DNA of 64,000 nucleotides from Lysobacteraceae bacterium UBA6001 (GTDB lineage: Bacteria > Pseudomonadota > Gammaproteobacteria > Xanthomonadales > Xanthomonadaceae). The DNA lies in the NCBI GenBank assembly GCA_002429615.1, contig DJAN01000179.1, forward strand, positions 3,735 through 67,734, in the 5' to 3' direction. Numbering within the stretch: the first letter of the stretch is position 1; each line of letters opens with the position of its first letter. The notes under the pieces are model-generated. The model ran no database searches. It saw nothing but the letters and a program-made list of their open reading frames with translations, and had not been told where the DNA came from. The position numbers and the translations under genes are program-made. Below are positions 1-64,000 of this stretch, piece after piece.

Positions 1-1
1 G

Positions 2-1261
<1,260 letters not shown>

Positions 1262-1331
1262 AGCCGCAGCGGGGCATTCATGGCCCCTGCACGCCGGTCC
1301 CTCTAGCGTGCCGACTGCCCGAAGGAATCCC

Positions 1332-1901
1332 GTGCCCGTGAACTTCCGCGTTCTTTCCGTCCTTGCGCTGCTGGCGCTCACCGCCTGCAGCAGCGCGCCG
1401 CCGAGCAAGCCGCTGCCGTCGCTGCCACCGGCGGTGGTGAGCCATGTGCGTCAGGCCGAAGCGGCGCTGGCGTCCGCGTCCGGCAGCCTGGTGAGTGGAC
1501 GCATCGTGCTGCTGCCGGTGCCGCAGGGCGTGCGCCTGACCGGCACGGTGGGCGGCCTGCGCGCGGGCGGCAGCTTCGGTTTCCATGTCCATGAACGCGG
1601 CGACTGCAGCGCGGTGGATGCCAGCAGTGCCGGCGCGCACTTCAATCCCACCGCGAGCGCACACGGACGCAACGGCGGTGGCCCGCACCACCTGGGCGAC
1701 ATGGACAACCTCGTCGCCGATGCCGAGGGCGTGGTCCACCTGGACTTGGTGCTCGGCGGCGTCGCGCTGGGCACCGGCGCGGGCAACGACATCCTTGGCC
1801 GGGCGCTCATCGTCCACGCCGACCCCGACGATTACCGCAGCCAGCCCAGCGGCAATGCCGGCGCACGCCTTGCGTGCGGCGTCATCCGCGCCAGCCGATG
1901 A
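1332..1901 (+). CDS. sodC: Superoxide dismutase [Cu-Zn], lipoprotein, copy 1
   Basis: Dismutates superoxide in the periplasm. I chose the GTG at 1332 because GAAGGA lies 5 bases upstream and the protein then starts directly with a lipoprotein signal (MPVNFRVLSVLALLALTAC), predicting membrane anchoring at Cys19. All metal ligands are visible: HVH and the bridging/zinc histidines in HFNP and AHG, the zinc ligands in HHLGDMD, and the last copper His in LIVHADPDD. The disulfide cysteines (GDCS, LACGVI) and the active-site Arg (GARLACG) are present. About 189 residues, a normal length. A second sodC follows 56 bases downstream in the same direction, so the two may be co-transcribed. Confidence 0.93.
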   Translation: MPVNFRVLSVLALLALTACSSAPPSKPLPSLPPAVVSHVRQAEAALASASGSLVSGRIVLLPVPQGVRLTGTVGGLRAGGSFGFHVHERGDCSAVDASSAGAHFNPTASAHGRNGGGPHHLGDMDNLVADAEGVVHLDLVLGGVALGTGAGNDILGRALIVHADPDDYRSQPSGNAGARLACGVIRASR

Positions 1902-1957
1902 CCCCAGCCGGCGATGACCGGCACCACATTGCCCGATGGGCGAGAGGAGGAAGCACC

Positions 1958-2602
1958 ATGCGCATGATCCCGACCGCGTTGTTCATTGCCACCACGTTGG
2001 CACTGGGCGCCTGCAAGCGCGAAGCACCGGCGACCGACGCCACCACCGAAGCACCGGCCGACCACGCCGGCCATGACGCGGCCGCACCCGAAGCCCCCGC
2101 CGCACCGACCGCGCCGGAAGCGCCCAGTGCACCGGCACCGAGCGCCACCGCCGAGATCAAGCCGACCCAGGGCAATGACGTCAAAGGCAGTGTGACGTTC
2201 AAGGTGGTCGATGGCGCATTGCGGGTCAGTGGCCAGCTGAGCGGCCTGAAGCCGAACAGCGAACACGGCTTCCATATCCACGAGAAGGGCGACTGCAGCG
2301 CGCCGGATGGCAGCAGCGCCGGCGGCCACTTCAACCCGGCACAGAGCCAGCACGGCAACATCAGCGCTGATCCACACCATGGCGGCGACATGCCGAACAT
2401 CACCGCCGATGCACAGGGCAACGCGACCATCGACGGGCCGGTATCGAGCAACGTGAACATCGGCAAGGGCGATAACTTCGACATCACCGGCCATGCGGTG
2501 ATCGTCCATGCCGATCCGGATGACTACAAGACGCAGCCGACCGGCAATGCGGGTGGACGTCTGGCGTGTGGCGTGATCACCACGGCGCCGGCGGCGAATT
2601 GA
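1958..2602 (+). CDS. sodC: Superoxide dismutase [Cu-Zn], lipoprotein, copy 2
   Basis: Second periplasmic Cu/Zn superoxide dismutase, about 214 residues. The ATG at 1958 has a strong AGGAGGA ribosome site and opens a signal peptide with a lipobox ending LGAC. It differs from copy 1 by an Ala/Pro/Glu-rich linker of roughly 45 residues after the anchor cysteine, which would hold the enzyme away from the membrane. The linker contains an HAGHD stretch that might bind metal (inference). Catalytic core residues are intact: HIHEKGDC, GGHFNP, PHHGGDMPN, VIVHADPDD and GGRLACGV. The pair looks like an old tandem duplication whose copies have diverged. Confidence 0.93.
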   Translation: MRMIPTALFIATTLALGACKREAPATDATTEAPADHAGHDAAAPEAPAAPTAPEAPSAPAPSATAEIKPTQGNDVKGSVTFKVVDGALRVSGQLSGLKPNSEHGFHIHEKGDCSAPDGSSAGGHFNPAQSQHGNISADPHHGGDMPNITADAQGNATIDGPVSSNVNIGKGDNFDITGHAVIVHADPDDYKTQPTGNAGGRLACGVITTAPAAN

Positions 2603-2908
2603 TCGCCTGAGTGATCGTGGGGGCGGTGGGTAGGTCGCGTCGCGGCTGAAGCCGCTCCTACCACGAGCAGCGAGCCCCGCTGTCTGTGTGACAGCCGCGG
2701 AGGTATCGGGTGCAGCGAGCCCCGCTGTTTCTGTGTGACAGCCGCGGAGGTATCGGGCGCCCGGTGGGCCAGCCCCATCGGGACCGTAGGCGACATGGAT
2801 GTCGCCTTCGAGCCTCCATGGAGGGATTCACGGCGTGTCCCGATGGGGCTGGCTCACCGGGTGCCGCGCGACGCACGCTCCGGTCGCGCGCTTCTAGCCC
2901 TCAAGCCC
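2603..2908. repeat. Gene-free repeat block between sodC and an unknown gene
   Basis: No gene is supported here; the 306 bases are almost all repeats. A REP palindrome copy lies at 2639-2661. Two tandem units of about 45 bases follow at 2667-2710 and 2712-2757; each holds a short hairpin (CTGT..ACAG) and ends in GGAGGTATCGGG. Next is a large imperfect inverted repeat with arms at about 2758-2784 and 2837-2866. It encloses a perfect hairpin, GGCGACAT-GG-ATGTCGCC (2789-2806), and a CCTCCATGGAGG palindrome (2813-2824). Transcripts from both flanks converge here, so the structures could act as transcription ends or as non-autonomous repeat elements. Confidence 0.8.
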
Positions 2909-3793
2909 TCAAGCTTCCAGCGCAGCACGCGCATCCTGACCCGGCTCGATATGCACGTAGAGCACCGGCACGCCGTGCGCTTCCAGCACCGCGGCCATCT
3001 GCCGCTGCCGCGCCAGGTACTGCTCGTAGACCAGCTTCAGGCTCTCGCAGTCGGCGCGGTCGTGGTTGTAGTACGCACACCAGCCGGCGGGATCGAACAG
3101 CGCCATGCGCGCCTCGCCGCCGACATAACGCACCAGCGGCTCGGGCGCTTCGCTCAGCCATTCGCTGGACTGCGGCGCCAGCAGCGCGGTCTCCAGCAAC
3201 GGCCACAGCGGCGCCAGGCCCAGGTTGTCGTACTGCATCGAGGTCATCGCGACGAGGTCGTGCACGGTCAGGTAGCGGGCATGCTCGATCTGCGCACCGA
3301 AGGCTTCCTGCGCCAGCAGCGCGGTGTCGGCCTGGGCCATGCCCTGTGCCAGCAGCACGTCCTCCAGCGCCGCGGCGACCTCGGTGACGATCCGTGGATC
3401 GCCCGCCAGCAGGAACGGCACTACACGCAGGTTGCCGCCGGTCAGGCCGGAATCGGCCCGGAAAGGCAGCGGCACGTCGCCCTGCGCATCGGTGCCGAAG
3501 GCGAGCAGCCGCGGGCCCTCGTCGCGACCCGGCGCGCGTGCGCGCAGCTCGTCCAGGCGGCGGTGCAGCGGCCAGCCGGGACGCAGCGCCTCGGCCGGAT
3601 CGAAATGCGCGCCGGCCAGGCTCAGCTCCAGCTCGCGTACCTGCGGCACCCACTGCGCCAGGTCACGGCCGACCCGTTCGGCCAGCACGCCGGCCTGCTC
3701 GGAGGACAGCGCCGCGCGCGACGGCACGGTGCCGCCTGCCAGTTCCAGTGCCAGGACGCCGAGGGCGGTCACGCCGTGTTCGGAATTGCTCAT
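2909..3793 (-). CDS. Conserved hypothetical protein (294 aa)
   Basis: I do not recognise this family. The ATG at 3793 gives a 294-residue acidic, soluble-looking protein without signal peptide or membrane segments. Its N-terminal third is Ala/Leu-rich. The C-terminal half has more distinctive stretches (FDPAGWCAYYNHDRADCE, PVLYVHIEPG), and several conserved-looking aromatic and acidic residues suggest an ordered fold. It is transcribed divergently from the thiolase gene, with 106 bases between the two starts. Codon use matches its neighbours, supporting a real resident gene. Confidence 0.7.
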   Translation of the reverse strand: MSNSEHGVTALGVLALELAGGTVPSRAALSSEQAGVLAERVGRDLAQWVPQVRELELSLAGAHFDPAEALRPGWPLHRRLDELRARAPGRDEGPRLLAFGTDAQGDVPLPFRADSGLTGGNLRVVPFLLAGDPRIVTEVAAALEDVLLAQGMAQADTALLAQEAFGAQIEHARYLTVHDLVAMTSMQYDNLGLAPLWPLLETALLAPQSSEWLSEAPEPLVRYVGGEARMALFDPAGWCAYYNHDRADCESLKLVYEQYLARQRQMAAVLEAHGVPVLYVHIEPGQDARAALEA

Positions 3794-3899
3794 GGGATCG
3801 CGGTTGGCCCGTCACGGGGCGGCAGCTACACTGCGCACATTATGCCTGCCTGCCTTGTGCAGGCGATGTCCCCGACCCCCCTCCAACCCAGGCCAACCC

Positions 3900-5180
3900 A
3901 TGTCCGTCGCCCGTCCCGTCGCCATTCTCGGTGGTGTCCGCATTCCGTTCTGTCGCCAGAACACCGCTTATTCGGATGTCGGCAATCTCGGGATGTCGGT
4001 CCGCACGCTGGGCGCACTGGTCGAGCGTTTCGGCCTGCACGGGCAGCAGCTGGGCGAAGTGGCGATGGGCGCGGTGATCAAGCATTCCAGCGACTGGAAC
4101 CTGGCGCGCGAAGCGGCGCTGTCTTCCGGCCTGTCGCCGCTGACGCCGGGCATCACGCTGCAGCGCGCCTGCGGCACCTCGCTCGATACCATCGTGCATA
4201 TCGGCAACAAGATCGCGCTGGGGCAGATCGACTCGGGCATCGGCGGCGGCTCGGACACCACCTCCGACGTGCCGATCGTCTATGGCAAGAAGCTGCGCGC
4301 GCGCCTGCTGGCCGCCAACCGCGCCAAGACCACCGGCGACAAGATCAAGGCGATGGTCAGCGGTTTCCGCCTGAGCGAGCTGAAGCCGGAATTCCCGGGC
4401 GTGGCCGAGCCGCGCACCGGCAAGAGCATGGGCGACCACTGCGAGGACATGGCCAAGGAGTGGAACATCTCGCGCGACTCGCAGGACGAGTGGGCGGTGT
4501 CCTCGCACAAGAAGCTGGCCGCCGCCTATGAGCGCGGCTTCTTCGATGACCTGATCGCGCCGTTCCGTGGCGTGAGCCGCGACAACATCCTGCGCCCGGA
4601 TACCTCGCTGGAGAAGCTGGCGACGCTGAAGCCGGCGTTCGACCGCATTTCCGGCCGCGGCACGCTGACCGCCGCCAATTCCACCCCGCTCACCGATGGC
4701 GCCGCCGCCGTGCTGCTGGCCAGCGACGAATGGGCGCGTGCGCATGGCCACGAGCCGCTGGCCTATCTGCGCGACGCGCAGGTCGCCGCGGTGGACTTCG
4801 TGCATGGCGAGGGCCTGCTGATGGCGCCGACCGTGGCCGTGCCGGAGATGCTCAAGCGTCATGGCCTGACCCTGCAGGACTTCGACATCTACGAAATCCA
4901 CGAGGCCTTCGCCGCGCAGGTGCTGTGCACGCTGCGCGCGTGGGAGAGCGAGGATTACTGCCGCAACCGCCTCGGCCTGGATGCGCCAATGGGTCGCATC
5001 GATCCGGCCAAGATCAACCCGCTGGGGTCGTCGCTGGCCACCGGCCATCCGTTCGCCGCGACCGGTGCGCGCATCGTGGCGACGGTGGCGAAGGAGTTGA
5101 AGGAACGTGGTGGTGGCCGCGCGCTGGTGTCGATCTGCACCGCGGGTGGCATGGGCGTCGTTGCGATCATCGAGCGCTGA
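3900..5180 (+). CDS. fadI: Acetyl-CoA C-acyltransferase (FadI-type thiolase)
   Basis: Thiolase cleaving 3-ketoacyl-CoA in beta-oxidation, or condensing two acetyl-CoA. The ATG at 3900 starts MSVARPVAILGGVRIPF, a typical thiolase N-terminus. The nucleophilic Cys is in LQRACGTSLD, the His-bearing motif is NPLGSSLATGHPFAATG, and the second catalytic Cys is in SICTAGGMG near the C-terminus. EIHEAFAAQ is also typical. At 426 residues it is FadI-sized (trifunctional complex beta subunit) rather than PhaA/AtoB-sized. No FadJ/FadB partner gene is adjacent, so the exact assignment among thiolases is inferred from length and motifs. Confidence 0.85.
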   Translation: MSVARPVAILGGVRIPFCRQNTAYSDVGNLGMSVRTLGALVERFGLHGQQLGEVAMGAVIKHSSDWNLAREAALSSGLSPLTPGITLQRACGTSLDTIVHIGNKIALGQIDSGIGGGSDTTSDVPIVYGKKLRARLLAANRAKTTGDKIKAMVSGFRLSELKPEFPGVAEPRTGKSMGDHCEDMAKEWNISRDSQDEWAVSSHKKLAAAYERGFFDDLIAPFRGVSRDNILRPDTSLEKLATLKPAFDRISGRGTLTAANSTPLTDGAAAVLLASDEWARAHGHEPLAYLRDAQVAAVDFVHGEGLLMAPTVAVPEMLKRHGLTLQDFDIYEIHEAFAAQVLCTLRAWESEDYCRNRLGLDAPMGRIDPAKINPLGSSLATGHPFAATGARIVATVAKELKERGGGRALVSICTAGGMGVVAIIER

Positions 5181-5221
5181 GGCGCGCGCAGGTAAATGTC
5201 CTGCGCTGATGGATCGATACT

Positions 5222-5286
5222 GTAGGAGCGGCTTCAGCCGCGACCGCGATCTGTCAGCGCACGGTCGCGGCTGAAGCCGCTCCTAC
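5222..5286. repeat. Paired REP palindromes (BIME-like)
   Basis: Two inverted copies of a 23-base REP core (GTAGGAGCGGCTTCAGCCGC plus GAC) at 5222-5244 and 5264-5286. Each core is itself a small hairpin (GCGGCTTCAGCCGC), and together they can form one long hairpin. The pair sits between convergent genes fadI and the phosphatase. The same core recurs at five other loci in this window, and a RAYT gene of the type that mobilises such elements lies at 43455-43943. Confidence 0.92.
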
Positions 5287-5309
5287 ACACGGGGGCGAGC
5301 GTCCAAGGC

Positions 5310-5648
5310 TCAGCGTCCCGTCAAACCCCGCAGCAGCGGCACGACCTTGCGCTCCAGCAGCTCGACCAGCGCCGGGTCCATAAAGTCGTAGTCGTCCGGG
5401 ATATCCAGGCACACCACCCGCACGCCGCGCAGGTGTGGCGCAAAGCGCTGCTTGAGGCGGCGCAGATGCGCACGCTCCATCACGCACACCAGGTCGCAGC
5501 CTTCCAGCTGGTCCGCCGACAGCGGCACCTCGGCGTCATCGGCCAGGCCGGCCGAGTCGGTCTCCACGCCGGGCCAATCCGCGAACACCCGCTCGGCCGT
5601 CGGGCTGCGCAGGCGGTTGCGACTACACAGGAACAGGACGCGCGCCAG
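5310..5648 (-). CDS. Low-molecular-weight protein tyrosine phosphatase family protein
   Basis: Translating upstream of the first canonical start (GTG at 5588) in the same frame gives ARVLFLCSRNRLRSPTAERV. This holds the complete phosphatase P-loop, CX5R followed by S (C-S-R-N-R-L-R-S). The gene must therefore begin before 5588, but there is no in-frame ATG, GTG or TTG between the P-loop and the previous stop. I place the start at CTG 5648, five bases after the ankyrin gene stop, giving about 112 residues. A frameshift from the upstream gene is an alternative. The C-terminal part (LVCVMERAHLRRL, IPDDYDFMDPAL) also fits the family, with the DP general-acid region. It is the last gene of the ycgL-ankyrin operon. 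Confidence 0.7.
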   Translation of the reverse strand: MARVLFLCSRNRLRSPTAERVFADWPGVETDSAGLADDAEVPLSADQLEGCDLVCVMERAHLRRLKQRFAPHLRGVRVVCLDIPDDYDFMDPALVELLERKVVPLLRGLTGR

Positions 5649-5653
5649 CGGGC

Positions 5654-8600
5654 TTACCGGTTCTCGCGCAGGAAACGCGCCATCGACGAGACACCCGGCA
5701 CCGCCGGTTCGAACTGCCCGGCGACATCGACGAAACCACGCATGATCGCGATCTCGCGCGGGGTGCGGTTCAAGCCATCGCGACGGTCCGGGTCGGCGCC
5801 AGCGCGCAGCAGGCGCTGTACCAGCGCCGGCAGGCCATGCAGCGCCGCCAGGTGCAGCGGGCCGAAACCGCGTGGATCCTGCACGTCCAGCGAGACGCCT
5901 TCATCCAGCAGGCGCTCGACACCCGCCAGCACCACCTGCTCGTCGCAGCGCGTGCCCGGCTCGGCGCGCGCGCCCAGCAACAGCAGCAGCGGGCTGACCT
6001 TGCCGGCGGCGACCTTCTCCGGATCGGCGCCGGCCAGCAGCAGCGTATCCAGCAGCGCCAGCAGGCGCGAGCGATCGCGCGCGGTGAAGCCATACAGCGC
6101 CGCGCAATGCAGCGGCGCCAGATCCTGCGCATCGCCGGCATGCACGTCGGCACCCGCGGCCAGCAGCCGCGCGGTGATGTCCGGCAGGCCCAGCGCGGCG
6201 GACAGCATCAGCACGGTCACCCCGCCAGGCAGGCGATGTTCGATCTGCGCGCCGGCATCGAGCAGGGCCACCACGATATCGGTCTGGCGCATGCTCACCG
6301 CCGCCGACAGCGGCGTCGCGCCACTGCTGGCGGCATGCTGCGGATCGGCGCCCCGCGCCAGGCACAGGTCGACCACCGCGGCATGCCCGCTACCGGCGGC
6401 ACGCAGCAGCGCGGTGCAGCCCTGGGCATCGACGGCATCGACCGGCAGGCCCAGTTCGATCAGGCGACGCACGGCATCGGCGTCGCCACGGGTGGCGGCC
6501 GCCGGCACATCGGCGGCACGCAGCGGCCGGCGCGGCAGCTGCCACACGCGCCAGTCCAGCCAATCGGCGAGGTCGCGGCGGCCGATCGACAGCGCCACGC
6601 CCAGCGGGGTCTGGCCATCGGCGGCGCGCGCGTCGGGCGAGGCGCCCTGCATCACCAGCAACTTCAGCGAAGCTTCGCGGCCCAGCGCGGTGGCCAGGTG
6701 CAGCGCGGTCATGCCGTGGCTGTCGCGGGCCTCGCGGTCGACACCGCGTTCCAGCAGCACCTGCTGCAGGCGCAGCCAGCCCAGCCGCACCGCCAGCGAC
6801 AACGGCGGATCGCCAGCGCCAGCCTGGGCGAAGGGATCGGCGCCGCGTTCCAGCAGTTCCAGCGCGACCTGCTCCAGGCCGCGCGAGCCGCTGTCGTGCT
6901 GCACGCAGGCGGCGAGGAAGCGGCTCAGGCCACCCGCGCCCGAAGGCGATACGCCATGGCGCAGCAGCACCTGCAGCGTCGGCACCGCATCCAGCCCCCG
7001 CGAGAGCAGCGCGAACACCGGCACGTCGCCGCAGGCGTCACGCACTTCGGTATCGGCACCATGGCGCAGCAGCCAGTCCACCGCGTCGGGGTTCAGCGCC
7101 AGATGCGCGTCATGCAGCAGTTCGCCCAGTTCCTGCGGCGCGCACAGCCGCGCCAGCGCGGCCAGGCCATCGCCGCGACCGAGCTGCAGGCCTTCGCGCA
7201 GCAGCACCAGCGGCGGCCGGTCGAGCACCGGCGGCGGCGTGCCGGGCTCGGCATCGATACGGGTGTCGGTGACTGCGGACGGCAGCGGATATTCGGGATC
7301 CAGCAGGGCCACGATGCTCCAGCGGCCCGCTTCGGCGGCGATGTCCACCGCGCGGCGGCCGCTGTGATCGGCCTGGTCGGCGGGCAGGCCGAGATCGAGC
7401 AGACGCTGCAGCAGGGCCGGCGAGGACTGTTCAGCGGCGGCGGCCAGCACGACGGCATTACGGCCATCGCTGTCGACGGCGGTGAAGTCGGCCTTGCGCG
7501 CGAGCAGCTGCTCCAGCACCGCGGCCCTGCCCTGCCGGGCGGCTTCCAGGAACGGGGTGCGGCCGAGCAGGTCGCGCGCGTCCAGGTTGGCGCCGGCGCC
7601 GAGCAGGACCTCGACGATCTCGGCATGGCCGGCCAGCGCGGCTTCGTGCAGCGCGCTGCGGCGCTGCCGGTCGCGGGCGTCGATGCGCGCCTTGTGCTTG
7701 AGCAGCAGCTGCACGCCGGCCGGGTCGTCCTCCTCGGTACCGGCGGCGGCCAGCAGCACCGGGCTGCCTTCGGCCGGCTCCGGCTTGGCACCACGCTCCA
7801 GCAGGAAGCGCGCCAGCCGCCAGTTGCCGGCCTGGCAGGCGGCGGCCAGCGGCGAATGGCCTTCCTGGTTGAGGGCGTCGATCTCGGCGGCGGCGTCGCG
7901 CAGCAGCGCGGCCACGCCCGGATCGGAACTGCGCACGGCGTGGTGCAGCGGGGTATTGCCCTCGCCGTCGGTCACGCGCGGGTCGGCGCCGTTGGCCAGC
8001 AGGGTCATCACCGCGTCGGGGCGGCCATGCCAGCTGTCACGGGTGGCCGCGAGCAAGGGGGTCATGCCGCGATGCGGCTGGTTGATGTCGACCCGGCGCA
8101 CGATCAGTTCGCGCAGCAGGCGCAGGTCCGGCAACACCGCGGCCAACACCGCCAGGCTGCGCTGGTCGCGCCAGGATTCCTCGGGCAGCGCGTGCGGGTC
8201 GGCACCGGCTTCGAGCAGCTGCAGGGCCCGATCGACCCGGCCGCCGCGCGCGGCGTCGTACATGGCCGGCACCCATTCGTGGCGCGGCAGGGTTTCCAGC
8301 GGCGCCGCCTCGGCGACGGCGGCAAGCAGTTCGCGCGCCTGCGGCGCACCGGTGGCGGTGGTCACCAGCGCGGTGGCGGGCATGCGCTGCAGCAGCAGGT
8401 GCAGGGCTGGCGCGACCAGCGCCATCGCCCCGGCCACTCCCCAGCGCGCACCCGGGGCAAGCAGCCCCGGCCAGGCCAGGACCAGGCCGGCGCCGCAGAC
8501 CAGCAGCACCGCCGCAGCCACCACCAGGCCCTGCCAGGCATGCAGCTCGCGCCCGCCCAGGTGCTGCCAGCCGCTGCGCAGGTCACCGCCCTCGCGTTCG

Positions 8601-8974
8601 AGCTCATGCCACAACGGCCAGGTCCGCCACAGCCCCAACAGGGTCGCGGCGACGGCGATGCTCAAGGCCAGCGCGGCCGACAGGCTGCCGCTGTCACGCA
8701 GGGCCGCCAATGGCCAGGCCACCAGCAGCGCCAGCAGCGCGCCGCCGCCGGCCCACAGGCCAAGCAGGGGCAACGCCCCGCGCAACGCGGCCTGGAGACT
8801 GGCCGGACGCGGACGGGTACCGCGCGCCCACGACACGCCCAAGGCGAATGCCGGCTGCGCCAGGCACACGCCCAGCGCGGCCACCAGCCCACCGACACCG
8901 GCCAGCAGGCTCAGCAGCAGGCCCGCCGCGAAGGCGGCCGGCAGCAGGCGTGCGCGCGGCAGGCCGTCAGCCAT
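5654..8974 (-). CDS. Large membrane-anchored ankyrin-repeat protein (1106 aa)
   Basis: The ATG at 8974 overlaps the ycgL stop by 8 bases, arguing for coupled translation. Roughly the first 210 residues hold several hydrophobic segments (for example [20 protein letters not shown]), predicting an inner-membrane anchor. The rest is a long array of ankyrin repeats, about two dozen by eye, recognisable by GxTPLHxAA-type cores such as [21 protein letters not shown] and [12 protein letters not shown], with intervening VxLLLxxGAD helices. Some are degenerate. Ankyrin arrays mediate protein-protein contacts; the partner is unknown. The gene is conserved in codon use with its neighbours, and no enzymatic domain is visible. 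Confidence 0.9.
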
Positions 8975-9224
8975 CGGCACGCTCCACACCCGGGAACGTC
9001 GGCGGCATCTGCAGATAGAAGCCACGGCTGGCCAATGCCTCGCGCACCTGGGCGGCGTCGGCCTGGGCCAGCTTGCGCTGGGCGTCCAGTGTCACCTCCA
9101 GCACGAAGCTCAGCGGGCCCAACTGGGCAAGCAGCGCGGCTGGCACGGCGTCGAACGCATCGCGTCCGGCGAGGTAGACATAGGTGTCCTGTTTGCGTTG
9201 GCTCTTGTAGACGTAGGCTTGCAT
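8967..9224 (-). CDS. ycgL: YcgL domain-containing protein
   Basis: Small cytosolic protein of the YcgL family (function unknown; associated with morphology and envelope phenotypes in other bacteria). The ATG at 9224 begins [18 protein letters not shown], the family's diagnostic N-terminus. At 85 residues the length is typical. FVLEVTL and a C-terminal GFYLQMPP segment also match. It is the first gene of a three-gene overlapping operon with the ankyrin protein and the phosphatase. Nothing else is identifiable in the 130 bases upstream. Confidence 0.9.
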
Positions 9225-9357
9225 GCGCGCGGGCCACGCCCAGCGGAGAGAAAAACCAGCGGGAATTGTGTCGGAAATACGGCACTGGCGAAAGGTTCGC
9301 CAGCGTGCTTCGCCTCCGACGCTGTTCATTATCCCGAGGCCGGGGAAGGACGCGGTG

Positions 9358-9418
9358 AAAAAGCGAAGGCCCGCCACACGCCGCCGCCGGAGCTTCCGGT
9401 GGCGACGCGCAGCGGGCC
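9358..9418 (-). terminator. Rho-independent terminator after the pigment-operon tail gene
   Basis: Read on the minus strand, GGCCCGC (from 9418) pairs with GCGGGCC (ending 9368), enclosing a GC-rich interior that itself contains the small hairpin CCGGAAGCTCCGG. It is followed by TTCG and a run of five T (9362-9358). It lies about 20 bases past the stop of the 9438-9878 gene and would end transcription of the whole minus-strand cluster. Confidence 0.72.
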
Positions 9419-9437
9419 CGCAGGGCCACGCGAGGGC

Positions 9438-9878
9438 TTACTTCACCTTGGCGTAGGTGCCCTTCAGCGCCATGCCGGCCAGGATCGCGCCGGCGTAGCA
9501 CTCATAGTTCGTCGGGCTGCTGAATTCCTTGGCCTTGTAGAAGCTGACCACGTCGATCACGGCGTTGCCGCCCTTGGCCTTGGCACCATCCTGCAGCGCC
9601 TTGAGCACGGACAGGGTCACCCAGCGGCAGGCGGCCTCGTCGCTCTTGTTGGCGGCGTTGGTCTTGCGGTTGGAGACGTCGCTGCCGAAGGACTCGATCA
9701 CCGCCGGGTGACTCTGCCCGGCGAGATAGAACTTCACACTGCCGTCGATGCCGGCGTCCTTGGCTTCCTGCGAGTTCAGCAGCTCCTGCAGCGACTGCTC
9801 CACGCGGGTTTCGCGGGCGAAGGCATTCGGGGCGGCGACGACGAGGGCCAGGCAGGCGGCGGCGAGAATTCGTTTCAT
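9438..9878 (-). CDS. Small secreted protein, family often mislabelled excinuclease ATPase subunit
   Basis: A 146-residue protein with a clear Sec signal (MKRILAAACLALVVAAPNAFA) and a good AAGGAG ribosome site. The mature part has two cysteines far apart (AACRWV, NYECYAG), possibly a periplasmic disulfide, and a GGNAVIDVVSFYK segment. I recall close relatives in xanthomonads carrying the label excinuclease ATPase subunit; nothing here supports that, as there is no nucleotide-binding motif and the protein is exported. It starts 28 bases after the last ketosynthase gene and precedes the terminator, so it is probably co-transcribed with the pigment genes. Confidence 0.8.
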   Translation of the reverse strand: MKRILAAACLALVVAAPNAFARETRVEQSLQELLNSQEAKDAGIDGSVKFYLAGQSHPAVIESFGSDVSNRKTNAANKSDEAACRWVTLSVLKALQDGAKAKGGNAVIDVVSFYKAKEFSSPTNYECYAGAILAGMALKGTYAKVK

Positions 9879-9906
9879 GGTGTTGCTCCTTGTGGGTGAA
9901 CGACGG

Positions 9907-11148
9907 TCAATGCGGCCAACGGCGGAAGATCAACGAGGTGTTGATCCCACCGAAAGCGAAATTGTTGCTGGCGACGTAGTCGGTTTCGAGCGTGCGACCT
10001 TCGCCGGTGACGTAGTCGAGCGCGGCGCAGCGCGGATCGACCTGGTCCAGGTTCACGGTGGGGGCGAACCAGCCTTCGCGCATCATCTCGATGCTCAACC
10101 AGGCTTCGAAGGCACCACAGGCGCCGAGCATGTGGCCGACATAGCTCTTCAGCGAGCTGATCGGCACGCCGCCGCCGAACACCTGCGCGGTGGCCTGCGT
10201 CTCGGCGATGTCGCCGTGGTCGGTCGCGGTGCCATGCGCGTTCACGTAGCCGATCCGCGCCGCGTCCAGGCCGGCGTCGGCGAGTGCCAGGCGCATCGCC
10301 TGCGCCATGGTGTCGGCGCTGGGCTGGGTGACGTGCTGGCCGTCGCTGTTGGTGCCGTAGCCGACGATCTCGGCCAGGATGTTCGCGCCGCGTGCCTGCG
10401 CGTGTTCAAGCTCCTCCAGCACCAGGGTGCAGGCGCCCTCGCCCAGCACCAGGCCGTCGCGGTTGGCGTCGAACGGGCGCGGCGTGGTCTCCGGCGCGTC
10501 GTTGCGCACGCTGGTGGCGAACAGGGTGTCGAACACCGCCGCGGCGGTGGCGTCGAGCTGCTCGGCACCGCCGCACAGCATCACCGTCTGCTTGCCGCTG
10601 CGGATCGCCTCGTAGCCCGAGCCCACGCCCTGGCTGCCGGAGGTACAGGCGCTGGAGGTGGTGATGACGCGGCCGGTGAGGCCGAAGAACACGCCGATGT
10701 TCACCGGCGCGGTGTGGCTCATCATCTTCAGGTAGGTGGTGGCGCTGATGCCGGCCGTGGTGTGCTCGTTGAGCATGCGGCCGAATTCGGCGGTGGCGTC
10801 ATGCGCGCCCGAGGAGGAGCCATACGACACGCCGGCCATGCCACTGCGCAGCACCGGATGGCCGAGCAGGCCGGCTGCTTCCAGCGCCAGTTCGGTGGCG
10901 CGCACCGACATCACCGCGACCCGCCCCATGCTGCGGGTGGTCTTGCGGTTGTAGTGCGGCGGCAGCTCGAACGGCTGCGCCGGCGCGGCCAGGCGCGTGT
11001 TCAGCCCTTCATAGACGTCCCATTCCGGCAGCCGCCGCACGGCGTTGCGGCACTCGCGCAGGTGCAGGTGGATGCTCGGCCAGTCGTGGCCCAGCGGGCT
11101 GATCGCGCCTGCGCCGGTGACCACCACGCGCTTGTCGTTGCTGCTCAT
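9907..11148 (-). CDS. Beta-ketoacyl-ACP synthase (FabF-like, aryl polyene)
   Basis: Elongating ketosynthase of the aryl-polyene operon, 413 residues. The Cys-His-His catalytic triad is intact: SACTSGSQG, NAHGTATDHGD and SYVGHMLGACG. The start ATG at 11148 overlaps the ketoreductase stop in an ATGA arrangement, a standard coupling signal. By analogy with characterised aryl-polyene systems one ketosynthase works with a chain-length-factor-like partner and another acts alone (ApeR/FabF type). This gene most likely corresponds to the stand-alone enzyme, but the assignment is inferred from position and FabF-likeness. It is the last core biosynthetic gene of the operon. Confidence 0.9.
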   Translation of the reverse strand: MSSNDKRVVVTGAGAISPLGHDWPSIHLHLRECRNAVRRLPEWDVYEGLNTRLAAPAQPFELPPHYNRKTTRSMGRVAVMSVRATELALEAAGLLGHPVLRSGMAGVSYGSSSGAHDATAEFGRMLNEHTTAGISATTYLKMMSHTAPVNIGVFFGLTGRVITTSSACTSGSQGVGSGYEAIRSGKQTVMLCGGAEQLDATAAAVFDTLFATSVRNDAPETTPRPFDANRDGLVLGEGACTLVLEELEHAQARGANILAEIVGYGTNSDGQHVTQPSADTMAQAMRLALADAGLDAARIGYVNAHGTATDHGDIAETQATAQVFGGGVPISSLKSYVGHMLGACGAFEAWLSIEMMREGWFAPTVNLDQVDPRCAALDYVTGEGRTLETDYVASNNFAFGGINTSLIFRRWPH

Positions 11149-11879
11149 CCCACCAGTCCTCCGTTGACCGAAATCACCTGCCGGGTGATGTACCCGGCGT
11201 CCTCCGACAGCAGGAAGGTCACCGCGGCGGCGACTTCCTCCGGGCGGCCGAGGCGACGCGCCGGCACCAGCGGCAGCGCATGCTCGACCACTTCGGCGTC
11301 CAGCATCTCGGTGTCGATCAGCCCGGGGGCGACGCAGTTCACCGTGATCGCACGGCTCGCCAGCTCCAGCGCCAGCGCCTTGGTCGCGCCGATGATGCCG
11401 GCCTTGGCCGCGCTGTAGTTGGTCTGCCCGCGATTGCCCACCAGCCCCGACACCGAGGACAGGGTGACGATGCGGCCGGGCTTGCGCCGGCGCACCATCG
11501 GCATCACCAGCGGATTGAGCACGTTGAAGAAGCCATCCAGGTTGGTATGCACGACCGCATCCCAGTCCTCGCCGCTCATCGCCGGGAAGGCGTTGTCGCG
11601 GGCGATGCCGGCATTGCACACCACGCCGTAGTAGGCGCCGTGCGCCTCCACGTCGGCGAGCAGCGCCGCGGCGCTGGCGGCGCGATCGGCCACATCGAAA
11701 CTGAGCACGCGCGCCTGCCGGCCCAGCGCGTTGATCTGCGCGGCCACTGCCTCGGCGTCCTCGATGCGGCTGCGGCAATGCACCACCACGTCATGGCCGG
11801 CCTCGGCCACGCGCAGGGCGATCGCCCGCCCGATGCCGCGACTGGCCCCGGTCACCAGGACCGTCGTCTCCCCCTTCAT
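11145..11879 (-). CDS. 3-oxoacyl-ACP reductase (FabG-like, aryl polyene)
   Basis: Short-chain dehydrogenase reducing each new beta-keto group on the growing polyene. The N-terminus MKGETTVLVTGASRGIGRAI carries the Rossmann TGxxxGIG motif. The catalytic Ser-Tyr-Lys is seen in TLSSVSG and NYSAAKAG, and Asn-Ala-Gly in VVCNAGIAR. At 244 residues it has normal FabG length. Start and stop overlap the neighbouring genes by 4 bases each (11876-11879 and 11145-11148), so it sits inside a tightly coupled translation unit. Confidence 0.92.
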   Translation of the reverse strand: MKGETTVLVTGASRGIGRAIALRVAEAGHDVVVHCRSRIEDAEAVAAQINALGRQARVLSFDVADRAASAAALLADVEAHGAYYGVVCNAGIARDNAFPAMSGEDWDAVVHTNLDGFFNVLNPLVMPMVRRRKPGRIVTLSSVSGLVGNRGQTNYSAAKAGIIGATKALALELASRAITVNCVAPGLIDTEMLDAEVVEHALPLVPARRLGRPEEVAAAVTFLLSEDAGYITRQVISVNGGLVG

Positions 11880-12331
11880 CCCTCACCACTCTCCAGATAA
11901 GCCGCCGCATCCGGCGGCTCGAAAACCGAAATATTCGCTGTCGCCAGCACTGCATCGTCCTGCAGGATGCGGCAGGCGAACATGCCCAGGCCATTGTCGC
12001 CCAACAGTTCGCATCTTGCCTCCACCCGCAGGAGGGCGCCGGCGTCGAAGCGCGGCGTATGCGCCTGGTAGCGGCGCGTGCCGAGCAGGAAACCGATCGA
12101 CGGCTCCTGGCCACGGCCACGGGCGCGATGCCCGGCCCAGGCGGCGACCGTCTGCGCCATGTACTCCACGCCCATCCACGCCGGCACGCCGAGTGCGTCG
12201 CCGAACAGCGCATCGGCCGGCACGCGCACCTGGGCGCTGACGCTTTCTTCGTCGCAGGCCAGCAGGCGGTCGATCAACCGCATCATGCCGCGGTGCGGGA
12301 TGACCTGTTCGATGTCGTAGTGCGGGGTCAT
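11876..12331 (-). CDS. 3-hydroxyacyl-ACP dehydratase, hotdog fold (ApeP-like)
   Basis: Hotdog-fold dehydratase that would create the conjugated double bonds. The ATG at 12331 gives 151 residues with the motif VIPHRGMMRLID, like the catalytic-His PHRxxM segment of this dehydratase family, and a central hotdog helix segment (AWMGVEYMAQTVAAWAGHRA). It starts 5 bases after the preceding ketosynthase stop and overlaps the ketoreductase start by 4. A second dehydratase-like domain is fused to the AMP ligase of this operon, so two dehydratases are available. Confidence 0.86.
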   Translation of the reverse strand: MTPHYDIEQVIPHRGMMRLIDRLLACDEESVSAQVRVPADALFGDALGVPAWMGVEYMAQTVAAWAGHRARGRGQEPSIGFLLGTRRYQAHTPRFDAGALLRVEARCELLGDNGLGMFACRILQDDAVLATANISVFEPPDAAAYLESGEG

Positions 12332-12336
12332 CCGGA

Positions 12337-13518
12337 TCAATCCCTGGAAAAAGCCAGCACGGCGTTGCTGCCGCCGAAGGCGAAGGAATGGCTGAGCAGG
12401 TGGCGCGGAACGCGCGCGGCGCTTTCGCCCGGGGCGACCAGCGCCAGCGCGGGCAGCTCGGGGTCGGCCTCGCCATCCCACCAGTGCGGGGGCAGCAGCC
12501 CGGCCGGGTTGCGCGCCAGCGTCAGCCAGCACAGCGCGGCCTCGATCGCGCCGGCCGCGCCCAGGGTGTGGCCGGTCAACGGCTTGGTCGCGCTGGCCGG
12601 CACCGGGGCGCCGAACACCGCCTGCATCGCACGGCTCTCCATCGCATCGTTCTGGCGGGTGGCGGTGCCGTGCAGGTTCACGTAGTCGATCTGCGCCGGC
12701 GACAGGCCGGCGCGCGCCAGCGCCTGCTGGATGGCGGCGATGGCACCGGTGCCCGCCGGATCCGGCGCGGACAGATGATGTGCGTCGGAGGTTTCGCTCC
12801 AGCCGGACAATCGCACCGCGCCGGGCGCACGGGTCATCAGGAACAGCGCCGCGCCCTCGCCGATGTTGATGCCGTCGCGATGGCGCGAGAACGGATTGCA
12901 GCGCCGCGCGGACACCGATTCCAGCGCGCTGAAGCCTTCCACGGTGAAGCGGCACAGCGAATCGGCGCCGCCGGCGATCACCGCGTCGACGATGCCGGCG
13001 CGCAGCAGGCGGGCGGCGGACATCATCGCCTTGGCACTGGAGGAACAGGCGGTGGACACCGTCCATGCCGGCCCACGCGCGCCGCTGAGCGCACGCACGA
13101 AACGCGCAGGCGTGCCCATCTCCTGCTGCGCATAGTGGAAGCCGGACGGCCATGGCTGGCCGAGCGCGCGCTGGTGCAGCGCATGCTCCGCCTCGCCGAT
13201 GCCCGAGGTGCTGGTGCCGAGCACCACCGCGACGCGCGACGCGCCGTGCTGGTCGATCGCCGCGGCCACCGCCGGGGCGATCTGCGCGTAGGCCTGGCGC
13301 AACAGCGCGTTGTTGCGCCCGCGAAGCGCGACCGGCTGGTCATCCATCGCCGGCAGCGCTGACAGCACCCGGCCCAGCACCAGCGGTCGGCCCGGCGTCA
13401 CCGCATCGGTGGCGGCATTGGCCGGTGCGGCGGTGTCGAACAGGGCGCGACCGACCGCGTCGGCGTCGCCGCCGAGCGCACAGACCACGCCCATTTCATT
13501 CAGAAAAACATCGTTCAC
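12337..13518 (-). CDS. Beta-ketoacyl-ACP synthase (aryl polyene)
   Basis: Second active ketosynthase of the operon, 393 residues from a GTG at 13518 that overlaps the upstream stop in a GTGA junction. The alternative ATG at 13494 would shorten the N-terminus by 8 residues. The triad is intact: STACSSSAK, NLHGTATRQND and KPLTGHTLGAAG. It probably pairs with the Cys-less synthase-like protein at 25492-26232, as characterised aryl-polyene heterodimers do (inference). It is more diverged from FabF than the 9907-11148 gene. Confidence 0.88.
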   Translation of the reverse strand: MNDVFLNEMGVVCALGGDADAVGRALFDTAAPANAATDAVTPGRPLVLGRVLSALPAMDDQPVALRGRNNALLRQAYAQIAPAVAAAIDQHGASRVAVVLGTSTSGIGEAEHALHQRALGQPWPSGFHYAQQEMGTPARFVRALSGARGPAWTVSTACSSSAKAMMSAARLLRAGIVDAVIAGGADSLCRFTVEGFSALESVSARRCNPFSRHRDGINIGEGAALFLMTRAPGAVRLSGWSETSDAHHLSAPDPAGTGAIAAIQQALARAGLSPAQIDYVNLHGTATRQNDAMESRAMQAVFGAPVPASATKPLTGHTLGAAGAIEAALCWLTLARNPAGLLPPHWWDGEADPELPALALVAPGESAARVPRHLLSHSFAFGGSNAVLAFSRD

Positions 13519-14075
13519 TGCGGACTCGATTCCAGCGGGGCCGATTCGATTTCCAGGGCATAGCCCTCGGCCAGGTTGCGCAGGGTCTGGTGATTGGCAT
13601 CGCGGCGCTCCAGCACCAGCCAGGGTTGGCCCTCGTGTTCGAGCTGGCGCGTGCCGGCCTGCTCGACCAGGGTCCAGCCATCGGGCAATGCCTTGCGCAC
13701 CGCGTCCGCCGGCCACAACGCGAACTGCAGGTCGTCGAGCACGCGCTCGCCGCGCACCTGCGGCGGCAACCATGGCGCGCGCTGCTGTTCCAGCGTATGG
13801 CCATCCCAGCGCAGGGTCACGCCGGTCTGGCCCAGCGCCTGCACCGCCAGCCGCACTTCGTCCGCGTCGGCTTCGAGCAGCGCGTCGAGCGTGCTGCGAT
13901 GAGTGCCGTAGCTGAACACCAGGCGCTGCTGCAGTGCCAACGCCTGACCAAGGTCCGCCGGCGCCAGCCGCAACGGCGGCAGCGCGATGGCCGGCGCGCG
14001 GACACGCGCACCGGCGCAGGCGGCGAGCAGCAGCACGCCGGCCAGCAGCAGGGCGTGGGCGATCAGGCGCCGCAC
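13515..14075 (-). CDS. DUF3261-type lipoprotein of aryl-polyene operon
   Basis: Predicted lipoprotein of 186 residues; GTG start at 14075 with signal MRRLIAHALLLAGVLLLAAC and lipobox Cys20. The mature region is acidic and beta-rich in appearance, with repeated Leu/Trp positions (LRWDGHTLEQQ, DDLQFALWPAD). Genes of this type recur in aryl-polyene clusters next to the LolA-like and MMPL genes. A role in carrying or placing the lipid-linked pigment at the outer membrane is therefore reasonable but unproven. It overlaps the FAD gene by 13 bases and the ketosynthase by 4. Confidence 0.8.
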   Translation of the reverse strand: MRRLIAHALLLAGVLLLAACAGARVRAPAIALPPLRLAPADLGQALALQQRLVFSYGTHRSTLDALLEADADEVRLAVQALGQTGVTLRWDGHTLEQQRAPWLPPQVRGERVLDDLQFALWPADAVRKALPDGWTLVEQAGTRQLEHEGQPWLVLERRDANHQTLRNLAEGYALEIESAPLESSPQ

Positions 14076-15304
14076 AGTTCCTCCAGCACGCGCAGGCGGC
14101 GACCGCTGGGGTCGGCCACATAGGGGTTGTTTCGATCCCAGGCGTAGCCGGCGAGGATGGAGCAGATCATGCCGCGGATGTCCGGCTGCTGTTCGGGATG
14201 GAAGATGATCTTCTGGAAACCGCCGGCATACCAGGATTCGACAAAGCGGCGGAACGCCTTCACGCCGTAGCGCAGCGGCTCGTCGAAGTCGGCGGCCCAG
14301 TCCACGTGCTGGCCGGCATAGCGGCGCGCGAGGCAGTCCGCGGCCAGCTGCGCGGACTTGAAGGCGATGGTGACGCCGGAGGAGAACACCGGGTCGAGGA
14401 ACTCGCCGGCGTTGCCGAGCAGCGCATAGCCTTCGCCATGCAGCGCGCTGACGTTGGCCGAGTAGCCGGTGATGCGGCGTACCGGCAGCACCGCCCATTC
14501 GGCCTTGGCGAGCAGGCGGGTCAGGTTCGGATCCTCGCCCACAATGGCCTGCAGCTTCTGCAGGTCGTCGCCCGGGTAGCGCTCGAAGAACGAAGGCTCG
14601 GCGACCACGCCCAGCGAGCAGCAGCCGTTGGAGAACGGAATCGTCCAGTACCACACGTCCACGTGTTCGGGATGGGTGGTGATCAGGATCTTGTTGCGGT
14701 CGAAGCCCGCTTCCGGCGCGATGTGGTCGCGCACGTGGGTGAAGATCGCACCGCGCACCGGGAAGTTGGACGGCGATTCGAGCTGCAGCAGGCGCGGCAG
14801 CAGACGGCCGAAGCCGCTGGCATCGAGCACGAAGTCCGCTTCCAGGGTGTACTCGCGGCCGTCCGGATCGCGCACGTCCACGCTCGGCTGCGCGCCTGGC
14901 CGCATCGCCAGCACCTCGTGGCCGAAACGCAGGTCGGCGCCTTGGCGCTGCGCGCCCTTGGCCAGCACGTGGTCGAAGTCAGCGCGCTGTACCTGGTAGG
15001 TGGTGCCCCAGCCGGGAGAGAACTTGTCGCGGAAGTCGAACTGGGTGGTGCGCTCGCCACGCACGAACGCCGCGCCATTCTTGTACTGGAAGCCGGCCTG
15101 CACGACATCCTGCAGCAGGCCGGCCTGCTCGATGTACTCCATGCTCTGCGGCAGCAGGCTCTCGCCGATGGAGAAGCGCGGGAACTGCTCGCGCTCGATC
15201 ATCACCACCTGGCGGCCCTGCCGGCGCAGCAGCGCGGCGGCGACCGAACCGGCGGGGCCGGCGCCAACGATGAGGATTTCAGTTCTTTCCGTAGAACGGG
15301 TCAT
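14063..15304 (-). CDS. FAD-dependent halogenase-like oxidoreductase (xanthomonadin cluster)
   Basis: A 413-residue flavoprotein of the tryptophan-halogenase/geranylgeranyl-reductase-like group. The N-terminus has the FAD-binding GAGPAGSVAAALL, and near residue 217 there is WYWTIP. That matches the WxWxIP signature of flavin-dependent halogenases, which excludes monooxygenase chemistry. GNAGEFLDPVFSSGV is the second FAD motif. Xanthomonadins are halogenated (brominated) aryl polyenes, so ring halogenation is the most likely job; plain oxidation or reduction cannot be ruled out. It overlaps the DUF3261 gene by 13 bases and follows the MMPL stop by 27. Confidence 0.82.
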   Translation of the reverse strand: MTRSTERTEILIVGAGPAGSVAAALLRRQGRQVVMIEREQFPRFSIGESLLPQSMEYIEQAGLLQDVVQAGFQYKNGAAFVRGERTTQFDFRDKFSPGWGTTYQVQRADFDHVLAKGAQRQGADLRFGHEVLAMRPGAQPSVDVRDPDGREYTLEADFVLDASGFGRLLPRLLQLESPSNFPVRGAIFTHVRDHIAPEAGFDRNKILITTHPEHVDVWYWTIPFSNGCCSLGVVAEPSFFERYPGDDLQKLQAIVGEDPNLTRLLAKAEWAVLPVRRITGYSANVSALHGEGYALLGNAGEFLDPVFSSGVTIAFKSAQLAADCLARRYAGQHVDWAADFDEPLRYGVKAFRRFVESWYAGGFQKIIFHPEQQPDIRGMICSILAGYAWDRNNPYVADPSGRRLRVLEELCGA

Positions 15305-15331
15305 GCGAGAGGCCTTCGTGGGAGGAGGAAG

Positions 15332-17707
15332 TCAGGCGTGCGGCGCGGGCCGGAACAGCGGGGTGATCAGCCACACCAGGCCGATGCCGAACAGCAGGGT
15401 CAGGCCGAACGCGCGCAGCGCCGGCGTGGACGACAGTGCCAGCAGGCCGAACGACAGCCAGGTGCTGGCCGCGCCGACGCACACCGACAACCACGCGCTG
15501 CGGTCGCCGCGGTGTTCGAGCAGGAAGATGCCGTAGTCGATGCCCATGCCGAGCAGCAGCAGGAGCGCCAGCACGTTGAACAGCAGCAGCGGCTGGCCGA
15601 ACCAGCCCAGCAGCGCGACGGTGAGCAGGCCGGCCAGCAACGTGGGCGTGATCACCCGCCAGGACTGGCCGCGATAGCGCCAGGCCAGCACGCCGAACAC
15701 CAGCACCACGCCGGCCAGCAGCAATGCGCCCATCATCCGGCGGTAGTGGCCGAGCAGCTGCGAGAAATCCGCGGTGCGGTCGACCCAGCGCACGCCGTCC
15801 AGGCCATCGGCCTGCGCGCGCAGCGCGGCCAGCGCGTCGGCGCGGGAGAGATCGTCGACCATCACCACCGAGGCCCGGCCGTTGCCGAGCTTGCCCAGCC
15901 ACAGGTGGCGGAACGGCAACGAGACCGGATCGTGCAGGAAGGTCTCGATGCCAGCCGGCGCGGCATAGGCCGGACGGGCCAGCGTCTCGCCGGTGGCCGC
16001 GCCGACCTGCGCCAGCACGCTGCTTTCGATGCGCGCGGTCAGCGCGGCATCGGCCTGCTGGCGGGACTGCGCCGGCCACCAGTCGCTGATCGCCTGGTGC
16101 CCGCCGATGCGGCCCTGCGCTTCAAGTGCGTCGAGCTTGCCGACCAGCGCCTGTTCGCGCTGCAGCACCTGTTCGGCATCGGCGCCCTGCACCAGGAAGA
16201 ACTGCGCCGGGCTCGGCATGCCGAGCAGCCGGCCGACCTCGATCTGCTGCGCCATCAGCGCCGGCGGCGAGGATTGCAGGCTGCGCAGATCGTCGTTGGG
16301 CTGCACGCGCAGCAGGCCGCCGACGATCACCACCAGCGCCACCACGCCCAGTACCGCGGCGACCTTGCCCCTGCCCCGTCCCAGCCGCGGCCAGCGATCG
16401 AGCGTGCCGCCGAGCCAATGCGCGAAGCGGGTCTCGCGCACGCGGCCCTTGTCGAGCAGCGGGAACCACGCGATCACGGTGAGGAATGCGGCGGCCAGGC
16501 CCACCACCGAGAACAGCGCCATCTGGCGCAGGCCCGGGAACGGCGCCAGTCCCAACGCCAGATAGGCCAGCGCGCTGGTCAGCAGCGCCAGCCACAACCC
16601 GGGCAGCAGGTGCCGCAGCAGCTGCCAGCGGCTGGTATCCGGTTCGGCCTGTCGCGAGCCGAACCAGTGGATGCCGTAGTCCTCGGCCACGCCGACCAGG
16701 CTGGCGCCGAACACCAGGGTCAGCAGATGCACCTTGCCGAACACCAGCGCGGTGACCGATAGCGCGGTCGCGCAGCCGATCAGCAGCGACATCGCCACCA
16801 GCAGGATCGGGCGCAGCGAACGGAACGCCAGCCATACCAGCAGCAGCACCGCCGCCAGCGACCCCCAGCCGATGGTGTTGATCTCGAAGTTGGCCTGCGC
16901 GGCGGCGGCTTCGGCATGCAGCGGGACACCGGCGCGCAGTTCGTGCAGGTCCGGTACGGCGGTGCGCGCGGCCGCGGCGGCGGCATCCAGCGCCTGGCCG
17001 ATGCGCTGCTCGCCGTCGAGGCGGAACGCCGAATCGCGGGTCTGGAACTGCATCAGCGCCCAGTAACGGCCATCGGCCTGCAGCAGGCCGTCGTCGCCCA
17101 CGCGCAGGCCGGTGCCGGCGGCGCGCGCCTGCCACCACTGCGACCACAGCCCGAGCGGATCGCGGTTCCACTCGGTCAAGCGCGGCGCGCCGAGAGGGCC
17201 ATACAGCGCGGCCAGCGCCTGCTGGCCCAGCGCGGCTTCGTCGCCGCCCTGCAGACGCGCGCGCTGCGCGTCGGTGAGCAGGCGGTCGCGATAGGGCGCG
17301 TAGAAGGCGCGTGCCTGGTCGAACCAGCCCTGTACGGAGGCGTTCTCCTCCAGCGGCAGCGTGCCGGCGCGATCCGCGTCATGGAAGGCGCGCGAGTACG
17401 CGGCCTGCGCGGCCTTGGCGCCCTCGGCGCTGTCGCTGCCGAGCAGCACCACGACCTGGCGGGCGCTGTTGTCGGCGATCAGGCGGGTGGCGTCGGACAG
17501 CAGGCGGTCGTTGGCATCCTGCGGCAGCAGCGCCAGCACGTCGCTGTCGACATGCGCGCCGCGCCAGAAACTCCACTGGTGCACGGCCACCGCCGCGACC
17601 ACCAGCAGCCACGCGATGCCTACCCAACGCCAATGGCGGTGCAGGCGGGCGTCCACGCCCGCCGCGTGCGGCGGCAACTCAGTCAAGGCTGTGTTCCTCG
17701 TCGGCAT
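15332..17707 (-). CDS. MMPL/RND-family exporter of aryl-polyene operon
   Basis: A 791-residue membrane transporter. One hydrophobic segment near residue 30 (WVGIAWLLVVAAVAV) is followed by a large periplasmic loop to about residue 270, a block of five or six helices, another loop and a final helix block: the duplicated MMPL/RND layout. SLVGVAEDYGIHWFGS and GMGIDYGIFLLEH are the paired GxxxDYG-type motifs of these transporters. With the adjacent LolA-like protein it probably moves the lipid-linked pigment toward the outer membrane. The ATG at 17707 overlaps the LolA gene by 29 bases; a TTG at 17686 is an alternative start. Confidence 0.88.
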   Translation of the reverse strand: MPTRNTALTELPPHAAGVDARLHRHWRWVGIAWLLVVAAVAVHQWSFWRGAHVDSDVLALLPQDANDRLLSDATRLIADNSARQVVVLLGSDSAEGAKAAQAAYSRAFHDADRAGTLPLEENASVQGWFDQARAFYAPYRDRLLTDAQRARLQGGDEAALGQQALAALYGPLGAPRLTEWNRDPLGLWSQWWQARAAGTGLRVGDDGLLQADGRYWALMQFQTRDSAFRLDGEQRIGQALDAAAAAARTAVPDLHELRAGVPLHAEAAAAQANFEINTIGWGSLAAVLLLVWLAFRSLRPILLVAMSLLIGCATALSVTALVFGKVHLLTLVFGASLVGVAEDYGIHWFGSRQAEPDTSRWQLLRHLLPGLWLALLTSALAYLALGLAPFPGLRQMALFSVVGLAAAFLTVIAWFPLLDKGRVRETRFAHWLGGTLDRWPRLGRGRGKVAAVLGVVALVVIVGGLLRVQPNDDLRSLQSSPPALMAQQIEVGRLLGMPSPAQFFLVQGADAEQVLQREQALVGKLDALEAQGRIGGHQAISDWWPAQSRQQADAALTARIESSVLAQVGAATGETLARPAYAAPAGIETFLHDPVSLPFRHLWLGKLGNGRASVVMVDDLSRADALAALRAQADGLDGVRWVDRTADFSQLLGHYRRMMGALLLAGVVLVFGVLAWRYRGQSWRVITPTLLAGLLTVALLGWFGQPLLLFNVLALLLLLGMGIDYGIFLLEHRGDRSAWLSVCVGAASTWLSFGLLALSSTPALRAFGLTLLFGIGLVWLITPLFRPAPHA

Positions 17708-18296
17708 CCAGCGGCGGTGCCAGGCGGAAGTTGTCGAATGTCAGCCGCGTGCGGTCGTGATTGGCTTCCTCGATCTCGACCTTGCGCACGTACTTGTCGC
17801 CTTCCAGCTGCAGCGAGGCGAAAGCCTTGGCCAGCATCGGCGAGCGCGGCGTGAGGTGCAGCCGCCAGCCGTTGTCCGGCAGCAGCTCGGCGCGTACCTC
17901 GAAGCTGGCCGACATCGCCTGCACGTCGCCGCTCATCAGCGCGAACATCATCGCGTTGATCGCGCGCATCGCCGGCTGCTGGCGGCCATCGACCTCGACC
18001 TGCACGCTGCCATCGGCCTGGCGGCTGAGGATGCGGTCACGGGTCAGCACCACGTCGGACGGGAACGGCTTGAGCGTGCGCCAGATCACCCCGCGCTCCT
18101 GCGCCAGCACGAACTGGCCCTGCGAACGCAGCGGGTTGCGGAAGCCGGCGACCTGCTTCTCCTGGACGAAATCGGCGCGCAGCAGCGCCGGGCGCGCGAC
18201 CCGCTGCTGCACCTGCGCCAGTTCCGGCGCGGGCGCGGCGAAGACGGGCAGCGCCGGCAGCACGGCCAGCGCGAGGATCAGGACGAACGGCTTCAT
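17679..18296 (-). CDS. LolA-like outer-membrane lipoprotein carrier protein (aryl polyene)
   Basis: Periplasmic carrier of about 205 residues with signal MKPFVLILALAVLPALPVFA. The segment LRADFVQEKQVAGFRNPL, followed by GQFVLAQERGVIWRTLKPFP, is the LolA-fold N-terminal pattern. This is a specialised paralog encoded between exporter and thioesterase, not the housekeeping lolA. It probably shuttles the pigment-lipid across the periplasm. The ATG at 18296 overlaps the thioesterase stop by 4 bases. Confidence 0.86.
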   Translation of the reverse strand: MKPFVLILALAVLPALPVFAAPAPELAQVQQRVARPALLRADFVQEKQVAGFRNPLRSQGQFVLAQERGVIWRTLKPFPSDVVLTRDRILSRQADGSVQVEVDGRQQPAMRAINAMMFALMSGDVQAMSASFEVRAELLPDNGWRLHLTPRSPMLAKAFASLQLEGDKYVRKVEIEEANHDRTRLTFDNFRLAPPLDADEEHSLD

Positions 18297-18712
18297 TGCG
18301 GATGCACTCCCAGCCGCTCCCACAGCACGGGAGGACAGACGTATTGCAGTTCGCCGGTGGCGGCCAGCACGGCGACCTGGATCGTATGCGCGCGGGTCAG
18401 CACCTGGCCGGTGCCGGCGTCGCGGATTTCATAGTCGAACCGCAGCCGGTTCTCGTACTCGCTGATGCGCGCGGAGACTTTCAGCGGCTGCGCGTACAGC
18501 AGCGGGCGGATGTATTTCACGCGGGTATCGACCACCGGCCACAGATAGCCCGATTCCTGCATCTGCGGGTAGTCGTAGCCATGCCGCGCCAGCAGCGCGC
18601 AGCGCGCGATCTCGAAATACTTGAAGTAGTTGCCGTGCCAGACCACGTGCATCGCATCGCAGTCATGGAAGGCCGGGCTCAGTTCGATCTCGAGGGAGAG
18701 GTCAGTCGACAT
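18293..18712 (-). CDS. Acyl-CoA/ACP thioesterase, 4HBT hotdog family
   Basis: A 139-residue hotdog thioesterase. FHDCDAMHVVWHGNYFKYFE is the 4-hydroxybenzoyl-CoA thioesterase motif, with the catalytic Asp in the DCDAM segment. In aryl-polyene systems such an enzyme releases or proofreads the ACP-bound chain. The ATG at 18712 overlaps the ammonia-lyase stop by 11 bases, and its own stop overlaps lolA by 4. Confidence 0.88.
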   Translation of the reverse strand: MSTDLSLEIELSPAFHDCDAMHVVWHGNYFKYFEIARCALLARHGYDYPQMQESGYLWPVVDTRVKYIRPLLYAQPLKVSARISEYENRLRFDYEIRDAGTGQVLTRAHTIQVAVLAATGELQYVCPPVLWERLGVHPQ

Positions 18713-20252
18713 ACAACGCCCACTGCTCCTGGCGGATGTCGTCAACCAGCGCGCGCAGCTCGCGGTCCAGCGCGCGGTCCTCCTCGATCAGCGCGATGCG
18801 CCCGCACAGGTCCTGGTGCATCGCCTCGGCATCGGCCCCCAGCGCGGCACGCTCCTGCACGCGCTCGCGCAGGGTGATGCCCTGGCGCGCGGCGATCAGC
18901 ATCGCGGCGACGACCTGCTCGGCCAGCGTCAGCACGCGCAGGCAGTCGCGCGCGGCGATGGTACCCATGCTGACCTTGTCCTGGTTGTGGCATTCGGTCG
19001 AGCGCGAGAACACCGAGGCCGGCATGGTCAGCTTCAACGCCTCGGCGGTCCACGCCGATACGCTGATCTGCAATGCCTTCAGGCCGTGGTTGATCGGCGC
19101 GCGCTCGCCGGACACGCCGGACAGGTTGGCCGGCAGGCCATGGTTGTAGCGGCTGTCGACCAGCAGCGCGAGCTGGCGGTCGAGCAGGTCGGCGATGTTG
19201 GCCACCGCGTTCTTCAGCGTGTCCATCGCCAGGGCGATGTGGCCGCCGTAGAAATGGCCGCCGTGCAGGATGCGCTCGCCGTCCGGGTCGATCAGCGGGT
19301 TGTCGTTGGCGCTGTTGAGCTCGGTCTCGATCAGCTGGCGCAGGAACGGCAGCGCGTCTTCGAGCACGCCGATCACGTGCGGCGCACAGCGTAGCGAATA
19401 GCGGTCCTGCAGGCGCTGGTCGTTGCGGCTGGGGCGATCACTGTGCAGGTCCTCGCGCAGGCGCGCGGCGATGCGCGACTGGCCCGGATGCGGCTTGGCC
19501 CCGAACAGCACCTCGTCGAAGTGGTGGGCGTTGCCGTTGCTGGCCAGCACGTTGAACGCGGTCAGGCGGGTGGCCAGGCGCGACAGGTAGTCGGCACGGC
19601 GCCAGGCCAGGCAGGCCAGCGCGGTCATCACCGCGGTGCCGTTCATGATCGCCAGGCCTTCCTTCGGCCGCAGCTTCAACGGCGTCATGCCGATCTCCGC
19701 CAGCACCTCGGCAGCGGGGCGGCATTCGCCCTGGTACATCACTTCGCGCTCGCCGCAGAGCACGGCGGCGACGTAGGACAACGGCGTCAGGTCGCCGCTG
19801 GCGCCGACCGAACCTTCGGCCGGGATCATCGGCAGCACGTCGTGGCGCAGCAGCGTCGCCAGCCCTTCCAGCAGCGGCAGGCTCACCCCCGACATGCCAC
19901 GGCTCAGCGAAGCCAGCCGCGCGGCGAGCACGGCGCGGGTCTCCTCCTCGTCGAGGAAGCGGCCCAGGCCACAGCCGTGGTAGGTGTAGAGGTGATGCGG
20001 CAGTTCGGCCACCAGGCGCGGCGGGATGTTCACCGTGCAGGAGTCGCCGTAGCCCGTGGTGACGCCGTAGATCACGCCGTCCTCGGCCAGCAGGCGGTCG
20101 AGGAAATCCGCGCCGCGGCGGATGCGCGAGCGGAAGGCCTCGTCGTCGCTCAACACGGCGACATGGGTGCGGCGGGCCAGGCCCACCACCGATTCGATCA
20201 CCAGCGGCGCGGTGCCGAAGGGCTGCACGGGCAGCTCATTGTCCATCTTCAT
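18702..20252 (-). CDS. Aromatic amino acid ammonia-lyase, probably tyrosine ammonia-lyase
   Basis: MIO-cofactor lyase of 516 residues. The self-cyclising Ala-Ser-Gly triad is at residues 151-153 (GSVGASGDLTPLS), the catalytic Tyr is near residue 62 (IYGVTTGYGD), and NGTAVM follows. At 86-88 it reads HHL, matching the His-Leu selectivity pair of bacterial tyrosine ammonia-lyases (Ser-His in histidine lyases, Phe-Leu in plant PALs). The likely product is therefore 4-coumarate, a plausible aryl starter for the polyene. The usual automatic label, histidine ammonia-lyase HutH, is unlikely: no other hut gene is present. The start at 20252 overlaps the acyltransferase by 17 bases; ATG 20246 is also possible. 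Confidence 0.88.
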   Translation of the reverse strand: MKMDNELPVQPFGTAPLVIESVVGLARRTHVAVLSDDEAFRSRIRRGADFLDRLLAEDGVIYGVTTGYGDSCTVNIPPRLVAELPHHLYTYHGCGLGRFLDEEETRAVLAARLASLSRGMSGVSLPLLEGLATLLRHDVLPMIPAEGSVGASGDLTPLSYVAAVLCGEREVMYQGECRPAAEVLAEIGMTPLKLRPKEGLAIMNGTAVMTALACLAWRRADYLSRLATRLTAFNVLASNGNAHHFDEVLFGAKPHPGQSRIAARLREDLHSDRPSRNDQRLQDRYSLRCAPHVIGVLEDALPFLRQLIETELNSANDNPLIDPDGERILHGGHFYGGHIALAMDTLKNAVANIADLLDRQLALLVDSRYNHGLPANLSGVSGERAPINHGLKALQISVSAWTAEALKLTMPASVFSRSTECHNQDKVSMGTIAARDCLRVLTLAEQVVAAMLIAARQGITLRERVQERAALGADAEAMHQDLCGRIALIEEDRALDRELRALVDDIRQEQWALYVD

Positions 20253-21186
20253 GCGGAACCTGATCCCAGAAGGGGAAGAAATTGAACCAGTCGTAAGGGG
20301 CGGCGACCACCTGCGTCTCCAGCCACGCGGCCAGGCGCGTGGCCTGTTCGGCGATGGCGGCGTCGCGCGAGCCGCGCGGCAGCACGATGCGCTCGGCGAA
20401 GGCGGCGAACGACACGCGATAGCCGTGGCCGTCATGCAGGCACGACATCGTGAACACCGGGCAGGCCAGCACCGAGGCCAGCACATAGGCGCCGATCGGC
20501 AGCGGCGCCGGATGGCCGAGGAACGGCACGCGCACGCTGCGCCCGCCGCCGACCGGCACGCGGTCACCGGCGATGGCGACGAATTCACCCGCCGCCACGC
20601 GCTCGGCAAGCAGCGCAGCCGTTCCCGGGCCCATGTCGGTGACCTGCAGCAGCTCGACCCGATGCCCCGGGTCGAGGCGGCGCATCATGCGGTTGATACG
20701 CTGCGCATGCGCGGTGTGCACCAGCACGGTGATGCGGAAGCCCGGCACGGATTCGGCCAGCGCCTGGCATAGCTCCAGGCAGCCGATATGCGCGGTGATG
20801 ATGAGTCCGCCGCGTCGCTCGCGCACCAGCGCCAGCACCTGGTCGCGATGCAGGGCGACGCGCTCGGCCGGATAGCGGCGCCCGGCGGCGAGCAGCTTGT
20901 CCAGCACGGTTTCGGCGAAGCAGGCGAAATGGCGCAGGCTCTGCCAGCGCCCGGGCCGGCGCGCGAACACGCCGGCATGCGCGGCATGCAGGCGGCGCAG
21001 GTATTCCAGCGACGCGCGGCGCGCGGTGCCGTGCAGCAGCCAGTGCACCAGCACCACCGGATACAGGCACAGCCGGAACGGCCAGCGGCCCAGCCAGCGA
21101 TGCACGCCACACAGGAACGCGATGCCGGCCGCCGAGGTGGTCTCGCCGATCTCGGCCCAGTGCGGCGTGCGCGCGGCACTGTTCAC
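20236..21186 (-). CDS. LpxL-type lipid acyltransferase (aryl polyene)
   Basis: Acyltransferase of about 316 residues. The catalytic H-x4-E is in TAHIGCLEL, and AGDRVPVGGGRSVRVPFLG matches the second conserved block of lipid A-type lauroyl/myristoyl acyltransferases. It is likely to attach the polyene or a fatty acid to a glycolipid anchor at the inner membrane. The GTG start at 21186 overlaps the glycosyltransferase stop (GTGA). This arrangement of glycosyltransferase followed by acyltransferase is common in aryl-polyene clusters. Confidence 0.86.
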   Translation of the reverse strand: MNSAARTPHWAEIGETTSAAGIAFLCGVHRWLGRWPFRLCLYPVVLVHWLLHGTARRASLEYLRRLHAAHAGVFARRPGRWQSLRHFACFAETVLDKLLAAGRRYPAERVALHRDQVLALVRERRGGLIITAHIGCLELCQALAESVPGFRITVLVHTAHAQRINRMMRRLDPGHRVELLQVTDMGPGTAALLAERVAAGEFVAIAGDRVPVGGGRSVRVPFLGHPAPLPIGAYVLASVLACPVFTMSCLHDGHGYRVSFAAFAERIVLPRGSRDAAIAEQATRLAAWLETQVVAAPYDWFNFFPFWDQVPHEDGQ

Positions 21187-21941
21187 GCCGACGCTCCACG
21201 CAGGCGGCGCCACAGCAGGCGCGGCGAGCGCCGCAGCATGCCGAAGAACAGGCGGGTGTGCATGCGGCTGATGCGCACGTTGTCGCGCCATACGTCGAAG
21301 TGCGAAACGCCGTCGCGCGGATAGGTGACGCGGGTGGGCAGGTTGATGACGCCGATGCCGCGCCAGAACAGGCGCACGATCATGTCGGTATCGAAATCCA
21401 TGCGGCGGCCGATGGGCTCTTCTTCCATCAGGCGCAGCACCGGCGGCAGCGGGTAGACGCGGAAGCCGCACATCGAGTCGCGGATCTGCAGCGACCAGGT
21501 GTTGATCCACACCCAGATGTGGGTGGCATAGCGGCCGTACAGACGACCCTTGGGCACGCTCTGGTCGTACTGCGGGACACCCGAGACGATGTGCGAGGGC
21601 GCCTGCCGTGCGTGATCGAGGAAGCGCGGGATATCGGCCGGATCATGCTGGCCGTCGGCGTCGATCTGCAGCACATGGCTGTAGCCCAGGCGCGCGGCCT
21701 CGGCAAAGCCGGCCAGCACCGCCCCGCCCTTTCCCTGGTTGCACGGCAGGCGCAGCAGGCGCACGCGCGGCGCATGCGCGCTGGCCAGCGTGTCGAGCAC
21801 GGCGGCGCAGGAAGCACGCGAACCGTCGTCCACCAGCAGGCAGTCTTCGCCGCTGGCAAGCACGCCCTCGACCATGCCGCCAATGGCATGCTCGTGGTCG
21901 TAGACCGGAATCAGCACCAGCGGGCGAAAGGCGTCAGGCAT
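21183..21941 (-). CDS. Family 2 glycosyltransferase (aryl polyene)
   Basis: A 252-residue GT-A glycosyltransferase: LIPVYDHEHAIGG nucleotide-sugar fold, VDDGS, and the metal-binding DADGQHD. It ends in a basic Arg-rich tail that could sit on the membrane. Its likely role is to build the glycolipid to which the pigment is esterified. The ATG at 21941 overlaps the AMP-ligase stop by 8 bases. Confidence 0.87.
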   Translation of the reverse strand: MPDAFRPLVLIPVYDHEHAIGGMVEGVLASGEDCLLVDDGSRASCAAVLDTLASAHAPRVRLLRLPCNQGKGGAVLAGFAEAARLGYSHVLQIDADGQHDPADIPRFLDHARQAPSHIVSGVPQYDQSVPKGRLYGRYATHIWVWINTWSLQIRDSMCGFRVYPLPPVLRLMEEEPIGRRMDFDTDMIVRLFWRGIGVINLPTRVTYPRDGVSHFDVWRDNVRISRMHTRLFFGMLRRSPRLLWRRLRGASA

Positions 21942-23610
21942 CGCCGAACACCACCTTGCCGCTAGCATGCGGGCCGTGGCCCGACACCAGGCGGAACGCC
22001 AGCGTCTGCTGCGTGGCATTCCACTGCAGCGACATGCGCACGTTGTCGCCCGGACGCAGCACGCGCTGGAACTTCAGAATGTCCATGCGCTGGAACGGCG
22101 CGTCGATGGCGAACGCCTCGCGCCCGAAATGGATGGCCCAGTCCAGCTGCGCGACGCCCGGCAGGATGGCGGCCTGCGGGAAATGGCCATCGAAGGCGGC
22201 CAGGTTGGCATCAAGCAGGATGTCCAGCTCCGCCGCCTCGGCCGCGCGCAGCTGCCACTGCGGCTGCGGATAGACCGGGCGGAACAGCGTGACCAGCGCC
22301 GGTTCGGTGACCTTGCCCTGCGCGTTGAGCGGCAGTGCTTCGACAAAGCGCCAGCGGCGTGGGCGGGTGACGGCGTCATGGCTGTCGGCCAGGTGCGCGG
22401 ACAAGCGTCGCGAGAATTCGCGACGTCCGTGTTCGCGCAACACCTGCCAGCCTTCGGCGCTGGGCACCACGACCGCGCCCAGCACGCTGCGCGCGCCAGC
22501 CAGCACCAGCACGCGCGAATCGGCCACGCCGGGGTAGCGCGCCAGCTGCTGCTGGAGCGCATCGAGCGACACCCGGCGTTCCTCGATCTTGACGATGCGG
22601 TCCGCGCGACCGAGCAGACGGAAGCCACCGCCGGCCAGCGCTTCGGCGCGATCCTCGCTGCGCCACCAATGCGGCTGCGCCAGGTGCGGCGAGTTCACTT
22701 CCAGCTGGCCGGCGTCGTCGATGCGCCACTGCACGTTCGGCAACGGGGTCCAGTGCGGTGCCTCGACCTCCCAGCGTCGCCAGGCGATGCCGCCGGTCTC
22801 GCTGCTGCCGAACACTTCGGTGGGTGCCACGCCCAGGCGTTGGCGCACGTCGTGCGCGGACTCGGCCGGCAACGGACCACCGGAGGAGAACACCGCGCGC
22901 AGGCGTCCCTGCAGCACCGCCCAGTCCAGCTGTTCGGGAATGCGCTTGAGATGGGCCGGCGTGGCCACCAGCACGGCGTCGTGCCCGGCCATCGCCGCGA
23001 CCATGTCCTCGTGGAAGAACGCGCGCGGCATCGTCGTGCGCCCGGCCGCCAGCGGCCACAGCACGCGGAACAGCAGGCCATAGATGTGCTGGTGCGAGAC
23101 CGTGCCGTGCACGCGCGCGCCTTCGGCCAGTTCGCCGAAGGCGGCCTGCAGCGCTTCGACTTCGCGCGCGAGCTGGCGCAGGCACTTGGCGATCGCCGCC
23201 GGCTCGCCGGTGCTGCCGGAGGTGAACATCACCACCTGCGCGGCGTCTTCGTCGAGCGCGTTCAATGCGGCGGGATGGCCGTTGCCCGGCGCGGCGCGCA
23301 GCGGGCGCAGCGTGGCCGGCAGATCGCCGGCGAAGCCGTGCACGCGCGCGGCCAGGCGTTCCAGCGTGCCGGGCAGGTCGTCCCCCGGCAGGTAGACGCG
23401 CTTGCCGGCGTGCCAGGCACCGAACAACGCGGCGGAAAATTCCGCCTCGTCGGCCAGATACAGGGCCCAGTCTTCGCCTTCGGCGGCCGCGAAGGCGGCA
23501 TACCAGTCGGCGACGCGCTGGCGCCAGGCGATGTGGTCGAGTACGGGGCTTACCGGGCGGCCGCTGACATCGGCCAGCGCCAGTCGATCCAGCGCGATCC
23601 ACTCAGCCAT
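21934..23610 (-). CDS. AMP-dependent aryl-ACP ligase fused to a hotdog dehydratase domain
   Basis: Two domains in 558 residues. Residues 1 to about 450 are an adenylating ligase: P-loop VVMFTSGSTGEPA, GSSETGGIAW, hinge RADRIVKIEE and the C-terminal catalytic Lys in LNAQGKVTEP. It would activate the aromatic acid and load it on an ACP. Residues about 460-558 form a FabZ/ApeI-like hotdog (AAFDGHFPQAAILPGVAQLD), where the His is the expected dehydratase residue. In other clusters these functions are separate genes. The start at 23610 overlaps the membrane-protein stop by 8 bases. Confidence 0.88.
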   Translation of the reverse strand: MAEWIALDRLALADVSGRPVSPVLDHIAWRQRVADWYAAFAAAEGEDWALYLADEAEFSAALFGAWHAGKRVYLPGDDLPGTLERLAARVHGFAGDLPATLRPLRAAPGNGHPAALNALDEDAAQVVMFTSGSTGEPAAIAKCLRQLAREVEALQAAFGELAEGARVHGTVSHQHIYGLLFRVLWPLAAGRTTMPRAFFHEDMVAAMAGHDAVLVATPAHLKRIPEQLDWAVLQGRLRAVFSSGGPLPAESAHDVRQRLGVAPTEVFGSSETGGIAWRRWEVEAPHWTPLPNVQWRIDDAGQLEVNSPHLAQPHWWRSEDRAEALAGGGFRLLGRADRIVKIEERRVSLDALQQQLARYPGVADSRVLVLAGARSVLGAVVVPSAEGWQVLREHGRREFSRRLSAHLADSHDAVTRPRRWRFVEALPLNAQGKVTEPALVTLFRPVYPQPQWQLRAAEAAELDILLDANLAAFDGHFPQAAILPGVAQLDWAIHFGREAFAIDAPFQRMDILKFQRVLRPGDNVRMSLQWNATQQTLAFRLVSGHGPHASGKVVFGDA

Positions 23611-24154
23611 GACCGTGCGCCGCCCGTACCCGCTGCCGCACGCACCACTCCACCGCGAACAACACACCCATCATCACGTAAGCCAACAGTCCGTTGTAAA
23701 GCGCCCAGATCCGCTCCGGCGCCCACAACGCAGTGGCGAGCGCGAGCGTGCCGTTGAGCACGAAGAAGCCACACCATACCTGGGTGACCCGGCGGGTATA
23801 GGCCACCGCCTGGGGTGGCAGGTCCGGTTCGCTGAGGCGCGCGATGCGCTCCACCGCGCTGGGCGGAAAGCGCAGGCTGACCGAAAACACCGCCAGCATC
23901 ACCACGTTCACCAGCGCCGGATACAGCTTCAGCGGCAGCGCCTGGTTGAACACGGTGGCCAGCAGGGCCAGCACGCCGGCACCGGCGGAGGCCGCCAGCC
24001 ACACCGGCTGCCGCGTGGCGACCGCGCGCAGCAGCGCCAGCGCGAACAGCAGCAGCGCCAGCCAACGCGGCTCGAATCGCCCCATCGCCAGGTAGACCAG
24101 CACGGGGTAGGCCAGCGACAGCAACAGCAGCGCGGCCGCGCGCAGACGGTTCAC
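23603..24154 (-). CDS. Aryl-polyene cluster integral membrane protein (COG4648-like)
   Basis: A 183-residue inner-membrane protein with about six hydrophobic helices (AALLLLSLAYPVLVYLAMG, WLALLLFALALLRAV, ALYNGLLAYVMMGVLFAVEW). The N-proximal proline-rich FPPSAVERIARLSEPDLPP loop and YTRRVTQVWCGFFVLNG are typical of this family in aryl-polyene clusters. Exact role unknown. It has a GTG start 15 bases after the ACP stop. Confidence 0.82.
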   Translation of the reverse strand: MNRLRAAALLLLSLAYPVLVYLAMGRFEPRWLALLLFALALLRAVATRQPVWLAASAGAGVLALLATVFNQALPLKLYPALVNVVMLAVFSVSLRFPPSAVERIARLSEPDLPPQAVAYTRRVTQVWCGFFVLNGTLALATALWAPERIWALYNGLLAYVMMGVLFAVEWCVRQRVRAAHGHG

Positions 24155-24169
24155 GGCCGCGTCCCGGGG

Positions 24170-24424
24170 TCAGGCAGCCTGGTCGCGCAGCAGCCCGTGC
24201 AGCACGTCGATGATGTCCTGCACGGTACGCACCGACTTGAAGGCATCCGGCTGCAGGCTGCGGCCGAGCAGCGGCTTGAGCTGCACGATCAGGTCCACCG
24301 CGTCGATGCTGTCGATGTCCAGATCCTCGTACAGCCGGGTTTCCAGCTGGATCCGCGAAGGATCGATCTCGAAGCTCTCATGCAGGATCGCCACGATGCG
24401 GTCGAAAAGTTCGTTCTTGGTCAT
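24170..24424 (-). CDS. Acyl carrier protein 2 (aryl polyene)
   Basis: An 84-residue ACP. DLDIDSIDAVDLIVQL contains the Ser that receives 4'-phosphopantetheine. I prefer the ATG at 24424 over a TTG three codons upstream. Two ACPs in tandem are usual in aryl-polyene operons. Holo-conversion needs a PPTase, and a candidate is encoded at 49119-49739. Confidence 0.92.
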   Translation of the reverse strand: MTKNELFDRIVAILHESFEIDPSRIQLETRLYEDLDIDSIDAVDLIVQLKPLLGRSLQPDAFKSVRTVQDIIDVLHGLLRDQAA

Positions 24425-24448
24425 GCTCTTCAATCTCTGCTCAGGCGC

Positions 24449-24709
24449 TCACGCCGGCTGGTGCGAGGCCACGAATTCGGCCAGCGCACGCACGCTGGCG
24501 AAGTGCTTGCGGGTTTCCTGCGAATCGGCGGACAGGCTCACGTTGTAACGCTTCTGCAGCGCCAGGCCGAGTTCGAGCGCGTCGATCGAATCCAGGCCCA
24601 GCCCTTCCACGAACAGCGGCGCCGTCGGATCGATGTCCTCGGGGGTGATGTCTTCCAGCGACAGCGATGAAATGATCAATTCCTTGATCTCGTGCTCAAG
24701 TGCCTGCAC
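24449..24709 (-). CDS. Acyl carrier protein 1 (aryl polyene)
   Basis: An 86-residue ACP from a GTG at 24709 that overlaps the acyltransferase by 14 bases. The phosphopantetheine Ser is in GLGLDSIDALELGLAL. This form (EGLGLDSIDALEL) is distinct from ACP 2, suggesting the two are loaded or used differently, for instance one for the aryl starter and one for extension (inference). Confidence 0.92.
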   Translation of the reverse strand: MQALEHEIKELIISSLSLEDITPEDIDPTAPLFVEGLGLDSIDALELGLALQKRYNVSLSADSQETRKHFASVRALAEFVASHQPA

Positions 24710-25499
24710 GCGCGGTTTCTCCCGAAAAGTATTGGCAAAGATGATCGTTGAGGCGTCTTACCGCCAGGACTTCACCCCCTGGCGTGGCCGCGACTCCGTC
24801 CACGAACGGCGCGATCGGCAGGTCATCCCCGACCTCGATCGACATGTGAAATCGCCGTGAAGGCACACGATACCATTTCTGGCCCTTGACCAAGGTCGGC
24901 GGGGCGCAGGAAATCTTGACCGGTGTGATGTTCAGGCGGCCACGCACGGCGATGTTCGCCGCGCCCCGCTGCAGGCGCATCGGCTGCCCCGGCTCGCTGC
25001 GGGTGCCCTCCGGGAAAATCACCAGGTTGCCGCCGCCGCGCACCGCGGCGATGCAGTCCTCGACCAGCCCGGCGCCCTCGTCGTTGGCGATGTAGCCGGC
25101 GGCGCGAACCGGTGCGCGCATGAACGGGTTGCGCGCCACGCCGACCTTCACCACGCAGTCGGCGTCGGGCAGCAGGGAAATCAGGAACACCACGTCGATC
25201 AGCGTGGGATGGTTGGCGAGGATGAGCAGGCCGCGACGCTGAAGCCGTTCACGTCCGCGGATCTCATAGGTCAGCACGCCCAGCGTATGCATCAGCCAGA
25301 CGTGGCCGGCGAAGCTGCGTTGGATCCAGCGCCGCGCCAGCTTGCGGCGGCGCGCCGGGTCGCGCACGCCGAGCTGCAGCAGCGGAAACACGCATAGCCG
25401 CAGCACCAGCCCACCGATGCCGAAGGCGAGAAAGCTCAGCCCGGTACCGACCACGCGCCAGGCATGGTCCAGCCGCGCTGGCAGCGTCCGCTCACCCAT
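24696..25499 (-). CDS. 1-acyl-sn-glycerol-3-phosphate acyltransferase-like protein (aryl polyene)
   Basis: PlsC-type acyltransferase, 267 residues. It has a hydrophobic segment near residues 15-40, the HX4D motif in ILANHPTLIDVVF and the second block in LVIFPEGTRSEPGQP. It is likely to acylate a glycerophospholipid-type acceptor in pigment-lipid assembly. Together with the LpxL-type enzyme it gives the operon two distinct acyltransferases. Its start overlaps the KS-like gene stop by 8 bases. Confidence 0.87.
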   Translation of the reverse strand: MGERTLPARLDHAWRVVGTGLSFLAFGIGGLVLRLCVFPLLQLGVRDPARRRKLARRWIQRSFAGHVWLMHTLGVLTYEIRGRERLQRRGLLILANHPTLIDVVFLISLLPDADCVVKVGVARNPFMRAPVRAAGYIANDEGAGLVEDCIAAVRGGGNLVIFPEGTRSEPGQPMRLQRGAANIAVRGRLNITPVKISCAPPTLVKGQKWYRVPSRRFHMSIEVGDDLPIAPFVDGVAATPGGEVLAVRRLNDHLCQYFSGETARAGT

Positions 25500-26232
25500 G
25501 GCGACGCCAGCGCCAGCGCTGGTCTTCGACCGCCACATCCAGCGCGGCGTCACCCTTCAGCAGGAAGCGGTGCACCGCCAGGCCGTGCTGCAGCACCGGG
25601 TCCGGCGCCGCGGCCGGCGCATCGGCCTCCCAGCACAGGCTCAGCCGCTCGCCGGGCTGGTCCGGCGCGGCCAGGCGCCAGCACCAGGCATAGGGGTGGG
25701 CGGGTTCGTCGGCGAAATCCGCATAAACTTCCGGCAAAGGGCCGTCATAGCAGACCAGCAGCACTTCCGGCGCACCATCCGCCAGCAGTGCGGCAGCCTC
25801 GACGCAGGCGTTCTCCACCGACGCGGTACCGGCGGCCAGGGCGAGGTAGTTGCCATGCCGCTTGCGCACGATCGAATACAGCGCCGCCACCGCGTTATGG
25901 ACCGAGAGACTGAAGGCGGTCGGCGACAACGGCTCGGCCTGGCCCAGCGCGCGCAGCAGTTCGACCGAGCCGGCCACGTCGCCATGACGGGATACGAAGA
26001 CCAGCGGAATCTGCTCCCGGGCGGGCGAAATATCGCAATCGTCGGTGGCGCTGATCGCCATCCGGCCCAGGCGGTCGATTCTTCGCCGCATCACCGGCGG
26101 CACATCGGCCAGGGGCGGTGCCCCTTCGCCGACCGGGGCGGTCGCCTCGCCTTGCGCCCAGGCCAGCCAGTCTTGCGCCAGGGGCAACCCCGGCGCCCAG
26201 GCCGACCAACCGGTGACAGAGAATTCGATCAT
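25492..26232 (-). CDS. Truncated ketosynthase-like protein, chain-length-factor partner
   Basis: First gene of the operon; 246 residues, equal to the N-terminal half of a ketosynthase. Where a ketosynthase has its Cys nucleophile (TACSS), this protein reads LALAAGTASVENACVEAAA, so the active site is lost. No HGT or GH motifs follow. Small Cys-less synthase-like subunits of this kind act as chain-length-factor partners in aryl-polyene heterodimers, which I infer here. The ATG at 26232 lies about 19 bases from a perfect inverted repeat. Confidence 0.8.
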   Translation of the reverse strand: MIEFSVTGWSAWAPGLPLAQDWLAWAQGEATAPVGEGAPPLADVPPVMRRRIDRLGRMAISATDDCDISPAREQIPLVFVSRHGDVAGSVELLRALGQAEPLSPTAFSLSVHNAVAALYSIVRKRHGNYLALAAGTASVENACVEAAALLADGAPEVLLVCYDGPLPEVYADFADEPAHPYAWCWRLAAPDQPGERLSLCWEADAPAAAPDPVLQHGLAVHRFLLKGDAALDVAVEDQRWRWRRHG

Positions 26233-26250
26233 GGCGGGAGCAGCGGCCTT

Positions 26251-26277
26251 GTTCCGGAAAATGAATGATTCCGGAAC
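26251..26277. promoter_or_regulatory. Perfect inverted repeat in the xanB2/aryl-polyene divergent region
   Basis: GTTCCGGAA (26251-26259) and TTCCGGAAC (26269-26277) are perfect inverted copies separated by 9 bases. They lie just upstream of the first operon gene, and a third GTTCCGG half-site is at 26314-26320. The layout fits an operator or an mRNA 5' hairpin. On the minus strand a possible -35 TTGACG (26328-26323) and -10 CACGAT (26304-26299) would place the repeat in the 5' leader. These promoter elements are weak matches. Confidence 0.55.
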
Positions 26278-26361
26278 ACCCGGCATTCGATGGCGGGGAT
26301 CGTGCCAGCGGGCGTTCCGGCACGTCAATGCGCGAAGCGCAGTGCCGATGTGACGGCGCGC

Positions 26362-26367
26362 TATGAT
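26362..26367 (+). promoter_or_regulatory. Candidate -10 element of xanB2
   Basis: TATGAT matches the sigma-70 -10 consensus at five of six positions and ends 32 bases before the proposed xanB2 start. No convincing -35 is visible at the expected spacing (GCAGTG), so activation by a regulator is possible. Confidence 0.4.
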
Positions 26368-26399
26368 GCCGCGCCCGGCAACACCCCACTGGAACGCGC

Positions 26400-27404
26400 T
26401 TGTCCCACCCGATCCACCTGCATTGTGCTTTCATCAGCGCCGAGGCGGCCGCCGAACAGCTGCACGATCCGCGCGTGCTGGCCGCGGTGGATTTCTCGCT
26501 GCAACCGCTGACGGCGGAACAGGCTGCCGACCCACGCCGGCTGCGCGTGCCGTTGGAACCGTTGGGGACCGGCGTGGTGGAGATCTGGCGCGGCGACACC
26601 GCGGTCCAGCACGGCCGTGAAGGCGACATCGCCTGGGCCGAGAACGCCGAGCTGCAGTTCGGCGCCCTGGTGCTGCACGAGGACGACGAGCTCGACCTGG
26701 AAGCCGCCAGCGCGCGCGCCTACGCCCGCATGAACCAGTTCATCGCCGAGCGTGGCTATCCGCACGTGCTGCGCATCTGGAACTACCTCGACGGCCTGAC
26801 CGAAGGCGATGACGACGCCGAACGCTACCGGCGCTTCTGCGTCGGCCGGGTGCGCGGGCTGGAGCGGGTCGAAGAGGCCCGCCTGCCGGCGGCGACCTGC
26901 ATCGGCAGCTTCGGCGGCCCGCGCCAGCTGCTGGTGTACTGGCTGGCCGCGCGCAGTCCCGGCGTGGCGCTGGAAAACCCGCGCCAGGTCAGCGCCTACC
27001 GCTACCCGCGCCAGTACGGCCCGCAGTCGCCGAGCTTCGCCCGGGCGATGCTGCCGCCGCCGGGCAGCCAGGCGCCGCTGCTGCTGTCGGGTACCGCCAG
27101 CATCGTCGGCCATGCCACCGCGCACCTGGGCGACGTCGGTGCGCAGCTGGACGAGATCTTCGTCAACATCGAGGCGCTGCGCGGCGCGGCGGCCGATCGC
27201 AGCGACGGCATGCCGCCCGGCATCGACGACGCCGGCACCCTGCTCAAGGTCTATGTGCGCGACCGCGAGGCGCTGCCGCAGGTGGCCGCGGCACTGGACG
27301 CGCGCTTCGGGGCGCGGGTGCCGCGCCTGCTGCTGCATGCCGAGGTCTGCCGGCGCGAGCTGGCGGTGGAGATCGAAGGCGTGCTGGGCAACCCGGCGAT
27401 CTGA
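26400..27404 (+). CDS. xanB2: XanB2-like chorismatase (3-/4-hydroxybenzoate synthase)
   Basis: Pteridine-dependent-dioxygenase-like/chorismatase family protein, 334 residues. XanB2 of Xanthomonas hydrolyses chorismate to 3- and 4-hydroxybenzoate, feeding pigment and ubiquinone. Family features visible: RIWNYLDGLTEGD, TCIGSFGGPRQLL, QVSAYRYPRQYGPQSPSFA, and the RidA-like C-terminal LLLSGTASIVGHATAHLGD. The start is a TTG at 26400, as no ATG or GTG fits the N-terminus SHPIHLHCAF. It is divergent from the aryl-polyene operon with 167 bases between, as expected for a pigment precursor gene. No signal peptide. Confidence 0.87.
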   Translation: MSHPIHLHCAFISAEAAAEQLHDPRVLAAVDFSLQPLTAEQAADPRRLRVPLEPLGTGVVEIWRGDTAVQHGREGDIAWAENAELQFGALVLHEDDELDLEAASARAYARMNQFIAERGYPHVLRIWNYLDGLTEGDDDAERYRRFCVGRVRGLERVEEARLPAATCIGSFGGPRQLLVYWLAARSPGVALENPRQVSAYRYPRQYGPQSPSFARAMLPPPGSQAPLLLSGTASIVGHATAHLGDVGAQLDEIFVNIEALRGAAADRSDGMPPGIDDAGTLLKVYVRDREALPQVAAALDARFGARVPRLLLHAEVCRRELAVEIEGVLGNPAI

Positions 27405-27497
27405 GCGGTTTTCCCGCCGGGCCATGACCTGTGGCCCAGCCGCCGGGCGGACGGCCACTGGTAGGCTTGCGCATCTTTGTCCCGGCCTGCCTCCTCC

Positions 27498-29867
27498 ATG
27501 CCCAAGCTGCTGCCGCTGTCCCTGCTGTTGCTCGCCGCCTCCGCGAGCGCCCAGACCCCTCCCGCACCGCTGACCATCGAGCAGGTGATGGCCGATCCGG
27601 ACTGGATCGGACCCGGCGTCGACAACGCCTGGTGGCAATGGGACGGCCAGCAGGTCCAGTACCAGCTCAAGCGCGACGGCAGCCCGGTGCGCGACACCTT
27701 CCGCCAGCCGGTCAACGGCGCCGCGGCGCAGCGCGTGGGCGACAACGAGCGCGCCGGCCTGGACGCCGCCAACCCGGCCTATGACACGCAGCGCCAGCGC
27801 ATGGTGTTCGCCCGCAACGGCGACATCTTCCTGCGCGACCTGCGCAGCGGCGCGCTGACCCAACTGACCCGCAGCAACGAGACCGAGTCGCGGCCGCAGT
27901 TCGCCAGCGACGGCGGGGTGATCTGGCGCGCCGGCAACGACTGGTACCACTGGGCCGCGGGTGGCGGCACCAGCCAGGTCGCGGTGGTGAAGGCCGCGCG
28001 CGATCCCAATGCCAAGCCGAAGGCCGACGTGCTGCGCGAGCAGCAGCTGGCCACGCTGGCCACGCTGCGCAAGGACAAGGAACAGCGCGACGCGCTGCGC
28101 AGCCAGGAAGACGCCTGGCGCAAGGCCGACCCGACCCGCGCCGCCGGCCCGGTCTACCTGGGCGATGACGTCGAAATCGTCGACAGCGCGCTGTCGCCGG
28201 ATGGCCGCCACCTGCTGGTGGTGACCTCGGCCAAGGGCGCCGACGAGGGCCAGGCCGGCAAGATGCCCAAGTACGTGACCGAATCCGGTTACGAGGAATT
28301 CCAGGAAGTACGCACCCGCGTGGGTCGCAACAACCCGGTGCCGCATTCGCTGTGGCTGGTCGACACCCAGGCTGGCACCGCGACCGCGCTGGCGTTCGAC
28401 CCGCTGCCGGGCATCGCCACCGACCCGCTGGCCGCGATGCGCAAGGCCGCCAAGCGCGACCCGCTGAAGGGCAACCGCGCTGTGCGCATCGAAAGCGACG
28501 GCGACGGCAGCGGCCCGGCCATCCACTGGAGCGACGACGGCCGCAACGCCGCGGTGGAAATCCGCGCGGTGGACAACAAGGACCGCTGGATCGCCAGCGT
28601 CGACCTGGACAAGGCGCAGCTGGTGCCCCGTCATCGCCTGACCGACGGCGCGTGGATCAACTGGGGCTTCAACGACTTCGGCTGGCTGCCGGACAACCGC
28701 ACGCTGTGGCTGCTGTCGGAAGAGTCCGGCTACTCGCAGCTGTACACCGTGGCCGAAGGCGGCAAGCCGCGCCAGCGCACCCGTGGCAAGTGGGAAGTCT
28801 CCGCGCCGGTGCCGACCGCTGATGGCCAGGGCTTCTTCTTCGTCTGCAACCAGAAGTGGCCGGGCGACTACGAGGTCTGCAAGCTCGACCTGGGCAATGA
28901 CCAGGTCAGCGAAGTGACCTCGCTCAACGGCGTGGAGGACTTCAGCGTCTCGCCGAACGGCCAGCAGCTGCTGGTGCGTTACTCCGGCAGCTACCTGCCG
29001 CCGCAGCTGGCGGTGGTCCCGGCCAGCGGTGGCCAGGCGCGCGTGCTCACCGACACCCGCACCGCGGCGTTCAAGGCGCAGAACTGGGTGCAGCCGCAGT
29101 ACGTGCAGGTGCCGTCCAAGCACGGCGCCGGGGTGATCTGGGGCAAGTACTACGGCCCGCAGAACCCGGAAGCCGGCAAGCAGTATCCGATCGTGATGTT
29201 CGTGCACGGCGCCGGCTACCTGCAGAACGTCTCCGAGCGCTACACCCCTTACTTCCGCGAGCAGATGTTCCACAACCTGCTGGTGCAGAAGGGCTACATC
29301 GTCCTCGACCTGGACTACCGCGCGTCGGAAGGCTACGGCCGCGACTGGCGCACGGCGATCTACCGCAACATGGGCCACCCGGAACTCGAGGACTACCTGG
29401 ACGGCCTGGACTGGCTGGTGGCCAACAAGCAGGGTGACCGCGCGCGCGCCGGCATCTACGGCGGCTCCTACGGCGGCTTCATGACCTACATGGCGCTGTT
29501 CCGTGCCCCGGGCACCTTCAAGGCGGGCGCGGCGTTGCGTCCGGTCGGCGACTGGATGCAGTACAACCACGAGTACACCTCCAACATCCTCAACACCCCG
29601 GAGCTGGACCCGGAGGCGTACAAGACCTCCTCGCCGATCAGCTACGCCGACGGCCTGCGCGACCACCTGCTGATCGCCCACGGCATGGTCGACGACAACG
29701 TGTTCTTCAAGGACTCGGTCGACATGACCCAGAAGCTGATCGAGCTGCACAAGGACAACTGGGAGATCGCGCCGTATCCGCTGGAGCGCCACGGCTTCAC
29801 CCGTGCCGACTCGTGGCTGGACGAGTACAAGCGCATCCTCAAGCTGTTCGAAGAGCAGGTGAAGTAA
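27498..29867 (+). CDS. S9 family peptidase, DPP-IV-like, exported
   Basis: A 789-residue serine peptidase with signal MPKLLPLSLLLLAASASA. The N-terminal two thirds are a WD-like beta-propeller (repeated strands such as MVFARNGDIFLRDL). The C-terminal alpha/beta hydrolase has the nucleophile motif GIYGGSYGGF, the acid in HGMVDDNVF and the His in ERHGF. Architecture and length match bacterial dipeptidyl-peptidase IV-like enzymes that remove dipeptides after proline in the periplasm. It stands alone and is followed by a strong terminator. Confidence 0.9.
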   Translation: MPKLLPLSLLLLAASASAQTPPAPLTIEQVMADPDWIGPGVDNAWWQWDGQQVQYQLKRDGSPVRDTFRQPVNGAAAQRVGDNERAGLDAANPAYDTQRQRMVFARNGDIFLRDLRSGALTQLTRSNETESRPQFASDGGVIWRAGNDWYHWAAGGGTSQVAVVKAARDPNAKPKADVLREQQLATLATLRKDKEQRDALRSQEDAWRKADPTRAAGPVYLGDDVEIVDSALSPDGRHLLVVTSAKGADEGQAGKMPKYVTESGYEEFQEVRTRVGRNNPVPHSLWLVDTQAGTATALAFDPLPGIATDPLAAMRKAAKRDPLKGNRAVRIESDGDGSGPAIHWSDDGRNAAVEIRAVDNKDRWIASVDLDKAQLVPRHRLTDGAWINWGFNDFGWLPDNRTLWLLSEESGYSQLYTVAEGGKPRQRTRGKWEVSAPVPTADGQGFFFVCNQKWPGDYEVCKLDLGNDQVSEVTSLNGVEDFSVSPNGQQLLVRYSGSYLPPQLAVVPASGGQARVLTDTRTAAFKAQNWVQPQYVQVPSKHGAGVIWGKYYGPQNPEAGKQYPIVMFVHGAGYLQNVSERYTPYFREQMFHNLLVQKGYIVLDLDYRASEGYGRDWRTAIYRNMGHPELEDYLDGLDWLVANKQGDRARAGIYGGSYGGFMTYMALFRAPGTFKAGAALRPVGDWMQYNHEYTSNILNTPELDPEAYKTSSPISYADGLRDHLLIAHGMVDDNVFFKDSVDMTQKLIELHKDNWEIAPYPLERHGFTRADSWLDEYKRILKLFEEQVK

Positions 29868-29889
29868 GCTCGCCCGCAGCGACCCCTAC

Positions 29890-29919
29890 AGACGCCGGCG
29901 CCCGCCGGCGTCTGTTTTT
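29890..29919 (+). terminator. Rho-independent terminator after the S9 peptidase
   Basis: Stem AGACGCCGGC (29890-29899) pairs with GCCGGCGTCT (29904-29913) across a four-base loop. G and five T follow (29915-29919). It lies 22 bases past the stop codon. Confidence 0.92.
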
Positions 29920-29942
29920 GTGCCCCACACAGGAACCCGCGC

Positions 29943-30506
29943 ATGCCCGTGTCCCCTCGCCTGCCCGCTCCGCGCAGCAGCTTCGTCACCGTGATGGCCT
30001 GGCTGAGCCTGGCGGTGGCATTGGTGAGCGCCGCGGGCAGCGCGTTGCAGGCGTTGATCGCGTTGCTGCTGCCCAGGCTGACCGGCTTCAGCATGCTGTT
30101 GCCGCCGGATACGCCGGTGCCGCCCTCGCTGGCCTGGCTGGGCGCGCATCTGGTGGGCCTGTCGGTGCTTGCCACGCTGGCATCGTTGGCGGTGGCCTGG
30201 ATTTCCTGGGCGCTGCTGCAGCGCCGGGAATGGGCGCGGCTGGCCTTCATCGTGCAGCTGGTGCTGGTGCCGCTGGCGAACCTCGCCACCATCCCGCTGG
30301 CCGATATGGTGGTCGCGATGTTCCTGGACAGCCTGGGCTCGATGCCGGGCGCCGACGCCACGGCGCAGCTGGTCGGCGCCGGCGCGCCGATGGCCGCCGC
30401 GATGCGGCTGATGGCGTGGATCAGCTCGCTGGCCATCGCCGTGGTGCATGGCGGCATCATCTGGCAGCTGTGCCGGCCGTCGATCCGCGCCGAGTTCCAG
30501 CCCTGA
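29943..30506 (+). CDS. Hypothetical four-helix membrane protein
   Basis: A 187-residue protein not assigned to a named family. About four hydrophobic helices: MAWLSLAVALVSAAGSALQA, LGAHLVGLSVLATLASLAVA, LAFIVQLVLVPLANLATIPL and a C-terminal LMAWISSLAIAVVHGGIIW. No charged catalytic motif. The gap to hemF is 34 bases, so it may be co-transcribed with hemF, but no functional link is visible. Confidence 0.72.
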   Translation: MPVSPRLPAPRSSFVTVMAWLSLAVALVSAAGSALQALIALLLPRLTGFSMLLPPDTPVPPSLAWLGAHLVGLSVLATLASLAVAWISWALLQRREWARLAFIVQLVLVPLANLATIPLADMVVAMFLDSLGSMPGADATAQLVGAGAPMAAAMRLMAWISSLAIAVVHGGIIWQLCRPSIRAEFQP

Positions 30507-30531
30507 GCGAAGGGCGTGGCCGCCTCGCTAG

Positions 30532-31440
<909 letters not shown>

Positions 31441-31554
31441 ATAGCGTCAGGAAGCTGTCGCATAAACAGTGACGCAGCCCGCTTAAATCCAACGTATTCA
31501 GCCATTAACCGCGTCAACTGAATGACGTCCGTTTATTTTGGTGAAACAGGGCAC

Positions 31555-31573
31555 GGTTCGCGTTCAGCGAACC
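31555..31573. repeat. Perfect hairpin between hemF and the sRNA gene
   Basis: GGTTCGC (31555-31561) and GCGAACC (31567-31573) around GTTCA. No T-run follows on either strand, so it is not a standard terminator; it could protect the hemF 3' end. The rest of 31441-31599 shows nothing recognisable. Confidence 0.4.
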
Positions 31574-31599
31574 GGTCAAAATATCGGCGTTCGGAAAAT

Positions 31600-31722
31600 A
31601 AAAAGCCCCGCAGACCAGGGGGAGGTCAGCGGGGCCAGGGAACGGAAACTTGGGGAGGAGTTGCCGTTCCAGAGATCTGCTCCAGGGGATGGGAGAGATC
31701 CGCGACAGGCGTTGCGCCTGTC
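31600..31722 (-). ncRNA. sX13: sX13-like small RNA downstream of polA
   Basis: Read on the minus strand this is about 120 bases of stacked hairpins. Hairpin 1 is GACAGGCG-CAA-CGCCTGTC (31722-31704). The second has an AGATCT-type stem with CCC and CCCC in its loop (about 31700-31673). The third is GGAACGG/CCGTTCC with loop CTCCTCCCC (31670-31639). Last comes an intrinsic terminator, GCCCCGC..GCGGGGC with loop TCCCCC (31635-31605), ending in a T-run. Upstream, TTATAG (31733-31728) is a good -10. C-rich loops, length and position after polA match the Xanthomonas sX13 RNA, an Hfq-independent post-transcriptional regulator whose C-rich loops pair with G-rich mRNA leaders. The identity is recalled from the literature, not searched. 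Confidence 0.83.
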
Positions 31723-31883
31723 GAGGGCTATAACACCATTTCGGACATTGATAGATCGTGAAGATTTGGGTTAAGAATTCGTCGGATTAAGGACGGATTC
31801 ATTGATTCCTGACGTTTTCACGTTGTGTTTTCTGATGCATTGCGCCGCACTTTCTCACGGGGGTGGAAAGTGCGGCGCATTCA

Positions 31884-34652
31884 TCAATGCGCTTCGTCCC
31901 AGTTTTCGCCGATACCGGCGTCGACCACCAGCGGGACGCGCAATTCAGCGGCACCGGCCATCAGCGTCGTCGCCTGCGTGCGCAGTTCGTCGATGAAATC
32001 CACATCGGCTTCGAACACCAGTTCGTCGTGCACCTGCAGGATCATCAGCGCGCGCTCGCGGTGCGCGGCCAACCAGCCATCCACCGCCACCATCGCGCGC
32101 TTGATGATGTCCGCCGCGGTGCCCTGCATCGGCGCGTTGATCGCGGCGCGCTCGGCGCCGGCACGCTGGCCCTGGCTGCCGCTGTTGATGTACTCCAGAT
32201 ACAGGCGGCGGCCGAACACGGTTTCGACATAGCCCTTCTCGCGCGCCTGCTGGCGCGTGCTTTCCATGAAGTCACGCACGCCGGGATAACGGCTGAAGTA
32301 CAGCGCGATGTAATCCTGCGCCTCGCCACGGCCGATGCCGAGCTGGCGCGCCAGTCCGAACGCGCTCATGCCGTACATCAGGCCGAAGTTGATCGCCTTG
32401 GCGGCGCGGCGCTCGTTGCTGGTGACCTGGTCGATCGAACGCCCGAACACTTCGGCCGCGGTGGCGCGATGCACGTCGGCGCCGGACTCGAACGCGCCGA
32501 CCAGGCCCTTGTCCTCGGACAGGTGGGCCATGATGCGCAGCTCGATCTGCGAGTAGTCGCAGGCCAGCAGCTGCCGGCCGGGCGGTGCGACGAAGGCGCG
32601 GCGGATGCGGCGGCCATCGTCGGTGCGGATCGGGATGTTCTGCAGGTTCGGGTCGGTCGAGGACAAGCGCCCGGTCGCCGCACCGGCCTGGTGGTAGCTG
32701 GTGTGCACGCGCCCGCTGTCCGGGTTGATCATCTCCGGCAGCTTGTCGGTATAGGTGCTGCGTAGCTTCGCCAGGCCGCGGTACTCGAGGATCACCCGCG
32801 GCAGCTCATGCTGGTCGGCAATGGCCTCCAGCGCTTCCTCGTTGGTCGAGGGCTGGCCCTTCGGGGTCTTCACCACGGCCGGCAGGCCGAGTTCGTCGAA
32901 CAGCAGCGCCTGCAGCTGCTTGGGCGAATCGAGGTTGAACGTGCGGCCGGCCAGCTCGGTGGCCTTCTGCTGCGCGGCGAGCATGCGCTTGGACAGGTCC
33001 GCGCTCTGCCGGCGCAGTTCGTCGGCATCCACGCGCACGCCGTTGGCTTCGATGCGCTCCAGCACCGGCACCAGCGGCATCTCGATCTCGCGGTAGACCT
33101 TTTCCAGCGCCGGATCGGCGGCCAGCTGCGGCGCCAGCACGCGATGCAGGCGCAGGGTGATGTCGGCATCCTCGGCGGCGTAGGTCGTCGCGTCGTCGAT
33201 GGCGACGTGCGAGAACGGAATCTGCTTGGCGCCCTTGCCGGCGACATCCTCGTACTTGATCGTGTCGTAGCCGAGGTAACGCTTGGCCAGGCTGTCCATG
33301 TCATGGCGCGCGATGCCGGAGTTGAGCACGAAGCTCTCCAACAGGGTGTCGTCGGCGTAGCCGGCCAGCGCGATGCCATGGCGGCGCATCACGTGCAGGT
33401 CGTACTTGCCGTGCTGGCCCAGCTTGCGCACGGCCGGGTCGGCCAGCAGCGGGCGCAGCAGGTCCAGTGCCTGCGCCATCGGCAGCTGCGCCGGCGCGCC
33501 CGGGTAGTCGTGGGCCAGCGGCAGGTAGGCGCCCTGCTCCGGGGTGTCGCTGAAGCTCAGGCCGACCAGGCGTGCCTGCATCGGGTCCAGGCTGTCGGTC
33601 TCGGTGTCGAAGGCGAACTGGCCGGCCGCGCGCAGGCGCGAGATCCAGGCCTGCAGCTGCTCGACGCTGGTGATCGTCTCGTAGCTGCCCTTGGCCGCCA
33701 GGGCCGGGTCCAGCCCGGCGGCAGGGGCCGGCGATGCCGCGCTGGCAAAGCCGCGTCCGCGCGCCTGCCCGGGTTCCTTCTCGGCCAGCACCGCGCCCAC
33801 GCCGGCACCGCCTTCCAGTTCCTTCAGCGCCTGGGTGAAGCCATAACGGCGATACAGCGCCGCCAGCGGCTCGGTATCCGGCTCGCGCAGCGCCAGCGTG
33901 CGCGGACCCCCGGGCAGCGGCACGTCGGTCTTGATCGTCACCAGGGTGCGATTGAGCGGCAGGCGCGGCAGCGCGGCGCGCAGGTTCTCGCCGATCTTGC
34001 CCTTGATGCCATCGGCCTGGGCCATCACCGCATCCAGCGTGCCGTACTCGCCCAGCCACTTGGCCGCGGTCTTGGGGCCGCACTTCTCCACGCCGGGCAC
34101 GTTGTCGACGGTGTCGCCCATCAGCGCGAGCAGGTCGACGATCTGGTCGGCGCGCACGCCGAACTTCGCCATCACCGCCTCGTCCGAATCCATCTGGCTG
34201 CCGGTCATGGTGTTGACCAGGCGCACGCCGGGACGGACCAGCTGGGCGAAGTCCTTGTCGCCGGTGGAAATGGTCACCTCCAGCCCATCGGCGGCGCCCT
34301 GCAGGGCGAGCGTGCCGATCACGTCGTCGGCCTCCACGCCGTCCTCGCGCAGGATCGGGATGCCCAGCGCCTGCACGATCTCGCACATCGGCAGCACCTG
34401 CGCGCGCAGGTCGTCCGGCATCGCGGCGCGGTTGGCCTTGTACTCGGGATAGAGGTCGTCGCGGAAGGTCTTGCCGGGGGCATCGACCACGAAGGCGACA
34501 TACTCCGGCCGTTCCTTGAGGGTGGCCCGCAGCATGTTGACCACGCCGAACAACGCGCCGGTCGGCTCGCCATCGGCATTGGTCAGCGGCGGCAGCGCGT
34601 GGAAGGCGCGGTACAGGTAACTGGAACCGTCGATAAGGACTAGTCTGCTCAT
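31884..34652 (-). CDS. polA: DNA polymerase I
   Basis: A 922-residue three-domain repair/replication polymerase. Residues 1 to about 290 are the 5'-3' flap nuclease (LIDGSSYLYRAFHA, VVDAPGKTFRDDLYPEYKANR, GVEADDVIGTLA). Residues about 320-520 are the 3'-5' exonuclease with its acidic residues (FAFDTETDSLDPM). The C-terminal polymerase has DYSQIELRIMAHLS, INFGLMYGMSAFGLA and LQVHDELVFE. All look intact. It is divergent from the DUF2782 lipoprotein gene, and the sX13-like RNA lies 160 bases downstream on the same strand. Confidence 0.97.
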   Translation of the reverse strand: MSRLVLIDGSSYLYRAFHALPPLTNADGEPTGALFGVVNMLRATLKERPEYVAFVVDAPGKTFRDDLYPEYKANRAAMPDDLRAQVLPMCEIVQALGIPILREDGVEADDVIGTLALQGAADGLEVTISTGDKDFAQLVRPGVRLVNTMTGSQMDSDEAVMAKFGVRADQIVDLLALMGDTVDNVPGVEKCGPKTAAKWLGEYGTLDAVMAQADGIKGKIGENLRAALPRLPLNRTLVTIKTDVPLPGGPRTLALREPDTEPLAALYRRYGFTQALKELEGGAGVGAVLAEKEPGQARGRGFASAASPAPAAGLDPALAAKGSYETITSVEQLQAWISRLRAAGQFAFDTETDSLDPMQARLVGLSFSDTPEQGAYLPLAHDYPGAPAQLPMAQALDLLRPLLADPAVRKLGQHGKYDLHVMRRHGIALAGYADDTLLESFVLNSGIARHDMDSLAKRYLGYDTIKYEDVAGKGAKQIPFSHVAIDDATTYAAEDADITLRLHRVLAPQLAADPALEKVYREIEMPLVPVLERIEANGVRVDADELRRQSADLSKRMLAAQQKATELAGRTFNLDSPKQLQALLFDELGLPAVVKTPKGQPSTNEEALEAIADQHELPRVILEYRGLAKLRSTYTDKLPEMINPDSGRVHTSYHQAGAATGRLSSTDPNLQNIPIRTDDGRRIRRAFVAPPGRQLLACDYSQIELRIMAHLSEDKGLVGAFESGADVHRATAAEVFGRSIDQVTSNERRAAKAINFGLMYGMSAFGLARQLGIGRGEAQDYIALYFSRYPGVRDFMESTRQQAREKGYVETVFGRRLYLEYINSGSQGQRAGAERAAINAPMQGTAADIIKRAMVAVDGWLAAHRERALMILQVHDELVFEADVDFIDELRTQATTLMAGAAELRVPLVVDAGIGENWDEAH

Positions 34653-34721
34653 CGCACGATTCTACGCTCCCGTCCCGGGCGCCTCGCGCATAATCGGTTT
34701 CCCGGTTCCAGGAACGCCCCG

Positions 34722-35027
34722 ATGAAGAAGACCGCCGTTTTGCTTGCCAGCCTGCTGGCCACGTCTCTTGCCGGCTGCGCCAGCAGCGGTGGCATGGTCG
34801 GCCCGGATGGCGCGCCGCTGGACCTGCGCAACGCCGACGTCACCAGCAAGACCATGGACAACGGCGACCGCATCGACGAGTACCGCGTCGCCGGCCAGGT
34901 GCGCATGGTGAAGATCACCCCGGCGCGCGGTGCGACGTACTACCTGTACGACCGCGATGGCGATGGGCACATGGACAACGACAAGGACGGCGTGTCGCCG
35001 GTGTACTGGAAGATCTACAGCTGGTGA
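34722..35027 (+). CDS. DUF2782 family lipoprotein
   Basis: A 101-residue protein with lipoprotein signal MKKTAVLLASLLATSLAGC. The mature part contains the DUF2782 pattern of two beta segments (RIDEYRVAGQVRMVKITP, ATYYLYDRDGDGHMD) and an Asp-rich DRDGDGHMDNDKDG stretch that resembles a calcium-binding loop. Neighbouring polA is a recurrent context for this family. Function unknown. Confidence 0.85.
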   Translation: MKKTAVLLASLLATSLAGCASSGGMVGPDGAPLDLRNADVTSKTMDNGDRIDEYRVAGQVRMVKITPARGATYYLYDRDGDGHMDNDKDGVSPVYWKIYSW

Positions 35028-35055
35028 GGCGTTGGAGGCCTTGAAGGCCTGCCTC

Positions 35056-35115
35056 GTAGGAGCGGCTTCAGCCGCGACCCGACCTGCCGGCGGTCGCGGC
35101 TGAAGCCGCTCCTAC
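35056..35115. repeat. Paired REP palindromes
   Basis: Inverted REP cores at 35056-35078 and 35093-35115, identical in sequence to the copies at 5222-5286. They lie between the convergent DUF2782 and universal-stress genes. Confidence 0.92.
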
Positions 35116-35149
35116 AAAGTGGGATTCCTGCGTTGCCAACTGCCGCTGC

Positions 35150-35596
35150 TCAGCGGATCACCAGCACCGGCACGCCGCTGTGGGTCAGCACTTCGGTGGT
35201 CTGGCTGCCGAGCAGTACGCGGGTCATGCCACGGCGGCCGTGCGAGGTCATCACGATCAGGTCGCTGCCGCATTCCTTGGCCGTGTCGATGATGCCCTCG
35301 GCCGCGTAGCGGTCCAGCACGTGGCGCGGCGTGGCCTGCACGCCCAGGGCCTTGGCCGCCTCCAGTGCCGGCTGCAGGATCGCCTGGGCGCCCTCCTCGC
35401 GTTCCTTGCGGTATTCCGGGCTGGCCTCATAGCCCACGCTCCAGCCCATGGCGTCGTACATGCCCATCGCCCACGGCTCGGATACCGTCACCACGTCGAC
35501 CTGCGCACCAGTCGCCTTGGCCAGGGCCAGGCCGTGCTGCAGGCCACGCTGGGCCAGTTCGGAACCATCGAGGGCAATCAGAATGCGCTGGTACAT
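35150..35596 (-). CDS. Universal stress protein, UspA family
   Basis: A 148-residue single-domain Usp: MYQRILIALDGSELAQRGLQ at the N-terminus and the ATP-loop region VMTSHGRRGMTRVLLGS at the C-terminus (G-x9-GS present, with Thr replacing the first Gly of the motif). Nucleotide binding is likely. The upstream region holds a perfect FNR/ANR-type box, so induction under low oxygen is expected, as for many Usp genes in gammaproteobacteria. Confidence 0.92.
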   Translation of the reverse strand: MYQRILIALDGSELAQRGLQHGLALAKATGAQVDVVTVSEPWAMGMYDAMGWSVGYEASPEYRKEREEGAQAILQPALEAAKALGVQATPRHVLDRYAAEGIIDTAKECGSDLIVMTSHGRRGMTRVLLGSQTTEVLTHSGVPVLVIR

Positions 35597-35667
35597 GGGG
35601 TCGCTCCTGTGCGTCCGTCCGGCGACGGGTTCGGGATGATTTCACCACTTCCACGACCCATGGTGCG

Positions 35668-35681
35668 TTGATCCGGATCAA
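35668..35681 (-). promoter_or_regulatory. Perfect FNR/ANR-type box upstream of the universal stress gene
   Basis: TTGATCCGGATCAA matches the FNR consensus TTGAT-N4-ATCAA at every position and extends as a palindrome to GCG..CGC. Its centre is about 79 bases from the usp start codon. A TGAAAT (35644-35639) on the minus strand would be a -10 with a start near 35633, putting the box at about -41.5, the class II activator position. Confidence 0.75.
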
Positions 35682-35706
35682 CGCGATGTGGCGAACGCTC
35701 CCGGTC

Positions 35707-37896
35707 TCAGACCACCGTGAGGTTGGCGTACGCCAGCACCAGCCATTTGGCGCCAACTTCGTCGAACTGCACCTGCACGCGGGCGTGGGCGCCACTTCCC
35801 TCGTAGTCGGTGATCACGCCGCCGCCGAACTTCGGATGGGTGACGTTCGCGCCGAGGGCGATCAACGGCGCCTCGATGGCCACCGCGGCCGACGCGCGCC
35901 CGGCGCCGATCGAGGACGGGCGCGAGATCTGCACCCGCGGGCGCACCTCGTTGAGCAGCGGACGCGGAATCTCGCGCAGGAAGCGCGAGGGCACATTGTA
36001 GTTGTCCTGGCCGTGGATGCGCCGGGACTCGGCGTAGCACAGCAGCAGCTTCTGGCGTGCGCGGGTGATGCCCACGTATGCCAGGCGGCGCTCTTCCTCC
36101 AGCCGTCCGCTTTCCTCCAGCGACCGGGCGCTGGGGAACAGGCCGTCCTCCATGCCCGCCAGGCACACCAGCGGGAATTCCAGGCCCTTGGCCGAATGCA
36201 GGGTCATCAGCTGCACGCCGTCCTCGCCGGCCTGGGCCTGGCCTTCACCGGCTTCCAGCGAGGCATAGGCAAGGAAGGCGACCAGTTCGGTCATGCCCTG
36301 CGCGGCTTCGTCGTCCTCGTCGGGACGCACGAAGCGCGAGGCGACCGAGACCAGTTCGTCGAGGTTCTCGGTGCGCGATTCCGAATCCAGGCCACCGCGG
36401 CTTTCCTTGGCCCAGTACTCACGCAGGCCCGAGCGCAGCAGCACATGGTCGATGCGTTCCTTCAGCTCCATCCCACCGGTCTCGGAGGACAGCTGCTGGA
36501 TCAGGTTGAGGAACCCGGCCAAGGCATTGCGGGCGCGCGCGGTCAGCTCGCCGGACTGGCTGCTGAGCATCGACGCTTCCCACAACGACAGCGCGCGGGC
36601 GCGGGCCAGGCGCCGCACTTCGTCCAGCGTGCGGTCGCCGATGCCACGCGTGGGCGTGTTGACCGCGCGTTCAAAGGCGGCATCGTCGTCGCGGTTGGCC
36701 AGCAGGCGCAGGTAGGCCAGTGCATCACGGATTTCCGCGCGCTCGAAGAAGCGCATGCCGCCATAGACCCGGTACGGCACCTGCTCGGCAATCAGCGCTT
36801 CTTCGAAGGCGCGCGACTGCGCGTTGCTGCGATAGAGCACCGCCACGTCGCCATAGCTGCCGCCGTCGCGCACCCACTGGCGGGCGCGCTCGACCACGTA
36901 GCGGGCTTCGTCGGACTCGTTGTAGGCGGCGTAGAGGTCGATCGGATCGCCGTCACCGCTGTCGGTCCACAGCTGCTTGCCGATGCGGTCCGGGTTGTGC
37001 GCGATCACCGCATTGGCGGCGCCAAGGATGTTGGCGGTGGAACGGTAGTTCTGTTCCAGGCGGATGGTCTGCGCACCGGGGAAATCGCGCAGGAAGCGCT
37101 GCACGTTCTCGACCTTGGCGCCGCGCCAGCCGTAGATGGCCTGGTCGTCGTCGCCGACCACGAACACGTGGCCGGATTCGCCGGCCAGCACGCGCACGAA
37201 GGCGTACTGGATGGCGTTGGTGTCCTGGAACTCGTCGACCAGGATCTCGCGGAAGCGGGCGCGGTAGTGCGCCAGCAGCGCCGGGTTGTCACGCAGCAGT
37301 TCGTGCGCGCGCAGCAGCAGCTCGGCGAAGTCGACCAGGCCGGCACGATCGCAGCGCGCCTGGTAGTCGGCGTAGGCCTGGCGCAGGGTTTCGGTCCAGT
37401 CGTCGCGCGGCTCGGGCTGGATGTGCTGCGGCCGGCGGCCTTCGTCCTTCTGCTGGTTGATCCACCACACGATCTGCTTGGGCGGATAGCGGGTTTCGTC
37501 CAGTTCCAGGCCCTGCACCACGCGCTTGACCAGGCGCAGCTGGTCGTCCGAATCCATCACCTGGAAGCCTTCCGGCAGCTTGGCGTCCTGCCAGTGCAGG
37601 CGCAGCAGGCGGTGGGCCAGCCCATGGAAGGTGCCGATCCACATGCCGCGGCTGCCGTTACGCAGCTGCAGGTCGGCGCGATGGCGCATCTCGCCGGCGG
37701 CCTTGTTGGTGAAGGTCACCGCGAAAATGCCGTGCGCAGGCACGCCCTGGACTTCATTGAGCCAGGCGATGCGATGGGTCAGCACGCGGGTCTTGCCGGA
37801 GCCGGCGCCGGCCAGCACCAGATAGTGGCCGGGCGGCGCGGAGACGGCCTCGCGCTGGGCGGGGTTCAGGTGATCGAGCAGGTGAGAGACATCCAC
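35707..37896 (-). CDS. uvrD: DNA helicase II
   Basis: A 729-residue superfamily 1A 3'-5' helicase for mismatch and nucleotide excision repair. Walker A is LAGAGSGKTRVLTHR, motif Ia FTNKAAGEM, motif II LVDEFQDTNAIQY, motif III VVGDDDQAIYGWRGA, motif IV IRLEQNYRS, motif V VQLMTLHSAKGLEFP and motif VI YVGITRARQKL. Length and C-terminus fit UvrD rather than Rep or PcrA. It is transcribed alone toward the usp gene. Confidence 0.95.
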   Translation of the reverse strand: MDVSHLLDHLNPAQREAVSAPPGHYLVLAGAGSGKTRVLTHRIAWLNEVQGVPAHGIFAVTFTNKAAGEMRHRADLQLRNGSRGMWIGTFHGLAHRLLRLHWQDAKLPEGFQVMDSDDQLRLVKRVVQGLELDETRYPPKQIVWWINQQKDEGRRPQHIQPEPRDDWTETLRQAYADYQARCDRAGLVDFAELLLRAHELLRDNPALLAHYRARFREILVDEFQDTNAIQYAFVRVLAGESGHVFVVGDDDQAIYGWRGAKVENVQRFLRDFPGAQTIRLEQNYRSTANILGAANAVIAHNPDRIGKQLWTDSGDGDPIDLYAAYNESDEARYVVERARQWVRDGGSYGDVAVLYRSNAQSRAFEEALIAEQVPYRVYGGMRFFERAEIRDALAYLRLLANRDDDAAFERAVNTPTRGIGDRTLDEVRRLARARALSLWEASMLSSQSGELTARARNALAGFLNLIQQLSSETGGMELKERIDHVLLRSGLREYWAKESRGGLDSESRTENLDELVSVASRFVRPDEDDEAAQGMTELVAFLAYASLEAGEGQAQAGEDGVQLMTLHSAKGLEFPLVCLAGMEDGLFPSARSLEESGRLEEERRLAYVGITRARQKLLLCYAESRRIHGQDNYNVPSRFLREIPRPLLNEVRPRVQISRPSSIGAGRASAAVAIEAPLIALGANVTHPKFGGGVITDYEGSGAHARVQVQFDEVGAKWLVLAYANLTVV

Positions 37897-37930
37897 CCCG
37901 ACATTTTAGCGGCTTGGCGCCGCTCGCGTG

Positions 37931-39307
37931 TCAGTGCGTGGCGAGCAGTGCCGTCGCCAGCGCGGCCGCCTGCGCACGCAGCTCCGGCACCGCCAGGCTC
38001 TCCCACAACGTGCCGATGCGCAGGCTGCCGATGACGTGCAGCCGCCGGTCCGCGTGGCCATCGGCGTCCAGGACCTGGCCGGCGTCATCACTGTCCAGGC
38101 CGATACCGTGCGGCCCCCGCGCGGCCAATCCCTCACCGACCAGCTGCTGCAGCAGCGGATTGCGCATGGCCTGCACCCGCATCTCCACGCCGGTGGCGTT
38201 GATCACGCGCTGTACCTCCAGCTGCAACGGCGCACCATCGTGTTCGCGGCCCTCGATGCGCGCGCAGGCGCCGGCCGCCCAGGTCGCATCGAGCCGGGCA
38301 CGATGCAGGCGCAGCTGGCCGTTGTCGCGCAGCGCCTGCAGGCGCGCATGGACCTGCGGGTCGATGCGGTGACGATGGACGTCCCAGTAACGCACGACAT
38401 GGCGCAGGAAGCGCTGCTGGTCCGGCCATGACAGGCTGCGCCACAACGACTGGCCCAGCGGGCGGATACGCTCCATCACCGCCTGCCAGGGCTGGCCCTG
38501 GGCCTGCGCGCGTGCGACCTCCTCGCGCAGTGCGCGCATGCGCGCACGCAATGGCAGTGACAGCAGCGGCGTCGGATCGAAATCGAACGGTGCGGCAGCG
38601 GCATGCGGCAACGGCAGCAGGCCATGGCGGGAGATCACGTGGATCGCGCCGCGATGTGCCTGCTCGGCCAGGGTGATGACGGCATCGACCATGCTCAGGC
38701 CTGAGCCGACGATGGCCACACCCGCGTCCGCCGGGATCGCGGCGACGGCCTCGGTATCCCAGGCCTCCGCGCGATGCGATGCGGCCAGTGCGGTGGCGCC
38801 ACGCAGCGGCAGCGGGCGCAGCGCGTTGCCGACCGCCAGCACCACGTGCGCGGCAACCACGCGGTTGCCATCTCGCAGCTGCAGCAGGTGGTTCTCGCGC
38901 TGCGGCGACAGACCATCGACGGCGGTCGTGAACACCTCCAGCGTCGCCGGACTGCCAGCCCTGGCCTGCGCCAGCCGCTCACGCAGGTAGGCGCCGTAGT
39001 GCAGGCGCGACACATACAACGGCGCAAGCGCTTCGGCGGCAAGATCGAACGCGCCCGACGCACGCAGGTAGTCGACGAAGTCACCAGGCAGATCGGGGAA
39101 CGCGCTCATCTTGCCGGCGGGCACGTTGAGCAGGTGTTCCGGGCGGCGCGTGGCGTAGGCGACGCCATCGGCCAGCGTCGGCTGCGGTTCGACCAGCGCG
39201 ATGCGCAACGGCCCGGTGGCCCGGCGCAACAGCTGGATGACCGCCATCACCCCACTGGCGCCGCCGCCGATCACGGCGATGTCATGGGTCTGCGGGGACG
39301 GCGGCAT
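37931..39307 (-). CDS. FAD/NAD(P)-binding protein (YdhS-like)
   Basis: A 458-residue flavoprotein. The N-terminal dinucleotide fold is DIAVIGGGASGVMAVIQLLR, followed by GVAYATRRPEHLLNVPAGKMS, typical of the FAD-NAD(P)-binding family that includes YdhS and hydroxyacylglutathione hydrolase-like annotations. A second Rossmann motif is VAIVGSGLSMVDAVITL. The substrate is unknown; it may be an oxidoreductase of siderophore or amino-acid monooxygenase type. The ATG at 39307 is 42 bases from the cls stop, on the same strand. Confidence 0.8.
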   Translation of the reverse strand: MPPSPQTHDIAVIGGGASGVMAVIQLLRRATGPLRIALVEPQPTLADGVAYATRRPEHLLNVPAGKMSAFPDLPGDFVDYLRASGAFDLAAEALAPLYVSRLHYGAYLRERLAQARAGSPATLEVFTTAVDGLSPQRENHLLQLRDGNRVVAAHVVLAVGNALRPLPLRGATALAASHRAEAWDTEAVAAIPADAGVAIVGSGLSMVDAVITLAEQAHRGAIHVISRHGLLPLPHAAAAPFDFDPTPLLSLPLRARMRALREEVARAQAQGQPWQAVMERIRPLGQSLWRSLSWPDQQRFLRHVVRYWDVHRHRIDPQVHARLQALRDNGQLRLHRARLDATWAAGACARIEGREHDGAPLQLEVQRVINATGVEMRVQAMRNPLLQQLVGEGLAARGPHGIGLDSDDAGQVLDADGHADRRLHVIGSLRIGTLWESLAVPELRAQAAALATALLATH

Positions 39308-39348
39308 GTTCACCCGCCAATTGTAGGGCAAGCGCCCAGCGCGTCCGG

Positions 39349-40767
39349 TTACATCAAGGCATCGGCCAGCCGGGCGATGCCTTCGCGGCTGCGCCGCCAG
39401 GTCGGGCGCTGGCGCCAGCCCGGCAGCGCCAGCGCGCGCGCGTCGGACAGGTAGTCCTGCTCGATCCGGCGCAGCTGCGCGACGATGCCTCGGTCGTAGC
39501 AGAGCAGGCCGATCTCGGCGTTGAGCGCGAAGGAACGGATGTCGAGGTTGATCGACCCCAGCACGGCGATGTCCTCGTCCACGCTCAGGTGCTTGGCGTG
39601 CAGGAAATGCGGGCGATACAGCGAAATCTTCACCCCCGCGCGCAGCAGCTCGTCGTAGTAGGCCTCCTGGGCCCACGCGGTGAGCCGCTGGTTGTTGCTC
39701 TCCGACAGGATCAGCTGCACCTCCACGCCGGACACGGCGGCGATGCGCAGCGCGCTGAGCGTGGCCTCGTCCGGGACGAAATACGGCGTGACCAGCACGA
39801 CCTTGCGCCGCGCGAGATGGATCAGCGCGTTCACCGCGTCGCGCGCGTTCTCGTAGGGATAGGCGGGGCCACTGGGCAGCACCTGGGTGGCGACGTCGCC
39901 GGCATCGCCGGGCGCGTCGGCGATGACTTCCAGGCGTTCGCCGGTCTCGACGAACCAGTCGCTGGCGAACACCGCCTCCAGATGATTCACCACCGGGCCG
40001 CGCACGCGCGCGACGAGTTCGCGGTTGGGATGGCCGGGCACGAAATCCGGCTCGGCCAGGTTCTGCGAGCCGATGTAGCCGAGGCGGTTGTCGATCACCG
40101 CGATCTTGCGATGGTTGCGCAGGTCCATGCGCCCGCTGCGGCGCCAGCGCAGGCCACCGGGCAACAACGCCTGTACGTTCACGCCCCCCTTGAGCAGGCG
40201 ACGGCGATAGCGGCGCAGCGCGCGCTTGGCGCCGACCGCATCCAGCAACAGGCGGCACTGCACGCCCCGCGCCGCGGCACGCAGCAGCGCCTCGACCACG
40301 GCCTCGCCCACCGCATCGTCGAACATCAGGTAATACAGCAGGTGCACGCGTTCGCGCGCGCCGTCGATGTCGGCGATCAGCGCGGCCAGCGAAGCGCGGT
40401 AGTCGTCGAGCAGTTCCACGCCGTTGCCGCGGGTCGGCATGAAGTCGCCCTGGCGCTCGACCAGCGGCGCGATCTCGTCGCTGGCGGTATCGACCTGGGG
40501 CCTCCAGCGCAGTGCGGTGAGCTGCGCCTGCTGTTCACGGATGACCTGCGAGGCCTGGGCCTGGCGGGCGATGCGTTGCCGCGACAACCAGGGATGGCCG
40601 AACAGCAGGTACAGCGGCAGGCCCAGCAACGGCACGAAGCCGACCAGCAGAAGCCAGCTGCGCGCCGCGCCCGGGGTGGTGCGGGCGGGAATCCAGCACA
40701 ACGCGCCGAGCCGGATCAGCCAGTCCAGGGCCAACAGCCAGGTGCCTTCCAACCATTCGGGCAGCAT
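39349..40767 (-). CDS. cls: Cardiolipin synthase, phospholipase D family
   Basis: A 472-residue enzyme joining two phosphatidylglycerols. Two N-terminal membrane helices (LLALDWLIRLGALCWIPA, WLLLVGFVPLLGLPLYLLFG) precede two HKD motifs: NHRKIAVIDNRLGYIGSQN and HAKHLSVDEDIAVLGSIN. Layout and length fit ClsA-type synthases. The gene overlaps nothing; 163 bases separate its start from the rpmG stop, and a hairpin lies in between. Confidence 0.93.
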   Translation of the reverse strand: MLPEWLEGTWLLALDWLIRLGALCWIPARTTPGAARSWLLLVGFVPLLGLPLYLLFGHPWLSRQRIARQAQASQVIREQQAQLTALRWRPQVDTASDEIAPLVERQGDFMPTRGNGVELLDDYRASLAALIADIDGARERVHLLYYLMFDDAVGEAVVEALLRAAARGVQCRLLLDAVGAKRALRRYRRRLLKGGVNVQALLPGGLRWRRSGRMDLRNHRKIAVIDNRLGYIGSQNLAEPDFVPGHPNRELVARVRGPVVNHLEAVFASDWFVETGERLEVIADAPGDAGDVATQVLPSGPAYPYENARDAVNALIHLARRKVVLVTPYFVPDEATLSALRIAAVSGVEVQLILSESNNQRLTAWAQEAYYDELLRAGVKISLYRPHFLHAKHLSVDEDIAVLGSINLDIRSFALNAEIGLLCYDRGIVAQLRRIEQDYLSDARALALPGWRQRPTWRRSREGIARLADALM

Positions 40768-40854
40768 GCGCGATCCTCCGGAGCGTGGATCGATTCTGCC
40801 GCAAGCGCGCCGCCGCGCGCGGCACGGGCGTGCGCGAATCGCCCCCGGAAACGA

Positions 40855-40880
40855 CGAAGCCCGCCGGAGGGCGGGCTTCG
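40855..40880 (-). terminator. Hairpin after rpmG, probable terminator
   Basis: CGAAGCCCGCC (40855-40865) pairs perfectly with GGCGGGCTTCG (40870-40880). It lies about 50 bases after the rpmG stop on the minus strand, but only a short T-tract (GTCGTTTCC) follows, so termination may be partial. Confidence 0.6.
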
Positions 40881-40930
40881 CGGGAACGCGGATCAGGTGG
40901 CGGTCGAGCGCTCGGGGCGCCCGGCTCGCA

Positions 40931-41095
40931 TCACTTGATCTTGCCTTCCTTGTACATCACATGCTTGCGCACGACCGGATCGTACTTGAGGAACTCCATC
41001 TTGTTCGGAGTGTTCTTCTTGTTCTTGTCGGTCGTGTAGAAGTGGCCGGTACCGGCCGAGGAAATCATACGGACCTTGTCACGCTTGCCTGCCAT
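40931..41095 (-). CDS. rpmG: 50S ribosomal protein L33
   Basis: A 54-residue ribosomal protein. The ATG at 41095 gives [20 protein letters not shown], then [19 protein letters not shown] and a C-terminal KEGKIK. This is the Cys-less L33 type with no zinc ribbon. It forms the usual rpmB-rpmG pair, 13 bases after rpmB. Confidence 0.96.
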
Positions 41096-41108
41096 GATGC
41101 TTTACTCC

Positions 41109-41345
41109 TCAGACCTTTTCGCCGCGCGCACGCAGCTCAGCCAGAACGACATCGATGCCGTTCTTGTCGATGGTGCGCAGCGCGTGCGCGGAAACACGAA
41201 GCTTGACCCAGCGGTTCTCGCTGGCCACCCAGAAGCGGCGCTCGTGCAGGTTGGGCAGGAAACGACGGCGGGTCTTGTTGTTGGCGTGGGAGACGTTGTT
41301 ACCCGTCTGGACACGCTTGCCGGAAACTTGGCATACGCGGGACAT
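41109..41345 (-). CDS. rpmB: 50S ribosomal protein L28
   Basis: A 78-residue ribosomal protein: [38 protein letters not shown] and [13 protein letters not shown] are all typical. The ATG at 41345 starts the conserved N-terminus. It is first gene of the rpmB-rpmG operon. In the 225 bases upstream a TTGACG is visible, but no good -10 at the right distance. Confidence 0.97.
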
Positions 41346-41570
41346 TGCGCACCTCGAAAAGTATTGGGTCACCCATAGCCCGGGAGACGGCGGCCCCGGC
41401 GGCTTTCGCCACCACACGTCAAGGGAATCAAACAGTTACGCTGTTTCAGGCAGGCCAGGGGACGTACTTCCGGCCACTACGCCGGTGGAACCGGGCACAG
41501 CGAGCCGCGCATTATGCCCGGGTTGGGGATGGGTGGCAAGAGTTATCCACATCCCCGCCCGGGCCGCGGC

Positions 41571-43373
41571 TCAGTGGCTCGCCGCCTTGCCCTTCGCCGG
41601 CGCGGCCTTGCTGTCGGCGATGAACTGCCGCACCTGCTGCTCCAGCACCGGCAGCGGCACCGAACCCTGGCGCAGCACAGCATCGTGGAAGGTCCGCACG
41701 TCGAAGCGGTCGCCCAGCGCCTGCTCGGCCTCGCCACGCAGCTTGACGATGGTGATCTCGCCCAGCTTGTAGCTCAGCGCCTGCGCCGGCCAGGAGATGT
41801 AGCGGTCGACCTCGGTGGTGACTTCGTGCTCGCTCAGCGCGGTGCGGTCGCGCAGGTAGGCCAGCGCCTGCTCGCGGCTCCAGCCGTAGTGGTGGACGCC
41901 GGTGTCGATGACCAGGCGGCAGGCACGCCACATTTCATAGGTCAGCTTGCCGAATTCCTCGTAAGGGGTTTCGTAGATGCCCATCTCGTCGCCCAGCTTC
42001 TCGGTGTACAGCGCCCAGCCCTCGCCATAGGCGGAGATGTAGTTCTCGCGGCGGAACGCCGGCTGGTCGCCCTGCTCCTCGGCCAACGCGCCCTGCAGCG
42101 AATGGCCTGGCGAGGATTCGTGCAGGGTCAGTGCCGGCAGGTTGTACAGCGGACGCGACGGCAGGTTGTAGGTGTTCACCCAATAGGTACCGACGCCGCC
42201 ACGGCCGGCAGTCCAGAACGGCGCGATATCCGGCGGCACCGGCTTGATGGTGAAGCGACCACGCGGCAGCGTGCCGATGAACTTGCCGACCTGCCCGTCC
42301 ACGCGCTTGGAGATCCATGCGGCGCGGTCGAGCAGCTCCTGCGGGGTCTTGGCGTAGAACTGCGGATCGGTGCGCAGGAACTGCAGGAACGCGGCGAAGT
42401 CACCCTTGAAGCCGACTTCCTTGATGATCGCGTCCATCTGCTGCTGGATGCGCGCCACTTCCTGCAGGCCGATCTGGTGGATCTGCTCCGGGCTCAGGTC
42501 CAGCGTGGTGTATTCGCGGATCTGCTGCTGGTAGAACGCCTTGCCGTCCGGCAGCGCTTCGGCGGCCAGGGTGGTGCGGGCCTTCGGGGTGTATTCCTCG
42601 CGGAAGAACGTCAGCAGCTTGCCGTAGGCCGGCAGCAGCTTGCCGGCGATCGCCGCCTTGGCCTCGGCACGCAGCTTGTCCTGTTCGGCGGCGGGAATCT
42701 GCGACGGCAGCTGCTTGAACGGTGCGTAGAAGGTGGACTCGGTGGGGTCCTTGACGTCGGCGATGGTGGCGATGGAGACATCGCGGCCCGCGAGCACGGC
42801 CTGCGGCACGGTGAAGCCACGGGCCAGGCCGGCGCGCATGTTCTCGGTCTGCTGGTCGAAATAGCGCGGCACGTCATTCAGGCGCGCGATGTAGGCGCGC
42901 AGCTCGGCCGGCGTGCGCATCTGTCGCTGCGCCATGAAGCCGAGGTTGGACCAGAACGAGCTGTCCGAGTTGAACGGCATCTCGTAGAGCTTGAAGCGGA
43001 CCTCGGCGGCGAGGTTGTCGACCTGCGGGCGATAGATGGCCAGGTTGACCTGGTTGGCCGGGGACAGCTTGCTGGCGTCGAGTTTGTCGAGCTGGGCGAG
43101 CACGTCGTCCCACACCTTGAGCCGGGCCTGCTGCGCGCCCGGGGAGACGTCGGGCAGGCGCGGGTTGTCGCCGGTGGTATCGCTGTCCTCGTCGGCCTGG
43201 CCGGTCTCGGCCTGGCGCCACTTCCACTCCTTCTCGTAGATCGCGCGGAACTGCGCGTCGGCCTTGCTCTCGGCGGCCAGGGTGGCCGGCGGGGCGGCGG
43301 GCGCGGCCAGCACGGGGGCGACGGCGCCCAGCAGCAGGGACAAGGTCAGGGCGGAGACGAGCGTCGTTTTCAC
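41571..43373 (-). CDS. DUF885 family exported metalloenzyme-like protein
   Basis: A 600-residue protein from a GTG at 43373 with signal MKTTLVSALTLSLLLGAVAP and cleavage near VLAA. The DUF885 hallmark LHESSPGHSLQG is a degenerate zinc-peptidase-like HExxxGH motif. AYGEGWALYTEKLGDEMG supplies the likely third ligand region, as in M32/DUF885 carboxypeptidase-like proteins. It is probably a periplasmic peptidase, inferred only from this motif. Transcribed alone. Confidence 0.87.
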   Translation of the reverse strand: MKTTLVSALTLSLLLGAVAPVLAAPAAPPATLAAESKADAQFRAIYEKEWKWRQAETGQADEDSDTTGDNPRLPDVSPGAQQARLKVWDDVLAQLDKLDASKLSPANQVNLAIYRPQVDNLAAEVRFKLYEMPFNSDSSFWSNLGFMAQRQMRTPAELRAYIARLNDVPRYFDQQTENMRAGLARGFTVPQAVLAGRDVSIATIADVKDPTESTFYAPFKQLPSQIPAAEQDKLRAEAKAAIAGKLLPAYGKLLTFFREEYTPKARTTLAAEALPDGKAFYQQQIREYTTLDLSPEQIHQIGLQEVARIQQQMDAIIKEVGFKGDFAAFLQFLRTDPQFYAKTPQELLDRAAWISKRVDGQVGKFIGTLPRGRFTIKPVPPDIAPFWTAGRGGVGTYWVNTYNLPSRPLYNLPALTLHESSPGHSLQGALAEEQGDQPAFRRENYISAYGEGWALYTEKLGDEMGIYETPYEEFGKLTYEMWRACRLVIDTGVHHYGWSREQALAYLRDRTALSEHEVTTEVDRYISWPAQALSYKLGEITIVKLRGEAEQALGDRFDVRTFHDAVLRQGSVPLPVLEQQVRQFIADSKAAPAKGKAASH

Positions 43374-43454
43374 GGGACGGCAGCCTGGGAGGAAGGAAGC
43401 CTCCGATGATGGCAGCGTCCGGCCGGGGGTTCATCGGTCGAAAGTCCTGCCGCG

Positions 43455-43943
43455 TCAGGCGGCGGACCGGTGACCGAGCCAGAGCGCATCCCAGTATGGG
43501 TAATCGACGGCGCGGCGCACGATGCCCGCCCGCACCGGGTTCTGCACGATATAGCGGGCAGCGGTGGCGGCATCTTCATCGCGACGCAGCGCGCGATCCC
43601 AGTAGCCCGGCTCCCATATCGCGCCACCGCGCCCCCGGGCGAGATTGGCCGCACGCGCCGATGCACCCTTGGCCGAGCGCATCAAGGCCGACAGGTTGGC
43701 GCCGTCGTCCAGCCGGATGAGCCCGTGCCAGTGGTCCGGCATCAAGACCCAGCACAACAGCTGGGCGTCCTGCCAATGCGCGGGCGCGCCGAGCGTGGCG
43801 CTGGCTGCCCATGCACAGCGCCAGTCCGCGAACAGCGGTTGCCGATACGCGGTGACGGCGGTGAGGAGATACAAGCGCCCGGGTTCCGAGTAACGGCCGC
43901 GACGCAGCGCGCGGTGACCGCTTGGAGGTCTTTGGGTTTCCAT
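43455..43943 (-). CDS. REP-associated tyrosine transposase (RAYT)
   Basis: A single-copy-type Y1 transposase of 162 residues. MPDHWHGLIRL carries the HUH metal-binding motif (H-W-H), and ARYIVQNPVRAGIV the catalytic Tyr region. R-Y-S-E-P-G-R-L-Y-L-L-T is the usual RAYT N-terminal strand. RAYTs process REP palindromes; a REP pair starts 80 bases upstream of this gene, and the same palindrome recurs across the window. ATG 43964 (7 residues longer) is an alternative start. It appears intact. Confidence 0.87.
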   Translation of the reverse strand: METQRPPSGHRALRRGRYSEPGRLYLLTAVTAYRQPLFADWRCAWAASATLGAPAHWQDAQLLCWVLMPDHWHGLIRLDDGANLSALMRSAKGASARAANLARGRGGAIWEPGYWDRALRRDEDAATAARYIVQNPVRAGIVRRAVDYPYWDALWLGHRSAA

Positions 43944-44023
43944 GCATGCAGTTTGAAAATGCATGCGATCGATACATATCGGGCGTTGCCGCGCGTATGG
44001 GCATCCGACCTTCCGAAAGCCCT

Positions 44024-44102
44024 GTAGGAGCGGCTTCAGCCGCGACCCGATGGACTCTCCCGAGCACTGACCCCGCGCGGTCGCGGCTGAAGCCGCTCCT
44101 AC
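44024..44102. repeat. Paired REP palindromes beside the RAYT gene
   Basis: Inverted cores at 44024-44046 and 44080-44102, separated by 33 bases. This is the copy nearest to the transposase gene and fits the usual arrangement of a RAYT flanked by its cognate REPs. No matching pair is visible on the other side of the gene. Confidence 0.92.
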
Positions 44103-44138
44103 AGGGACGGTCCACGGAGGGGCGGCGTCATGCGCCCC

Positions 44139-44480
44139 TCAATGCGTCGCGCGATCCCGCTTCCAGCCGCGATGCTTGATGTCCAGGTACAGGCTGTAGA
44201 GCGCGGTGAACGCCGGGAACAGGTTCTGCAGCACGCCCACCGAGTCCTGCTTGGCCGAGAACAGGAAGTAGCTCAGCGTCATCAGGCTGCCGATCACGCT
44301 CATGTACCAGAACAACCGCGGAATCACCGGCTTGCCCGCACGCTTGGACGCCACGAACTGCACCAGCCAGCGCCCGCCGAACATCAACGCGCCGACATAG
44401 CCGATCAGCTTCCAGCCGGTGACATGCAACCCCGTCCAGTACAGCCACGTCAGCGGCTGGTCGAGCCAGTGCAGTTCCAT
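44139..44480 (-). CDS. Lipid A biosynthesis N-terminal (LABN) domain membrane protein
   Basis: A 113-residue inner-membrane protein with three hydrophobic helices (LTWLYWTGLHVTGWKLIGYV, LFWYMSVIGSLMTLSYFLF, FPAFTALYSLYLDI). The LABN signature is GALMFGGRWLVQFVASKRAGK. This domain is found alone or in front of glycosyltransferases. It starts one base after the glycosyltransferase stop, so the two products probably act together on a lipid-linked sugar. Confidence 0.88.
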   Translation of the reverse strand: MELHWLDQPLTWLYWTGLHVTGWKLIGYVGALMFGGRWLVQFVASKRAGKPVIPRLFWYMSVIGSLMTLSYFLFSAKQDSVGVLQNLFPAFTALYSLYLDIKHRGWKRDRATH

Positions 44481-44481
44481 C

Positions 44482-45204
44482 TCAACGCTCCTGCACGTCG
44501 GTGCGGCGGCTGCGCGCGATCAGCCACGCCACGCCGCGCAGGTCGCGGATGCCGACCAGCGCACGGTTGAGATTGTTGTACTTGGACACGCCTGCAGTAC
44601 GGTGGCGGTGATTGACCGGCACGCTGATGGTCTTCCAGCCGGCACGCTGCATCAGCGCGGGCAGGAAACGGTGCATGTGATCGAAATACGGCAGGTCCAG
44701 GAACGCGGCGCGCTCGAACAGCTTGATGCCGCAGCCGGTGTCCGGCGTGTCGTCGCGCAGCATGCGCGCGCGGATCGCGTTGGCCCACTTCGAGGCCCAG
44801 CGCTTGGAGCCGGAATCCTGCCGGTTGACCCGCCAGCCGGCAAACAGTTTGACCTGGGTCGGCGCGGTCGCACGCGCGGCCAGCATCTTCGGGATGTCCG
44901 CCGGATCGTTCTGGCCATCGCCATCCAGCGTGGCGATCCACGGCGCACGTGCCGCCTTGATGCCGTTGCGCACCGCCGTGCTCTGCCCGCTCTGCTGCAC
45001 ATGGTGCAGCACGCGCAGCTCCGGGTGGGTGAGCTTGAGCGACTCCAGCACCGCCAGGGTGTCATCCCGGGAGTTGTCGTCGACGTAGACGATCTCGAAG
45101 TCCACCTGGCCGCGCAGCGCGGCGACGATCTCGCCGACCAGCGGGGCGACGTTGTCGCGCTCGTTGAACACCGGGACGACGACGGAGAGTTGGGGTTCGC
45201 TCAT
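44482..45204 (-). CDS. Family 2 glycosyltransferase (polyprenyl-phosphate sugar transferase type)
   Basis: A 240-residue GT2 of the DPM1/ArnC-like class: SVVVPVFNERDNVAPLV, IVYVDDNSRDDTL, and the DxD in ATLDGDGQNDP. TPDTGCGIKLF and FDHMHRFLPALMQRAG fit transferases that put sugars on polyprenyl phosphate. It lacks its own membrane helices; the LABN protein encoded next could provide the membrane part. The ATG at 45204 is 79 bases after the epimerase stop. Confidence 0.88.
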   Translation of the reverse strand: MSEPQLSVVVPVFNERDNVAPLVGEIVAALRGQVDFEIVYVDDNSRDDTLAVLESLKLTHPELRVLHHVQQSGQSTAVRNGIKAARAPWIATLDGDGQNDPADIPKMLAARATAPTQVKLFAGWRVNRQDSGSKRWASKWANAIRARMLRDDTPDTGCGIKLFERAAFLDLPYFDHMHRFLPALMQRAGWKTISVPVNHRHRTAGVSKYNNLNRALVGIRDLRGVAWLIARSRRTDVQER

Positions 45205-45283
45205 TGGAATCAGGCCGTTCGTTCGCACTGCACGCAAAAGGGACCGCGCATTTTCACCCGGGCATCTGACCCGGGCATGAAAG

Positions 45284-46249
45284 TCAGGCTCGGGCGCCGA
45301 AATACTCGCGGCACCACTGCACCACCGGCGGCAGGCCGGCTTCGATCGGGGTGGACGGGTCGAAACCGAAGGCCGCCTGCGCGCGCCGGGTGTCGGCCAT
45401 GGTGCGGACCATGTCGCCCGGCTGCATCGGCTTGTAGACCTTCTGCGCCGGGCGGCCGGCGGCCTGCTCGATCACCGTGATGAAATGCTCCAGCTCCACC
45501 GGGGTGTGGTTGCCCAGGTTGAACACGCGATGCGGCGTGGCCTCCGCCGAAGGATGGTCGAGCGCACCCAGCACGCCGGCGACGATGTCGCTGACATGGG
45601 TGAAGTCGCGCTGCATCCGCCCCTCGTTGAACACGTCGATCGGCCGGCCCGCCAGCACCGCGCGCGAGAACAGCAGCGGCGCCATGTCCGGGCGGCCCCA
45701 GGGGCCGTACACGGTGAAGAAACGCAGGCCCGTGGCCGGCAGCTGGTAGAGCTGGGCATAGGTGTAGGCCATCAGCTCGTTGGCGGCCTTGGTGGCCGCA
45801 TACAGCGAGCGCGGCTGGTCGACACGCTGGTCCTCGGAGAACGGCGGGGTCGCCGAATCGCCGTAGACCGAGCTGCTGGAGGCGTAGACCAGGTGCGCGA
45901 TGCCGCGGTGGCGGCACAGCTCCAGCATGTTGACGAAGCCGACCAGGTTGCTGTCGACATAGGCATACGGGTTCTGCAGCGAATAACGCACGCCGGCCTG
46001 CGCGGCCAGGTGCACCACGCGGTCCGGCTTGACCTCCTCGAACAGCGCTTCGAGCGCGGCACGGTCGGTCAGGTCGATGGCGCGGATGTCGATGTCCGGA
46101 CACAGCGCGGCAACCCGGTCGCGCTTGATCTGCGGGTCGTAGTAGTCGTTGTAGTTGTCCAGACCCACCACCTGCTCACCCCGCGCGGCGAGCGCGCGGC
46201 AGGTGTAGGCGCCGATGAAGCCGGCCGCGCCGGTGACCAGGACGGTCAT
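45284..46249 (-). CDS. NAD-dependent nucleotide-sugar epimerase (UDP-glucuronate 4-epimerase-like)
   Basis: A 321-residue short-chain dehydrogenase: VTGAAGFIGAYTCRAL NAD fold, SSSSVYGDS and the catalytic YAATK. NYNDYYDPQIKRDR and VHLAAQAGVRYSLQNPYAY are typical of GAE/Cap1J-type UDP-glucuronate 4-epimerases. The ATG overlaps the preceding small gene by 4 bases. It likely supplies a uronic acid for the glycan made by the next two genes. Confidence 0.88.
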   Translation of the reverse strand: MTVLVTGAAGFIGAYTCRALAARGEQVVGLDNYNDYYDPQIKRDRVAALCPDIDIRAIDLTDRAALEALFEEVKPDRVVHLAAQAGVRYSLQNPYAYVDSNLVGFVNMLELCRHRGIAHLVYASSSSVYGDSATPPFSEDQRVDQPRSLYAATKAANELMAYTYAQLYQLPATGLRFFTVYGPWGRPDMAPLLFSRAVLAGRPIDVFNEGRMQRDFTHVSDIVAGVLGALDHPSAEATPHRVFNLGNHTPVELEHFITVIEQAAGRPAQKVYKPMQPGDMVRTMADTRRAQAAFGFDPSTPIEAGLPPVVQWCREYFGARA

Positions 46250-46542
46250 GCGCCCGCGCCTTCCAGCGCGCGCTTGCGTTCGGCGGTGAAGGCCCACCAG
46301 GGCTGCGCCGGCGCGCCCTCGACGAAACGGGTGATCGACAGGAACACGTCGATCACGCAGGGATCGTGAATCTGCCCGGTCTGCACGCACAGCAGCGTGT
46401 ACATGTCATACGCATCGCGCCCGTGCAGCTTGCCCGGCTCGTCGATGCCGATGCAGCGCAGGTCCTGCGCGCAGGCTGGCCCGACGTTGGGCAGGTCGGT
46501 GAGAACGGAGATACGGCTACGGTCGACCTTGCTCGGATTCAT
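46246..46542 (-). CDS. Helix-hairpin-helix protein, Cdd1/pathogenicity-locus family
   Basis: A 98-residue protein of the small Cdd1-type family. LTDLPNVGPACAQDLRCIGI is a helix-hairpin-helix DNA-binding element, followed by CVQTGQIHDPCVIDVFLS and a C-terminal basic helix. Some relatives are called mitomycin-resistance proteins. It starts 24 bases after parB and overlaps the epimerase by 4, so it bridges the partition and sugar genes. Confidence 0.8.
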   Translation of the reverse strand: MNPSKVDRSRISVLTDLPNVGPACAQDLRCIGIDEPGKLHGRDAYDMYTLLCVQTGQIHDPCVIDVFLSITRFVEGAPAQPWWAFTAERKRALEGAGA

Positions 46543-46566
46543 GACGTCATTCGCCTGAGGCGTGGA

Positions 46567-47529
46567 TCAGCCCTGCGGGCGGAAACGCAGTTTTTCCAGC
46601 ACGCCGTCGAGCGTGTCCAGATCGGTGTAGTGGATGACCAGCTTGCCCTTGCCGCCGCGGCCGTGGTTGATCGCGACCTTGGTGCCCAGCGATTCGGACA
46701 GCTCGGTTTCCAGCGAGGCGATGTCCGCCTGCTGCGGCACTCGCGCCGGCGGCGCGGCCTTGCGCAGCGCGCCCGGCACCTTGCCGGCGGCGAACTGCTG
46801 CGCGCGATGCTCGACCTCGCGCACCGACCAGCCCTGGTCGGCGGCGTCGTGGGCGAGCTTGACCGCCAGTTCCGGTGCCAGCGTCAGCAGCGCGCGGGCG
46901 TGCCCCATTTCCAGGCGGCGCGATTCCAGCAGCACGCGGATCGCCACCGGCAGCTCCAGCAGGCGCAACAGGTTGGAGACCGAGGCGCGCGAACGGCCCA
47001 CGGCGCCAGCGGCCTCGGCATGGGTCAGCGAGAACTCCTCGATCAGGCGCTGCAGTGCCTGCGCCTCCTCCAGCGGATTGAGGTCCTCGCGCTGGATGTT
47101 CTCGATCAGCGCCATGGCGATGACGGTGCGATCGTCGAGATCGCGCACCACCACCGGCACTTCGTCCAGTCCGGCCAGCTGCGAGGCGCGCCAGCGGCGC
47201 TCGCCGGCGACGATTTCGTACATCCCCGTGGGAAGCCCGCCCGGGGTCAGCTCACGCACGACGATGGGCTGGATGACGCCCTGCGCCTTGATCGACTCTG
47301 CCAGCTCGGCCAGCTTGGCCTCGTCCATTTCCTGGCGCGGCTGGTACTTGCCGGGCTGCAACTGGCCGACCGGCAGGTGGCGCAGCACTTCGCCCGGTTG
47401 CACGTCGCCGGCCGGGTCCACCGCCGGCGTGGCGGCGGGTACGGCAGCGACGGCGCCCTTCGGGCCCAGCAATGCCTCCAGGCCGCGGCCGAGGCCGCGC
47501 TTCTTGGCAGGGTTGGGCTTGATGGTCAT
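46567..47529 (-). CDS. parB: Chromosome partitioning protein ParB
   Basis: A 320-residue CTPase clamp that loads at parS. The N-terminal KKRGLGRGLEALLG recruits ParA; YEIVAGERRWRA and IENIQREDLNPLEEA are CTP-binding boxes; THAEAAGAVGRSRASVSNLL is the helix-turn-helix; a C-terminal dimerisation domain follows. Its ATG shares one base with the parA stop (TGATG). I could not see a parS site (TGTTTCACGTGAAACA-like) in the window. Confidence 0.96.
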   Translation of the reverse strand: MTIKPNPAKKRGLGRGLEALLGPKGAVAAVPAATPAVDPAGDVQPGEVLRHLPVGQLQPGKYQPRQEMDEAKLAELAESIKAQGVIQPIVVRELTPGGLPTGMYEIVAGERRWRASQLAGLDEVPVVVRDLDDRTVIAMALIENIQREDLNPLEEAQALQRLIEEFSLTHAEAAGAVGRSRASVSNLLRLLELPVAIRVLLESRRLEMGHARALLTLAPELAVKLAHDAADQGWSVREVEHRAQQFAAGKVPGALRKAAPPARVPQQADIASLETELSESLGTKVAINHGRGGKGKLVIHYTDLDTLDGVLEKLRFRPQG

Positions 47530-48326
47530 CAGACGGTCTCCACGGCCCGGGCGGCCTTCTTGCGTTCCTCGTGGCGGCGGATCACTTCGCCGGCGAGTCC
47601 CAGATAAGCCACGCCGCCCCGCGAGGTACGGTCGTAACCCACGATGCTCTGGCCATGGCTCGGCGCCTCGGCCAGGCGCACGTTGCGCGGCACGATGGTG
47701 CGGAACACGCGGTCGCCGAAGTGCTCGGTGAGCTCGGCGGACACGGCGTTGGCCAGGTTGTTGCGGATGTCGAACATGGTGCGCAGCACGCCCTCGATCT
47801 CAAGCGCGGGGTTGAGCTGGGCGCGCAGCGCCTCGATGGTCTCGATCAGCGCGCTCAGCCCTTCCAGCGCGTAGTACTCGCACTGCATCGGCACGATCAC
47901 CGAATCGGCGGCGGTCAGCGCGTTGAGGGTCAGCAGCGACAGCGCCGGCGGGCAGTCGATCAGGATGAAGTCGTACTGGCTGCGCATCGGTTCCAGCGCG
48001 CGCTTCAGCCGCTGCTCGCGCTCGGACTCCTCCATCAGCTGGATTTCGGCCGCGGTCAGGTCGATGTTGCCCGGCAGCAGGTCGAAGCCTTCCGGCGCGG
48101 TGACGCGGATCTGTTCGGCGGTGGTTTCGCCCAGCAGCACATCGCAGGTGGAGGCGGCCAGCTCGCGCTTGTCGATGCCGCTGCCCATGGTCGCGTTGCC
48201 CTGCGCATCGAGGTCGACCAGCAGCACGCGCTTGGGCGCTCGCGCCAGCGCCGCCGCCAGATTGACCGCGGTCGTGGTCTTGCCGACGCCGCCTTTCTGG
48301 TTGGCGATCGCGATGATCCGGGCCAT
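47529..48326 (-). CDS. parA: Chromosome partitioning ATPase ParA
   Basis: A 265-residue deviant-Walker ATPase: IIAIANQKGGVGKTTTAVNL, VLLVDLDAQGN, and FILIDCPPALS as switch II. It segregates ParB-parS complexes over the nucleoid. The ATG at 48326 is the family start. The preceding gene is rsmG, 157 bases upstream, the conserved neighbour of parAB near the replication origin in many proteobacteria. Confidence 0.96.
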   Translation of the reverse strand: MARIIAIANQKGGVGKTTTAVNLAAALARAPKRVLLVDLDAQGNATMGSGIDKRELAASTCDVLLGETTAEQIRVTAPEGFDLLPGNIDLTAAEIQLMEESEREQRLKRALEPMRSQYDFILIDCPPALSLLTLNALTAADSVIVPMQCEYYALEGLSALIETIEALRAQLNPALEIEGVLRTMFDIRNNLANAVSAELTEHFGDRVFRTIVPRNVRLAEAPSHGQSIVGYDRTSRGGVAYLGLAGEVIRRHEERKKAARAVETV

Positions 48327-48483
48327 GCGGGGGTGCCTCGTGGGCAGGGTGTCAGGACCGGCCATTATGCGGGCTGTGGCGTCCGGGGTGAAATCGGCGC
48401 GGCGCCGCCTGCGGCCCCTGCCCCGGACCGTGCCCGGGGCGATGGCGGTTGCCGGGGCCCGCGCGGGCGGCGGACCCGGGGCC

Positions 48484-49122
48484 TCAGCCCCGCGCCACCT
48501 CGACCAGATGCCGCTCCCCGGTCAGCCCCGGCACCACCAGGGGATGCACCTGGCGGACGGTCCAGCCGGCCGGCAGCGCCGCGATCTCCTCGTGCGGATG
48601 GACGCCCTTCATCGCCAGCAGCGTGCCACCCGGCCGCAGCAGGTGGCCGCCGACCTCGATGATCCCGGCCAGGGTGTCCAGCGCGCGGGCAGTGAGGTGG
48701 TCGTAGGCGGCCGGTTCGTCCAGCGCCTCGGCGCGCGACTCGGCCACCCGGGCGTTGCCCAGCCCCAGCTGGCGCACGGCCTCGCGCATGAAACGCGCCT
48801 TCTTGCCATTGCTCTCCACCAGCGTGACCTGCAGCCCGGGGCGGGTGATCGCCAGCGGAATGCCGGGCAGCCCGGGGCCGGTGCCCAGGTCGGCCAGCCG
48901 CCCGGTCTCGATATAAGGACGCATCGCCAGCGAGTCGAGCAGGTGGCGGGTGACCATCTCGCGCGGGTCGCGGATGGCGGTCAGGTTGTAGGTGCGGTTC
49001 CAGCGCGCCAGCAGCGCCAGATAGGTGCACAGCGGTTCGGCGAACGCGGCCTCCAGGCCCATGGCCTCGAGTCCGCGTACCAGGTCGTTCCGCGCTTCGG
49101 CGGGCAGGACGGCATCATTCAT
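48484..49122 (-). CDS. rsmG: 16S rRNA (guanine-527-N7)-methyltransferase
   Basis: A 212-residue SAM-dependent methyltransferase (formerly GidB). [25 protein letters not shown] and the SAM loop [17 protein letters not shown] are all diagnostic. The ATG at 49122 overlaps the PPTase stop in ATGA. mnmG (gidA), the common upstream neighbour elsewhere, is absent and replaced by the PPTase gene. Confidence 0.95.
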
Positions 49123-49739
49123 GCCGGCATTATCGCAGGCAGCGCGTCCCCGGCTGGGTACCAGGCCAGCGCGGCGCGGTAGCCGGGCGCCGCCAGCCAC
49201 TCGTGCAGGGTCCAGCGGGTAGCCTCGCCAAGCGCCGCATCGCACCAGGCCAGGTGCAGGGCGCCCTCCCCGTCCTCTGCGAAGCGCAGCCGGTGCAGGC
49301 CGAAGGAAATGCCATGGCCGTGCGCCTTGAGCAGCGCTTCCTTGGCACACCACAGGCGGAAGAAGCGGTCGCTGCAGTCGGTGTCGGACAGCGATTGCAG
49401 CCAGCGGATCTCCTCGGGGTGGAAATATCGCTCCACCACCTCGCGCATGCGCGGCCGTGGCCGCAGCCGTTCCAGGTCAACGCCCAGCTGCATGTCCTCG
49501 CCCAGCCCGAGCAGCAGGTGGTCGCCGCTATGGCTCCAGCCGGTGCCGAACCCCGCCAACGGGGGCAGCAGCCAAGGCCGGCCACGCACGTCGCGGGTCA
49601 TCGGCACGTCCTGCGGCGGCAGCGCGAAACGCTCGCCCAGGACTTCGCGGGCCTGTGGCTCGCCACGCGTGCCGGGGGTATGCGGCAGCAGCCACAAGCT
49701 GACCGGACCGACCTGCCAGTCCGGCGGGTTGCCGCTCAA
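49119..49739 (-). CDS. 4'-phosphopantetheinyl transferase, Sfp type
   Basis: A 206-residue PPTase activating carrier proteins by transfer of phosphopantetheine from CoA. Family motifs: [14 protein letters not shown] (Mg-binding Asp-x-Glu) and [16 protein letters not shown] (W-x3-KEA). The first usable start is a TTG at 49739. As no other PPTase is near the pigment operon, this is a candidate for modifying its two ACPs; a homologous role has been reported for a PPTase in Xanthomonas pigment synthesis (from memory). It is translationally coupled to rsmG. Confidence 0.88.
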
Positions 49740-49874
49740 ACCCCGCCCCCGGCGGGCAGCTGAACGAGCGGACGAGGGTCAAAATCTTTAACGGGCACTT
49801 CACGAAACCGCGCGTTGAATGTCGCTGCCGCACCACTCCCCGGGCGGTGACTCGAAGTAAAAGGAGATTCGGGC

Positions 49875-50126
49875 ATGGGCATCATCATCTGGCTGATCGT
49901 CGGTGGCATCGTGGGCTGGCTCGCCAGCATCATCATGCGCCGCGATGCTCAGCAGGGCATCATCCTCAACATCGTGGTGGGCATCATCGGCGCCTTGCTC
50001 GCCGGCTGGCTGTTCGGCGGTGGCATCAACGAGGCGATCACGCTGCGTACCTTCCTGTTCTCCCTGATCGGCGCGGTGATCCTGCTGGCCATCGTCAACC
50101 TGTTTACCCGCGGTCGCGCACGCTGA
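49875..50126 (+). CDS. GlsB/YeaQ/YmgE family stress-response membrane protein
   Basis: An 83-residue protein of three glycine-rich transmembrane helices: MGIIIWLIVGGIVGWLASII, GIILNIVVGIIGALLAGWLF and FLFSLIGAVILLAIVNLF. A good AAAGGAG ribosome site precedes the ATG. Family members are small transglycosylase-associated or stress-induced inner-membrane proteins. Confidence 0.92.
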   Translation: MGIIIWLIVGGIVGWLASIIMRRDAQQGIILNIVVGIIGALLAGWLFGGGINEAITLRTFLFSLIGAVILLAIVNLFTRGRAR

Positions 50127-50150
50127 GCGCCGGCGACCTTCCGATCACGC

Positions 50151-50180
50151 GAAGCCCGGGCCTGGCCCGGGCTTCTTCGT
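50151..50180. terminator. Terminator hairpin between glsB and GFA genes
   Basis: GAAGCCCGGGCC (50151-50162) and GGCCCGGGCTTC (50164-50175) form a strong hairpin followed by TTCGTTTC on the plus strand. It ends the glsB transcript; the convergent GFA gene stops within a few bases, so it may serve both. Confidence 0.7.
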
Positions 50181-50181
50181 T

Positions 50182-50592
50182 TCAGGGCTGGCGGTCGGCC
50201 GGATGGTGGACGCCATCGGAGACCGGGATCGGCTGCGGCAGTGCGTAGGGATCCACGCCATCCAGGCAACCGACGTTGTAGCCGTACTGGTCCGGGTTCG
50301 AGCGCCGCCGGTGATGGGTGTAGATGCCGCAGGTGGCACAGAAATAGTGTTCGGCCACGTGGGTGTTGAACTGGTACAGACGCAGCTGGCCGCCATCCTG
50401 CACCACCCGCAACCCGGCCAGCGGCACCGAGCCGACGATGGCGCCGCGACGCCGGCACATCGAGCAGTTGCAGCGGCGCGGGTCGATGATGCCGTCCGGC
50501 AGCTGCAGTTCCAGCACCACTGCGCCGCAATGACAGCGCGCGTGGTGCACGGGCTGGATGCGGGTGCCCCCCACTTCGCGGATACCGGCCAT
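50182..50592 (-). CDS. GFA family (glutathione-dependent formaldehyde-activating-like) protein
   Basis: A 136-residue zinc-binding protein with the family's cysteine pattern: ARCHCGAVV, RRCNCSMCRRRG and YFCATCGIYTHH. These form two zinc sites. GFA-like proteins bind glutathione adducts, but most are uncharacterised. It starts 5 bases after xthA, forming a two-gene unit. Confidence 0.9.
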   Translation of the reverse strand: MAGIREVGGTRIQPVHHARCHCGAVVLELQLPDGIIDPRRCNCSMCRRRGAIVGSVPLAGLRVVQDGGQLRLYQFNTHVAEHYFCATCGIYTHHRRRSNPDQYGYNVGCLDGVDPYALPQPIPVSDGVHHPADRQP

Positions 50593-50597
50593 CTTGC

Positions 50598-51368
50598 TCA
50601 GTCCGCCAGCTCGACCCAGGCCGGCGCATGGTCGCTGGGTCGGTCCCAGGTGCGCGGCTCGCGGTCGATGTCGGCGGCCTTGGCCTGCGCGCGCAGGGCG
50701 TCCGATACCAGGGTCAGGTCGATGCGCAGGCCGAGGTTGCGGCGGAAGCCGGCGGCGCGGTAATCCCACCAGCTGAATACCCCCGCCTCATCGTGGTGCA
50801 GGCGGAAGGCGTCGTGCAGGCCGAGCGCTTCGAGCTTGCGCAGTCCGGCGCGCTCGGCGGTGGAGGTGAGGATGTGGTTGTCGTTCCACACCGCCGGGTC
50901 GTGCACGTCACGTTCGTCCGGGGCGATGTTGAAGTCGCCCAGCACCACCATCTTCGGGTGGCGCTGCAGCTCGGCGGCGAGCCATTCGTGCACGGCGTCG
51001 AGCCAGCGCAGCTTGTAGGCGTACTTGTCGGTGCCCACGTCCTGCCCGTTGACGACATACAGGTTGACGATGCGGACATCACCGACGGTGGCGGCGATGA
51101 CGCGCTTCTGCTCGTCCTCGAAGCCGGGGATGCCGACCTGCACGTCCTGGGCGGGCTCACGCGAGAGGATCGCCACGCCGTTGTAGGTCTTCTGCCCGGC
51201 GAACACACTGCGGTAGCCGATGCCGGCCAGTTCGCCATCCGGGAACTTGTGGTCCTCCAGCTTGGTTTCCTGGATGCCGACGATGTCCGGCGCGGCGGAC
51301 TGCAGCCACTGCTGCAGGTGCGGCAGGCGCACGTTGAGCGAATTGACGTTCCAGGAGGCGATGCGCAT
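50598..51368 (-). CDS. xthA: Exodeoxyribonuclease III
   Basis: A 256-residue AP endonuclease/3'-exonuclease for base-excision repair. MRIASWNVNSLNVRLPHLQ, the metal Glu in IVGIQETKLEDHKFP, NGVAILSR, GDFNIAPDERDVHDP, SWWDYRAAGFRRNLGLRID and the C-terminal catalytic SDHAPAWVEL are complete. The ATG at 51368 fits the family. Confidence 0.95.
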   Translation of the reverse strand: MRIASWNVNSLNVRLPHLQQWLQSAAPDIVGIQETKLEDHKFPDGELAGIGYRSVFAGQKTYNGVAILSREPAQDVQVGIPGFEDEQKRVIAATVGDVRIVNLYVVNGQDVGTDKYAYKLRWLDAVHEWLAAELQRHPKMVVLGDFNIAPDERDVHDPAVWNDNHILTSTAERAGLRKLEALGLHDAFRLHHDEAGVFSWWDYRAAGFRRNLGLRIDLTLVSDALRAQAKAADIDREPRTWDRPSDHAPAWVELAD

Positions 51369-51486
51369 GCGGGCGGCTCTTTCTCGGCAGACGGCATATT
51401 GTCCCGGCTCGGCCCGCCACAGGCAAAGCCGGCGGCGACACGCGGCCGGCGCGCTATGCTGCGCCCTCCTCCCGCGGAGCGTGGCC

Positions 51487-51849
51487 ATGCATGTCACCGG
51501 TATTGGTGGATTGTTCTTCCGCGCACGCGACCCGGAGGCCCTCGCCGCCTGGTATGCGCAGCACCTGGGCGTCGGACCGGTCGGCGATACCTGGACCTGG
51601 GCGCAGCAGGCCGGGCCCACCGTGTTCATGCCCTTCAAGCAGCAGACCGACTATTTCCCGGCCGACCGCCAGTGGATGCTCAACCTGCGCGTGAGCGATC
51701 TCGACGGCCTGCTGGCCAAGCTGCGCGCGGCCGACATCGCGGTGGAGACCCGCGCCGAATGGGACAGCCCGGAAACCGGCCGCTTCGCCCGCATCCATGA
51801 CCCGGAAGGCCTGCCGATCGAGCTGTGGGAACCGCCGGCGGAAGACTGA
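51487..51849 (+). CDS. VOC family (glyoxalase/bleomycin-resistance-like) protein
   Basis: A 120-residue vicinal-oxygen-chelate protein with two beta-alpha-beta-beta-beta modules: GIGGLFFRARDPEALAAWYA at the start and FARIHDPEGLPIELWEP at the end, the latter with the typical metal Glu. Single-domain proteins of this sort are usually dimers; the substrate cannot be predicted. It is divergent from xthA and convergent with the aldehyde dehydrogenase. Confidence 0.88.
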   Translation: MHVTGIGGLFFRARDPEALAAWYAQHLGVGPVGDTWTWAQQAGPTVFMPFKQQTDYFPADRQWMLNLRVSDLDGLLAKLRAADIAVETRAEWDSPETGRFARIHDPEGLPIELWEPPAED

Positions 51850-51852
51850 GCC

Positions 51853-53268
51853 TCAGCGCACCAGCCAGCGCAGCAGGCGATCGATGCGCGCATACGGCGG
51901 CTTGAGCAGGTCGGTGGCGCTGCGGCGCGGTTGCCACAGGACCGGCAGCTGCTTGCTCATCGCATCGAAGCCGGCACGGCCGTGGTACGCGCCCATGCCG
52001 CTGGCCCCCACGCCACCGAAGGGCAATCCGTTGGCGGCGAAGTGCAGCAGCGTGTCGTTGACGGTGACGCCGCCGGCGACGGTGCCGGCGAGGATGCGCT
52101 CGACGTCCTCGCGATGCCGCGAGAACGGATATAGCGCCAGCGGCCTTTCGCGCGCCGCCACCCCTGCAATCGCCTGGTCGAGCGTGCGATAGCCGAGCAC
52201 CGGCAGCACCGGGCCGAAGATCTCCTCGCGCATCAGCGCCAGGTCTTCGGGCGGGTCGAGCACCAGCGTCGGCGGCATGAGGCGTTCGGCCTGCGCGCGC
52301 GCCGCATCCACCGTCGCCAGTTCGATCACCTGCACGCCACGCGCGCGCGCCTCGTCCAGCCAGCCACGCAGCCGTGCGTACTGGCCTGCGTTGACGACGC
52401 GGGTGTAGTCGTCGAGCGGGCCGGAGAAATCGCCATAACGCTGCACGATTTCCGCGCGCAGCGCCTCCACCAGCGCCGGCACTGCGGCCTGCGGGGCCAG
52501 CACATAGTCCGGCGCGATGCAGGTCTGCCCGGCGTTGAACCACTTGCCGGTCGCCAGCCGCGCGGCGGCCTGCGCCAGCGGGTAATCCGGGCAGACGATG
52601 GCCGGCGACTTGCCGCCCAGCTCCAGCGTCAGCGGCGTGAGGTTCTGGGCCGCGGCGGCCATCACCTTGCGGCCCACCGCCGTGGAGCCGGTGAACACGA
52701 GGTGGTCCAGCGGCAGACCTGCGAACGCGGCAGCCACGTCGGCATCGCCTTCCACCACCGCCACGCGGTCGGCCGGGAATGCCTCGCCGATGAGCCGGCG
52801 CAGGAACGCGGACGTGCGCGGTGCGTGTTCGGACGGCTTGAGCAGCACATGGTTGCCCGCGGCGATCGCGGTCGCCAAGGGCACCAGCGCGAGATTGACC
52901 GGGTAGTTCCAAGGCGCGATCACGCCCACCACCCCGAGCGGCACCGCGCGCACTTCCGCACGTGCCGGCCACAACCGCCAGCCGGCGCCGACCCGGCGCG
53001 GACGGCTCCAGCGCCGCAGGTGGCGCAGCAGATGGTCGATCTCACCCAGCACGGTCATGCCATCGGCAAGCAGGGATTCATGCCGCGAGCGGTGACCGAA
53101 ATCGGCGGCGATCGCCTCGGCCATCTCATCCAGGCGCTGCTTGAACAGCATGCGCAGACGCTGCAGGTCCGCGCGCCGTTGTTCGAGCGGTGGCCGGCGG
53201 CGCTGCCAGGCGGTGCGCAGGCCGGCGAGGGTCGCGTCCAGCGTGACGGCGGGGTTCGGGGCATCCAT
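51853..53268 (-). CDS. Coniferyl-aldehyde-dehydrogenase-type aldehyde dehydrogenase
   Basis: A 471-residue NAD(P)-dependent aldehyde dehydrogenase. GVIAPWNYPVNLALVPLATA, the catalytic Glu in TLELGGKSP, Cys in GQTCIAPDYV and YPFSRHREDVERIL all fit the short class-3/coniferyl-aldehyde group. The predicted substrates are aromatic or fatty aldehydes. Its stop lies 3 bases from the convergent VOC gene. Confidence 0.88.
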   Translation of the reverse strand: MDAPNPAVTLDATLAGLRTAWQRRRPPLEQRRADLQRLRMLFKQRLDEMAEAIAADFGHRSRHESLLADGMTVLGEIDHLLRHLRRWSRPRRVGAGWRLWPARAEVRAVPLGVVGVIAPWNYPVNLALVPLATAIAAGNHVLLKPSEHAPRTSAFLRRLIGEAFPADRVAVVEGDADVAAAFAGLPLDHLVFTGSTAVGRKVMAAAAQNLTPLTLELGGKSPAIVCPDYPLAQAAARLATGKWFNAGQTCIAPDYVLAPQAAVPALVEALRAEIVQRYGDFSGPLDDYTRVVNAGQYARLRGWLDEARARGVQVIELATVDAARAQAERLMPPTLVLDPPEDLALMREEIFGPVLPVLGYRTLDQAIAGVAARERPLALYPFSRHREDVERILAGTVAGGVTVNDTLLHFAANGLPFGGVGASGMGAYHGRAGFDAMSKQLPVLWQPRRSATDLLKPPYARIDRLLRWLVR

Positions 53269-53293
53269 CGCCGGACTATACGGGCGGCAGGCG

Positions 53294-53348
53294 AAAAAAA
53301 GGGCGCCGGCTTGCCGGCGCCCGGGAAGGGCCGGCGCAAGCGCCGGCC
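53294..53348 (-). terminator. Tandem hairpins terminating the MHS transporter gene
   Basis: Minus strand: GGGCGCCGGC/GCCGGCGCCC with a two-base loop (53322-53301) followed by seven T (53300-53294) is a strong intrinsic terminator. A second hairpin, GGCCGGCG-CTTG-CGCCGGCC (53348-53329), sits just before it. Confidence 0.9.
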
Positions 53349-53361
53349 TCGGGGGGGTCGA

Positions 53362-55023
53362 TTACTGGCTCAGGTCCACATCCTTGGTATCGCGCAGGAA
53401 CAGCGTGCCGATGATCAAGGTCATCACCGCCACCGCGATCGGGTACCACAAGCCCATGTACATGTTGCCGCTACCGGCGACCAGGCCGAACGAGATCGCC
53501 GGCAGGAAGCCACCGAACCAGCCGTTGCCGATGTGATACGGCAGCGACATCGAGGTGTAGCGGATGCGGGTCGGGAACAGCTCGACCAGGTAGGCCGCGA
53601 TCGGGCCGTAGACCATGGTCACGTAGATCACCAGCAGCCACAGCAGCAGCAGCGTCATCGGGATGTTGATGCGCGCCGGGTCGGCCTTCTCCGGATAGCC
53701 GGCGGTGCCCAGCGCACCCTTCAGTTCCTTCACGAACGCATCGCCCTTGGCCTTGGCGTCATCCTTCGACAGGCCGGTGGCCTCGTAGGACGACACTTCG
53801 GTACCGCCCACGCTGACCTGCGCCAGCGAGCCCGGCGCGGCCGGCTTCACGTCGTACGGCACGCCCGCCTTGGTGAGCGCGGCGGTGGCCACGTCGCAGG
53901 AGCTGGTGAACTTGCGCACGCCAGCCGGATCGAACTGGAAGCTGCAGGTGTTCGGATCGGCGACGACCAGGGCCGGCGACTTGGCACGCGCCTCCTCGAT
54001 GCCCGGGTTGGCGTAGTGGGTGATGCCCTTGAAGATCGGGAAGTAGGTCACCGCGGCCAGCAGGCAGCCGGCGAGGATGATCTTCTTGCGGCCGATCTTG
54101 TCCGACAGCCAGCCGAACACCACGAAGAACGGGGTGGCCAGCGCCAGCGCACCGGCGATCAGCAGGTTGGCGGTGGTGCCATCGACCTTCAGTGCCTGGG
54201 TCAGGAAGAACAGCGAGTAGAACTGCCCGCCGTACCACACCACCGCCTGGCCGGCGGTGGCGCCGAGCAGGACCAGCAGCATCAGCTTGAGGTTGCCGCC
54301 CTTGAGGCTGTCACGGAACGGGGTCTTGGAGCCCTTGCCTTCCGACTTCATCTGCTGGAACAGCGGCGACTCGCTCAGCTGCATGCGGATCCACACCGAC
54401 ACGCCCAGCAGCACGATCGACACCAGGAACGGAATACGCCAGCCCCAGGCTTCGAACGCCTCGGTGCCCAGGGTCAGGCGCGTGCCGAGGATGACCAGCA
54501 GCGACAGGAACAGGCCCAGCGTGGCGGTGGTCTGGATGAAGCTGGTGTACAGGCCGCGCTTGCCGTCCGGTGCGTGCTCGGCCACATACGTCGCCGCGCC
54601 GCCGTACTCGCCGCCCAGGGCCAGGCCCTGCAGCAGGCGCAGCACGATCAGGATGATCGGCGCGACGATGCCGATGCTGGCGTAGTTGGGCAGGATGCCG
54701 ACCACGAACGTCGACATGCCCATCAGCAGGATGGTGACCAGGAACGTGTACTTGCGGCCGATGCGGTCGCCGAGGCTGCCGAAGAACGCCGCGCCGAACG
54801 GACGCACCGCAAAGCCGGCGGCGAAGGCCAGCAGCGCGAAGATGAAGCCGGTGGTCTCGTTGACGCCGCTGAAGAACTGCTTGGCGATGATCGCCGCGAG
54901 CGAACCGTACAGGTAGAAGTCGTACCACTCGAACACGGTGCCGAGGCTGGAGGCGAAGATGACTTTCTTGTGTCCGCCGGAAAGCACGGACTTATGGCTG
55001 GCGTTGACGCTAGTGCTGGACAT
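53362..55023 (-). CDS. MHS-family MFS transporter with periplasmic insertion
   Basis: A 553-residue metabolite:H+ symporter, like ShiA, ProP or KgtP. SSLGTVFEWYDFYLYGSLAA and GRKYTFLVTILLMG, LQGLALGGEYGGAATYVAEHAP and GWLSDKIGRKKIILAG are MHS/MFS signatures; twelve helices can be outlined. Unusually, about 115 hydrophilic residues (about 337-450) sit between helices 8 and 9, with two Cys (NTCSF, SSCDV). It ends 11 bases after... the porin gene in the same direction, so porin and transporter form a pair for one solute. Substrate is probably a carboxylate given the acs neighbour (inference). Confidence 0.88.
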   Translation of the reverse strand: MSSTSVNASHKSVLSGGHKKVIFASSLGTVFEWYDFYLYGSLAAIIAKQFFSGVNETTGFIFALLAFAAGFAVRPFGAAFFGSLGDRIGRKYTFLVTILLMGMSTFVVGILPNYASIGIVAPIILIVLRLLQGLALGGEYGGAATYVAEHAPDGKRGLYTSFIQTTATLGLFLSLLVILGTRLTLGTEAFEAWGWRIPFLVSIVLLGVSVWIRMQLSESPLFQQMKSEGKGSKTPFRDSLKGGNLKLMLLVLLGATAGQAVVWYGGQFYSLFFLTQALKVDGTTANLLIAGALALATPFFVVFGWLSDKIGRKKIILAGCLLAAVTYFPIFKGITHYANPGIEEARAKSPALVVADPNTCSFQFDPAGVRKFTSSCDVATAALTKAGVPYDVKPAAPGSLAQVSVGGTEVSSYEATGLSKDDAKAKGDAFVKELKGALGTAGYPEKADPARINIPMTLLLLWLLVIYVTMVYGPIAAYLVELFPTRIRYTSMSLPYHIGNGWFGGFLPAISFGLVAGSGNMYMGLWYPIAVAVMTLIIGTLFLRDTKDVDLSQ

Positions 55024-55034
55024 GTCCGGCTCCC

Positions 55035-56447
55035 TCAGAAGGTGTATTTGACGTGGGTCTGCAGGCGGTTCAGGTCGCCGCGGTCGCCACTCTCCAGTTC
55101 ACGCTGGCCCCAGATGTATTCGGCGCCCAGGTCGAGCTTGGGCAGGGGCGAATAGATCAGGTTGATGTGCGCGGACTGCGAGGACTTGGTGATGCCGAGC
55201 CCGGTGAGGTCGGTCGGGTTGTCGTACTGGGCGCGGGAATAGAACACGTTGCCGCGCAGCTTGGACGAGAACGCATGGCGCCAGCCGAGGAAGCCGGCCA
55301 TCACGCCGATGTTGTCCAGATCGCCGGTGGCATCCAGCGCGGCGTCGTTGTTCAACGCCAGGCCGACGTAACGGCCAATGCCTTCGCCGCCGGTGACCAT
55401 GTAGCGGATGTCGTCGTTCTTGCCGAGGTTCCACTTGCCCGACAGGCTCAGGCCCCAGCCGAACTTCTCCGAGTCCACGTTGGCCGGACCGTTCTGGTAC
55501 TTGAGCTGGCGCACCAGGCCGGCGACCGAGAAGTGGCCCCAGTCGCCCTTCGGGTTGTAGCGGACGGTGAAGTCCGGCATCGCGCCGTCGTCGCTCTGGA
55601 TCTGGCCCATGTTGCCGCGGTACGGGGTGATCGCCGTTTCCGGGTTTTCCACCGAGAACGACCACGGGCCCTTGGTGTAGCGCAGCTGGGCCTGGCGGAC
55701 GAACACGGTGCCTTCCGTGGGGCCGAGGAAGTCGACCGTGTCCGGCAGCGCGGCGGTGTCCTGGAAGTTGGTCCAGGCCTGGCCGGCCAGCCAGTTGTTC
55801 CACTGCACGTAGGCCTGGCGCAGGGTCAGGCTGTAGGTGTTGGTCGCCAGCTCGTTGCCGGTGAAGGCGGTGCTGCCGCCACCGAACAGGTCGAACTCCA
55901 GGTAGCTCTTCAGCTTGTCACCGCTTTCCAGGTCGGTATCGGTCGCGAACCAGAAGCGCGAGAACTGCGCGCCCATGTCGGTATCCGCACCGCCTTCGCG
56001 GGTGGCGCCACCGCCGACCGGAATGGTCTTGGGCACGTAGAACATGCGCCCCACCGTGCCGTCGGCGATATCGCCGTCGTTGGTGCTGGTGATCGAGGCG
56101 TCGAGCTTGATGAAGCCGCCATAGGTGAAGCGGGTATTCGGACCGGCGCCGGCGGAAATCGCGGTCTTCTGGATCGGCGCGGGCGCACCGGGCTTGGGCG
56201 GCGGCGGTGCCACCGCGGCCTGGGCGGTCTTTACTTCGGTGAGCTGGGTCTGCTGCTGGGTGATCTGGCCCTGCTGCTGTTGCTGCGACTGCAGCAACAA
56301 CTGGACCTGCTGTTCCAGCTGCGCGACCCGTGCTTCGAGCGCCTTCTCCCGCGCCGTCTGTGCCCAGGCCGCGCCAGGCGCGACCAGGGCCACGAACAGC
56401 GCGGCAGCGAGCGGCCGGCGAACCAGCGATGCTTTACGGATGTTCAT
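55035..56447 (-). CDS. DcaP-like trimeric outer-membrane porin
   Basis: A 470-residue porin. Signal MNIRKASLVRRPLAAALFVA.. ends at AWAQ; a coiled coil rich in Gln follows (VAQLEQQVQLLLQSQQQQQ), then a Pro-rich hinge and a beta-barrel with alternating strands (FTYGGFIKLDASI, LKSYLEFDLFGG) ending in the terminal Phe of HVKYTF, the outer-membrane insertion signal. This coiled-coil plus barrel layout is DcaP type, known for dicarboxylate and small-acid uptake. Good ribosome site GGGAGGGAG. It lies 11 bases upstream of the MHS transporter gene. Confidence 0.88.
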   Translation of the reverse strand: MNIRKASLVRRPLAAALFVALVAPGAAWAQTAREKALEARVAQLEQQVQLLLQSQQQQQGQITQQQTQLTEVKTAQAAVAPPPPKPGAPAPIQKTAISAGAGPNTRFTYGGFIKLDASITSTNDGDIADGTVGRMFYVPKTIPVGGGATREGGADTDMGAQFSRFWFATDTDLESGDKLKSYLEFDLFGGGSTAFTGNELATNTYSLTLRQAYVQWNNWLAGQAWTNFQDTAALPDTVDFLGPTEGTVFVRQAQLRYTKGPWSFSVENPETAITPYRGNMGQIQSDDGAMPDFTVRYNPKGDWGHFSVAGLVRQLKYQNGPANVDSEKFGWGLSLSGKWNLGKNDDIRYMVTGGEGIGRYVGLALNNDAALDATGDLDNIGVMAGFLGWRHAFSSKLRGNVFYSRAQYDNPTDLTGLGITKSSQSAHINLIYSPLPKLDLGAEYIWGQRELESGDRGDLNRLQTHVKYTF

Positions 56448-56539
56448 TACTCCCTCCCGAATAATGGTTCGTCGTACCCGCATGGGGCACGGCTTGGCCG
56501 GAGCGTGCGGCAGGCTCCGGTCACCGCCTATTCGTCTTT

Positions 56540-56577
56540 GGTCGTAACCACCGCCGATGCCGCAGTGCAGTACGACC
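56540..56577. promoter_or_regulatory. Inverted repeat in the porin/acs divergent promoter region
   Basis: GGTCGTA (56540-56546) and TACGACC (56571-56577) are perfect inverted arms 24 bases apart in the 261-base region between the divergent porin and acs genes. It is a possible binding site for a regulator such as the LuxR-type protein encoded after acs; arms this far apart could also be chance. Confidence 0.35.
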
Positions 56578-56708
56578 ATGGTCTAAGCCCGCGTCCGGCA
56601 AGGGCATGGCCCGGCGCCGGGGGGATGCGGCACACTGGCCCTCTGCGGTGGCACCGGTGCGGTGCGCACCGTCCAATCCGATAAAAGCTGAGTGCAAGTG
56701 AGGGTGCC

Positions 56709-58652
<1,944 letters not shown>

Positions 58653-58667
58653 TGATCGTGTGACACC

Positions 58668-58702
58668 GCGGACGGTGGCCGGCGTGACCGGTCGCCGTCC
58701 GC
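58668..58702 (+). other. Hairpin between acs and the response-regulator gene
   Basis: GCGGACGG (58668-58675) pairs with CCGTCCGC (58695-58702). No T-run follows, so it is not a clear terminator; it could reduce read-through from acs into the regulator gene. Confidence 0.4.
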
Positions 58703-58733
58703 GCCGCTCCTCCCCCCCTGCGTGCCCCCTGCC

Positions 58734-59399
58734 ATGCCCACCTTGTTGATCGCCGACGACCATCCGTTGTTCCGTGAAGCGCTGCGCGCCGCCGTGCAGC
58801 GCGTGATGCCCGGCGTGCAGCTGTTCGAGGCCGAGAATGTCGATGCGCTGTACGCGCTGGCCGACGCCCACGCCGATGCCGACCTGCTGCTGATGGACCT
58901 CAACATGCCCGGCGCGCAGGGTTTCAGTGCGCTGGTCCATCTGCGCGCGCTGCATCCGCAGCTGCCGGTGGTGGTGGTGTCCGCACGCGAGGAGGCGACG
59001 ATCATGCGCCGGGCGATCGACCATGGCGCGTTCGGCTTCATTCCCAAGTCGGCCGACTCGGACACGATCGGCCAGGCGCTGTCGACGGTGCTGGACGGCG
59101 AGCGCTGGATTCCCACCGAGGCGCAACACCTGCCGCCGACCGATCGCGAGGAGCGCGAGGTGGGGCAGCGGCTGCGCGAACTGACGCCGCAACAGTTCCG
59201 GGTACTGCAGATGCTGGGGGCGGGCTTGTTGAACAAGCAGATCGCGTATGACCTCGGTGTGTCGGAGGCGACGATCAAGGCACATGTCACCGCGATCCTG
59301 CGCAAGCTGGGCGTCACCAACCGCACGCAGGCGGTGCTGATGGCGGGGAAGCTGGCGATCGATGCCGATGGGATCGTGCTGCCGCCGGAAGAAGATTGA
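58734..59399 (+). CDS. crbR: LuxR-type response regulator (CrbR/ErdR-like)
   Basis: A 221-residue NarL/FixJ-family regulator. Receiver: ADDHPLFREAL, phospho-Asp in LLLMDLNMPGAQG, and Lys in FIPKSADSD. The C-terminal LuxR helix-turn-helix is LTPQQFRVLQMLGAGLLNKQ followed by YDLGVSEATIKAHV. In Pseudomonas and Vibrio the homolog CrbR/ErdR activates acs with the transporter-fused kinase CrbS/MxtR. Both acs next door and such a kinase at 60363-63812 are present, which supports the assignment. Start ATG 58734. Confidence 0.86.
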   Translation: MPTLLIADDHPLFREALRAAVQRVMPGVQLFEAENVDALYALADAHADADLLLMDLNMPGAQGFSALVHLRALHPQLPVVVVSAREEATIMRRAIDHGAFGFIPKSADSDTIGQALSTVLDGERWIPTEAQHLPPTDREEREVGQRLRELTPQQFRVLQMLGAGLLNKQIAYDLGVSEATIKAHVTAILRKLGVTNRTQAVLMAGKLAIDADGIVLPPEED

Positions 59400-59417
59400 G
59401 CGCTGTGGGTGGGTCGC

Positions 59418-59494
59418 GTCGCGGCTGAAGCCGCTCCTACAAGTGGGTGCGCGCAAGTTGGTGCGCGCACTGTAGGAGCGGCTTCAGCCGCGAC
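59418..59494. repeat. Paired REP palindromes
   Basis: REP cores at 59418-59440 (reverse) and 59472-59494 (forward), the opposite order to the other pairs. A GTGGGTGCGCGCAAG/GTTGGTGCGCGCACT doublet fills the middle. They lie just past the response-regulator stop. Confidence 0.9.
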
Positions 59495-59600
59495 GCGACC
59501 TTCTGCACAGCCCGATATAGCCGCAGCTAAGAAGATCACCCCGACCTTCGCAATTCGCAGCACCGGTTCCAATCGCGGAATCGCGCTGTAAACTGCGCGT

Positions 59601-59690
59601 CCCCTTGGGGAGTAGCCTGCTTCCGCACGGAAGCGCCCGCGTCAACATACTCGGCCATTGCGCCGTGGCGCCGGCAGCCAGTGATGGTTG
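59601..59690 (+). promoter_or_regulatory. yybP-ykoY manganese riboswitch upstream of mntP
   Basis: The conserved elements of the yybP-ykoY element are visible in order: GGGGAGTAGCC (59607-59617), a GCTTCC-GCAC-GGAAGC hairpin (59619-59634), then GTCAACATACTCG (59641-59653) and a GGCGCCGGCAGCC end. This RNA senses Mn2+ and switches on manganese export genes; mntP starts about 80 bases later. A possible extended -10 TGTAAACT lies at 59587-59594. Element boundaries are approximate. Confidence 0.88.
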
Positions 59691-59771
59691 GCGAGACCAG
59701 CGGCTTGCGCGCGCAACGACGGTTGGGCGTGTGCGCGAGCCGTTGTCGCCATGCCCGGCCTGAACTCGTCC

Positions 59772-60356
59772 ATGTCTTTTCTTTCGATCCTCCTCATCGG
59801 CCTGGCCATGTCCACCGATGCGTTCGCCGCCGCCATCGGCAAGGGCGCGGCGATGCGCAAGCCGCGCTTCGTCGATGCCCTGCGTGCCGGCCTCATCTTC
59901 GGCGCGGTCGAAGCCATCACGCCGCTGATCGGCTGGCTGCTCGGTCGTGCCGCCTCGTCCTACGTCGAATCCTTCGACCACTGGATTGCCTTCGGCCTGC
60001 TCGGCATTCTCGGCGTGCACATGATCATCGCCGGCCTGCGTCCGGAATCCGACGAACCCGCCGAAGCCGAAGCCCACAGCGAACGCCATGGCCGCTTCTG
60101 GTCGCTGGCCACCACCGGCCTGGCCACCAGCATCGACGCCATGGCGATCGGCGTGGGCCTGGCCTTTCTCGATGTGCACATCGGCGTGGTCGCGGCGGTC
60201 ATCGGCCTGTGCACGCTGACCATGGTCACGCTGGGCATCCTGCTGGGTCGCGTGCTCGGGGCGCTGGCCGGCAAGCGCGCGGAGATCATCGGCGGCGTAA
60301 TCCTGGTGATCGTCGGCGCGACGATCCTCTACGAACACCTCAGCGGCGCGGCCTGA
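59772..60356 (+). CDS. mntP: Manganese efflux pump MntP
   Basis: A 194-residue inner-membrane Mn2+ exporter with six helices in two halves: [20 protein letters not shown] and [20 protein letters not shown] carry the paired Asp residues essential in MntP. A His/Glu-rich cytosolic loop ([14 protein letters not shown]) lies between. I take the ATG at 59772, matching the E. coli N-terminus; ATG 59751 is an alternative. Controlled by the upstream riboswitch. Confidence 0.93.
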
Positions 60357-60362
60357 CCGCGC

Positions 60363-63300
60363 CTACAACGGCGCATCGCTGCGTGCCTGTTCGTGCAGGG
60401 CACTGAGGAAGGCGCGCAGCGAAGCCGGCTTCACCGGCTTGGTCAGCAGGCGATAACCACGCTCGCGGGCATGCTGCTTCAGCTCGTCGCGACCATCGGC
60501 GGTGAGCAGGGCGCCGGGCACCGGCGTGGCCGACGCCTCACGTAGCGCATCGAGGGTATCCAGGCCATCGAGGCGGTCGTGCAGGTGATAGTCCACCAGC
60601 ATCACGTCCGGCTGCAGCGCCATCTTCTGCACCGCCTCGTCCACGGTCGCGGCGGTGATCACCTCCACTTCCCAGCGTCCGAGCAGCGCGCGCATGCCGT
60701 CCAGGATTTCCTGGTCGTTGTCCACGCACAGCACGCGCAGGCCGGCCAGCGAATCGTCCCGGCTCGCGGCGCGGGCGCGCGGGGCCGGCTGCGGCATCAC
60801 GCCGGGCGCGACGCGCGGCAGCTGGATCGAGAACATGCTGCCGCGTCCCACCTGGCTGCGCGCATTGAGTTCGTGCGACAGCAGGCGCGAGATGCGCTGG
60901 CAGATCGACAGGCCCAGCCCCAACCCCTGCTCGCCCCAGTCGAACGGCTGCTGGTAGCGGTGGAACTCGTTGAAGATCTGCTGCATGTGATGCTCGGGAA
61001 TGCCCGGGCCGGTATCCCACACCTGCAGTTCCACCTGGCCGGCACGCGGCCGCACGCCCAGCACGATGCGGCCCTGGCGGGTGTAGCGCAGCGCATTGGC
61101 GATGAAGTTCTGCATCACCCGGCGCAGCAGGCGGCGGTCGCTGCGCACCCAGATCGGACGCGCATGCGCATGCAGGCGCAAGCCACGGCTCGCCGCGATC
61201 GGCGCGTACTGCTCGGCCAGCTCGGCCATCAGCACGCCGGCATCGAAGTCCTCGATGGTCGGGCGCAGGCCGCCGGCATCCAGCCGCGAGACATCGAGCA
61301 GGCCGTCGAGCAGCTCTTCGGCAGCACGCAGCGAGGCATCGACGCGCTCGGCGAGGTGGCGCTGCTCCTCATTGTCGTTGGCCGTATCGCGCAGAGCCGA
61401 GGCGAACAGCCGCGCCGCGTTCAGCGGCTGCAGCACGTCGTGGCTGATCGCCGCGAGGAAGCGCGTCTTGGACTGCTGCGCCAGCTCGGCCACCTGCGAG
61501 CGCTCGGCCACGCGCTGCTCCAGCGTCTCGTTTGCTTCCAGCAGCGCGTTCTCGGCGCGCTTGTAATCGGTGATGTCGTTGTAGCTGGTGACATAACCGC
61601 CGCCGGGCAGCGCCTGCCCGCGCATCTCGATCACCTTGCCATCGGCGCGCGTGCGCTCGAAGACGTGCGGCGAGCCGGCGCGCATGTGGCGGATACGGCG
61701 TTCGATCTGGTCCTCGACATCGCCCTCGCCCAGCTCGCCGCGTTCGGCGTTGTAGCGGATCAGGTCGGCCACCGGGCGGCCGACGTAGAGCATGCCGTCC
61801 GGGTAGCCGAACAGCTGTTGGTAGCGGCGGTTCCAGGCGGTCAGGCGCATGTCCGGGTCCACCACACTGACCGCCGCGCTGATGTTCTCCAGCGTGGTCG
61901 AGAGGATCTCGCGGTTGAAGCGCAGTTCCTGCCCGGCTTCGTCCAGCACGGCCACGACTTCGCCCAGCTCCATGCCCGAACCCCGCAGCAGGCTGGTCAG
62001 CACCAGGCGCGCGGACGCCGCGCCGATCGAGGCGGCGAGCAGGCGCTCGGTGAACTGCACCCAGGCACGGTCGGCGACCGCGTTGGACTGCAGTTCGCGA
62101 TCCAGCAGCGTGGCTTGTTCGACGAAGGCGCGATGCGCGTGACGCTCGCCCACCACGCGCTCGGCGAGCGCAAGCAGGTCGGAGACATGCACGTGGCCGG
62201 GCCACGCACCGGCAACCACCGGGCGCTGCGAATAGGGGTCCAGGAACGGCGCGGCACGCAGCCGCTCGTCCACGCCGGGCCGCCAGCGCGCCGACACCAC
62301 CATCATCGCGCCGACGTTGGCCAGCAGTGACCAGAACGTACCGTGGGCCAGCGAGTCCCAGCCGCTCATGCCGAACAGTTGCTGCGGACGCAGCCAGGAG
62401 ATGCCGAACGGCCCGTTGAGCAGCCAGCCGGTATCGAAGCCGCCGGCGGTGGTCATCGCCGGCAGCAGCAGGGTATAGGCCCAGGTGGCGAAGCCGAGCA
62501 GCATGCCGGCCTCCACGCCCTTGCGGCTGGCGCCGCGCCAGTACAGGCCGCCGAGCACGCCGGGCGCGAACTGCGCGACGGCGGCGAAGGCCATCAGGCC
62601 ATAGGAGGCCAGCGTGCTGTCATTGCTGCTGCTGCGGTAGTAGCTGTAGGCGATCAAGGCGAGCAGCAGGATCGCGACGCGCCGGATCCACAGCACGCGG
62701 CCGGCGGCGGCCACCGCGTGCCCGCGTGAACGGCGCAGCAGCACCGGCATCACCAGGTCGTTGCTGACCATGGTGGCCAGCGCGATGGAAGCGACGATGA
62801 CCATGCCGGTGGCTGCCGAGAAGCCGCCGATGTACGCCACCAGCGCCAACACCGTGTTGCCTTCCGCCAGCGGCAGCGCCAGCACCATGCTGTCGTCGGC
62901 CAGCTGGCCGCCGCCGCCGAACAGGGCCACGCCGGCCGAGGCGATCGGCACCACCATCGCCGAGATCAGCACCAGGTAGCCACCGAACAGCCAGCGCGCG
63001 CGGCGGATGTCGCCGACGTCTCCGCATTCGACCACCGCCACGTGGAACTGGCGCGGCAGGCAGACAATGGCGAGGAAGCTGAGGATGGTCTGCGAGACAA
63101 AGCCCACCGACGGGGTGTGCTCGAACAGCATGCGCGCGGAGTCGGTGATGCGCAGCTGGTGGTCGCCCAGCCACGACCAGGCGAACAGGCCGACCGCCAG
63201 CATCGCCACCAGCTTGATGACCGACTCCAGTGCGATCGCCAGCATCATGCCGTGGTGGTGTTCGGTGGCATCGGCCTGGCGCGTGCCGAACAGGGTGGCG

Positions 63301-63812
63301 AACAAGGCCATCAGCAGGGCGACGTACAGCGCCGGGTCGGTGAGGAAGGAACGGCCGTCGTTGGACTGGCCGGTCAGCACCTCCAGGCTCATCGCCACCG
63401 CTTTGTACTGCAGGGCCAGGTAGGGAACGATGCCGATCAGCGCGATCACCGCGACCAGCGCGGCGAGGCGGCGCGAGCGGCCGTAGCGCGAGGAGATGAA
63501 ATCGGCGATGGAGACGGTGTTCTCCGAGCGCGCGATCAGCGCCAGGCGCTCGATGATGCGCCAGCCGAAGATCAGCAGCAGCAGCGGACCGAGGTAGATC
63601 GGCAGGTAACCGATGCCGTGGCGTACCGCGGTGCCGACGGCGCCGTAGAACGTCCACGACGAGCAGTAGACCGCCAACGCCAGGCTGTAGACCGCCGGCC
63701 GCAGCCAGGGGCGGTCGGGATACAGCGGGCGACGGTCACCCCACCACGCCACGCCGAACAGCAGCACGGCGTAGCCGACCGATACCAGCAGCAGAATCCA
63801 GCTCGAGATCAA
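60363..63812 (-). CDS. crbS: Transporter-fused hybrid histidine kinase (CrbS/MxtR-like)
   Basis: About 1149 residues. Residues 1-500 are a sodium:solute symporter (SLC5/SSS) domain with some 13 helices (YCSSWTFYGAVGTAVRHGIG, IADFISSRYGRS). A linker and PAS domain (ISAAVSVVDPDMRLTAWNRR) follow, then a HisKA with the phospho-His in LAAISHDVLQPLNAARLF, an ATPase with NFIANALRYT, DTGPGIP and GLGLGLSICQR, and a C-terminal receiver (LCVDNDQE, Asp in VMLVDYHLHD, Lys in LTKPVKP). I take the TTG at 63812, 7 bases after GGAGG; ATG 63833 is possible. It likely senses acetate-type solutes and controls acs through CrbR. Confidence 0.9.
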   Translation of the reverse strand: MISSWILLLVSVGYAVLLFGVAWWGDRRPLYPDRPWLRPAVYSLALAVYCSSWTFYGAVGTAVRHGIGYLPIYLGPLLLLIFGWRIIERLALIARSENTVSIADFISSRYGRSRRLAALVAVIALIGIVPYLALQYKAVAMSLEVLTGQSNDGRSFLTDPALYVALLMALFATLFGTRQADATEHHHGMMLAIALESVIKLVAMLAVGLFAWSWLGDHQLRITDSARMLFEHTPSVGFVSQTILSFLAIVCLPRQFHVAVVECGDVGDIRRARWLFGGYLVLISAMVVPIASAGVALFGGGGQLADDSMVLALPLAEGNTVLALVAYIGGFSAATGMVIVASIALATMVSNDLVMPVLLRRSRGHAVAAAGRVLWIRRVAILLLALIAYSYYRSSSNDSTLASYGLMAFAAVAQFAPGVLGGLYWRGASRKGVEAGMLLGFATWAYTLLLPAMTTAGGFDTGWLLNGPFGISWLRPQQLFGMSGWDSLAHGTFWSLLANVGAMMVVSARWRPGVDERLRAAPFLDPYSQRPVVAGAWPGHVHVSDLLALAERVVGERHAHRAFVEQATLLDRELQSNAVADRAWVQFTERLLAASIGAASARLVLTSLLRGSGMELGEVVAVLDEAGQELRFNREILSTTLENISAAVSVVDPDMRLTAWNRRYQQLFGYPDGMLYVGRPVADLIRYNAERGELGEGDVEDQIERRIRHMRAGSPHVFERTRADGKVIEMRGQALPGGGYVTSYNDITDYKRAENALLEANETLEQRVAERSQVAELAQQSKTRFLAAISHDVLQPLNAARLFASALRDTANDNEEQRHLAERVDASLRAAEELLDGLLDVSRLDAGGLRPTIEDFDAGVLMAELAEQYAPIAASRGLRLHAHARPIWVRSDRRLLRRVMQNFIANALRYTRQGRIVLGVRPRAGQVELQVWDTGPGIPEHHMQQIFNEFHRYQQPFDWGEQGLGLGLSICQRISRLLSHELNARSQVGRGSMFSIQLPRVAPGVMPQPAPRARAASRDDSLAGLRVLCVDNDQEILDGMRALLGRWEVEVITAATVDEAVQKMALQPDVMLVDYHLHDRLDGLDTLDALREASATPVPGALLTADGRDELKQHARERGYRLLTKPVKPASLRAFLSALHEQARSDAPL

Positions 63813-63950
63813 CGCGCCCCCTCCAGGCGACATGTGATGCGGGGCAGTGTACCCGGCGGGGGTGTCGCTGGTCCGGTGCGCGCTGGCCGGGGTGGATGGT
63901 GGCCATATTCCCGATGTCGGATTGGACACCGCATCGTTGGAGACCTCGTT

Positions 63951-64000
63951 GTAGGAGCGGCTTCAGCCGCGACCCCGGAACCTTGCAGTCGCGGCTGAAG
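63951..64000. repeat. REP palindrome pair, cut by the window edge
   Basis: A forward REP core at 63951-63973 and the first 13 bases of an inverted core at 63988-64000. The region 63834-63950 upstream of the kinase shows no other recognisable element. Confidence 0.9.

Follow-up and report, generated by a model that had tools for sequence, protein, structure and literature searches.

An sX13 ortholog behind polA in a Lysobacteraceae bacterium has a conserved hairpin at its predicted 5' end and may be one branch of a wider polA-linked RNA family

The small RNA sX13 of Xanthomonas is presented in Schmidtke et al. 2013 (PMC3771888) as an RNA of 115 nt, encoded behind polA, that has an unstructured 5' region and three hairpins with C-loops; the length is credited to 10.1093/nar/gkr904. 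In Xanthomonas the RNA was seen as a discrete species on northern blots, and work with loop mutants and reporters indicated that it represses mRNAs with G-rich motifs independently of Hfq. The published target site is the GGGG at +9 to +12 of hfq, and complementation survived the removal of 14 nt from the 5' end. The same paper describes Spot 42 as Hfq-dependent and tied to carbon metabolism, and raises the question of whether the polA locus elsewhere in bacteria also encodes such RNAs. The Spot 42 gene spf is flanked by polA and yihA/engB (PMC3295665), and ersA of Pseudomonas is encoded in the polA-engB region (PMC8575079).

We analysed a 64-kb stretch of DNA from Lysobacteraceae bacterium UBA6001 (the window), in which the first-pass annotation had proposed an sX13-type RNA directly behind polA. 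A covariance-model search bore this out. The Rfam sX13 model (RF02232) matches positions 31599-31713 of the minus strand over its full length, with 123.7 bits against a cut-off of 50; this is the sole gathering-level Rfam match in the window, and because E = 2.2e-23 for 64 kb the match is not due to chance. The predicted 5' end lies 161 nt past the end of polA (31884), on the polA strand and facing hemF (Table 1), in agreement with both the annotated minus-strand place and PMC3771888. Size (about 115-123 nt) and C-loops are also as claimed and as published for sX13, while the proposed parallel with Spot 42 behind polA had already been drawn in PMC3771888 and hence is not new. With sequence, fold, three C-run loops, terminator and place behind polA in common, the window RNA is an ortholog of Xanthomonas sX13, already a known regulator, and its presence here is ordinary.

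Table 1. Features of the sX13 locus (positions in the window).
Feature	Positions	Strand	Basis or remark
hemF, coproporphyrinogen III oxidase	30541..31440	+	PF01218, 426.2 bits; convergent neighbour of sX13
sX13 RNA, predicted primary transcript of about 123 nt	31600..31722	-	RF02232 match and fold; 5' end predicted from -10 spacing and covariation
Terminator hairpin, loop UCCCCCU, then U run	31604..31636	-	Fold, terminator scan; stem covaries
Hairpin, loop CCUCCCCA	31639..31670	-	Fold; CTCCCC invariant in 28/28; inner stem covaries
Hairpin, loop CAUCCCCU	31673..31701	-	Fold; TCCCCT invariant in 28/28
5' hairpin, loop CAA inside GCAAC (not C-rich)	31704..31722	-	Fold; 5' arm upstream of the Rfam start
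Putative -10 element TTATAGC	31727..31733	-	Read from the sequence; TAT conserved in the majority of 49 distinct rows
Conserved upstream block CTTCACGATCTATCAATG	31746..31763	-	-41 to -24 of the predicted start
polA, DNA polymerase I	31884..34652	-	PF00476, 524.5 bits; upstream same-strand neighbour of sX13

Within the same taxonomic family, sX13 matches at E<=0.001 occur in 284 of 297 genomes and exceed the cut-off in 239 of the 297. Outside the family, RF02232 matched 4 of 24 genomes of the same order, all below the cut-off; of 14 control genomes it matched one, Thermus composti, again below the cut-off. Among 30 loci from a first search, which include the window's own and two from the same genus, polA lies within 1.5 kb of sX13 in 29 and hemF in 24. 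The best relatives of the window's polA among 80 titled records, a set from which very near records may be missing, are from Xanthomonas and Pseudoxanthomonas (up to 84%). In one Xanthomonadaceae locus (L194, G024:C2:886200-890500), two tandem sX13 genes stand between polA and hemF, and the GCAA-loop 5' hairpin is kept in both. A second copy in genome G004 (L193, G004:C15:148400-151600) has neither polA nor hemF nor an EngB motif near it and lacks the upstream CTTCACGA block, though it keeps the -10 region; at the other G004 copy (L012) the block and hemF are present, but polA is missing from the surrounding 1.5 kb. In the window itself, a further perfect palindrome (31841-31879; 14 bp, 11-nt loop) stands directly behind polA, and its loop on the polA strand, CACCCCCGTGA, again carries a C5 run. 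This palindrome is a single-copy element, found once per genome in all three same-genus genomes searched and absent from all four others, which ruled out a dispersed repeat.

The minus-strand stretch 31722-31600 (123 nt) folds with a minimum free energy of -64.9 kcal/mol, against a mean of -38.0 for shuffled sequences (z = -7.97; none of 200 shuffles as low). Three stable hairpins carry CCCC, CCCC and CCCCC loops, the last being the terminator, just as PMC3771888 describes for sX13. The annotation had counted four hairpins, each with a C-run loop; the fold contains all four, but C-runs occupy only three of the loops and the first is GCAAC. The intrinsic terminator was likewise correctly assigned to the last hairpin, and a simple scan detects a terminator-like site at the 3' end of sX13, but the stem, which had been called perfect, consists of two 12-nt arms that are 92% complementary with one internal mismatch. 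In an alignment of 28 representatives (L001-L030 without the two same-genus loci L003 and L004), RNAalifold finds covariation in the terminator stem and in the inner stem of the second C-loop hairpin; that the loop motifs TCCCCT and CTCCCC stay constant while these stems covary is the pattern that functional loops would be expected to leave.

The window RNA and its relatives differ from sX13 as described in the fourth, 5' hairpin that we propose here. The stretch called unstructured in PMC3771888 is the 3' arm of this conserved hairpin; the 5' arm lies upstream of the Rfam start at 31713, and both Rfam and the published description hold the 3' arm only. RNAalifold recovers the hairpin unprompted from the 28-sequence alignment. 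Across its helix of eight pairs, 98.2% of 224 cells pair, compared with 23-53% for slid controls. Two-sided changes occur in five of the eight pairs (shuffled mean 2.3, reached in 1 of 500 shuffles), double-change cells number 24 (shuffled mean 8.2; 0/500), and the covariation score is 0.388 (shuffled mean 0.260; 0/500); one of the five covariation measures, further pair types, does not exceed the shuffles (450 of 500 reach its value). Because these shuffles do not preserve relatedness, changes were also counted on a polA tree. The tree covers 27 of the 28 rows, L012 being left out for want of polA at its locus, and is poorly supported, with stars on 5 of its 24 inner branches. On this tree two pairs of the hairpin need at least eight changes each, and neither is broken in any row; with starred branches only, there are at most two independent comparisons per pair. 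The GCAA of the loop is invariant (28/28). We found no description of a 5' hairpin of sX13 in the open-licence PMC literature.

The start near 31722 that the annotation predicted, behind a -10 element TTATAG at 31733-31728, gains support from this covariation, which favours it over the Rfam 5' end. The -10 element itself is also where it was read, although the frame TATAGC (31732-31727) comes closer to the usual -10. Its distance to the 5' hairpin is nearly fixed, with one-base shifts in three rows, and usual -10 spacing would place transcription initiation around 31721-31722. The GCAAC loop contains the Rfam start, which we equate with the published 5' end, given that each form measures 115 nt. 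From start site to promoter and processing we infer the following: transcription of sX13 probably begins near 31722 and yields a primary transcript of about 123 nt with the conserved hairpin at its 5' end, and the 115-nt form may be a cleaved product or a mis-mapped end. The published structure would then probably omit the real 5' end of the RNA. Since the form shortened by 14 nt still complemented, the 5' hairpin may not matter for targeting.

Although a simple scan found no full sigma-70-type promoter at sX13, the -10 element and the upstream block suggest that sX13 is made from its own promoter. The core of the block, CTTCACGA, is kept in more than 90% of the 49 distinct rows; PMC3771888 calls the flanks of sX13 highly variable. 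Searched with up to two mismatches in 21 genomes (13 from the window's own or the same family and 8 of the same order), the pattern CTTCACGAWCYATCMATG gives 14 matches, of which nine are exact and all at sX13 loci and the other five have two mismatches. Four of the 13 own or same-family genomes carry sX13 without any match to the pattern. As all nine exact matches are sX13 promoters, a regulon for this block was rejected; the block looks dedicated to the sX13 gene, though it is not universal.

The 5' palindrome could alternatively be a DNA operator, a regulator's binding site at the start of sX13, with the RNA really beginning at 31713. That the Rfam model begins there, giving a length equal to the published 115 nt, speaks for this, as does the position of the palindrome at a promoter and adjoining the conserved upstream block. 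The element nevertheless contains many T-G positions, 20 of 28 at one pair, which are mismatches in DNA and wobble pairs in RNA, so that it fits an RNA better than an operator. Moreover, the -10 at 31732-31727 is 13 nt from 31713 and thus too far away, and in the tandem G024 genes two wholly different stems surround a constant GCAA loop. We regard the operator as unlikely and retain the hairpin at the 5' end of the transcript as the preferred reading.

It is far less probable still that the hairpins are merely a terminator and 3' untranslated region of polA, with no separate small RNA. They do stand directly behind polA on its strand, and the palindrome at 31841-31879 follows the polA stop; but in front of the RNA stand a conserved -10 element and the upstream block, the Xanthomonas ortholog is discrete on the published northern blots (PMC3771888), and the second G004 copy is not beside polA. 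Membership in the Spot 42, ErsA or an alphaproteobacterial polA-linked family instead of sX13 has next to nothing to recommend it beyond the common genomic place (PMC3295665, PMC8575079) and weak matches to two alphaproteobacterial models, Atu_C7 (30.7 bits, cut-off 45) and ar14 (28.7 bits, cut-off 58.8), which could arise from C-loop composition. In a 501-base search neither the Spot 42 model nor that of ErsA / Pseudomon-1 (RF01719) matches the window RNA up to E = 10, whereas sX13 scores 123.7 bits, and membership of the window RNA in these families is refuted, although it may share an ancestor with them.

By analogy with Xanthomonas, sX13 would be transcribed from its own promoter behind polA and stop at its own intrinsic terminator. 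Its C-run loops would pair, like an anti-Shine-Dalgarno sequence, with G-rich stretches at or near ribosome-binding sites; this pairing would lower translation of the target mRNAs, Hfq not being needed, and hfq mRNA is a likely target. By orthology, then, sX13 would repress mRNAs with G-rich ribosome sites, as the annotation had also supposed; expression, repression and Hfq independence are carried over here from the published Xanthomonas work. The GGGG at +9 to +12 of hfq is present in all six relatives where hfq was found, both same-genus genomes included, but it sits in conserved codons, so that the support it lends to the mechanism is weak. The window's own assembly, 90% complete, yielded no hfq. 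The reading as a whole, an sX13 ortholog with its own promoter and terminator, translational repression through C-loops and a start near 31722, has in our estimate a probability of about 0.88.

Similar RNAs lie behind polA outside the Xanthomonadaceae. A covariance model built from the 28 Xanthomonadaceae rows alone (R1) matched 36 of 80 titled polA loci at E<=0.001, with 42 matches, all behind polA on its strand, and found nothing at this threshold in the other 44. According to the record titles, the matched loci come from Rhodanobacter, Luteibacter (one of two), Frateuria, Rudaea, Nevskia, Wenzhouxiangella and others; Salinisphaera shabanensis (copies in a row), 'Endozoicomonas' G2_2 and a Lysobacterales genome have three copies each. 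Eleven further matches were weaker, seven of them behind polA on its strand, one overlapping the end of polA and three elsewhere. Three sX13-like RNAs follow one another behind polA in both L111:4246-4795 (Salinisphaera shabanensis) and L133:4432-5056 (titled Endozoicomonas sp. G2_2), and these arrays are so alike that the latter title may be wrong. C-loop hairpins were counted in 47 loci (those other than L058-L086, L102, L125, L126 and L136). In a stretch of at most 700 nt behind polA they average 1.13 on the polA strand versus 0.49 on the other, and 0.53 on each strand upstream of polA. Two or more such hairpins occur behind polA on its strand in 15 of the 47 loci, as against 2, 4 and 6 in the three controls. 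Under stricter filters, R1 matched 8 of 143 genomes of the class and found nothing in the remaining 135. Two of the eight belong to the window's own family; of the six others, five matches stand behind polA and overlap matches to the anti-hemB model (G344, G359, G401, G441, G451), and one, in G442, lies elsewhere.

Anti-hemB (RF02837), known as Burkholderia RNA 7, resembles sX13 in its C-loop hairpins and terminator. The window RNA itself scores 14 bits with this model (cut-off 49.5, E = 1.3) and is not a member, and in the window's own genome the model has no match; the two are linked solely via intermediate loci. Eight of ten such polA loci scanned with Rfam carry sub-cut-off RF02837 matches, and L137 reaches 56.5 bits, above the cut-off. 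Across the 143 genomes, all but two from different families, the model matches at E<=0.001 in 68 and above the cut-off in six. Of 85 matches, 41 start under 2 kb past the polA polymerase domain; they are spread over 40 genomes, and 38 share the polA strand. The target measures some 2 kb in genomes of some 3 Mb. The other 44 matches are not behind polA. Sub-cut-off matches also occur in the control genomes E. coli, Caulobacter and Deinobacterium, and there are none in the two Xanthomonadaceae genomes of the sample. In 30 fetched anti-hemB loci, polA was found by tblastn in 18, a G-motif that we take to be of the EngB type in 22, and either in 26. The EngB frame is on the strand opposite to the RNA in 19 of those 22 loci, and the one frame checked is an MMR_HSR1 GTPase. 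The loci tested from Xanthomonadaceae, Rhodanobacteraceae and Salinisphaera showed no EngB motif behind polA. Common to most of the anti-hemB locus folds are a hairpin at the 5' side, a first hairpin whose loop resembles CCUCCCU, a second one with a loop that is C-rich in many of them, though not in all, and a terminator. In Pseudomonas (L114), RF01719 matches behind polA with 49.4 bits and so narrowly misses its cut-off of 50. In an Acidithiobacillus MAG, the RNA that follows polA (L135:4720-4815) scores 39.3 bits with ar14 (cut-off 58.8) and 32.9 bits with anti-hemB (cut-off 49.5).

A mixed alignment of the wide family (A4) gave the terminator alone as its consensus fold, so that no second model was built and the wider claim rests on R1, RF02837 and position. 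We infer common descent but do not regard it as proven, because no joint alignment has shared helices beyond the terminator. We read the polA-linked RNAs as marking one old locus and probably one old family, with sX13 as a branch. At odds slightly better than even, we propose that sX13 is not a Xanthomonadaceae invention but belongs to an ancient family of small RNAs with anti-Shine-Dalgarno-like loops, encoded between polA and engB in much of the Gammaproteobacteria and sometimes in tandem. Burkholderia anti-hemB and probably Pseudomonas ErsA would be other branches under separate Rfam accessions, and the sX13 branch would be marked by the constant GCAA-loop hairpin at its true 5' end. No paper joining sX13 with anti-hemB was found in the open-licence PMC literature.

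Two points extend what we found in print: the 5' hairpin of sX13 and the similar RNAs behind polA outside the Xanthomonadaceae. If the 5' end really lies upstream, probing on the 115-nt form would have missed a conserved element of the RNA. To the question posed in PMC3771888 about other polA loci, our results offer a testable yes for many gammaproteobacterial families. If the wide family is real, it would give sX13, anti-hemB and ErsA a common frame and would supply candidate C-loop regulators in lineages for which none have been described.
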